A stretch of 36,165 nucleotides of DNA from Nostoc sp. FACHB-280 (GTDB lineage: Bacteria; Cyanobacteriota; Cyanobacteriia; Cyanobacteriales; Nostocaceae). Within the stretch, counting starts at the first letter, position 1; each line of letters starts with the position of its first letter. Positions 1 through 36,165 of the stretch are shown piece after piece. The stretch lies in assembly GCF_014697615.1 (NCBI RefSeq), contig NZ_JACJSD010000060.1:1-36165 (forward strand), written 5' to 3'. The notes beneath the pieces are model-generated. The model searched no databases and was not told the origin of the DNA. It saw only the letters and a program-made list of their open reading frames with translations. The position numbers and the translations under genes are program-made.

Positions 1-127
1 AACGGGTTCAATTGATATTAGCTCAATTATCTTCTGAATTAGTATCCTCTTTGACCAGTTATGATTTCATCCTTGAAGCTCTTTTCCATCAAGCTTTATT
101 CTATGCAGGTTCATAGAGAATTGGTAT
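1..127. repeat. Terminal 127-bp repeat, left copy
   Basis: Bases 1-127 are the exact reverse complement of 36039-36165, and identity stops at base 128. The sequence replaces the rest of the asparagine-synthase gene, so it is the edge of a repeated element present at least twice in the genome. A length of exactly 127 also equals a common maximum k-mer in short-read assembly, where neighbouring contigs overlap by k bases. The window is therefore probably a contig ending at two oppositely oriented copies of the same repeat. I do not recognise the element family. Confidence 0.9.
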
Positions 128-560
128 TAATGCCAAAGCGATCGCGGGCTGCAAATAATACTTCGTTGCGTTGATCCCAAATCACAAAGGCAAATTCACC
201 GCGTAAATGATGCAGGCATTGTGTACCATACTCATCATATAAATGTAGGGCAATTTCACTATCACAATTAGTTTTTAGCTGATAACCGCGATGTTTTAAA
301 TCACGTTGTATCCGTTCAAAATCGTAAAACTCGTTATTAGCAATTAGATGCAGACTACCATCTTGATTACTCATTGGCTGTTCACCGCCGATGAGGTCGA
401 TAATACTCAGTCTTCTATGTCCTAAAGCAACTCGTTTATTGGGCGAAATCCAAAATTTCTGCCCGTCTGGCCCTCGATGTTTTAAGCAATCCATCCCCAA
501 TTGCAAAGATGATTCCGAAATGGGCGTTTTTGCTGAAAACAATGCTACTATGCCACACAT
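111..560 (-). pseudogene. asnB: Asparagine synthase (glutamine-hydrolysing), N-terminal fragment
   Basis: This is the N-terminal class-II glutaminase domain of an asparagine synthetase-like protein. It begins MCGIVALF, with Cys2 as the expected nucleophile, followed by KHRGPDG, GHRRLSIID and the GEFAFVIWD and AARDRFGI motifs. Family members have about 600 residues and a C-terminal ATP-dependent synthetase domain. Here homology stops after DRFGI, near base 130, where the terminal repeat begins and supplies five foreign residues and a stop. The variant wording (NNEFYDFERIQ instead of the usual GEIYNF) reminds me of homologues found in natural-product clusters, but no such cluster is visible here. 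The gene is either disrupted by the repeat or cut at a contig end; the synthetase domain could lie beyond an inserted element. Confidence 0.85.
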
Positions 561-680
561 AAATTTCTGCTATTTCTATCTGGATATTCATCACAATATC
601 TACCAGCAAAGAAATAACATCCGTCTTGTGGAGAGTGATATAGTGTTTTGTGAAATACTAATATTTAAAAGTAGAGTGCG

Positions 681-1499
681 TTGGTTAAACAAAGACTAGA
701 TACATTATTAGTAGAGTTAAATTTATGTGCTTCTCGTGCTTTAGCACAAAGATTAATTCAAGCGGGGGAAGTGACTGTTAATCAGCAGATAATTGATAAA
801 CCAGGGACAGAAGTAGATATAGCGGCGCAAATCAAAATCAAAGAGCGATCGCGCTTTGTGTCTCGTGGCGGCGATAAACTAGCAAAAGCTTTGGAATTAT
901 TCGCCATTCCCATCGCTGGAAGAATTTGTTTAGATGGTGGAATTTCTACAGGTGGCTTTACTGACTGTCTCCTGCAAGCTGGAGCCAGCTTAGTTTATGG
1001 TATTGATGTTGGTTATGGCCAAGTTGATTGGCGGTTGCGAAATGACTCGCGGGTGATTTTGCGAGAACGGACAAATCTACGCCAATTACAGCCCCAACAA
1101 TTGTATGCTGAAGGCGATCGCATTCCCAATTTGGCGGTGGTAGATGTATCGTTTATTTCCTTAACCAAGATTTTGCCTGCACTGTGGCAATTAACTCAAG
1201 CCCCCCGTGAAGCGGTTTTGTTAGTCAAGCCACAATTTGAGGTGGGAAAATCTCGTGTTGGCAAAAAAGGTGTAGTACGCGATTCTGAAGACCAAGCTGA
1301 TGCGATTTTTCAGGTATTACAAGCCGCAGATCAATTAGGCTGGAAATACAAAGGCTTAACTTGGTCGCCCATTACAGGCCCGGCTGGGAATGTGGAATAT
1401 CTCTTATGGTTAGGGATGGAAAGTGAAACACCACCGCCAAATTTGGAGCTAATTAAGCAATTGACGAAATCAGCAATGGCTGATTTACGGCAGAATTAA
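681..1499 (+). CDS. tlyA: TlyA-family rRNA 2'-O-methyltransferase
   Basis: TlyA proteins methylate cytidine 2'-OH groups of 16S/23S rRNA using S-adenosylmethionine, and are often annotated as hemolysin A. The 272 residues show an N-terminal S4-type RNA-binding domain (about 1-60, QRLDTLLVELNLCASRALAQ), the linker motif SRGGDKLAKAL, and an FtsJ-like methyltransferase fold with the SAM motif near 85-95 (DGGISTGGFTDCLL, usually DVGASTGGFT) and KPQFEVG near 185. The start is TTG at 681. No ATG gives a family-like N-terminus and no strong Shine-Dalgarno site is visible. The stop overlaps the stop of the convergent CP12 gene by 4 bases. The length is normal. Confidence 0.9.
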   Translation: MVKQRLDTLLVELNLCASRALAQRLIQAGEVTVNQQIIDKPGTEVDIAAQIKIKERSRFVSRGGDKLAKALELFAIPIAGRICLDGGISTGGFTDCLLQAGASLVYGIDVGYGQVDWRLRNDSRVILRERTNLRQLQPQQLYAEGDRIPNLAVVDVSFISLTKILPALWQLTQAPREAVLLVKPQFEVGKSRVGKKGVVRDSEDQADAIFQVLQAADQLGWKYKGLTWSPITGPAGNVEYLLWLGMESETPPPNLELIKQLTKSAMADLRQN

Positions 1500-1774
1500 A
1501 CATCGTAAATGAGACATTCTAAAGCTTCTGGGTGCAGATCACAGAAGCTTTCTAGAGAAGTTTTACGGTGTTTTGCTTGTTGTTGATGGGCTTTTTCAGC
1601 TTGTAATTCTTCAACGATATCCCAAGCTACAGCACAGTTAGGAGAGCCATCGCCATTCATTTCACAAGCTGAACGAGCTTCGGCGATCGCTTCTAAAATC
1701 GCTTGCTCGATGGTTTTAGAGACATTTTGCTCAGATTGCTGTACGGTATCGAATCTGTCGTAGGTTGCTGTCAT
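1496..1774 (-). CDS. cp12: CP12 Calvin-cycle regulatory protein
   Basis: CP12 is a small redox switch that, when oxidised, links phosphoribulokinase and glyceraldehyde-3-phosphate dehydrogenase into an inactive complex and so turns off the Calvin cycle in the dark. This 92-residue protein has both expected cysteine pairs: an N-terminal pair in SACEMNGDGSPNCAVAWD, with the core motif AWDIVEELQAE, and the C-terminal pair in SFCDLHPEALECLIYD. The C-terminal helix normally inserts into the GAPDH active site. I chose the ATG at 1774, which gives the usual MTATYDRF-type start and has AAAGG 9-10 bases upstream. A longer reading frame to 1834 adds residues untypical of the family. It converges on tlyA. 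Confidence 0.93.
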   Translation of the reverse strand: MTATYDRFDTVQQSEQNVSKTIEQAILEAIAEARSACEMNGDGSPNCAVAWDIVEELQAEKAHQQQAKHRKTSLESFCDLHPEALECLIYDV

Positions 1775-2069
1775 GATAAATCTACCTTTGTTTACTGAGA
1801 TAGAGTGTGCGCTGCTGAGAAATACAGGAGCCAATACTTTCAGTTTAGATAAGCTTAAAAAAGATTGCTGTGGTGAACACCCTCTTTTAATAAACTAAAT
1901 TGATTGGGTTTTCCCTCTTGTTATTTTTGATGCAAAAAGGTAATAAGTCTCTTCACCCTTTTATGGTGCATTGTAAATTAGGAATCTAGCGCAATTATCA
2001 GCAGAATTTGATACAAGTTGATGAAGGCTGATGAATAGCAACAATTGGGTCAATAATTCTTTGAAATTC

Positions 2070-3422
2070 TCAATACTTCAACCCTAATTCTTGTTGTAAG
2101 CGATACAGAATTGTATTTTGGTCAACTTGCGAAAGAATTTCTTGAATCACAGTACTTGCGCCTAATTGTCCCCAAGTGCAGCCTTTTTCGAGATAAATTT
2201 GGGCGGCTTTACCAACAGCGTAAGCACCATAACCAGCAATTCCCGCTTGAGCGATCGCACTGCCAGCAAAACTAGTAATATTGACTGGATTATCACCACT
2301 AGCGATCGCCGCAGTACTTTTACCTAATCCTAATACAAAACTACTGCCTAATTCTCCTAGCAACAAACCGCCAGAACTCATTAAAATCGTTTTGAGAATT
2401 TTCCCCGCTTCATAGCTAGTCATCGGTAAACCATACAACCTGGCCAAAGCCCGAATTAAAGCTAAATCAGCAACAGTTCCGCCGAGAATATCTAAAACTG
2501 CGATCGGATTTAAGGCTACAGCTAACGCTTTATATTTAGTAAATTGCCAGATAATTTCTTCTGCTTCTTTTTCACGTAAATCTAGAGTTTTTTGCGCGAT
2601 TTTTGCTTCCGCTTCCCTGGCTTGAACGAGTGCATTTAACGCTAGAAGTGACCTACCTTCACGATTGAGAATCTTGAGTAATGTTTGCTGGAGTTCGGTA
2701 ATTTGCGGTGGTAGAGTTTCCCATTCATAACTCACACGCCCATCAGTCCATTCCACCCGCACTTCCATTGGTGCAGGTTCCGCCGCCACCATGACAATTT
2801 CATCAGGTAATAAAGGCGGCGCTTGGGGATTTCCTGCGCCCAGTTGTTGTAAATTGCGATAAATTGCGCCTCTGTCTGTATCTGGGTAAAGGTCAATTTT
2901 GTTAAACACCAAAATCAACGGTTTTTGCGCCTGACGTAAATCTAGTAACGCTTGATATTCTGTCCGTGTAATATCACCAGAGACAACAAATAAAATTAAA
3001 TCTGCCTGACGCGCCACTTCCCGCGCCATTTTCGCCCGTGCTTCCCCCGCAATTTCATCTAACCCTGGTGTATCAATTAATTCGACAATAATTTTACCGC
3101 CTGGTGGTTGCCATCGCACAGACCGCGGCCATTGAGTCACCCCGTTTAAAGGCCCAGTTTGCAGAATCTTCTCTCCTAGCAAAGCATTTAAGACTGCGGA
3201 TTTTCCCCGACTCACCAAACCAAACACCGCAATTTTAATTAAATTCGCGTCTAGTTTACTGAGTGTGGCATTTAAAGCGTCTAATTCTGGCTTGACCAAA
3301 CCTGCCAATTCTGGGTTAGATGATAACTGCCCTGACTTACGAAGATATCCATACCAAGATAATGCTTGTCGGAGACTAGCACGGGCGCGGTTTAAATGAG
3401 TTTCTTCCAGGTTATTACGCAC
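2070..3422 (-). CDS. Membrane-associated GTPase with DUF697-like C-terminus
   Basis: This 450-residue P-loop GTPase of the Era/dynamin-like broad class has G1 at 68-75 (GLVSRGKS), G3 at 117-120 (DTPG, then LDE) and G4 near 174 (NKIDLYP). The N-terminal 60 residues are helical. After about residue 285 the protein becomes alanine/leucine-rich with glycine-rich hydrophobic segments, which fits the DUF697 region found in many cyanobacterial GTPases; this suggests membrane association. No specific role is established for this subfamily, but proposals include membrane remodelling and stress responses. It is monocistronic on its strand, with 295 bases separating its 3' end from the CP12 start. Family assignment is firm, function open. 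Confidence 0.82.
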   Translation of the reverse strand: MRNNLEETHLNRARASLRQALSWYGYLRKSGQLSSNPELAGLVKPELDALNATLSKLDANLIKIAVFGLVSRGKSAVLNALLGEKILQTGPLNGVTQWPRSVRWQPPGGKIIVELIDTPGLDEIAGEARAKMAREVARQADLILFVVSGDITRTEYQALLDLRQAQKPLILVFNKIDLYPDTDRGAIYRNLQQLGAGNPQAPPLLPDEIVMVAAEPAPMEVRVEWTDGRVSYEWETLPPQITELQQTLLKILNREGRSLLALNALVQAREAEAKIAQKTLDLREKEAEEIIWQFTKYKALAVALNPIAVLDILGGTVADLALIRALARLYGLPMTSYEAGKILKTILMSSGGLLLGELGSSFVLGLGKSTAAIASGDNPVNITSFAGSAIAQAGIAGYGAYAVGKAAQIYLEKGCTWGQLGASTVIQEILSQVDQNTILYRLQQELGLKY

Positions 3423-3842
3423 AGCGTTTGCTTGACTTAAAGGTGAAAATAATATGTTTACAGATCAAGGCAGAAGGCAAAAGGGTTGCGAAAATAATTC
3501 TTTCCAATACTAAAAAGGTTTCAGGATTGATGAATAACTAATGTATATTTTGAGACGCACAGTGGAAGAAATACAGTGTCATTACCAAGTCCCGTGAAGT
3601 TAAGTAAGTCTGTATGAAAACATGAACTCAAGTTGGGCAAGGTAAACAATGCTACAATCCTTTTGCTTACTGCCTCCTGCCTCGTTAACAAGAATTCATT
3701 ATTTCCGTTTTCTTTCATAGATATACCTTAGCGTATAAATTTTCAGCAAAAATTGCATACAGACCAAAATTTACAGCTAGAAATTGGGGAAATATAAACT
3801 CCACGCAAATTGTAAATGTATTTTTGGTAGAAAGGTTTTGTC
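3423..3842. other. Intergenic region between divergent genes
   Basis: These 420 bases separate the GTPase and kinase starts, so both promoters must lie here. The region is AT-rich and contains fragments of the heptad-like repeat AGGCAGAAGGCAAAAGG and its complement (near 3468-3485 and 3660-3685), a common cyanobacterial short repeat. A 65-codon frame at 3521-3718 has no family-like features and I treat it as chance. No RNA gene or clear operator is visible. Confidence 0.6.
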
Positions 3843-5600
3843 ATGTACAACCTCAATCAATTCACACTCAGAAATATGTCTGAATGTGGTTTAGCGTTAC
3901 GCCAGCTAGGGCAGAATGTGACAACGATGGAAGAAGCTGGTAAGCGGATGATTAATTATTTATATGAAAGCTTAGTTGATGACAAAACCCAAAATCAATC
4001 TTGCGCTTTGATTAGATTATTCAAAACCCATTCTTATGGTGATTTGACTCCAAAACTACAAGCATCGGCTCGTGAATTGTTGGGTGATGGTGAGATTTTA
4101 CCTGATTTGAAGTGTTTAACTTTGTTGGCAACGGTTGGTGAGCAGCCAGAATGGAATTCTCGTTATGAATCCCGTGGACACCAAGCAATTCCCTTGGCGA
4201 ATGAAAATGCGATCGCAAATATTCCAATGGTTTCACAGCTAATTCAGCAACTAGGACTCGATCCAGGTACAGTCATCAAGCCTGATCCGTCGTTGATGGT
4301 TGATATAGAACAGCAGATGTACAACGTCTTTCACATTCCTGATGCGCTCGGTAGTCCTTATATTCCCGCACAACATGAATTTGTGATTCCCTTCAACATT
4401 AAATCAGTGGCGGGCTTTGGTGGCATTTTGCCTTCAGGAAATATGTTTGTGGTGATGATGTTTCTAAAAGTGGCAATTTCCAGTGCAACTGTAGATTTGC
4501 TGCGTCCCTTAGCATTAAGTGTGAAAACTGCACTACTACCCTTTGATGATGGTAAAACCTTTGTAGATTCTTTACCAGTCACCTCTGTGGGCGATCGCAA
4601 AATTGAACAGTTAAATTCTCAAATTGCTACCCTCACACAGTTATTAGATGTTTCTGAGCAAGTTACATTCATTCAGTCAGACCGCCTGGAACAAGCAATT
4701 ACAGACTTACAACAAGCCCTCACTCAACTGCAAACAACCCAAACTCAAATAGTTCAAAGCGAAAAAATGTCAGCATTGGGGCAGATGGTAGCCGGAATTG
4801 CCCATGAAATCAACAACCCAGTAAATTTTATTCATGGTAATCTCAGCCACCTTGATAGCTACATCCAAGATTTGGTGAACTTATTCCAAGACTATCAAAC
4901 AGAATATCCCGACCCACCCGCTAACTTGCAAGCCAAACTCCAAGCAGCAGATTTACCTTTCCTCATCCAAGATTTAACCAGTATTCTCCAATCAATGCAG
5001 GTGGGAACTGAACGAATTCGCCAGATTGTGCTGTCTCTACGCAATTTTTCTCGTTTGGATGAAGCAGAAATCAAAGAAGTAGATATTCACGAAGGTCTTG
5101 ATAGTACTTTGGTACTGTTAAGCCATCGTCTTAAAGCCCAAGGCAAACATCCGGAAATTCAGGTAATTAAGGACTATGGTATTGTGCCTTTAGTTGAGTG
5201 CCACGCTGGACAACTGAATCAAGTGTTTATGAATATTTTGGCAAACGCTATTGATGCCCTAGAAGAATCTAATAGAGGGCGATGTTTGTCAGAAATTCAG
5301 CAACACCCGAACCAAATTACCATTCGCACTTCTATGATTGATGCTAAATGGGTGCAAGTTGCGATCGCTGATAACGGAGTTGGGATTGCTGAATGTATTC
5401 GCGCTAAACTCTTCGATCCTTTTTTCACTACCAAACCTGTGGGTAAAGGCACAGGATTAGGTTTATCGATTAGCTATCAAATAATCACAGAAAAACTTGG
5501 TGGCAAAATTGTATGTCATTCCACCATCGGACAAGGAACCGAATTTATCATCCAAATTCCTGTACAACCAGAGGAATCAGAAGTCAGAAGTCGTGTGTAG
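3843..5600 (+). CDS. Sensor histidine kinase with cyanobacterial N-terminal sensory region
   Basis: The protein has 585 residues and no transmembrane segment. Residues 1-240 form a sensory region recurrent in cyanobacterial kinases (motifs [28 protein letters not shown] and [14 protein letters not shown]); I know no named domain for it. Residues 255-305 are coiled coil. The kinase core follows: phospho-acceptor His321 in GIAHEINNP, an N box near 458 ([15 protein letters not shown]), DNGVGI near 508 and the [16 protein letters not shown] lid near 525-540. It is expected to autophosphorylate and pass phosphate to a response regulator, but none is adjacent. The catalytic half is closely similar to the kinases at 25036-26349 and 30268-31977, so all three are likely paralogues. 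ATG at 3843 follows GTTTTGTC with only a weak ribosome site. Confidence 0.88.
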
Positions 5601-5713
5601 GAATGGTTATACTATTGTTTCACAAATTCTCAATGATTACTCAATATCTCCCCCTTGTCTCCCTTATCTCCCTTGTCCCCCTTGTTCATATATCAAAATA
5701 AGTCTCATCATTT

Positions 5714-6163
5714 TTATTCTCTAGCAATCACAATATCGTTAGATTTAATCACCGCATAGGCTTCCTCTCCCGCAACTATACCCAACTCTTCAGCAGATGT
5801 TCTCGTAATCATTGAGGTTAGCTCTACTTTGTGAACAATTTCTAGTGTCACCTCACAATTAACAGCTCCAATGACAACTTTTTTCACCACACCCTTGAGA
5901 ATATTACGGGAGCTAACTTTTAAAGCCTTTTTAGAACTACCAATTTCTACAGTAGGCATTTCCAAATTTTCCTGATTTACCTGTGTAGTTGGTGGCGAAG
6001 TTGGTATTGAGGCTCGTGATGCTTGGTGTTTATTAAGACCACGCACCAGTTCCCGCAGAATCTCGGTTTTGGTGCGTTGAGAGTCCTGGCAAAACTCTTC
6101 GAGAATTTTCCGTTCCTCTTCCGATGTTTGAAATGTGATCCATCCTTGTTCTTTTCTTGGCAT
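5714..6163 (-). CDS. Ribbon-helix-helix regulator with C-terminal Mop/TOBE molybdate domain
   Basis: The 149-residue protein joins two modules. Residues 1-50 (WITFQTSEEERKILEEF, then a KTEILRELVRGL helix) look like a CopG/MetJ-type ribbon-helix-helix DNA-binding domain. Residues 80-148 (KVSSRNILKGVVKKV to GEEAYAVIKSNDIVIA) are a Mop/TOBE domain, which binds molybdate or tungstate oxyanions. The linker is Pro/Thr-rich. It is divergent from modA, with inverted TACCAA repeats in between, so it probably senses molybdate and represses modA and itself. It differs from classical ModE, which uses a winged helix. The domain calls are from sequence wording; the regulatory role is inferred from context. 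Confidence 0.8.
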   Translation of the reverse strand: MPRKEQGWITFQTSEEERKILEEFCQDSQRTKTEILRELVRGLNKHQASRASIPTSPPTTQVNQENLEMPTVEIGSSKKALKVSSRNILKGVVKKVVIGAVNCEVTLEIVHKVELTSMITRTSAEELGIVAGEEAYAVIKSNDIVIARE

Positions 6164-6167
6164 AATG

Positions 6168-6219
6168 TTACCAATTCAGTTGGTAAAGACTGGAATGACG
6201 CTCGGTATGATCCTACCAA
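6168..6219. promoter_or_regulatory. Candidate operator between the Mop regulator and modA
   Basis: A perfect 7-bp inverted repeat, TTACCAA (6168-6174) and TTGGTAA (6180-6186), is separated by TTCAG. About 20 bp further lies a weaker palindrome with half-sites GGTA (6204-6207) and TACC (6214-6217), the latter extended to TACCAA. Spaced repeats of one short half-site suit cooperative binding of ribbon-helix-helix dimers. The first palindrome lies 5-23 bases upstream of the regulator start. Confidence 0.55.
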
Positions 6220-6264
6220 GCGCCATTAAATTGCAGAAGAATCTATTGCTACACCATCTTATCT

Positions 6265-7059
6265 ATGAAAAGAAGACAAATTGTTTCCTTTCTTGGCACA
6301 GCACTAGCTAGTTTGTTACTTGCTGTTTGTTCAACATTTATTGTACCTTCTGTTGTCACGGCACAGTCGAACGTTACTTTACTTGTTTCTGCTGCTGCTA
6401 GTTTAAAAGAAGCACTGGAAGAAATTAAACCGATTTATCAACAAAGTAAACCCAATGTCAATATAAATTATAACTTTGGGGCTTCTGGGGCCTTGCAACA
6501 ACAAATTGAGCAAGGCGCACCAGCAGATATTTTTATTTCTGCTGGGAAAAGGCAAGTAGATGCTTTAGAACAAAAAGGGCTGTTGCTCGCTGGTACACGC
6601 TCGGTTTTGGCAAAAAACCGCCTTGTACTAGTTGTACCCAAAAATGTTACAGGCATTACCAGCCTTTACAATCTGAAGGAATCGAAAATCAAGCGCATCG
6701 CTATTGGTGAACCTAGAAGTGTTCCGGCGGGTCAATATGCACAGCAAGTTTTACAAAAGCTAAAAATTTGGTCGCAAGTAACTTCTAAACTGGTTTATGC
6801 CAATAACGTACGTCAAGTTTTGGCGGCTGTCGAAAGTGGTAATGCTGATGCAGGGTTAGTATATGCTACCGATGCTAGAATTTCTGACAAGGTAAAAGTA
6901 GTGGTGGCGGCTGATGAGAAATACCACTCTCCGATAGTTTATCCAATGGCGGTGGTTAAACGGACTAAGAATGCTAATGCCGCCAAGGAATTTAGCCAAT
7001 TTTTAGCCAGCAATCAAGCTAAGGCGGTACTCAAAAAATACGGTTTTATTCTGCCTTAA
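6265..7059 (+). CDS. modA: Molybdate ABC transporter substrate-binding protein
   Basis: ModA captures molybdate (or tungstate) in the periplasm for the ModBC transporter. The 264-residue protein has a signal peptide (1-33, ending VVTAQ), then the family motifs LLVSAAASLKEAL, FGASGALQQQIEQGAPADIF, KNRLVLVVP, GEPRSVPAGQYA, ESGNADAGLVYATDA and YPMAVV. The Ser of AAASL and of GASG are the usual oxyanion-contacting positions. No modB or modC follows; the next gene is an unrelated hydrolase, so the transporter must be completed from elsewhere. It is divergent from the Mop-domain regulator, which probably controls it. Confidence 0.92.
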   Translation: MKRRQIVSFLGTALASLLLAVCSTFIVPSVVTAQSNVTLLVSAAASLKEALEEIKPIYQQSKPNVNINYNFGASGALQQQIEQGAPADIFISAGKRQVDALEQKGLLLAGTRSVLAKNRLVLVVPKNVTGITSLYNLKESKIKRIAIGEPRSVPAGQYAQQVLQKLKIWSQVTSKLVYANNVRQVLAAVESGNADAGLVYATDARISDKVKVVVAADEKYHSPIVYPMAVVKRTKNANAAKEFSQFLASNQAKAVLKKYGFILP

Positions 7060-7183
7060 TACAGGGAGTAGGGTGAAGGGGTGAAAGGTGTAGGTGTTCA
7101 AAACCCTTACACCCATTCTTCACAGACAACCTTTGTGAGTAAGTCCTGGTAATAATAAAGGCAGGTGTTACTTCGGTTTGGTT

Positions 7184-7960
7184 ATGTACTTAACTTGGTT
7201 AGACAACAATAGTTGGTTAATTGAAATGAGTGGTCAACGGATATTGGTTGATCCTTGGCTGGTTGGTGACTTAAGTTTTGGCTTAGATTGGCTGTTTAAA
7301 GGTTCTCTCACACAAGAACGCTTAATTTCAGAGCAGATTGATTTAATATTGTTGTCTCAAGGTTTGCCAGACCATGCACATTTGCCGACTTTAAAGCAAC
7401 TTGATCATACAATTCCGGTGGTGGCTTCGCCTAACGCGACCAAAGTGGTTCAAGATTTGGGTTACACTTGTGTCACTTGTCTGGGACATGGTGAAACTTT
7501 TACTTTTAATGAGCAACTAGAAATTCGGGCTTTACCTGGTTCTCCGATTGGCCCGACTTTGATAGAAAACAGTTATTTGTTAAAAGAATTAGCTACTGAT
7601 TTCACACTCTATTATGAGCCGCATGGCTATCACTCGCCACAGTTAAAACAATTTGCTCCGGTGGATGTGCTAATTACGCCAACGGTTGATTTGACATTGC
7701 CTTTAGTCGGCGCAATTATTCGCGGCACAAACAGTGCTTTGGAAGTGGCTAAATGGCTGGAACCACAATTTATCCTACCTACAGCAGCAAAGGCAGATAC
7801 AACCTATGAGGGGTTGATGGTGAACTTTTTAAAGGCTGTGGGGACAGCTGAAGATTTGCGGACTTCTTTCCAGCAGAATAATCTTACCACCCAGGTGTTA
7901 GAACCTAAACCCGGCGATCGCCTGGAATTGAACTTACAAAAGCGCGTTTTAACTTATTAA
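7184..7960 (+). CDS. MBL-fold (UlaG-like) metallo-hydrolase with incomplete metal motif
   Basis: The protein has 258 residues and the layout of UlaG/RNase Z-like beta-lactamase-fold proteins: a beta-rich N-terminus (YLTWLDNNSWLIEM, ILVDPWLVG), the motif region LLSQGLPDHAHLPTL, and later PGSPIGPT, YYEPHGYHSP and a PTAAKADTTYEG segment. The canonical HxHxDH motif appears as QGLPDH: the first two histidines are Gln and Leu while Asp-His remain, so metal binding may be reduced or changed. I start at ATG 7184 rather than the in-frame TTG at 7178. It follows modA by 124 bases; a functional link to molybdate is not evident. Confidence 0.75.
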   Translation: MYLTWLDNNSWLIEMSGQRILVDPWLVGDLSFGLDWLFKGSLTQERLISEQIDLILLSQGLPDHAHLPTLKQLDHTIPVVASPNATKVVQDLGYTCVTCLGHGETFTFNEQLEIRALPGSPIGPTLIENSYLLKELATDFTLYYEPHGYHSPQLKQFAPVDVLITPTVDLTLPLVGAIIRGTNSALEVAKWLEPQFILPTAAKADTTYEGLMVNFLKAVGTAEDLRTSFQQNNLTTQVLEPKPGDRLELNLQKRVLTY

Positions 7961-8256
7961 TTTTAGTGCAAGCGATCGCGTAAAAAAATTATAAATAGAG
8001 CGATCGCTAATTTTCTCCAAGTAATCTAAAAACACATCACAGAAAAATCTGTAAACTTGCTAAATTTTTATTCGTCTTTTGCGGAATCAGAATAATCTGA
8101 CTGTAGTTACCCTTTACAAGTTATTTACTCAGTTATTCAAGCCATAAATCAACTAGTTAATTGAATCCGGAACCATAAGTTTTTAATTATAAAACCCAGA
8201 TATTAATACTACTAAATCTATCACCCAACTATTACAACGAATCGAGAGATGAGCTT

Positions 8257-8685
8257 ATGAAAATCTCAACTGCTACAACTTCTTTTTTTACCGTCGCTTC
8301 AGTAATTCTATCGGCTGGAATTGCCTCGGCTCAAGCGAATAGTGAAAAAATCTCACATAACGCTAATGTTGCAAATACAACACATGGGCGAGTAATCACC
8401 ACATCTGTTAACTCTTATATGTCCCCCAGTAATATTGCTAATTCTCATGTTATGCAACCGTTTAGTTTGGTTTATTTTGCTTATCAAGGTAATTTAGCAT
8501 CACAAGGCATTCCCAGTGGTAAGACTTTAATATTGCAACACCAAAGAGGTTCTGTTAAAGCAGAAGATGTAGTAAAAGCTGCCGTTAATGCCAAAAGAAT
8601 CCCCAATCAATTTTTGTACAATCCCAATTATCTCAGTGAGGTTGATGTCCAACTAACATCCTTAGAAAAAACTTTTGCTCATTAA
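8257..8685 (+). CDS. Small secreted protein of unknown function
   Basis: This 142-residue protein has a clear signal peptide (MKISTATTSFFTVASVILSAGIASA, cleavage probably after ASA). The mature part is Asn/Ser/His-rich with no cysteines, and has the segments MQPFSLVYFAYQGNLASQGIPSG and RIPNQFLYNPNYLSEVDVQL. I do not recognise a family; similar short exported proteins are common in Nostocales. GAGAGATGAGCTT precedes the start. It is monocistronic with a likely terminator 100 bases downstream. It is probably periplasmic or extracellular. Confidence 0.65.
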   Translation: MKISTATTSFFTVASVILSAGIASAQANSEKISHNANVANTTHGRVITTSVNSYMSPSNIANSHVMQPFSLVYFAYQGNLASQGIPSGKTLILQHQRGSVKAEDVVKAAVNAKRIPNQFLYNPNYLSEVDVQLTSLEKTFAH

Positions 8686-8781
8686 TACATAGCCAAGATG
8701 AAATAAATTTCACAAGCTTTGTATGAAAGAGAGGCTAGAGGCTAGTATTTTTTATTCTATGAAAATTAATTTTTGCTGATA

Positions 8782-8815
8782 TCCTTAACTTCGTTTATAA
8801 GTTAGGGATTTTGTT
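8782..8815 (+). terminator. Likely rho-independent terminator
   Basis: TCCTTAACTT (8782-8791) pairs with AAGTTAGGGA (8799-8808), giving a 10-bp stem with one G-U pair and a 7-nt loop, followed by a T-rich stretch (TTTTGTTATTT). It lies downstream of the secreted-protein gene and upstream of the riboswitch. Confidence 0.6.
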
Positions 8816-8908
8816 ATTTATAAACATTAGATAGCAATAGAATTTTAACTCTGTAACATATCACCTGCTGTATAATTTAGGCGGATAAAAGTTTATGATA
8901 GGTAGAAT

Positions 8909-9040
8909 ATTCGGTTTTGGTGGGGATCAGCCGCCAAAGGTAAGGGGGAAAGTTCGGTGCAAATCCGGCGCTGTCCCGCAACTGTGAAGGAAAGGTCAAA
9001 GGTTTAAAAGCCACTTTCCCAGTCAGAATGCCCGCCGAAT
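8909..9040 (+). ncRNA. Cobalamin (B12) riboswitch
   Basis: The B12-box hallmark is present: GGTGCAAATCCGGCGCTGTC followed by CCGCAACTGTGA (8957-8986), with AGTCAGAATGCCCGCC (9020-9035) at the 3' side. The closing helix is ATTCGG (8909-8914) with CCGAAT (9035-9040). It ends 35 bases before the DUF1636 start codon, so adenosylcobalamin probably lowers expression of that gene and cobK. Confidence 0.93.
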
Positions 9041-9075
9041 TATAAAATTAAGTCCATTACATCTGCGAGGTACGG

Positions 9076-9495
9076 ATGACTGCTGCCCATACTGCTATTA
9101 CAAGTAATTCTGACAATATTTCCGCTCATACTCATACTTTATTTGTTTGCCAGACCTGTGCAAGTGTTTGGCAAGATGGTAAGCGTGTAGGTGAAAGTGG
9201 CGGTCAAAAACTCCTACACCAAATTCAGCAATTGGCGCAAGATTGGGATTTGCGTAATGAATTTCCGATCCAAGCTGTTGAATGTATGAGTGCTTGTAAC
9301 CGTTCTTGCGTTGTTGCTTTTGCTGCTAAAGGCAAGTTAACTTATCTATTTGGTGATTTAGATGTTGATAGCAGTGCGGCTGCTGTTTTGGAATGTGCCG
9401 AGCAGTACTACACTAAAGTTGATGGAGTGTTGCCTTGGTCAGAACGACCAGAACAGTTGAAACGCGGTATATTAGCCAAAATTCCACCCTTGTAA
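9076..9495 (+). CDS. DUF1636 family thioredoxin-like [2Fe-2S]-type protein
   Basis: This 139-residue protein has a cysteine set typical of DUF1636, which resembles thioredoxin-like ferredoxins: C25 and C28 (FVCQTCASVW), then C70, C74 and C78 (VECMSACNRSC). Together these could hold an iron-sulfur cluster or another metal. The family regularly sits in cobalamin-related operons, and here it lies directly behind a B12 riboswitch and just before cobK. Its biochemical role is not established; electron transfer or metal delivery to corrin enzymes is a reasonable guess. GAGGT lies 7 bases before the ATG. Confidence 0.85.
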   Translation: MTAAHTAITSNSDNISAHTHTLFVCQTCASVWQDGKRVGESGGQKLLHQIQQLAQDWDLRNEFPIQAVECMSACNRSCVVAFAAKGKLTYLFGDLDVDSSAAAVLECAEQYYTKVDGVLPWSERPEQLKRGILAKIPPL

Positions 9496-9500
9496 ATAAA

Positions 9501-10274
9501 GTGCTGAGTGCTGAGAATAAACGTGTTTTAATTTTGGGTGGAACCACAGAAGCAGCAGAACTAGGTGCGAGAGTTGCAACTATCAATGGGATTGAAGCGA
9601 TCGCATCTTTAGCTGGTCGCACCCGTGAACCCTCGCTTCCATCTGGAAATGTGCGGATTGGTGGTTTTGGTGGCGTGGATGGACTGGTAGAATATCTGCG
9701 TCAAATGAAAGTTGATGTGTTAATTGATGCTACCCATCCCTTCGCCAATCAAATATCTTACAATGCGGCGGCGGCGACTAATGAAGTCGGGATACCCAGA
9801 CTAATGTTAATTCGTCCCGCGTGGGAGAAAACAACAAGCGATCGCTGGATTGAAGTAGAGAGTAATGCAGCCGCCGCCGATATGTTGCCAAACCAAGCCA
9901 AACGAGTATTTTTAACAGTTGGCAGACAAGAACTCAGCACCTTTGCCCATCTTCAAGATATCTGGTTTCTGATGCGGATGATTGACCCGCCTGGAAAAGA
10001 TGCTTTAGTACCACCAGGAATAATATTGTGCGATCGCGGCCCTTTTATCCTAGAAAATGAACGAAAAATTCTGGTTCAGCACAACATTGATACCATTGTG
10101 AGTAAAAATAGTGGTGGTAATGCAACTTACGCTAAAATTATTGCCGCGCGAGAACTAGGCGTACAGGTTGTTATGGTCAAGCGTCCCTCAGTTCCAATTG
10201 GAGAAAAAGTTGCAGATGTTGATAGTGCAGTGACTTGGTTATTAGGTAAATTAGAAAGTCAGAGTATAGGTTAA
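9501..10274 (+). CDS. cobK: Precorrin-6A reductase
   Basis: CobK/CbiJ reduces precorrin-6A (or cobalt-precorrin-6A) with NADPH in corrin-ring synthesis. The 257-residue protein has the family landmarks VLILGGTTEAAELG (nucleotide binding, N-terminus), SLAGRTREP, GGFGGVDGLVEYL, LIDATHPFANQIS, FLTVGRQEL, ILCDRGPF and SKNSGGNATYAKI. I start at GTG 9501, 5 bases after the stop of the DUF1636 gene, because the protein then begins right before the Rossmann motif. An in-frame TTG at 9435 would add 22 unrelated residues overlapping the upstream gene. It is co-transcribed behind the B12 riboswitch. Confidence 0.9.
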   Translation: MLSAENKRVLILGGTTEAAELGARVATINGIEAIASLAGRTREPSLPSGNVRIGGFGGVDGLVEYLRQMKVDVLIDATHPFANQISYNAAAATNEVGIPRLMLIRPAWEKTTSDRWIEVESNAAAADMLPNQAKRVFLTVGRQELSTFAHLQDIWFLMRMIDPPGKDALVPPGIILCDRGPFILENERKILVQHNIDTIVSKNSGGNATYAKIIAARELGVQVVMVKRPSVPIGEKVADVDSAVTWLLGKLESQSIG

Positions 10275-10336
10275 AATATTTCAGTTAAGGCTAAAAATTT
10301 CAGTCACTATCATCAATATTTTGTTGTTGGACTGCG

Positions 10337-10369
10337 AGATCCCCGACTTCTTCAAGAAGTCGGGGATCT
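10337..10369. repeat. Dispersed palindromic hairpin repeat, copy 1
   Basis: AGATCCCCGACTTCTT and AAGAAGTCGGGGATCT form an almost continuous 16-bp palindrome. Nearly the same sequence recurs at 16726-16759 and 23498-23532, so it is a dispersed repeat, not a gene-specific terminator. It has no T-run. Confidence 0.85.
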
Positions 10370-10419
10370 AATAAATCCCATAACATATCATCTACTATAT
10401 ATACTTTTTAAGTAAACAA

Positions 10420-10773
10420 ATGATTCAAAATACTCCTATATCAACTATAGATAGTGATATTGCACCAGCAGCTACAGAAGAATTTCTCCATCTTGAAAAA
10501 GCCCAACGTATGGCAGAATTCTTTAGCTTTTTAGGTGATGCTAATCGGTTAAGAATTCTTTCTTTTTTGGCGCAAAAAGAATTGTGTGTGAGTGATTTAG
10601 CGACATTATTAGAGATGAGTGAGTCTGCTGTTTCACATCAACTTAGAAACTTACGTGCAATGCGCTTAGTTAACTATCGTAAGCAAGGCCGCAATGTATT
10701 TTATCGCCTTCATGATAATCATATTCTGCATCTTTATCAGGTAGTAGCTGAACACCTTGATGAACCGGAATAA
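10420..10773 (+). CDS. SmtB/ArsR-family zinc-responsive repressor
   Basis: This 117-residue winged-helix repressor is closely similar to cyanobacterial SmtB (EFFSFLGDANRLRILSFLAQKELCVSDL, SESAVSHQLRNLR, NYRKQGRNVFYRL). The alpha-5 metal site D99, H101, H112, E115 keeps exactly the spacing of SmtB residues D104, H106, H117, E120, and C56 matches the ELCV position. SmtB-type proteins release DNA when zinc binds and usually control metallothionein or efflux genes. The neighbouring genes are zinc uptake genes on the other strand, so its target is uncertain; no efflux pump or metallothionein is visible here. Confidence 0.87.
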   Translation: MIQNTPISTIDSDIAPAATEEFLHLEKAQRMAEFFSFLGDANRLRILSFLAQKELCVSDLATLLEMSESAVSHQLRNLRAMRLVNYRKQGRNVFYRLHDNHILHLYQVVAEHLDEPE

Positions 10774-10848
10774 AGAAGTCAGAAGGCAGGAGTCAGGGTT
10801 TATTAGAAGATAAGTAAAATGTAATAATTCATAATTCAGACTACTTCA

Positions 10849-10991
10849 GGACTTACGCAGAATCATGAAAAAACGTAGACGCGCAAGCGGCTTCCCGAAG
10901 GGTACCGCAAAGGGCGCATAGACGCGATAGCGGCTTCCCGCAGGGTAGGACACGAAGTTAAGAGGATTCGAGAGGGTTTTTGCATAAGTTA
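10849..10991. mobile_element. Candidate MITE carrying two cyanobacterial 28-bp repeats
   Basis: The element is about 143 bp, with ends GGACTTACGCA (10849-10859) and TGCATAAGT (10981-10989), which match as inverted repeats at 8 of 9 bases. Inside are two imperfect copies of the repeat TAGACGCG.NAGCGGCTTCC (near 10876-10903 and 10919-10947), which recurs inverted at 17890-17918 and in part at 19835-19866. No coding capacity. Confidence 0.55.
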
Positions 10992-11095
10992 TATACTTAT
11001 CAAGAGACAAAATTAAATGTAATGAGAATCAGAAAAACCGCATCATATCCACAATTTTTCCTTCTGCCTCATGCCTCCTGTCTCCTGCCTTCTAG

Positions 11096-11884
11096 TTAAT
11101 TATGATGATGGTGATAACGGCTAAAACCAGGGCCGTAAGTTGCTAACAAATTTTCCGGTGATAAGGCAAATTCTGGCTGACCAGTACAAACCACGGTTTG
11201 ATTGAGGCAAAGCACGCGATCGCAATGGCGACTTACCATATCAATATCATGAGAAACTTGTAAAATAGTCCAGCCTTCTTCTTGCTTTAACTCATTAAGT
11301 AAAACATAAAAATCTGCTGCACCTTGCATATCAACCCCAGCAAAGGCTTCATCTAATACCAACAGTTTTCGCGGCATAACTAAACAATAAGCTAGTAATA
11401 CTCGCTTTAGCTGACCACCGCTAAGAGTTCCGATTGATTGATTCCGTAGATGATAAACCCCAGTGCGTCGTAAAGCTGCTGTCACTGCTGCTATTTTTTC
11501 TCGGTTTTGTTGCCATAATCGAGAAAACAAAGTATGTTTTGTTTTGGCTTTTGGCTGTTGACTTTCTTGATGCCATCCCAAACCAATTAATTCACTTACA
11601 GAAATGGGAAAACTGCGATCAAAAATAAAATTTTGTGGCATGTATCCCAACCAGTGACGCAAATTTCCTAGTTTGGTAATAGGAGAACCAAAAATTTCTA
11701 CACTGCCTGCATTCCGGGGTATTAAGTCTAAAATAGCTTTTACCAAAGTGCTTTTACCCGCACCATTTGGCCCCACTATAGCCGTATCTGTTCCTGGCAA
11801 TAATTCAAATGAAACATCTCGAATCGCTAAATAACTGCCTTGATATACAGTTAATCCGTCTACTTTTAAAATAGGTAAGTTCAT
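11096..11884 (-). CDS. znuC: Zinc ABC transporter ATP-binding protein
   Basis: This 262-residue ABC ATPase of the zinc/manganese uptake class has Walker A GPNGAGKST near 37-45, the Q-loop in YMPQNFIFD, signature LSGGQLKR, Walker B LLVLDEAF and the H-loop SHDIDMVSRHCD. The C-terminus ends in YHHHHN, a possible metal-sensing tail. It lies 41 bases downstream of znuA on the same strand. The membrane permease (ZnuB) normally encoded beside these genes is absent from both sides. Zinc is favoured over manganese because the partner has a His-rich loop and a Zur-like box upstream. Confidence 0.87.
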   Translation of the reverse strand: MNLPILKVDGLTVYQGSYLAIRDVSFELLPGTDTAIVGPNGAGKSTLVKAILDLIPRNAGSVEIFGSPITKLGNLRHWLGYMPQNFIFDRSFPISVSELIGLGWHQESQQPKAKTKHTLFSRLWQQNREKIAAVTAALRRTGVYHLRNQSIGTLSGGQLKRVLLAYCLVMPRKLLVLDEAFAGVDMQGAADFYVLLNELKQEEGWTILQVSHDIDMVSRHCDRVLCLNQTVVCTGQPEFALSPENLLATYGPGFSRYHHHHN

Positions 11885-11925
11885 AAATTAAATTGGGCAA
11901 ATAATTATAATATGGAATACTTAGC

Positions 11926-12921
11926 TTACTGACAGGCTGATTCTATAGTTTGCAAATTTAATCTCATTGCTTTGAAATAGTATTGCGGGTCTGTCTCACC
12001 TGTTTCTAAAGAATCTAGAGTTTGTAACTGTAATTTTAAATCTTGCGACAGACTTTTTAGCAATTTATTATCTACACCAGGTTCGCTAAACAAAGCTTTA
12101 ACTTTGTATTTTTTAACTGTATTCACTACTGTTTGGACATCAGTAGGCGATAATTGATCTTCCGGAATTTCCACTACAGCAACTTGTTTGAGGTTATAGC
12201 GTTGCGCTAAATATGGATAAGCGTCGTGAAAAGTGATAAAAGTGCAGTTAGGCTTTTTTTGTAAAGCTTGCTGAAATTCACTATTTAACTTGTCTAATTC
12301 CTGAATATAAGCCGCCGCATTAGCTGTATAAACATCTTTATTTTTAGCATCCGCAGCAATTAATCCATCTCGAATATTCATTACCTGTTGCTTTGCTAAA
12401 ACCGGATCTAACCAAACATGAGGATTTCCCTCTGCATGTTCGTGGTCATGGTCTTTTTCTCCTGATGTGGTAGTTTCTACCGGAGAAATTTCATTTAAGG
12501 GTTTAATACCTTTACTCGCATCAATTTCAACTAATTGCGGATTTTGAGCATTTTTAACTGTATTTTCCAGAAATTCTTCTAAGCCTAAACCATTTTTAAC
12601 TAATATATTAGCTGTGGCGATCGCTTTCACATTATCTGGTGTTGCTTGATACTCATGCACCTCTGTACCAGGAGGCACTAAAATTTGCACATCAGCCGCA
12701 TCACCAGCCACAGCCTTAGTCAATAAGTAAATCGGTAAAAATGTTGTAACAACCTTGGTTTTAGATGATATTTGAGAAGCCGCTTGTGCTTGCGGTGAAG
12801 TCTCGACGGTACTGGTTTGATTAGTATTTGCTTGGTTACAGCCGCTAAGACTCACTAGCAATGTAAGTAAAGAAATTAACGGCAAAATACCTCTGGTTGG
12901 TCTTTTATCAGTTTTAGTCAT
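11926..12921 (-). CDS. znuA: Zinc ABC transporter substrate-binding lipoprotein
   Basis: This cluster A-I metal-binding protein delivers zinc to the ABC transporter. I start at the ATG at 12921, which gives 331 residues with a lipoprotein signal and lipobox LSGC (Cys28) and has GGGAG 7 bases upstream; the longer frame to 12972 adds 17 residues before the signal. Family features are VVTTFLPIYLLTKAVAGDAADVQILVPPGTEVHEYQ, the acidic/His loop KDHDHEHAEGNPHVWLDP, TFITFHDAYPYLAQRY and LFSEPGVD. The conserved metal ligands H (VHEYQ), H (NPHVWLDP), H (FHDAYPY) and E/D (SEPGVD) are all present. The mobile His loop is typical of ZnuA. Confidence 0.9.
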   Translation of the reverse strand: MTKTDKRPTRGILPLISLLTLLVSLSGCNQANTNQTSTVETSPQAQAASQISSKTKVVTTFLPIYLLTKAVAGDAADVQILVPPGTEVHEYQATPDNVKAIATANILVKNGLGLEEFLENTVKNAQNPQLVEIDASKGIKPLNEISPVETTTSGEKDHDHEHAEGNPHVWLDPVLAKQQVMNIRDGLIAADAKNKDVYTANAAAYIQELDKLNSEFQQALQKKPNCTFITFHDAYPYLAQRYNLKQVAVVEIPEDQLSPTDVQTVVNTVKKYKVKALFSEPGVDNKLLKSLSQDLKLQLQTLDSLETGETDPQYYFKAMRLNLQTIESACQ

Positions 12922-12995
12922 CGGTTTTCTCCCAGAACAGGAGACTTGCTTGCTGGTTATCACTACTGACAATGATACTTATTCTAAAATTCATA

Positions 12996-13010
12996 TTATA
13001 ATAATTATCA
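12996..13010. promoter_or_regulatory. Zur (FurB)-like box upstream of znuA
   Basis: TTATAATAATTATCA matches the cyanobacterial Zur 7-1-7 palindrome TGATAATNATTATCA except for one base. It is centred about 80 bases upstream of the znuA ATG, which suits zinc-dependent repression of znuA-znuC. It lies in the region shared with the divergent porin gene. Confidence 0.7.
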
Positions 13011-13123
13011 TTCTCACGCAATCTATCCTAGGATATTTTTGTGTTGGCAGACACAGTAGATTTTTGTAAATTGTGTTTATCATTCCCCAGACAGATGACA
13101 TTCTGTCAAAGATTAAATATTTA

Positions 13124-13163
13124 TTGACTTTCTCTGTTAAAAGAGTTACTGAGTACTGATAAT
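13124..13163 (+). promoter_or_regulatory. Candidate promoter of the porin gene
   Basis: TTGACT (13124-13129), 17 bases, then TACTGA (13147-13152) resembles a housekeeping promoter. TGATAAT (13157-13163), a half Zur site, directly follows. The porin start codon lies 80 bases downstream, preceded by GAGGG. Weak evidence only. Confidence 0.35.
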
Positions 13164-13243
13164 ATTTTGAGAATACCTTTTAAAAGCGTGATGGAAATAG
13201 CACAGTTATAAGTGCTACAGACGGTATAGAAGTGTGAGGGAAA

Positions 13244-14941
13244 ATGCAGAAACCATTGTCTTATTTACTGCTAATTTCAGCAGTTAGCAGCAGCATAATA
13301 TCAATCAGTAATACTACTTTTGCGGGAGAAATATCGACCACATCAGAAGATAAAAATCAGCCATTATTTGTTAATAGTTCCGAAAAACCACTTGAGAATT
13401 TACATCAAGAACAGACAATGGCACAAGTTACCTCTGTGTCGCAATTGTCGGATGTACAACCTACAGATTGGGCATTTCAAGCATTGCAATCACTGGTAGA
13501 GCGTTATGGTTGTATTGCAGGTTATCCAAATAGTACTTATCGTGGTAATCGCGCACTCACACGCTATGAGTTTGCGGCGGGTTTAAATGCTTGTTTAGAT
13601 AGAGTTAACGAACTACTGGCTACCGCCACAGCTGATTTAGTCACAAAAGAAGATTTAGCCAAATTACAGAAACTCCAAGAAGAATTTGCGGCAGAACTAG
13701 CGACATTACGGGGTCGTGTAGATGCACTAGAAGCACGTACCTCTGAGTTAGAAGCAAATCAGTTTTCCACCACAACCAAACTTAGTGGGACTGCGATTTT
13801 TGCACCAGTCAGTTTTTTTGCAGGCGATCGCGCCAACGGTGAGAAACTTGATAGAAACACTGCTTTTGGCGATAGAATCCGACTGGATTTCAACACCAGT
13901 TTTACTGGTAAAGACTTGTTAAGAACCCGCCTACAAGCCACCAACTTAAATGCTGTATCTGCTTCCACCTTGACACCAGAAGGTGATTTGCGCTTTACAA
14001 ACAATGACACCTTCAGTTCGGGAAATAATAATAGTGTGGAAATAGACGCACTGTTGTATAGCTTCCCTCTAGGCGACAAAACCACCGTCATCTTAGAAGC
14101 TAACGCTGGTGCGGCTGATGACTTTACCAACACCGTAAACCCATTTTTTGACGGTGATGGTGATTTTGGTGCATTGTCTGTATTTGGTACACGCAACCCG
14201 ATATATTATCCCGTTGATGGTGCGGGAATTGGTCTGAGACACCAATTTAATGACCAAATAGAATTAAGTTTAGGTTATTTAGCTGGTAGTCCTGACGATC
14301 CCACCTCTGGAAATGGTTTATTTAACGGCGCGTATGGTGCGATCGGACAGTTAACAGTCCAACCGACTAAAGGTTTGACCCTCGGCTTTACCTACGTTAA
14401 TTCCTATAATGCAGACTTGGGTGCTGGTAGTAACCGTGCTAACTTACGTACTGCCTTGGCAAGTAATCCAGCTTTCATTGATGCTTTAGGTGAAGAAATA
14501 GATTTGCCGATTTCCAGTAATTCCTACGGTTTTCAAGCATCTTTCCAACTTAGTCCAAAGTTTGTGATTGGTGGTTGGGTTGGTTATACCAATACACGTA
14601 CCCTAGCAGCAGTTGACACCAATCTTGGCACTATTCCTCGCGGTGAACTAGACATTTGGAACTATGCTGTTACCCTCGCCTTCCCAGATTTGGGTAAAGA
14701 AGGCAGTGTTGGCGGCATTATTGTAGGGATGGAACCAAAAGTCACAGGTGCTAGTAGTGGGTTGAGAGATGCTGTTGGTACAGATCGTGATACTTCACTG
14801 CATATTGAAGGCTTCTATCAATACAAACTCAGCGAGAATATCAGCATTACACCTGGAGTGATTTGGTTAACTGCACCAGACCATAACAGCAACAACGATG
14901 ATATTGTGATTGGCACAATCCGAACCACATTCACTTTCTAA
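13244..14941 (+). CDS. SLH-domain OprB-type outer-membrane porin
   Basis: This 565-residue cyanobacterial porin of the SomA / 'iron uptake porin' class has a signal peptide (about 1-27). An SLH domain at about 65-120 (QLSDVQPTDWAFQALQSLVE, GYPNSTYRGNRALTRYEFAA) is expected to bind the peptidoglycan layer. A coiled coil follows at about 125-170 (DLAKLQKLQEEFAAELATLR). From about 175 the protein is a beta-barrel of alternating strands, rich in Gly, Asn and Thr, ending in the aromatic TTFTF typical for outer-membrane insertion. Its position opposite zinc-uptake genes with a Zur box between suggests passage of metal ions, but this class is also common without metal genes nearby. Two terminator-like hairpins follow. 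Confidence 0.9.
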   Translation: MQKPLSYLLLISAVSSSIISISNTTFAGEISTTSEDKNQPLFVNSSEKPLENLHQEQTMAQVTSVSQLSDVQPTDWAFQALQSLVERYGCIAGYPNSTYRGNRALTRYEFAAGLNACLDRVNELLATATADLVTKEDLAKLQKLQEEFAAELATLRGRVDALEARTSELEANQFSTTTKLSGTAIFAPVSFFAGDRANGEKLDRNTAFGDRIRLDFNTSFTGKDLLRTRLQATNLNAVSASTLTPEGDLRFTNNDTFSSGNNNSVEIDALLYSFPLGDKTTVILEANAGAADDFTNTVNPFFDGDGDFGALSVFGTRNPIYYPVDGAGIGLRHQFNDQIELSLGYLAGSPDDPTSGNGLFNGAYGAIGQLTVQPTKGLTLGFTYVNSYNADLGAGSNRANLRTALASNPAFIDALGEEIDLPISSNSYGFQASFQLSPKFVIGGWVGYTNTRTLAAVDTNLGTIPRGELDIWNYAVTLAFPDLGKEGSVGGIIVGMEPKVTGASSGLRDAVGTDRDTSLHIEGFYQYKLSENISITPGVIWLTAPDHNSNNDDIVIGTIRTTFTF

Positions 14942-14960
14942 ATCGTCAAACTTTAAGCGT

Positions 14961-14994
14961 GACTAAAGTCATACAATAAATGGTGACTTTAGTC
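14961..14994 (+). terminator. Hairpin downstream of the porin gene
   Basis: GACTAAAGTCA (14961-14971) and TGACTTTAGTC (14984-14994) form a perfect 11-bp stem with a 12-nt loop, 19 bases after the porin stop. The following TGATTTATTTG is T-rich but broken. Confidence 0.6.
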
Positions 14995-15098
14995 TGATTT
15001 ATTTGATGATGGAAGATTCAATAATAATAGAAGGCTAATAAGTCAGCTAAAAGCTATTACTACTAAATCTGGGAGTTTAGTAGATACTTCATAGCTCA

Positions 15099-15125
15099 GG
15101 GAAAGTGATAACTTTCCCTTTTTTT
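15099..15125 (+). terminator. Rho-independent terminator
   Basis: GGGAAAGT (15099-15106), GATA loop, ACTTTCCC (15111-15118) and then seven T residues form a textbook terminator for plus-strand transcription. It shields the porin from the convergent ThiF gene. A second small hairpin, TACTAAA/TTTAGTA, lies at 15061-15082. Confidence 0.85.
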
Positions 15126-15131
15126 ATGAGT

Positions 15132-15770
15132 TCACAAACATAAAGACTGCACATGCAAATCTTTGAGGGTGATTGTGAAATTATGCTGCTCTTGTGTAGC
15201 AATAAATGAAACGATCGCTTCACAAGTCACTGCCACAGTTAACATCACCAAGTTTCGTGCCAGTGGATAGTCACAGATATCATCATTCACGTCGGAAGGT
15301 ACGCGATAAACGTCATTCCAAATGATTTCTGCATAATCAGCAGCTAACCCAGCATGAATACAAGGAATGCTAAATTGATCAGCATAATCTTTCACCGCTT
15401 GGCGTGACACACTGTTGTCAAAAACATCAACAATTAGCTGACTATCTTTAAGTAATTGATGGGTATTTTCTGATGTCAATTCTTTAGTTTTAGCATCAAC
15501 TTTCGTACCAACTGCCCGATATAAATTATTAGCCAAAATTTTCACTTTGAATGCACCAACATCAGCACGGTAGTAAGGTTGAGTGGAAAGATTATGTTCC
15601 TCAATGCGATCGCAATCAATCACCGTCAGTTTATCAAAACCAGACCGAGCCAAATTTTCCGCAATGTTAGCGCCTAATGCACCTGCGCCACAAATTGTTA
15701 CAGGATAATTTTTCAACTTTGCCATAACAGCATTGCTGCGGTAAAGCTGTTCGTGAAAAAATATGCTCAT
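15132..15770 (-). CDS. ThiF/E1-like adenylyltransferase (PRTRC-type)
   Basis: This 212-residue E1-superfamily protein would adenylate the C-terminal glycine of a ubiquitin-like or sulfur-carrier protein. Seen: nucleotide loop G28-A-G30-A-L-G33, D52 and D54 in VIDCDRIEEHNLSTQ, N60, K75, and D118-N119 with R123. Possible catalytic cysteines are C137 (IPCIHAGL) and C166 (DDICDYPLARN). There are no CxxC zinc motifs, unlike ThiF/MoeB. Closest in style to the ThiF proteins of PRTRC cassettes. I start at ATG 15770, with GGAG 10-12 bases upstream; the longer frame adds a hydrophobic low-complexity stretch. It lies 113 bases behind the 15884-16714 gene. The likely partner is the 66-residue Gly-ended protein at 21146-21346 on the same strand. 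Confidence 0.82.
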   Translation of the reverse strand: MSIFFHEQLYRSNAVMAKLKNYPVTICGAGALGANIAENLARSGFDKLTVIDCDRIEEHNLSTQPYYRADVGAFKVKILANNLYRAVGTKVDAKTKELTSENTHQLLKDSQLIVDVFDNSVSRQAVKDYADQFSIPCIHAGLAADYAEIIWNDVYRVPSDVNDDICDYPLARNLVMLTVAVTCEAIVSFIATQEQHNFTITLKDLHVQSLCL

Positions 15771-15883
15771 TATTGCTTTGCTCCAAGTTAAAAGTAAAAA
15801 ATGAAAAGGCAAAAGTAATAAGTAAAAATAAATATGAATCACTAAAATTATTCTCTTTTTACTTTTAACTTTTTACTTTTGAC

Positions 15884-16714
15884 TTATGATTGTTGTTCCA
15901 TAACAGCGACTAAAGATTGCAAATCAAAATCGCGATCGCGTCCACTCAGACAAATACCAGAACTAATAACCGTCAAATCAGATTTTGCGATCGCACTACT
16001 GTGACGCACACCATCCGCAGTTGTCCAATCGACTGTCCAGTAATCACCACGATCATGAAATTGGTTTAATTCACCACCACCCATCTGCAAAGCTTTTTTC
16101 AATCGCTTTTCATCTTGTTTGGTTTGATCAAAACCCTCAATCCGCTTAGTTGCTAATTCATACACAGTGCGAATTTCTGGAGTCAAATCTTTAAACTGCA
16201 ATTCCTCTACGGGAATCAGTCGCTTCACAGCAGATTGCAGAGTTTCCACAATTATCGGATCTGTACGGCGATCAATATCCTCAAACCAGCACGATTGTCC
16301 ATTCCAACGAGCGATAATTTGCTCAAATACTTTAGCCTCAGTTACTAAATGTACTGCGATCGGCTTTACTACCTGTAACCGTTGACGCACATCTACTTCA
16401 TTCACCGGATATGCTAACCAAGTTTTTCCCTGTAATTGATGTGCTAACCGCAACCTGATTTGAGGAAAATGTTGCAGATATTCTCCAATTTGGGGTAAGT
16501 CGGCTTCTTCAATAACCTTTGCTGTCTTTGTATCCACAGGCTGAAAAATACCCCAACCTTCAAATTTACTCGGCTTTGGTGTGAAGGTATAGACCATCCC
16601 CGCTACCTTTGTGCGAACTCGCCCACCTTTGACACAAGGCGCGAGAAATTCACTAGTAAATAACTCAGCTTCTGCACTAGCAATTTGGTTAATTAGCTTA
16701 CGTATGTTAGTCAT
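15884..16714 (-). CDS. Conserved protein of unknown function, partner of the E1-like gene
   Basis: I recognise no domain in this 276-residue protein. Visible features are an N-terminal segment FLAPCVKGGRVRTKVAGMVY that could be a small RNA/protein-binding barrel, the aromatic motifs FEGWGIFQPVD and KTWLAYPVN, a basic helix near 195-212, and a C-terminus DLTVISSGICLSGRDRDFDL that looks strongly constrained. Cysteines are at about 27, 143 and 255; C255 in SGICLSG is the best candidate for a reactive residue if this protein acts as a conjugating (E2-like) component, but no E2 motif is certain. It is the gene between element A and the ThiF gene on the same strand, so it is probably co-transcribed with both. 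Confidence 0.7.
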   Translation of the reverse strand: MTNIRKLINQIASAEAELFTSEFLAPCVKGGRVRTKVAGMVYTFTPKPSKFEGWGIFQPVDTKTAKVIEEADLPQIGEYLQHFPQIRLRLAHQLQGKTWLAYPVNEVDVRQRLQVVKPIAVHLVTEAKVFEQIIARWNGQSCWFEDIDRRTDPIIVETLQSAVKRLIPVEELQFKDLTPEIRTVYELATKRIEGFDQTKQDEKRLKKALQMGGGELNQFHDRGDYWTVDWTTADGVRHSSAIAKSDLTVISSGICLSGRDRDFDLQSLVAVMEQQS

Positions 16715-16725
16715 AAGTAGGTTTC

Positions 16726-16759
16726 AGATCCCCGACTTCTCAAAAGAAGTCGGGGATCT
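16726..16759. repeat. Dispersed palindromic hairpin repeat, copy 2
   Basis: AGATCCCCGACTTCT (16726-16740), CAAA loop, AGAAGTCGGGGATCT (16745-16759). Same family as 10337-10369 and 23498-23532. It sits just upstream of the 15884-16714 gene start. Confidence 0.85.
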
Positions 16760-16795
16760 TAGTAATAAACAATAATTTTAAGATTGCTATATAGT

Positions 16796-17003
16796 CCCGC
16801 GTGCAAGTTGATAGAGCATTGCGTTTTCTCAGTTACTAGAGGGACTCCACTGGTGAGTTATTACACACTCTTTAAAAGATGGCTACTTTCAAGCCAACTT
16901 CCCAGGTTCTTCGCACTCCCCGTTCACAAACGCCCACTGCATTTGACAGTGTTACTTTTCCTCTCGTACTAGTATGTAGGCTCCAAGAGTCGGGTCACGC
17001 TGG
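16796..17003 (-). ncRNA. Y-RNA-like element A with 23S rRNA sarcin-ricin and GTPase-centre modules
   Basis: Reading the minus strand, a lower stem is formed by 16996-17003 and 16796-16803 (CCAGCGTG with CACGCGGG). It is followed by the internal-loop signature CCCGAC on the 5' side and CAACTTG on the 3' side, then an upper stem GAGC/GCTC (16980-16983 with 16814-16817). Inside, 16959-16972 reads CTAGTACGAGAGGA, identical to the universal sarcin-ricin loop of 23S rRNA. Positions 16850-16905 read as the L11-binding GTPase-associated centre: GTTGGCTTGAAAGTAGCC (helix 43) and AAAGAGTGTGTAATAACTC (helix 44), closed by CTGG/CCAG. Relative to the E. coli sequence as I remember it, the closing helix and a helix-44 pair are changed on both strands, so pairing is kept. 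About 208 nt, non-coding; on the same strand as the Ro-like gene. Confidence 0.82.
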
Positions 17004-17186
17004 ATTTATAATACATTATACTACAAAAGTTCCCATAGATGGCAAGAAAGTTTTGTAGTATAGGCTAGTCATCTGAATATCAGTCATCCATATCATCAGC
17101 TTGGGTTAATGTTGATGCAAATAAAATCCTAGAAAGTACAATATAAATGTATTATGATTCTTTTGACAAACAAAGTGATAACCAAT

Positions 17187-17432
17187 ATGACCCTCGAACA
17201 AATACTGGATAAATTGCAAGAATTAAATGCAGATGAACAAGAAAAAGTTTTAGCATTTATTGATTCACTTGAAAGCCAAAAGCATCAAATAAAACATGGG
17301 TCTAAGTTAGGTAAAAAATTAAGAGCAATTCGTCAAGAAATTATTGATTCTGGTCTTCCTTTGTTAACTGCGAAAGAAGCAGATATAGAGAAAGCAGAAC
17401 GTCGGGGTGGTTATGGAGAAGACCTGAGATGA
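17187..17432 (+). CDS. Antitoxin (DUF2281-like) of a PIN-toxin pair
   Basis: This 81-residue protein starts MTLEQILDKLQELNADEQEKV, a form typical of small cyanobacterial antitoxins with a helical N-terminus and a charged tail (KAERRGGYGEDLR). Its ATGA overlap with the PIN-domain gene shows translational coupling. I start at the ATG at 17187; an in-frame ATG at 17154 would add 11 hydrophobic residues untypical of the family. It should neutralise the toxin and repress the operon. It lies on the strand opposite to the Ro-like system, between element A and the vWA gene. Confidence 0.78.
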   Translation: MTLEQILDKLQELNADEQEKVLAFIDSLESQKHQIKHGSKLGKKLRAIRQEIIDSGLPLLTAKEADIEKAERRGGYGEDLR

Positions 17433-17833
17433 TTCGTACTTTTATTGATGCTGGTGTTTTAATTTATGCTGCTCGTTCTCAAGGAGATATAGCTGAGAAA
17501 GCTTTACAAATTTTGGAGGATGAAAACCGAGAATTTGCTTCTAGTATTTTTCTGAAGTTAGAAGTATTGCCGAAAGCAATTTATAATCAGCAAAAAACTG
17601 AAGTTAAGTTTTATGAAGCCTTTTTTGATGAAGTTTCTTATTGGGCAAATGATATAAATTCAATTATTGAGATAGCTTATGAAGAATCAAGTAAATTTGG
17701 CGTGGGGGCAATGGACGCTTTACATATTGCGTCCGCTATATCTGTAGGAGCAACGGAATTTGTTACTAATGAAAAACTAGGAAAATCTATTCATCGTACT
17801 CAAAGCATTAAAATGATTTCTATTCATTCATAA
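17429..17833 (+). CDS. PIN-domain (VapC-like) ribonuclease toxin
   Basis: This 134-residue PIN nuclease has acidic residues D7 (TFIDAGVLIY), E45 (FLKLEVLPKA), D96 (GAMDALHIASA) and E115 (FVTNEKLGKS, where Asp is more usual). VapC-type toxins cut structured RNA such as initiator or other tRNAs, and in some cases the sarcin-ricin loop of 23S rRNA. This is notable because the adjacent element A carries a sarcin-ricin-loop copy and other elements carry tRNA mimics. Start ATG overlaps the antitoxin stop (ATGA). Base composition is AT-rich, as usual for mobile toxin-antitoxin pairs. Confidence 0.85.
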   Translation: MIRTFIDAGVLIYAARSQGDIAEKALQILEDENREFASSIFLKLEVLPKAIYNQQKTEVKFYEAFFDEVSYWANDINSIIEIAYEESSKFGVGAMDALHIASAISVGATEFVTNEKLGKSIHRTQSIKMISIHS

Positions 17834-17889
17834 GATGAGTGTAAGAGGTTATTTATAAAGTAAAAATAAAATTACTGTAGTTGACTGAC

Positions 17890-17918
17890 TGCGGGAAGCC
17901 GCTAACGCGTCTATGCGG
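17890..17918 (-). repeat. Dispersed repeat TAGACGCG-type, inverted copy
   Basis: Read on the minus strand this is CCGCATAGACGCGTTAGCGG followed by CTTCCCGCA, the same family as the two copies inside 10849-10991. Confidence 0.7.
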
Positions 17919-17947
17919 TTCGTTAAAAAAATTGCTTGAGGTTATGA

Positions 17948-17975
17948 GGTGCGTCAAGTATAAACATAACGCACC
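17948..17975 (-). terminator. Hairpin after the Ro-like gene
   Basis: GGTGCGT (17948-17954) and ACGCACC (17969-17975) form a perfect 7-bp stem starting 12 bases after the stop of the 17987-19423 gene. A T-run follows on the minus strand only 15-20 bases later, so termination may be partial; read-through to element A is possible. Confidence 0.45.
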
Positions 17976-17986
17976 CATTTTTCAGT

Positions 17987-19444
<1,458 letters not shown>

Positions 19445-19462
19445 TCAGGAGGCAGTGTTGCA

Positions 19463-19485
19463 CGCGGGGTGATATTGTCACCGCG
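19463..19485 (-). promoter_or_regulatory. Leader hairpin of the Ro-like gene, competing with element F
   Basis: GGTGA (19468-19472) pairs with TCACC (19478-19482), extended by CGC/GCG. The 5' arm (on the minus strand) shares bases 19481-19485 with the lower stem of element F, so the two structures exclude each other. It lies 40-60 bases before the start codon, where such a switch could control translation. Speculative. Confidence 0.35.
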
Positions 19486-19713
19486 CAAGTTTTAGAGGTT
19501 GTTTGAAAAGTGGTTGGTTGTGATTATTAACATTTCTTGATCCCCCCTATCCCCCCTTAAAAAGGGGGGAAATTCTTCCAGTCCCCCTTTTTAAGGGGGA
19601 TTTAGGGGGATCTAAAATTATTTAATACACCACCAGAGACTTTTCAAACATTCTCTTAGAAGCATTGGTGTAACTGATTGAGAGTTATGTAAGCTTCTGC
19701 GATCGGGGCGCGG
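19481..19713 (-). ncRNA. Degenerate Y-RNA-like element F, split by a MITE, in the Ro-like gene leader
   Basis: The 5' strand at 19686-19713 reads CCGCGCCCCGATCGCAGAAGC followed by TTACATA, matching the start of elements B and E. The 3' strand at 19481-19492 reads AAAACTTGCGCGG. CCGCGC pairs with GCGCGG, and AGAAGC pairs with GCTTCT (19659-19664). A 149-bp palindromic insert (19501-19649) interrupts it. The module is much shorter than in the other elements and may be decayed. Confidence 0.5.
19501..19649. mobile_element. 149-bp palindromic MITE
   Basis: Perfect 11-bp terminal inverted repeats, GTTTGAAAAGT (19501-19511) and ACTTTTCAAAC (19639-19649), flank a core of GATCCCCCC and CCCCTTAAAAAGGGGG type palindromes. 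The core resembles that of the element at 35166-35332. No coding capacity. No clear target duplication. Confidence 0.75.
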
Positions 19714-19785
19714 CAACAACTGCCGATATTATGTTATTTGAGAGAAACTGAGTTGCATTTAACTCATAATTTGTGATGAATAAAA

Positions 19786-19945
<160 letters not shown>

Positions 19946-19951
19946 AAAATT

Positions 19952-20738
<787 letters not shown>

Positions 20739-20798
20739 TGAACTCACCTCTCTATGATTGAATTAATGTTTTAGTTAAATACAATTTCAATTATTGGA

Positions 20799-20938
20799 AT
20801 TCCGCACAAGTTAGCAAAGCAGTTTTAACAATTGCCTTTACAATTTTGGCTACGCTCCCATTAGCGGGAGCGACAGGAATCGAACCTGTATATCCATTTC
20901 TGGATAGTGTGTAGGCTTTACAAGTTAGGGTGCGGAAT
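20799..20938 (-). ncRNA. Y-RNA-like element C with a circularly permuted tRNA
   Basis: The lower stem ATTCCGCAC (20930-20938) with GTGCGGAAT (20799-20807) is 9 bp and perfect. The internal loop is CCTAACTT and TAACTT. The upper stem GTAAAGC/GCTTTGC (20915-20921, 20814-20820) has one G-U. The module runs 3' half first: T-arm ACAGG-TTCGATT-CCTGT, acceptor strand CGCTCCC (20866-20872), loop GCTAAT, acceptor strand GGGAGCG (20853-20859), TA, then D-arm GCC...GGC. The acceptor stem is thus closed and the tRNA is opened at the anticodon, where the Y-like stem attaches. This is like bacterial YrlA RNAs, whose module mimics tRNA. The GGGAGCGTAGCCAA start resembles Cys/Gln-type tRNA. 140 nt. Confidence 0.82.
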
Positions 20939-20951
20939 AAAGTTTAAATAA

Positions 20952-21134
20952 TTCCGTGCGAGTTCAAAAAGCTTGTTACAACTACGGCCGTTCTTACCAA
21001 ATATTGGCAGTGGACACGCACGCTAAATCTGCGAGAGACTTAGAAATCATGCTTCGCTAGTTCGATCGCTCGAATTTTACTACCTTAGAGCCGTTATCAA
21101 TGTGTATGTATGCTTGATGTGTCAGGACACGGAA
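20952..21134 (-). ncRNA. Y-RNA-like element D with permuted 23S rRNA H69-H71 mimic
   Basis: The lower stem TTCCGTG (21128-21134) with CACGGAA (20952-20958) is perfect. The 5' loop strand is TCCTGAC and the 3' strand GAACTCG; the upper stem is AAGC/GCTT (21112-21115, 20969-20972). On the minus strand the early part (21072-21097) reads ATAACGGC then TCTAAGGTAGTAAAATTC, matching 23S rRNA ATAACGGTCCTAAGGTAGCG region (H69 3' strand to H71). The late part (20971-21000) reads GGTAAGAACGGCCGTAGTTG, matching the preceding 23S segment GGTAA..ACGG(C)GGCCGTAACT. The order is permuted: helix 69 stem GGCCGT/ACGGCT (20984-20989, 21089-21094) is kept and the Y-like stem takes the place of its loop. 183 nt. 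Confidence 0.78.
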
Positions 21135-21145
21135 AATTAGGGTCT

Positions 21146-21591
<446 letters not shown>

Positions 21592-21661
21592 AAGCTTGTA
21601 AAAATTAATAGAGATTATGCTTTTCTTTTGCCTTTTAACTTTTTCCTTTTACCTTATTGGT

Positions 21662-21745
21662 TAGTGGAGCCGTCGGGAATCGAACCCGACTCCTGCAACC
21701 GTCCGTTTGTTGGTTTCGGAGCAGTCGAACGCCAATCGCGGCCCC
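21662..21745 (-). ncRNA. 84-nt tmRNA-like tRNA mimic at the head of the array
   Basis: Acceptor GGGGCCG (21739-21745) pairs with CGGCTCC (one G-U), and the T-arm is TCGGG-TTCGATT-CCCGA. After the 5' acceptor, CGATTGGCGTTCGAC matches the D-loop consensus of tmRNA (UGG..UUCGAC) rather than a tRNA D-arm. A short hairpin (CTGC/GCAG with inner AACC/GGTT) stands where tmRNA has helix P2 and its mRNA-like domain. No tag reading frame or pseudoknots are present. The 3' end reads A-CTA instead of A-CCA. It is probably a tmRNA-domain mimic, not a working tmRNA. Confidence 0.6.
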
Positions 21746-21762
21746 AAAAGTGGGTAATGCGG

Positions 21763-21790
21763 AAAATAGCTGTGTTTATCGAGTTATCAA
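21763..21790 (-). promoter_or_regulatory. Candidate promoter of the RNA array
   Basis: On the minus strand TTGATA (21785-21790), 16 bases, then TATTTT (21763-21768), about 17 bases before the tmRNA-like element. This would transcribe elements E, D, C, B and the embedded genes in one direction. No other evidence. Confidence 0.3.
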
Positions 21791-22214
21791 GGTTCTGCAA
21801 GGATGAATTTTTGCCTTTTGAGTGGGCTGTCATCCTTGTAATACATTTGTAGTATGTATTTCAGATAATGTCAAGAGGATGGTTAAAAAAGTAGGGGGTA
21901 GCACCTCGACTTACCTCAACTTCGCTCGGCGACTAGCATAAGGAAGATTGTTCCCCCTTGCACCCAGCACCCTGCCCCTTATTCTCTTCACATCTTTTTG
22001 GTCTATATATTGAAATGATTTTGTGAATATTCCGGAATGAATTTCACCGTATAAATACTATGAAAAAATATTGTCTGTTTCGGATATTGTGGAAAATACG
22101 GTTATTTAACTCATTTTAGAAGATGATATTTTCTCTAGAATTTTACGATGTATTTATCTAACATTAATTGAATAGAAATTACATTAGTAAGGCAGTTATT
22201 TAGTCATACTAACA
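21791..22214. other. Intergenic region upstream of the PEP-CTERM gene
   Basis: AT-rich sequence with short G/C-rich remnants (near 21893-21985: a run of TAGGGGGTAGCACC and CACCCAGCACCCTGCCCC) of the kind that forms small cyanobacterial repeats. No reading frame, tRNA or clear operator is visible. The 22215 gene lacks a good Shine-Dalgarno site. Confidence 0.5.
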
Positions 22215-23468
22215 ATGTCGATAAAACACAAAACAAAATTTGCTGTGATTCCTCTATCTCTAGCAACCGTTACCATAGCAAGTTTAATAGAACCAGCTAT
22301 GGCTGTTAATTTGGGAGCCGCACAAGACTATAACGTATTCGTGTTTGGAGACATGAATCAAAGTTCTGACTCTGAAGGTCGTGTAGCAGTTGGTGGTAAT
22401 GCGACATTCACTAATTTTGGTATCGCTGACCGTTTAGCTAATTCTAATGGTACAGATACTAGACTGATAGTAGGTGGAGATTTAACTTACAACGGTGGTC
22501 AAATTTTTGGTGGTAATGCTGTTGTCGGTGGTAGTGTTAAAACTTCTGTGAATTTCAACTGTTCTCCAAACTGTGGTGTTAGTTCAGGTACACCGCTCAA
22601 TTTTGAGACAGCCCGCCAAGAATTAACTTATCTTTCTGAATCTTTAGGTGGGTTAAGTGCTACAGGTTCTACAGAGTATAAATGGAATGGAATTCATCTT
22701 CAGGGTAACAATAGTGATTTAAATATTTTCACTATTGATGGTTCACAGTTTTCTAACAGCACTTATTTGAATATTGCTGGAGTAGGTAGTAACTCTACAG
22801 TAATTTTTAATATTTTAGGTAATAGCGTCAACATTAGTAACTTTGGACTTAACCTTAATGGACTAAATAAACAAAATATTTTGTTTAACTTTGTTGATGC
22901 TACTCAGGTAAAAACTACTGGTTTCTCGTTCTACGGTAGTGTACTGGCAACTAAAGCTAATGTCCTATTTAATAACGGGAATGTAGAAGGAACTTTAGTA
23001 GCTTCTTCGCTATCTGGTAGTGGTGAGTTTCACAATACTAAGTTTGCTGGGAACTTACCTAACATACCTAAGCCACAGCCAGAAACCCCAACTAACCCCA
23101 CTCCTGAAACACCAGTAACTCCAACTAACCCAACTCCCGAAACACCAGAAACTCCAACTAACCCAACTCCCGAAACACCAGAAACTCCCACTGAACCCAC
23201 TCCCGAAACACCAGAAACTCCAACTAACCCAACTCCCGAAACACCAGAAACTCCAACTAACCCAACTCCCGAAACACCAGAAACTCCAACTGAACCCACT
23301 CCTGAAACACCTGAAACTCCAACTAACCCAACTCCTGAGCCTCCTGTTTCAACCTCAGTACCAGAACCAAGTACAGTGATGGGATTACTTTTTGTAGTTG
23401 GTTTATTTGGCTTTTCTCGCCGGAATAAATTATCCACTAAATCAGCTATGACTGGTGAGAAAATTTAG
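22215..23468 (+). CDS. Choice-of-anchor A family exported protein with PEP-CTERM tail
   Basis: This 417-residue secreted protein has a signal peptide (about 1-30, ending PAMA) and a choice-of-anchor A-type beta-helical domain (about 31-275: LGAAQDYNVFVFGDMNQSSD, EGRVAVGGNATF, LIVGGDLTYNGGQIFGGNAVV, GFSFYGSVLATKANVLFNNG, VEGTLVA). A low-complexity stalk of PTNPTPETPETP units follows at about 284-372, then a PEP-CTERM-like sorting signal (VPEPSTVMGLLFVVGLFGF then SRRNK). It is probably displayed on the cell surface or in the sheath after processing by an exosortase-type system. The stalk length is likely variable because of its DNA repeats. Confidence 0.88.
   Translation: MSIKHKTKFAVIPLSLATVTIASLIEPAMAVNLGAAQDYNVFVFGDMNQSSDSEGRVAVGGNATFTNFGIADRLANSNGTDTRLIVGGDLTYNGGQIFGGNAVVGGSVKTSVNFNCSPNCGVSSGTPLNFETARQELTYLSESLGGLSATGSTEYKWNGIHLQGNNSDLNIFTIDGSQFSNSTYLNIAGVGSNSTVIFNILGNSVNISNFGLNLNGLNKQNILFNFVDATQVKTTGFSFYGSVLATKANVLFNNGNVEGTLVASSLSGSGEFHNTKFAGNLPNIPKPQPETPTNPTPETPVTPTNPTPETPETPTNPTPETPETPTEPTPETPETPTNPTPETPETPTNPTPETPETPTEPTPETPETPTNPTPEPPVSTSVPEPSTVMGLLFVVGLFGFSRRNKLSTKSAMTGEKI
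23086..23340 (+). repeat. In-frame tandem repeats encoding a Pro-Thr-Glu stalk
   Basis: Repeating units of about 36 bases with the core CCAACTCCCGAAACACCAGA alternate between CCAACTAACCCAACT and CCCACTGAACCCACT versions. This gives about seven PT(N/E)PTPETPE units and is prone to copy-number change. Confidence 0.9.
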
Positions 23469-23497
23469 TCAGTAACATTCAATTATGTCTGCGAAAC

Positions 23498-23532
23498 TAG
23501 ATCCCCGACTTCTCAAAGAAGCCGGGGATCTA
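23498..23532. repeat. Dispersed palindromic hairpin repeat, copy 3
   Basis: TAGATCCCCGACTTCT (23498-23513), loop CAA, AGAAGCCGGGGATCTA (23517-23532), with one A-C mismatch relative to copies 1 and 2. Confidence 0.85.
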
Positions 23533-23572
23533 AGATTCTAAGTTATTAAATGTTTGATTTATAATTTTTGAC

Positions 23573-24148
23573 ATGAATCAAAATCAAATTCATTCCCAAA
23601 ACTGGTCACAAGAAAGTTATATTAAGGCTTATCAATTTGCTGCGATCGCACATCAAGACCAAACTATTCCCGGTTCTGAGCTGCCTTATATCATACACCT
23701 GAGTTTTGTCAGTATGGAATTAATAGCAGCCTTAAGTTTGGAAAAAGTAACTGATGGTAATTTGGCAATTCAATGTGCAGTTTTGCATGACACCATCGAA
23801 GACACCGATACAAATTTTGAAAAAATTAAAGCCGAGTTTGGTGAAGCAGTTGCCAAAGGTGTACTTGCATTAACCAAAGATAATAGTTTGGCAAAACATT
23901 TGCAAATGGCAGATAGTTTAAGGCGGATAAAACAACAACCGCCAGAAATTTGGATGGTTAAGTTAGCAGATAGAATCAGCAACCTCCAAGCACCTCCACA
24001 TTACTGGAGTCAAGAAAAAATTATTAAATATCGAGAAGAAGCTATAGAGATTTATGAAGCTTTGAAAGATGCAAGTCCGTTTTTGGCTGCAAGGTTGGCT
24101 AGTAAAATTGAAAACTACAAGGCATATATACAATCAGATGATATTTAA
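23573..24148 (+). CDS. Small (p)ppGpp hydrolase-like HD-domain protein
   Basis: This 191-residue stand-alone HD phosphohydrolase resembles the RelA/SpoT hydrolase domain (Mesh1/SAH class). The expected metal-site pattern is seen: FAAIAHQDQTIPGSELPYIIH (first His and the substrate segment), LHDTIEDTDTNF (HD pair and ED) and KLADRISNL (late Asp). There is no synthetase, TGS or ACT domain. It probably removes the 3'-diphosphate of (p)ppGpp or a related nucleotide. It is monocistronic, between the PEP-CTERM gene and the signalling pair downstream. Confidence 0.85.
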   Translation: MNQNQIHSQNWSQESYIKAYQFAAIAHQDQTIPGSELPYIIHLSFVSMELIAALSLEKVTDGNLAIQCAVLHDTIEDTDTNFEKIKAEFGEAVAKGVLALTKDNSLAKHLQMADSLRRIKQQPPEIWMVKLADRISNLQAPPHYWSQEKIIKYREEAIEIYEALKDASPFLAARLASKIENYKAYIQSDDI

Positions 24149-24357
24149 ACCAGTTATATACGGCTAAATTAGGGACTTTGGCTTCTAAATCCTGGATTCT
24201 CCTATGTTGATGTGAGTTTGGCAATTAATCAGGGAAGACTATCAATAGTTGTGTGTCAATAGTACTTAAGAAAGATATTTTGATATTTCGCTGATTTTCC
24301 TGAAACGTAGTGCTATTGAAGATTCTTCTGTGTAGATATCCGGGGAATAAATTCATC

Positions 24358-24894
24358 ATGGTTCAAACATCTTTGCTTGACGAACAAATACAATCTTTAG
24401 AACTACCTATAGAGCGTGACCAGTTTTTGCGAACTATCATTCGAGAATTGGCGGGAACTTTACAAGATGTTGTTGGAATTGAAGAAGCGGCAGGCTTTTT
24501 GAATGTAGTTGGTTATCGAACAGGTCAGCACGTCAATCAGATATATCATCAAGGGTTGGAAGTATCTAATCTTTCGCGTGAGCAGGTAACTGCTGTTCTT
24601 GTAGATTGGAAGCGCCGAATTCAAGGTGACTTTTACGTGATTGAAGAAAGTGATGAAAAGATTGTTTTAGGTAATCGTAAATGTCCTTTTGCAGAACAGG
24701 TAGAAGGACGTGAAGCTATGTGTGTGATGACATCGAATATATTTGGCGCGATCGCAGCAGATAATCTTGGTTATGCCAGGGTAGAGTTAAAAGACACCAT
24801 CGCCAGAGGTGCAAAGGAATGCACTGTGATTATTCATCTCAAACCTAGTGACATATCCGAGGAATTTGCCGGACAAGAATACTTCAAAGTATAG
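24358..24894 (+). CDS. Methanogen output domain 1-type signalling protein
   Basis: This 178-residue protein matches the cyanobacterial version of 'methanogen output domain 1' (V4R-like), in the segments RTIIRELAGTLQDVVGIEEAAGFLNVVGYRTGQHV, VLVDWKRRIQGDFYVIEES, NRKCPFAEQVEGREAMCVMTS and NLGYARVELKDTIARGAKECTV. Two cysteines (CPFAE and MCVMT) are conserved in the family and may bind a ligand or metal. The start is ATG 24358, with GGGGA upstream; a longer frame to 24310 is less likely. The next gene, a PAS-histidine kinase, is 141 bases downstream on the same strand, so it may act as that kinase's sensor or output partner. Confidence 0.75.
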   Translation: MVQTSLLDEQIQSLELPIERDQFLRTIIRELAGTLQDVVGIEEAAGFLNVVGYRTGQHVNQIYHQGLEVSNLSREQVTAVLVDWKRRIQGDFYVIEESDEKIVLGNRKCPFAEQVEGREAMCVMTSNIFGAIAADNLGYARVELKDTIARGAKECTVIIHLKPSDISEEFAGQEYFKV

Positions 24895-25035
24895 TAGCAG
24901 CATAAGGCTGACAATCTCGTGGCTGTAATATTTCTCGGCTGAAGTTGATTTCTTTAAACATGGCTAAGTCTTCTCACTTTTACTTGATGAGTGTTCTGCA
25001 CAAAGGCAAATATCCTGCTGTGATACCTCAAGATC

Positions 25036-26349
25036 ATGACACCTGATCAATTTTTAACTTTTGCCCAGGTTTTGCCGGAACCTATGCTACTTGTGACTAG
25101 CGCAGGTGAAATTTTGGCAGTCAATCAAGCTGCTACTAAACTGTTTAATAAAACTAGTAAAGCCTTGATTGGTCATTGTTTAAGTGAGTTTGTCACTGAC
25201 TCTTTAGAGAAGATAACAGATTATCTCAAAATGTGCGCTCAAAGTCGTCAAATGATTTTGGGCGCTTTTACTATTCAGCAAACTGAAGGCGAGGGAATTG
25301 CTTGTCGTTGTCAAGGTGCAGTAATTCAACCGCGATCGCAGCAAAGTCTAGCAATTAATTTACTCCGTTTAGAAAAGCGTACGACAACTGAATTTGTGGT
25401 GCTGAACCAAAAAATTCATGCCTTGAGTCAAGAAATTCAACAGCGCCAACGCATTCAAGCAGAATTAGCACAATCAAATGAAACCTTAAAACATACTCTG
25501 ATTAAACTGCAAAGTGCGCTAGAAGCTGTGCAAACAGAAAAAATGTCTGGGTTAGGACAGTTAGTCGCCGGTATTGCCCATGAAATTAATAATCCGATTA
25601 CCTTTATTCATGGAAATCTGAGCTATGCCAGTGGCTATTACAATGATTTACTCAACCTAATTCAGCTATATCAGCAAGAATATCCCCATCCCAGCCCCAA
25701 AATTCAGAAAGCAACTGCTGACATAGAACTAGACTTTCTCCAAGAAGATATCAAAAAATTGCTTTATTCAATGCAGATAGGTGCAGAACGGATTGCTGAG
25801 ATCGTGAATTCTTTGCGAAACTTCTCTCGCTTAGACGAAGCACAATTCAAGGTGGTTGATATTCATCAAGGTTTAGAGGCGACATTGATGATTTTACAAA
25901 GTCGTCTCAACCCTAGTGCGGAGTTTTCTGGTATTGAAGTAATTAAGGAATATGGTGAGTTGCCTTTGGTTTATTGTTCTCCTGGGCAAATCAATCAAGT
26001 TTTTATGAATATTTTAAATAATGCGATTGATGCTTTACAAGAAGCAGAAAAATTGCGATCGCCAGAATTAAGGCAAAATCACCCCAATCGTATTTGGATT
26101 CACACAGAAAAACTCAACAATTGCTACATTGCAATTCGCATCAAAGATAACGGTAACGGTATACCCTCGCAGATTCATCATCAAATATTTAATCCTTTCT
26201 TTACTACTAAACCTGTCGGGCAAGGAACAGGCTTAGGCTTATCGATTAGTTATCAAATTATTGAAGGGCATCGTGGTCGAATTAATATGATGTCTGATCC
26301 AACTTGGGGAACTGAATTTAGTATTGAGTTACCCATTGAGCCAGCTTGA
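25036..26349 (+). CDS. PAS-domain sensor histidine kinase
   Basis: This 437-residue soluble kinase has an N-terminal PAS domain at about 5-115 (LPEPMLLVTSAGEILAVNQA, LIGHCLSEF), a coiled coil at about 125-170, His182 in GIAHEINNP, then [24 protein letters not shown] and the [16 protein letters not shown] lid. Its catalytic half is close to the kinases at 3843-5600 and 30268-31977. No response regulator is adjacent. It may form a sensing unit with the preceding methanogen-output-domain protein. It is convergent with the CHAT gene, 18 bases apart. Confidence 0.9.
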   Translation: MTPDQFLTFAQVLPEPMLLVTSAGEILAVNQAATKLFNKTSKALIGHCLSEFVTDSLEKITDYLKMCAQSRQMILGAFTIQQTEGEGIACRCQGAVIQPRSQQSLAINLLRLEKRTTTEFVVLNQKIHALSQEIQQRQRIQAELAQSNETLKHTLIKLQSALEAVQTEKMSGLGQLVAGIAHEINNPITFIHGNLSYASGYYNDLLNLIQLYQQEYPHPSPKIQKATADIELDFLQEDIKKLLYSMQIGAERIAEIVNSLRNFSRLDEAQFKVVDIHQGLEATLMILQSRLNPSAEFSGIEVIKEYGELPLVYCSPGQINQVFMNILNNAIDALQEAEKLRSPELRQNHPNRIWIHTEKLNNCYIAIRIKDNGNGIPSQIHHQIFNPFFTTKPVGQGTGLGLSISYQIIEGHRGRINMMSDPTWGTEFSIELPIEPA

Positions 26350-26367
26350 AGAAGAATTCTTTCCGAA

Positions 26368-29300
26368 TTATCTCCATTCACCTTGTAAGGTAAACGCAGC
26401 CCAATAATAAGGTGCGGCATAATTTTGATTCCGAAACATTTCTATTTGTGCTGCCCTTAACGCCGCCGCAGGTTTTAAATTTTTGCGTAACATATTGGTA
26501 TAAAATAGCTTCATCAATTCCGATGTAGCTTGGTCATCCACACTCCACAAACTTACAACCACACGGGGACTACCCGCATACATAAATCCTCTAGTTAACC
26601 CAACTAATCCTTCTCCCTTGACTTCTTCTCCTAACCCTGTTTGACAAGCACTGAGAACTACTAACTCTGCTGGCAAATTCAGGTTAAAAATATCATGGAG
26701 ACGCAAGAAACCATTTTGAGGAGTGCCGTTATTATCAAACAACGACAGCACAACCCCAGATAATTCGGGATTTTGGCTGTTGAGGATGCCGTGAGTGGCA
26801 AAATGGATGATTTGATATTGGCTTAACTCTGGGCTGGTGGCTAAATTCCGACTAGCGGTAAAGTCTAAGGCTTGCTTACGTTCTTTATTAGATACCAGAG
26901 AAAGAATTGTCTCGGCTTCTTGGCGAGTAAAGCGCAACCGTTCAAAGTCAATGTCTGCTTCTCTGGCTGAACGTGCTAATTGTTTTAGGTCAAAGGTATC
27001 CAAGTCTGGAATAATAGATAGCCGATTTGGGGGTTGGTTTTTAATCCGCTCATCTTGAGCAGAAAATACAGGATCTGCCAGTACAGCTACAGTTTTTGGA
27101 GCTTTTTTGCGCCCTTTGACTTCCTGACGCAGTAAAGCAATGGTTGAGGCTGAGGGGAGGGAAATAATTTCGTTGGTTGTGATTAGTGGTTGATAGGTTT
27201 GACTGTTGGGTATTGCTAATGCTGCAATGGGGACATACTGCAAAACGCCATCACTAACTACAACTAAGCGTTTTTTGCCGAGTTGCTGGGCAACTGGAGC
27301 GAGAATTATTTGTGATAATTCCATTGCGGCTTTGCTGCCTCTGGCGACACTTGTTCTTTGGGATGGGGCGGTTAAAGCATCGCGGAATTTCTGCACGGCT
27401 GCGGCAATATCAGCACGTTTGGGTAGTTCGTAACTTGTAATGCTGTTTTTGCTCACAGCCCAAAGATAACTGCGTTCTTCTCCCAAGGAGTATTCTAAGA
27501 GTAAAGTATTGTCATCTAATACTTGCTGCTGAATTTGCTTTAATGATAAAGGTTGTGGTTGGGTCAAGGCAGCGTAACGTGGACTGCTATTTTTAATTTC
27601 TGTTTGGACTTGTTGATACTGTTGCAGTATTTCTTCAGTTTTTTTGTCTAAATTTTTAATTTGTAATTCCGTATATTTCCCGCTTAACAGTTGGATACGC
27701 AATGTTTCCCTGGCGTTGAGTTGTTGTTGTAAGTTGAGTTCTGTTTGCAGTAGTTTAGGGTTAACACCTTGACGGATATCTGCATTAGCTTCTTTGAGTA
27801 AGTCTAAAAGACTACGCGCCCTTGCACGTTCGCTGACTTGCAATGCCAAAGCATCATAACCTTGGGATGGTTGCTGTTTATGTAGCCGCATGAGCAAGTC
27901 GATATAAAACTGATAATATTTCTGCACAGAGGCAAAGTAAGTTGTCCGCAAGTCTTGGCTGGTAACGTTGGTGCGGATATCTTCGACAATTTTAATGGTG
28001 TTTTCGATGTGGGTGCGGGCAGCGGTGAGATTGCCTTGATCGCGCTCTGTCTGAGCTATAGAATACAGTGTTTCGGCTTCTCCGGTACGATCGCCTATCA
28101 TCTGCCGCAATTTTAATTCTTGATTGTAAGTGGCGATCGCTTGTTGTGGTTGTTTTAAGGCATTATAAGTTTTACCCAAGTTACCAATAACATTGGCTTG
28201 GGCAGTTTTCTGCCCTAATTTTTGCCAACCAGCCACAGCTTTTTGCGAAGCATCTAAAGCTTTTTGATAATCACCAGCCGCTAAATAAACTCTGCCAAAG
28301 AAAGCATAAGCACTGGTTTCGGCAAAGCTATTTTTTGTTTGCTGTGCCAATGCCAAAATTTGCTTAGTCGCCTCTAAGGCTTTGGGATAATCTTTTAATG
28401 CTTCGTAAACTCGGACAATACCGCTAATGGCACTAACTTGGCCAATTACATTTCCTTGTTCGCGGCGTACTTGCTGGGCTTGGTTATAATATTCTATGGC
28501 TTTGGGATAATTTTCTAAAGCCCGATAGGCACTGCCAATGTTATCTAGAGTTAAAGCTAATCTATCGCGATCGCCTGTACTTTTAAATTTTTCTAGGGCT
28601 TGATTATAAGTGTCAATACTTGTTTTATGATCACCAAGTAAACTATACACTAAACCAATATTTTTCAGTGTATTGCCTTCCCCGCTAACATCTTTCACGT
28701 CACGTTCAATAGTTAGGGCTTGGTTGTAAGTATTAATGGCTTTTTGATAATCACCTAATGAAGCATAAATTCCACCAATTGTATCTAGATTAAAAGCTTC
28801 CCGCGCCCGATTTTTAGTTAGACGTTGCAGAGCAATTGCTTCATTTAAAACATCAAGTGCTTTTTGCTTTTCACCCAATCGATCGTAGACTAAAGCCACT
28901 TGACTTAATAGCTCTGCTTCCAAGTTGGGATTACCTGCTTTTTGTAACAGCGATCGCGCTTGGTTATAGTATTCTAAAGATTTTTGTGGTTCACTAAAAG
29001 AATAGCTACCTGCCAGTTCACTCAAAGTTACAGCTTGCTTTGTGAGGTTAAATGCCAAAGCTACACCGGAAAGATTCGCTGCAATTTGTTGTTGCAGTTT
29101 TAGTGATTGATTGAGAACTTCTCTAGACTTTTGCTCATCACCAATGGATAAATAAACTACAGCAATATAATTAAGTGCATCTGCTTGTCCACCCAAGTCA
29201 TTTTTAGTTCGTTGAATTTCTAATGACTGTTGAAAAGCTTCCAAGGCTTTTTGTGTTTCACCCAAATTACCATAGGTAATACCGATAGTTTGTAAAATAT

Positions 29301-29958
29301 CAGCTTGCCCATCTAAATTTTTTTGTTGACGTTGGATTTCCAGTGCTTGATTATAAGCTTGTAGTGCTTGCTTTGTTTCTCCCGCATTGAAATAAACACC
29401 CCCAATACCAATTAAAGTTTTAGCGACAAAATCAGGTTTTTTTTCTGTACGAAATAATCGCAATGCTTGGCTGTAAAATTCCAAGGCTTTTTGTGGTTCA
29501 CCCAAGTTAGCGTAAGCATTAGCTACAGAATTCAACATCACCGCTTCACCAAAACGGTCTTTTTGTTCGCGGCGAATAGTTAGACCTCGCTGAAAATATC
29601 CCAGTGCTTTTTGATTGTCGTTTTGAGTGTAATAAAGTGTGCCGATCGCTAAGAGTGTGGTAGCCTCGTAACTGCGATCGCCAATTTGTTGCCAAATTTT
29701 CAATGCTTCTTCATATTTTGCGATCGCCGCTTGCCGCCCTGTGGCTGTACCTTGTTCGTATAATTGCTGTGCTTCTTGCAACAGTTGTTTGGCTTGTGCT
29801 GCGGCTTTTTGCTTTTCAGGAGTGGTATTTTGCGGTTTTTGGGCTATGTAGAGAGAATTTGCCCTAGCCGCCGTAATCATTAGCTCCGATGACATCAGCA
29901 TAGTGACAAAGATAACCAGTGTGCGATGTGCAAACGCCGACAGATGTTTCTTTGCCAT
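26368..29958 (-). CDS. TPR-repeat CHAT-domain protease-like protein
   Basis: This 1196-residue exported protein has a signal peptide (about 1-33), about a dozen tetratricopeptide repeats of the kinesin-light-chain type (about 70-640, recurring LNxIGxxYxxLGDxQKALxxYxQAL), a helical linker, and a C-terminal CHAT caspase-like domain (about 850-1195). The catalytic dyad is present: His1056 in HFATHG and Cys1105 in LSACQTGLG. CHAT proteases in other systems are switched on by partners and cut specific substrates; HetF of Nostoc is a CHAT protein. The signal peptide suggests action outside the cytoplasm. It is monocistronic; no gasdermin or CRISPR-type partner is visible. Confidence 0.92.
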   Translation of the reverse strand: MAKKHLSAFAHRTLVIFVTMLMSSELMITAARANSLYIAQKPQNTTPEKQKAAAQAKQLLQEAQQLYEQGTATGRQAAIAKYEEALKIWQQIGDRSYEATTLLAIGTLYYTQNDNQKALGYFQRGLTIRREQKDRFGEAVMLNSVANAYANLGEPQKALEFYSQALRLFRTEKKPDFVAKTLIGIGGVYFNAGETKQALQAYNQALEIQRQQKNLDGQADILQTIGITYGNLGETQKALEAFQQSLEIQRTKNDLGGQADALNYIAVVYLSIGDEQKSREVLNQSLKLQQQIAANLSGVALAFNLTKQAVTLSELAGSYSFSEPQKSLEYYNQARSLLQKAGNPNLEAELLSQVALVYDRLGEKQKALDVLNEAIALQRLTKNRAREAFNLDTIGGIYASLGDYQKAINTYNQALTIERDVKDVSGEGNTLKNIGLVYSLLGDHKTSIDTYNQALEKFKSTGDRDRLALTLDNIGSAYRALENYPKAIEYYNQAQQVRREQGNVIGQVSAISGIVRVYEALKDYPKALEATKQILALAQQTKNSFAETSAYAFFGRVYLAAGDYQKALDASQKAVAGWQKLGQKTAQANVIGNLGKTYNALKQPQQAIATYNQELKLRQMIGDRTGEAETLYSIAQTERDQGNLTAARTHIENTIKIVEDIRTNVTSQDLRTTYFASVQKYYQFYIDLLMRLHKQQPSQGYDALALQVSERARARSLLDLLKEANADIRQGVNPKLLQTELNLQQQLNARETLRIQLLSGKYTELQIKNLDKKTEEILQQYQQVQTEIKNSSPRYAALTQPQPLSLKQIQQQVLDDNTLLLEYSLGEERSYLWAVSKNSITSYELPKRADIAAAVQKFRDALTAPSQRTSVARGSKAAMELSQIILAPVAQQLGKKRLVVVSDGVLQYVPIAALAIPNSQTYQPLITTNEIISLPSASTIALLRQEVKGRKKAPKTVAVLADPVFSAQDERIKNQPPNRLSIIPDLDTFDLKQLARSAREADIDFERLRFTRQEAETILSLVSNKERKQALDFTASRNLATSPELSQYQIIHFATHGILNSQNPELSGVVLSLFDNNGTPQNGFLRLHDIFNLNLPAELVVLSACQTGLGEEVKGEGLVGLTRGFMYAGSPRVVVSLWSVDDQATSELMKLFYTNMLRKNLKPAAALRAAQIEMFRNQNYAAPYYWAAFTLQGEWR

Positions 29959-30267
29959 AATTGCTCCTAAGTGTGAGAAGTAGTGTTTCTTAATTGAACA
30001 ACTGTAATTTTACAGTTTGTGTTCCCAGATCATCTGACTTCTGATAGAGACCATTGAAAGGAAACAAGGAACATTCAGAGAATACAGCGATTTCAGCTAT
30101 GTTGAAGAATAATTAAATGTTTATACATAGTCAGGACTAGCGCACACAAATTTTCTGTTGAGATGGTGTGTAAGGGTAAATAAGGTATAAATGGCGATAA
30201 ATTGCTGAAAAGCTTACCAGTAAACTCTTTCTCAATCAAAAATCTAAAATTGTATAACCTACTTTGA
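29959..30267. other. Intergenic region between the CHAT and kinase genes
   Basis: These 309 bases, upstream of the CHAT gene on the minus strand, must hold its promoter. The sequence is AT-rich without clear hairpins, operators or reading frames. I see nothing specific. Confidence 0.5.
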
Positions 30268-31977
30268 CTATTGCGATAACTTAGAAATGTTATTTCTCAT
30301 GGGAATCTGAATCACAAACTCAGTACCCTGACCATAGTTGGAAAAACAATCTAGTCTGCCACCATGTTTTTCGGTAATAATTTGGTAGCTAATAGATAAT
30401 CCCATACCTGTACCTTTACCTACAGGTTTAGTAGTGAAAAAAGGGTTAAGCATATTTTGCTGAGTGTTCTCTGGAATTCCGATACCATTGTCGGCGATCG
30501 CAATTTTTACCCACTGTGCATCCATAACTGAAGTGCGAATAGTTATTTGACCGGGATGATCATCTTTGCTGCTCTGATTTATCCAATGAGTTTGTGCTTC
30601 TTCAATAGCCTCAATGGCATTTACCAAAATATTCATAAATACTTGGTTAAGTTGTCCAGCATAGCACTCTACTAAAGGTAAATCACCATATTCTCGCATC
30701 ACCTGAATAGTTGGTGCGTTATTTGCCGCTTTGAGACGATGTTGCAAAATTAACAGAGTGTTATCAATACCTTCGTGAATGTTCACTGCTTTATATTCCG
30801 CTTCATCCATACGCGCAAAATTCCGCAGTGACAGCACAATCTGGCTAATGCGCTCAGTTCCCATTGCCATCGAATTGAGCATTTTAGGTATGTCTTCCTG
30901 TAAAAATGCTAAATCAATCATCTCTGCGACTGCTTGCATTTCTGGCACAGGCTGGGGATAGTATTGATGGTAAAGTTTGACAAAATTTAGCAGTTCTTGA
31001 GTATATTCCCGCAGATAAATTAAATTACCATGAATAAAAGTAGCTGGATTGTTAATTTCATGGGCAATCCCCGCTACCAGTTGACCAAGACTAGACATTT
31101 TTTCCGATTGTATCAATTGAGCTTGAGCGGTTTTTAATTCCTTCAGTGCTTGCTGAAGTTCAGCTTCTGCTTGCTGGCGCTCAGTAATTTCGTCTCGTAA
31201 TTGGGTGTTGCTGTTGACTAAATCAGTCTGAAAACTTTGTAAATCATCAGCCATTTGATTAAAGCAAGTGGCTAACTCGCCAATTTCATCTTGAGAACGA
31301 AGATTAACTCTGGTATTTAACTGACCTTTAGCCACAGACAACAAAGCTTGCTTGAGTTCTTTCAAAGCTTTGGAAATGCTACTAGAAATCAGCAAGCCTG
31401 CTGTTAACATCAATACCCCACAAGCCAAGCTGATAACTGAAGTGGCAAAAATACTTTTTTGAGCTACTGCCAGGGCGGCCTCATAGAGAGGTGTATATTC
31501 TAAAATTACCGCACCAACTGTTTCGCCTTGGCTCGTCTTACAAGGAACAGCAATGAGTTGAATTCCATGTGGATACTCCTGACTAGTTTCTGTATAAGTT
31601 CTGGGTATCCCATCCTGGATAGTTTGACCAACTTCATTATTCAGATCATGTTCCAATCGAGTTCCGATATCTTCAGTTACGACATCTGCCAAAATAATTT
31701 TATTGCGATCTACAATTTCTATGTCACGTTGGCGCTCATTGTGTAGTGCTTGCACATGTTGTTGTAAGTGAGTTAAAACTTCCTGGTGCGATCGCGCTTC
31801 GTGAGCTTCCAGCTCATGACTGGTAAAATATCCCAGTAATCTTGCAACTTCTTCCGCTTCTTGTTCAGCTAGATATTTGGCTGTGTGTGATTGCTGTTTA
31901 GCAGAGATTGTACATATAATCCCGGTAAGAGCCGCCATCCCACAAAATCCCAAAATTAATTTTTGCCGAATTTTCAT
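30268..31977 (-). CDS. Membrane sensor histidine kinase with HAMP domain
   Basis: The protein has 569 residues: a first membrane segment at about 6-25, a periplasmic sensor region at about 26-172 (single-Cache-like, DIEIVDRNKIILADVV, VGAVILEYTPLYEA), a second membrane segment at about 175-198, HAMP at about 199-250 (LSVAKGQLNTRVNLRSQDEIG), a coiled coil, then His306 in [33 protein letters not shown] and [16 protein letters not shown]. It presumably responds to an external signal. The catalytic half is nearly the same as in the two soluble kinases of this window. No regulator gene is adjacent. Confidence 0.92.
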   Translation of the reverse strand: MKIRQKLILGFCGMAALTGIICTISAKQQSHTAKYLAEQEAEEVARLLGYFTSHELEAHEARSHQEVLTHLQQHVQALHNERQRDIEIVDRNKIILADVVTEDIGTRLEHDLNNEVGQTIQDGIPRTYTETSQEYPHGIQLIAVPCKTSQGETVGAVILEYTPLYEAALAVAQKSIFATSVISLACGVLMLTAGLLISSSISKALKELKQALLSVAKGQLNTRVNLRSQDEIGELATCFNQMADDLQSFQTDLVNSNTQLRDEITERQQAEAELQQALKELKTAQAQLIQSEKMSSLGQLVAGIAHEINNPATFIHGNLIYLREYTQELLNFVKLYHQYYPQPVPEMQAVAEMIDLAFLQEDIPKMLNSMAMGTERISQIVLSLRNFARMDEAEYKAVNIHEGIDNTLLILQHRLKAANNAPTIQVMREYGDLPLVECYAGQLNQVFMNILVNAIEAIEEAQTHWINQSSKDDHPGQITIRTSVMDAQWVKIAIADNGIGIPENTQQNMLNPFFTTKPVGKGTGMGLSISYQIITEKHGGRLDCFSNYGQGTEFVIQIPMRNNISKLSQ

Positions 31978-32427
31978 CCCTTGCCCTTATCCTTGGCTGC
32001 TGGATAGTGTATGAATTGAGTTTTAGGAAGATACCCTTCTTAAAAATTCCCGATTTCCCACTGTAGAGCCACAGATAATCCGTTATTTAGTCAAATCTTT
32101 AATCTGGGTTTATCAAATACAATACAAGATTCAGTTGCTAGGATGCACAATTTTGCTGTGAAAAGTAGCAAATGAGTAACTGGGTGGAAAACAAGTCAAG
32201 TTTTATGAGTACAAGACTGAATTTCCGCTATTCTTGTTTTGATTTCGGAATTATGTTTTAATTTGCGATCGCCTCACTGATTTCTTCCCTAACTCTGAGC
32301 TACATAAAAGGAAGAGAAAGGGATAATAAAGAATGAGAAATTTTTGAGCATGGACTCTGAGTCTAAAATTCTGCTCAAAATTCCCTCTCAAACACTGAAA
32401 ATTACACTTTTAAGCATTAGAGCGAGC
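31978..32427. other. Intergenic region between divergent kinase and leuS
   Basis: About 450 bases, AT-rich with one HIP1-like site (32266-32273). Both promoters must lie here. No T-box, tRNA or hairpin repeat is visible. The part from 32344 is an open in-frame extension of leuS (TTG/ATG at 32344/32350) that does not look like synthetase sequence. Confidence 0.5.
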
Positions 32428-35115
32428 ATGACAGAGAATTTAAAGGCTATAGGTAATGATATTGCGTTAAATAAATATTCTCCCGCCGCCATTGAGGAAA
32501 AATGGCAAAAAACCTGGGCGGAACTGGGTTTAGATAATACCCCTACAGAAAACAATCAGCCAAAATTCTACGCTCTATCCATGTTTCCCTATCCATCGGG
32601 TAGCTTGCACATGGGTCACGTCCGTAATTACACAATTACAGATGTGATTGCTCGTCTCAAGCGAATGCAAGGTTATCGAGTCTTGCACCCAATGGGTTGG
32701 GATGCCTTTGGCTTACCCGCAGAAAACGCGGCCATCGACCGGGGAGTTCCCCCCGCCAAGTGGACTTATCAAAATATTGCTCAAATGCGCCAACAGTTAC
32801 AGCGTTTGGGTTTATCTATCGACTGGGACAGAGAAGTTGCTACCTGTTCACCCGATTATTACAAGTGGACACAGTGGATTTTCTTACAGTTTTTGCAAGC
32901 AGGGTTAGCTTACCAAAAAGAAGCGGCGGTGAACTGGGATCCCATCGACCAAACTGTATTAGCCAACGAACAAGTTGATAGCGAAGGCCGTTCTTGGCGC
33001 AGTGGTGCAAAAGTCGAGCGTAAATTATTGCGCCAGTGGTTTTTCAAAATTACCGACTACGCCGAAGAATTACTCAACGATTTGGATAAATTGACAGGTT
33101 GGCCGGAACGTGTCAAGTTAATGCAGGCTAACTGGATTGGTAAATCTGTCGGTGCTTACTTAGAATTTCCGATTGTGGGGATGGAGGAAAAAATTGGTGT
33201 GTACACCACTCGCCCCGATACTGTGTTTGGTGTTAGCTATGTAGTTTTAGCCCCAGAACATCCCTTAACCAAGCGCGTCACCACCAAAGACCAACAAGCC
33301 GCAGTGGAAGCTTTTATTACTGAAGTTTCTAATCAAAGCGAGTTGGAACGCACCGCCGAAGATAAACCAAAGCGCGGTATACCCACAGGTGGTAAAGCCA
33401 TTAATCCCTTCACTGGGGAAGAAGTACCGATTTTAATTGCTGATTATGTCTTGTATGAATACGGTACTGGGGCGGTGATGGGTGTACCAGCCCATGATGT
33501 GCGGGACTTTAAGTTTGCTCAGGCTTATGATTTACCAATTGAGTTTGTGATTGCTGCACCCGAAGATGTGGCAGATTTTGATTTAACGTCAACCTCAGAT
33601 ACAGAAGAAGAAATTACTGAATATGTGGAGGGTTACACATCACCAGGAATTTTTATTATTCAATATAACGAAGCATATACTGAGCCAGGAATTTTGATTA
33701 ATTCTGGGCAGTTTACAGGGATGAATTCGGTAGATGCGAAAGCTGCGATTGTCAAATATGCCCAAGAACAAGGTTTTGGTAAAGAACGCATTCAATACCG
33801 CTTGCGAGATTGGTTGATTTCTCGACAACGTTATTGGGGCGCACCCATCCCAGTAATTCACTGTCCGAACTGCGGAATTGTGCCAGTTCCCGACAAGGAT
33901 TTGCCAGTACAGTTACCGGAAGAAGTGGAATTTACTGGACGTGGTGGTTCACCATTGGCGCAGTTGGAAAGCTGGGTAAATGTCCCTTGTCCCACTTGCG
34001 GTACGCCGGCGAAGCGGGAAACGGACACGATGGATACTTTCATTGATTCTTCGTGGTATTTCTTGCGGTTTACCGATGCAAGGAATGAACAGCAGGTATT
34101 CGACTCCGCCAAAACTAACAACTGGATGCCCATAGACCAGTATGTAGGCGGTATTGAACACGCAATTCTACACTTGTTATATTCTCGGTTCTTTACTAAA
34201 GTATTGCGCGATCGCGGCTTATTAAACTTTGATGAACCTTTTGCTCGATTGTTAACTCAAGGGATGGTGCAAGGTTTAACTTACATGAATCCCAACAAAG
34301 GCGGCAAAGATAAATGGGTTCCCTCTCATTTAGTTAACCCCGCCGACCCCCGCGACCCCCAAACCGGAGAACCATTACAACGTCTGTACGCTACCATGTC
34401 CAAATCTAAGGGTAATGGTGTCGCGCCAGAAGATGTAATTGCTAAATATGGTATAGACACAGCGCGGATGTTCATCTTATTCAAAGCGCCACCAGAAAAA
34501 GATTTGGAATGGGATGAAGCTGATGTGGAAGGGCAATTCCGCTTTTTAAATCGGGTGTGGCGTTTGATAACAGATTATGCGGCCGCTGGGGTATCTCGCA
34601 AGCAAGCGCAACTCGCTGATTTAAGTAAACCAGAAAAAGATTTACGTCGGGCAATTCACACGGCAATTAAATCAATCACTGAAGATTTAGAAGATCAATA
34701 TCAATTCAATACTGCTATTTCAGAATTGATGAAGTTGAGTAATTCTTTAACTGATAGTGATTGTAAAAATTCGCCAATTTATGCCGAAGGTATTAAAGCT
34801 TTAGTGGCTTTACTGGCTCCTTTTGCACCACATATTGCTGATGAATTGTGGCATTTATTGGGTAATAAAAATTCAGTTCACACCCAAACTTGGCCATCTT
34901 ATGATGCTGCTGCTTTAATCGCTGACGAAATTACTTTGGTAATTCAAATTAACGGCAAAAAGCGGGCTGATATTCAAGTTCCATCACAAGCAGATAAAGC
35001 TGAGTTGGAAAAATACGCCCGTGAATCAGAAGTTGTGCAGCGTCACTTAGAAGGTAAGGAGATAAAAAAGGTGATTGTCGTACCTGGTAAGTTGGTGAAC
35101 TTTGTTGTTGGTTAA
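32428..35115 (+). CDS. leuS: Leucyl-tRNA synthetase
   Basis: LeuS charges tRNA-Leu. The 895-residue protein contains the HIGH motif (HMGH at 61-64), the CP1 editing domain ([32 protein letters not shown]), the zinc-module cysteines near 480 (CPNCG) and 521 (CPTCG), the KMSKS motif near 657 (TMSKSKGN) and a C-terminal anticodon-binding and tail region ending [15 protein letters not shown]. An acidic insert ([12 protein letters not shown]) in the editing domain is typical of cyanobacteria. I chose ATG 32428 because the family starts shortly before [11 protein letters not shown]; in-frame starts at 32344/32350 would add about 28 residues. Complete and intact. Confidence 0.95.
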
Positions 35116-35125
35116 AGACAAAGTT

Positions 35126-35156
35126 GAAGGAGGCAGGAGGCAGAAGGCAGGAGGCA
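35126..35156 (+). repeat. Short heptad-type tandem repeat
   Basis: Four imperfect units of GGAGGCA/GAAGGCA in tandem directly after leuS. Fragments of the same repeat occur near 3468, 3670, 10786 and 11062. A typical cyanobacterial short tandem repeat. Confidence 0.75.
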
Positions 35157-35165
35157 AAGCAATAC

Positions 35166-35332
35166 GGTTCGGTTAAGATCCCCCCGCCTGCGGCGACCCC
35201 CTTAAAAAGGGGGTAAAAGAGAGTTTTTAGCCCACGCCAGTCGCTTCAAGTCGGGAAACCCGCCCACGGCGCTGGCTCCCCTTTTCAAGGGGGGTTGGGG
35301 GGATCTCAAAATAATAAAACGTTAACCGAACC
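35166..35332. mobile_element. 167-bp palindromic MITE
   Basis: The inverted ends GGTTCGGTTAA (35166-35176) and TTAACCGAACC (35322-35332) are perfect. The core has GATCCCCCC and CCCCCTTAAAAAGGGGG at one side and CAAGGGGGGTTGGGGGGATC at the other. The core type is shared with 19501-19649, the ends are not. Non-coding. Confidence 0.78.
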
Positions 35333-35405
35333 ATATTGGGAGGTAAAGTACTATTAGCATTCGTGCTTTTTAAATCTTCTGCTATACCTCAGAATAATGC
35401 TTCTA

Positions 35406-35448
35406 AAAATTAGCGATCGCATAAATAACAAATGCGATCGCTAATTTT
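35406..35448. terminator. Bidirectional terminator built on two HIP1 sites
   Basis: AAAATTAGCGATCGCAT (35406-35422), a 9-nt loop, then ATGCGATCGCTAATTTT (35432-35448): a perfect 17-bp stem flanked by A- and T-runs. It stands between the convergent leuS and 35473-35670 genes, so it can work in both directions. Confidence 0.75.
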
Positions 35449-35472
35449 GTAACTTGTCTTATAGCACCGCCA

Positions 35473-35670
35473 TTATCCTGTACCTTGCTGTTTCTGTTTA
35501 TCCAATTTCTCCTGAATTGCTTCACGACAAAATTCAGGCGGATCATTTTGTTGTTGTATCGCTTCCTTCATTTCTTTCGTGACACGTAAATTGACTTGTT
35601 CAGTCAATGGTTTATCACCTTTTCTTTTTCCTGGTTCTAAATTTTCCGGCGTTCCTTTAGGGTTCGGCAT
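35473..35670 (-). CDS. Small cyanobacterial protein, possibly ribbon-helix-helix-like
   Basis: This 65-residue protein begins MPNPKGTPENLEPGKRKGDK, then PLTEQVNLRVTKEMKEAIQQ and PPEFCREAIQEKLDKQ. It looks like a family of short Nostocales proteins with a VNLRVTxxMKE strand-helix segment, which resembles one half of a ribbon-helix-helix or antitoxin fold; DNA binding is possible but unproven. No toxin gene is adjacent. It is monocistronic, and the start is the first ATG after an AT-rich leader. Confidence 0.6.
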   Translation of the reverse strand: MPNPKGTPENLEPGKRKGDKPLTEQVNLRVTKEMKEAIQQQNDPPEFCREAIQEKLDKQKQQGTG

Positions 35671-35799
35671 TCATGTAGAAATATAAATATACCTTGAATC
35701 GATTGATAGCAATCGAATAGATTGTTTAATCGGTAGGTAATTGAGCCTGGAAAACTTGTTACCTACCGAACCACTTTATGAAATGGCAATTTCTATTCT

Positions 35800-36099
35800 A
35801 TGTTCACAAGAACAGAACTTGAACTGTTGACGCTGACTCAACTGAAAATTTTGTGTAACCGCTATGGCTTACGTCCAACCGGGAACCCAGGCTATAAAGT
35901 CAGCTACATCACGACACTGATGGCGTTCCCTGCATTAGCGATAAGTCAGATGAAAGACAACCGAGGCTTGAGAATACCGTCATTCGAGAGTTATCAACAT
36001 CTCAGCGTGGCGTTGGATGAAATGAATCAACCAACCTTATACCAATTCTCTATGAACCTGCATAGAATAAAGCTTGATGGAAAAGAGCTTCAAGGATGA
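35800..36099 (+). pseudogene. 5' fragment of an uncharacterised (SAP-like) cyanobacterial gene, cut by the terminal repeat
   Basis: The first 80 or so codons (MFTRTELELLTLTQLKILCN, GLRPTGNPGYKVSYI, LRIPSFESYQHLSVALDEMN) look like a cyanobacterial protein with a SAP-like N-terminal helix pair. I recall similar proteins that continue well past ALDEMN. After about codon 79 the frame enters the 127-bp terminal repeat, which supplies the last 19-20 residues and the stop. The gene is therefore either disrupted by the repeat or cut at the contig end, like asnB at the other end. Confidence 0.6.
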
Positions 36100-36165
36100 A
36101 ATCATAACTGGTCAAAGAGGATACTAATTCAGAAGATAATTGAGCTAATATCAATTGAACCCGTT
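36039..36165. repeat. Terminal 127-bp repeat, right copy
   Basis: Exact reverse complement of bases 1-127. Both copies end in a gene whose remainder is missing. See the left copy. Confidence 0.9.

What the first reader, a model, noticed from the sequence alone, without database searches (positions are those of the whole stretch)
16796..17003. Element A joins the sarcin-ricin loop and the L11-binding GTPase-associated centre of 23S rRNA on a Y-RNA-like stem
CTAGTACGAGAGGA (16959-16972) is identical to the universal sarcin-ricin core, and 16850-16905 matches the helix 43/44 region with the functional loops kept. In real 23S rRNA these are about 1500 nt apart (near 2650-2670 and 1050-1110 in E. 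coli) but together form the binding site of translational GTPases. Changes in the closing helix (CTGG/CCAG) and in helix 44 (U-A for C-G) look compensatory, which argues for selection on structure rather than random debris. It could titrate elongation factors, or bait toxins and antibiotics that target these sites.
Basis: partly seen in the sequence, partly recalled or inferred. Interest (0 to 1): 0.97.

Follow-up and report, generated by a model that had tools for sequence, protein, structure and literature searches.

The report
Ribosome-mimicking Y RNA family in cyanobacteria
Many cyanobacteria carry a conserved family of predicted small RNAs that share one stem and each bear a look-alike of a tRNA or of a vital site of the ribosome's 23S RNA, encoded beside a protein whose predicted fold matches Ro60; they likely act as decoys or sensors for enzymes that attack the protein-making machinery.

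Summary
On the minus strand, 16797-17004 joins the 23S sarcin-ricin loop and the L11/GTPase-associated centre on one terminal stem. It is not 23S debris: 77% identity to the organism's own 23S over 57 nt, full-length copies in 40 of 80 homologous cyanobacterial loci, 18 base pairs changed on both sides (6.0 in shuffles), and loop 2654-2664 invariant in 43 of 43 aligned copies. The same stem (237 elements counted) carries other heads in a conserved array: tRNAs in normal order, circularly permuted tRNAs, and 23S helices 69-71. Interleaved genes encode a 478-aa protein whose AlphaFold model matches Ro60 (the 12 best PDB hits are all Ro60; model of modest confidence), a 66-aa protein ending in YG, a 276-aa protein and an E1-like ThiF. 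In 386 genomes, 23 have both element and Ro60-like gene, 4 only the element, 7 only the gene. Most likely this is a Ro-type RNP displaying mimics of translation RNAs; I infer, untested, decoys or sentinels for RNA-damaging enzymes. New variant of the Ro60/Y RNA kind; the papers searched list no rRNA-mimicking Y RNA. No expression or binding data.

The parts
16797..17004 (-). Element A: Y-stem RNA with a 23S sarcin-ricin loop plus GTPase-associated-centre head
16959..16972 (-). sarcin-ricin core CTAGTACGAGAGGA; equivalents of E. coli 2654-2664 invariant in 43 of 43 aligned copies
16843..16902 (-). helix 42-44 (L11/GTPase-associated centre) mimic
19482..19712 (-). Element F: stem element 58 nt before the Ro60-like gene; here split by an inserted inverted-repeat sequence; head not identified
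19790..19941 (-). Element B: stem with a tRNA-like head (D arm, anticodon arm; T arm disturbed in this genome)
20801..20937 (-). Element C: stem with a circularly permuted tRNA head (hairpin, T arm, acceptor hairpin, D-arm-like part); weak YrlA match of the head (24.0 bits)
20953..21133 (-). Element D: stem with a 23S helix 69-71 head, the stem standing where the helix-69 loop would be
21436..21554 (-). Element E: stem with a tRNA-like body (Rfam tRNA 48.1 bits)
17987..19423 (-). 478-aa protein, helical N-terminal part plus VWA domain; predicted Ro60 fold
21146..21346 (-). 66-aa protein, C-terminal VYG in 16 of 16 aligned; ubiquitin-like protein candidate (inferred)
19952..20671 (-). 239-aa less conserved module protein, no family found
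15884..16714 (-). 276-aa conserved module protein (1232 homologues), no family and no usable fold
15132..15842 (-). ThiF/E1-like adenylyltransferase

Best explanation
Element A is one member of a conserved array of predicted Y-type RNAs that likely bind the Ro60-like protein encoded among them through one shared stem and would display mimics of tRNAs and of 23S functional centres as decoys or sentinels for enzymes that attack translation RNAs. Shown by sequence: the shared covarying stem, the rRNA and tRNA heads, synteny and co-occurrence. Predicted: the Ro60 fold. Inferred: transcription as separate RNAs, binding of the stem by the Ro60-like protein, heads engaging translation-targeting nucleases or modifying enzymes, and a response through the 66-aa candidate ubiquitin-like protein and the E1-like enzyme. 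Probability that this is a Ro60/Y-RNA-like RNP system about 0.85; that decoy or sentinel action is its main role about 0.45.
Confidence: 0.5

Rival explanations
1. RNA quality-control adaptors: like YrlA in the Rsr-PNPase machine, each head recruits a nuclease, modification enzyme or ribosomal factor to the Ro60-like ring, to degrade or repair damaged tRNA and 23S rRNA.
For: Y RNA tethering of PNPase to Rsr and modification of the YrlA tRNA-like domain are described in PMC8394870 and PMC7790460 (passages). The predicted Ro60 fold and the tRNA heads fit this directly.
Against: Does not by itself explain why distinct 23S functional centres are copied with an invariant sarcin-ricin loop, nor the varied anticodons of the tRNA heads.
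Confidence: 0.3
2. Titration of translation factors: element A binds L11, EF-G or EF-Tu and lowers translation under stress.
For: Both halves of the factor-binding site are in one RNA; positions equivalent to 1057, 1069, 1084, 1085, 1088, 1094 and 2654-2664 are invariant in 43 of 43.
Against: One gene copy against abundant ribosomes; does not explain the tRNA and helix 69-71 siblings or the Ro60-like partner.
Confidence: 0.1
3. A cis-acting leader: element A is a sensor in the 5' UTR of the 276-aa protein and ThiF genes.
For: In 23 of 40 loci the RNA ends 75-219 nt before that gene.
Against: In 17 of 40 loci it lies 366 to 9351 nt away; in L096 it sits inside a tRNA array between tRNA-Gly and tRNA-Arg.
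Confidence: 0.06
4. Decayed 23S and tRNA debris without function.
For: Some copies are truncated; elements B and F of this window are disturbed.
Against: Covariation, synteny across distant genera, divergence from the own 23S.
Confidence: 0.01

Closest known systems
Bacterial Y RNAs (YrlA, Rfam RF02553) with Rsr
   Same: Terminal stem formed by the 5' and 3' ends, tRNA-like head with T arm, acceptor hairpin and D arm, Ro60-type partner; an ACUUG in the 3' strand, as in the printed YrlA consensus.
   Different: YrlA gathering score not reached; many members per locus, normal-order tRNAs with anticodon arms, and 23S rRNA heads, which the passages read do not describe.
Ro60 / Rsr (TROVE family)
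   Same: Predicted helical part plus VWA domain with a DxSGS motif; the best structural matches are all Ro60.
   Different: Pfam TROVE does not match; encoded inside an RNA array with an E1-like enzyme; canonical TROVE genes exist separately.
trn operon (tRNA array) of Anabaena sp. PCC 7120
   Same: Long cyanobacterial tRNA array; several modules here directly follow such arrays.
   Different: PMC10272220 (abstract, outline, passages) describes tRNA genes and their repressor TrcR; no Y-type or rRNA-like elements in the parts I saw; I did not test whether strain 7120 has the module.
23S rRNA GTPase-associated centre and sarcin-ricin loop
   Same: Sequence and secondary structure of the two sites.
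   Different: The two are fused without the 1500 nt between them, in reversed order, have own linking helices, and diverge from the host 23S.

Membership tests
Bacterial Y RNA (YrlA, RF02553) | Rfam gathering score of 69 bits | tested here: not met
   24.0 (window C), 32.7 (L010), 26.6 (L060)
Bacterial Y RNA (YrlA, RF02553) | terminal stem of paired 5' and 3' ends with a conserved internal loop | tested here: met
   237 elements; 3 of 7 pairs clearly above shuffles; near-invariant CC and ACUU around the internal loop
Bacterial Y RNA (YrlA, RF02553) | tRNA-like head with T arm, acceptor hairpin, D arm | tested here: met
   41 permuted heads of 237 by my pattern rules; the 23S-headed members, including A, do not have it
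Bacterial Y RNA (YrlA, RF02553) | binds Ro60/Rsr | not testable with these tools
   no binding data
Ro60 / TROVE | Pfam TROVE (PF05731) profile match | tested here: not met
   not listed up to E 5
Ro60 / TROVE | helical-repeat ring plus VWA fold of Ro60 | tested here: met
   predicted model only, pLDDT 67.6; the 12 best hits are all Ro60
Ro60 / TROVE | metal-site motif DxSGS in the VWA domain | tested here: met
   D301, S303, G304, S305 invariant in 32 aligned sequences; (that this is the metal-site motif is recalled)
23S rRNA gene or fragment | near identity to the host 23S | tested here: not met
   77% over 57 nt
Ordinary tRNA gene (elements B, C, E) | free acceptor end | tested here: not met
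   the tRNA body continues into the shared stem on both sides
Ubiquitin-like conjugation module | E1-like enzyme | tested here: met
   ThiF 4.7e-28; PADLOC E1-E2 model 2.5e-17 over part of the profile
Ubiquitin-like conjugation module | beta-grasp protein with C-terminal glycine | tested here: inconclusive
   terminal G in 16 of 16 aligned; no convincing PDB profile match; a few homologues are named TGS domain

The most novel reading that the evidence does not exclude
A Ro60-based sentinel system: a genetically encoded panel of Y RNAs, each presenting one vulnerable site of the translation machinery (tRNAs, sarcin-ricin loop with the GTPase centre, helices 69-71), that catches or reports RNA-damaging enzymes and signals through a ubiquitin-like pathway, in effect an immune or repair system against translation-RNA damage.
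Probability: 0.3. Interest if true: 0.98.

Novelty: new variant of a known kind. Interest (0 to 1): 0.93.

Why it matters
As I recall, bacterial Y RNAs are known as one or a few RNAs per genome with tRNA-like heads and an unsettled purpose. A conserved array in which the same stem carries many tRNAs and two separate 23S functional centres suggests that mimicry of translation RNAs is the point of the heads, and makes the old question of what Y RNAs are for directly testable. It would also be the first rRNA-mimicking Y RNA as far as the listings of my paper searches tell (most subscription papers are not held), and a natural isolated GTPase-centre plus sarcin-ricin RNA.

Tried and rejected
Rejected: recent 23S fragment (identity to the own 23S only 77%; covariation). 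Rejected as sole reading: 5' leader (distance 75 to 9351 nt). Single-sequence folding of A gave no signal (z -0.27) and a different fold; only the alignment resolves it. The Rfam gathering scan of the window misses A, while the GAC part of the Kovacikia copy reaches the LSU rRNA gathering score (55.1 of 50). Canonical TROVE as the obligate partner: present in 8 of 21 tested genomes with the module and 8 of 20 without, so not required; but within the window's own family it is 7 of 8 versus 8 of 20, so a partnership there is not excluded. In that test I gave 21 of the 30 genomes with a hit and left out nine (the own genome, which has TROVE, and broken, partial or weak ones); all 20 genomes without the module were from the own family. 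The 276-aa protein gave a poor model (pLDDT 57.6) and no fold match at E 0.001 or better. Profile search of the Ro60-like protein against PDB sequences found nothing. The promoter and terminator scan near A gave 3 promoter-like sites (1.6 expected) and 2 terminator-like sites (0.4 expected), the latter inside the element's own helices. The head of element F was not identified: a first comparison with rRNA failed for a technical reason, the repeat gave no match better than E 0.37. None of the 292 sequences matched E. coli 16S or 5S rRNA at E 0.01; matches beyond the 3' end of the own 23S are A+T-rich spacer. The two phages tested with GAC-like RNAs have no TROVE match. A VapBC-like pair next to A has matches in only 7 of 80 loci, so not part of the module.

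Rows left out: alignment A2 holds 43 of 49 full-length copies of A (left out: L005, L017, L018, L029, L033, L039), two of the 43 rows being duplicates, and none of the truncated ones (L008, L020, L024, L034, L047, L059, L066, second copy in L045). Alignment A6 holds all 23 D elements; for L016, L037, L048 and L054 I set the 3' end by hand, and L016 does not pair well there. The head classes come from pattern rules of mine, and 55 of 292 5' motifs without a 3' partner within the length limit were set aside.

Full report
What is there. The window is contig C71 of a 7.6-Mb genome whose nearest named relatives by the 276-aa protein are Nostoc and Aulosira. On the minus strand, 17004 to 16797 holds a 208-nt unit. 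Its bases 33-46 equal E. coli 23S 2652-2665 (sarcin-ricin core) and bases 103-162 are 80% identical to E. coli 23S 1055-1114. Against the organism's own 23S (L098) the second part is only 77% identical over 57 nt, so the unit did not recently come from that gene. The genome has one copy.

Conservation. I searched for the neighbouring 276-aa protein in one genome per species: 179 places encode a relative and the best 80 loci, all titled as cyanobacteria, were read. A full-length element A is present in 40 of these 80, among them Nostoc, Calothrix, Tolypothrix, Pantanalinema, Scytolyngbya, Microcoleus, Oscillatoria and Argonema, and also on plasmids of Dolichospermum (88.7%, Nostocales) and Kovacikia (83.9%, Leptolyngbyales). 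In an alignment of 43 copies the consensus structure has 49 pairs; 97.6% of cells are paired, 18 pairs change on both sides (6.0 in shuffles, none of 500 as high), and slid controls pair only 32-54%. Examples: one helix-43 pair is A-U in 20 and G-C in 20 of 41 distinct sequences; a linking-helix pair is G-C in 19 and U-A in 19. Positions equivalent to 2654-2664 of the sarcin-ricin loop are invariant in 43 of 43; in the GAC, 1069, 1084, 1085, 1088 and 1094 are invariant, 1095 is A in 42, and 1067 is A in 34 and G in 9.

A family on one stem. The stem strands of A recur in other elements of the window and of relatives. A pattern scan of 93 sequences found 292 copies of the 5' part, 237 with a 3' partner within the length limit. 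The terminal stem covaries over these 237: one pair is U-A 99, C-G 59, G-C 55 and forms in 226 versus 117 expected by shuffling; of seven pairs examined three exceed shuffles clearly, two slightly, and two, nearly constant, not at all. Many of the 237 are orthologues and not independent. Inside the stem lies an internal loop with nearly invariant CC on the 5' side and ACUU on the 3' side; the printed Rfam YrlA consensus also has AcUuG there. Head tally: 80 tRNA bodies in normal order, 48 A, 41 circularly permuted tRNAs (for example L086: anticodon-like hairpin, T arm, acceptor hairpin, D arm), 23 D, 5 F, 19 with a T arm only, 21 without. D contains 23S helices 69-71 (85% identity over 26 nt to E. 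coli 1916-1941 and to the own 23S) with the stem standing where the helix-69 loop would be; it also covaries (15 pairs changed on both sides versus 4.9; 97.1% paired; one of five measures, further pair types, not above shuffles). No head matched 16S or 5S rRNA at E 0.01.

The module. Order in this window on the minus strand: element E, 66-aa protein, D, C, 239-aa protein, B, F, 478-aa protein, A, 276-aa protein, ThiF. Of 80 loci, 58 hold the 478-aa gene, 72 ThiF, 49 the 66-aa gene (49 of 49 together with the 478-aa gene), 41 the 239-aa gene; 55 of the 58 loci with the 478-aa gene have stem elements, 5 of the 22 without (some loci are cut short by contig ends). Over 386 cyanobacterial genomes the 478-aa protein has a hit in 30 and element A in 27, with 23 shared (Fisher 5e-27, not corrected for kinship). 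Two of the 30 are weak VWA-only or fragmentary matches, several others are broken or partial, and some of the 27 are short; one strong element (G066) has no such gene.

The other proteins. ThiF resembles E1 enzymes. The 66-aa protein ends in VYG in 16 of 16 sequences aligned, which fits a ubiquitin-like protein; no profile supports it. The 276-aa protein is conserved (58-90% identity in the rows used) but unassigned.

How it most likely works. Inference: the elements are transcribed, the shared stem binds the Ro60-like ring, and the heads stand out as mimics. Known Y RNAs tether PNPase to Rsr and their tRNA-like part is modified by tRNA enzymes (PMC8394870, PMC7790460; passages), and the second paper suggests the tRNA-like part may inhibit an anticodon nuclease. 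The heads here correspond to kinds of sites that toxins cut: sarcin-ricin loop, helix/loop 70, tRNAs (PMC5408214, passages); a 2026 paper reports a helix-69 nuclease (PMC13189344, title and start of abstract in the search listing only). Long tRNA arrays directly precede the module in L057, L059 and L060 and on the Kovacikia plasmid, and in L096 element A sits inside such an array (29 of 80 loci were scanned, and most of the others of the 29 show no long array). The tRNA operon of Anabaena 7120 is induced by antibiotics against translation, and so is rtcB; deleting that operon did not change the drug resistance of the trcR mutant (PMC10272220, abstract and passages). I therefore favour decoys or sentinels for translation-RNA damage, at about 0.45, over adaptors for RNA quality control at about 0.3. 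Against a simple bait reading: D of this window lacks the UUCCU cut by MazF-mt6, and I can cite no nuclease that cuts the GAC.

Filing. It works like a Ro60/Y RNA particle. I do not file the RNAs as YrlA (score not reached) nor the protein as Pfam TROVE (no match). The listings of seven literature searches (titles and starts of abstracts, only part of the papers found) showed no paper on rRNA-mimicking Y RNAs; a key review and the 2016 RNA-repair survey are not held and may mention the protein module.

Noticed in passing
L014:3986-4300, L013:3969-4330, L133:561-800, L134:556-785, L135:576-945: Several large phages (Aeromonas 4_4572, Acinetobacter ME3, Pseudomonas pf16, Astolliot, Xanthomonas XacN1 fetched; Milchi and UNO-G1W1 by listing) have a mostly unannotated sequence of about 200-350 nt that contains the GTPase-associated-centre core, apparently with an insertion in helix 44; tRNA genes lie within about 1.3 kb in 4 of the 5 fetched. 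No Rfam match over this sequence in the five records; no TROVE gene in the two tested. Possibly an independent rRNA mimic.
   Followed up: partly
17154-17833: VapBC-like pair (PIN-domain protein) on the plus strand between A and the Ro60-like gene; matches in 7 of 80 loci only. A PIN-type toxin beside a sarcin-ricin mimic is suggestive but not consistent.
   Followed up: partly
L010:6597-6741, L057:2379-2521, L059:4362-4504, L060:4125-4266, L088:6815-6927: Element F head, a conserved GCGUAU..AUACGC hairpin with further arms, upstream of the Ro60-like gene; no rRNA match; what it mimics is unknown.
   Followed up: partly
21370-21440 and 21560-21745: Decayed tRNA-like pieces (one scored as tmRNA-like, 46.2 bits), perhaps remains of the tRNA array that precedes the module in some relatives.
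   Followed up: no
L010:2252-5772: Plasmid of Kovacikia minuta carries a tRNA array (30 tRNA-model matches in L010, one of them inside a stem element) with stem elements among and behind them.
   Followed up: partly
19533-19618: Inverted-repeat (MITE-like) insertion inside element F.
   Followed up: no
L011 (G000:C37:71105-71710): A separate canonical TROVE/Ro60 gene elsewhere in the genome; its Y RNA was not sought.
   Followed up: no
8895-9053: Cobalamin riboswitch, 52.6 bits.
   Followed up: no
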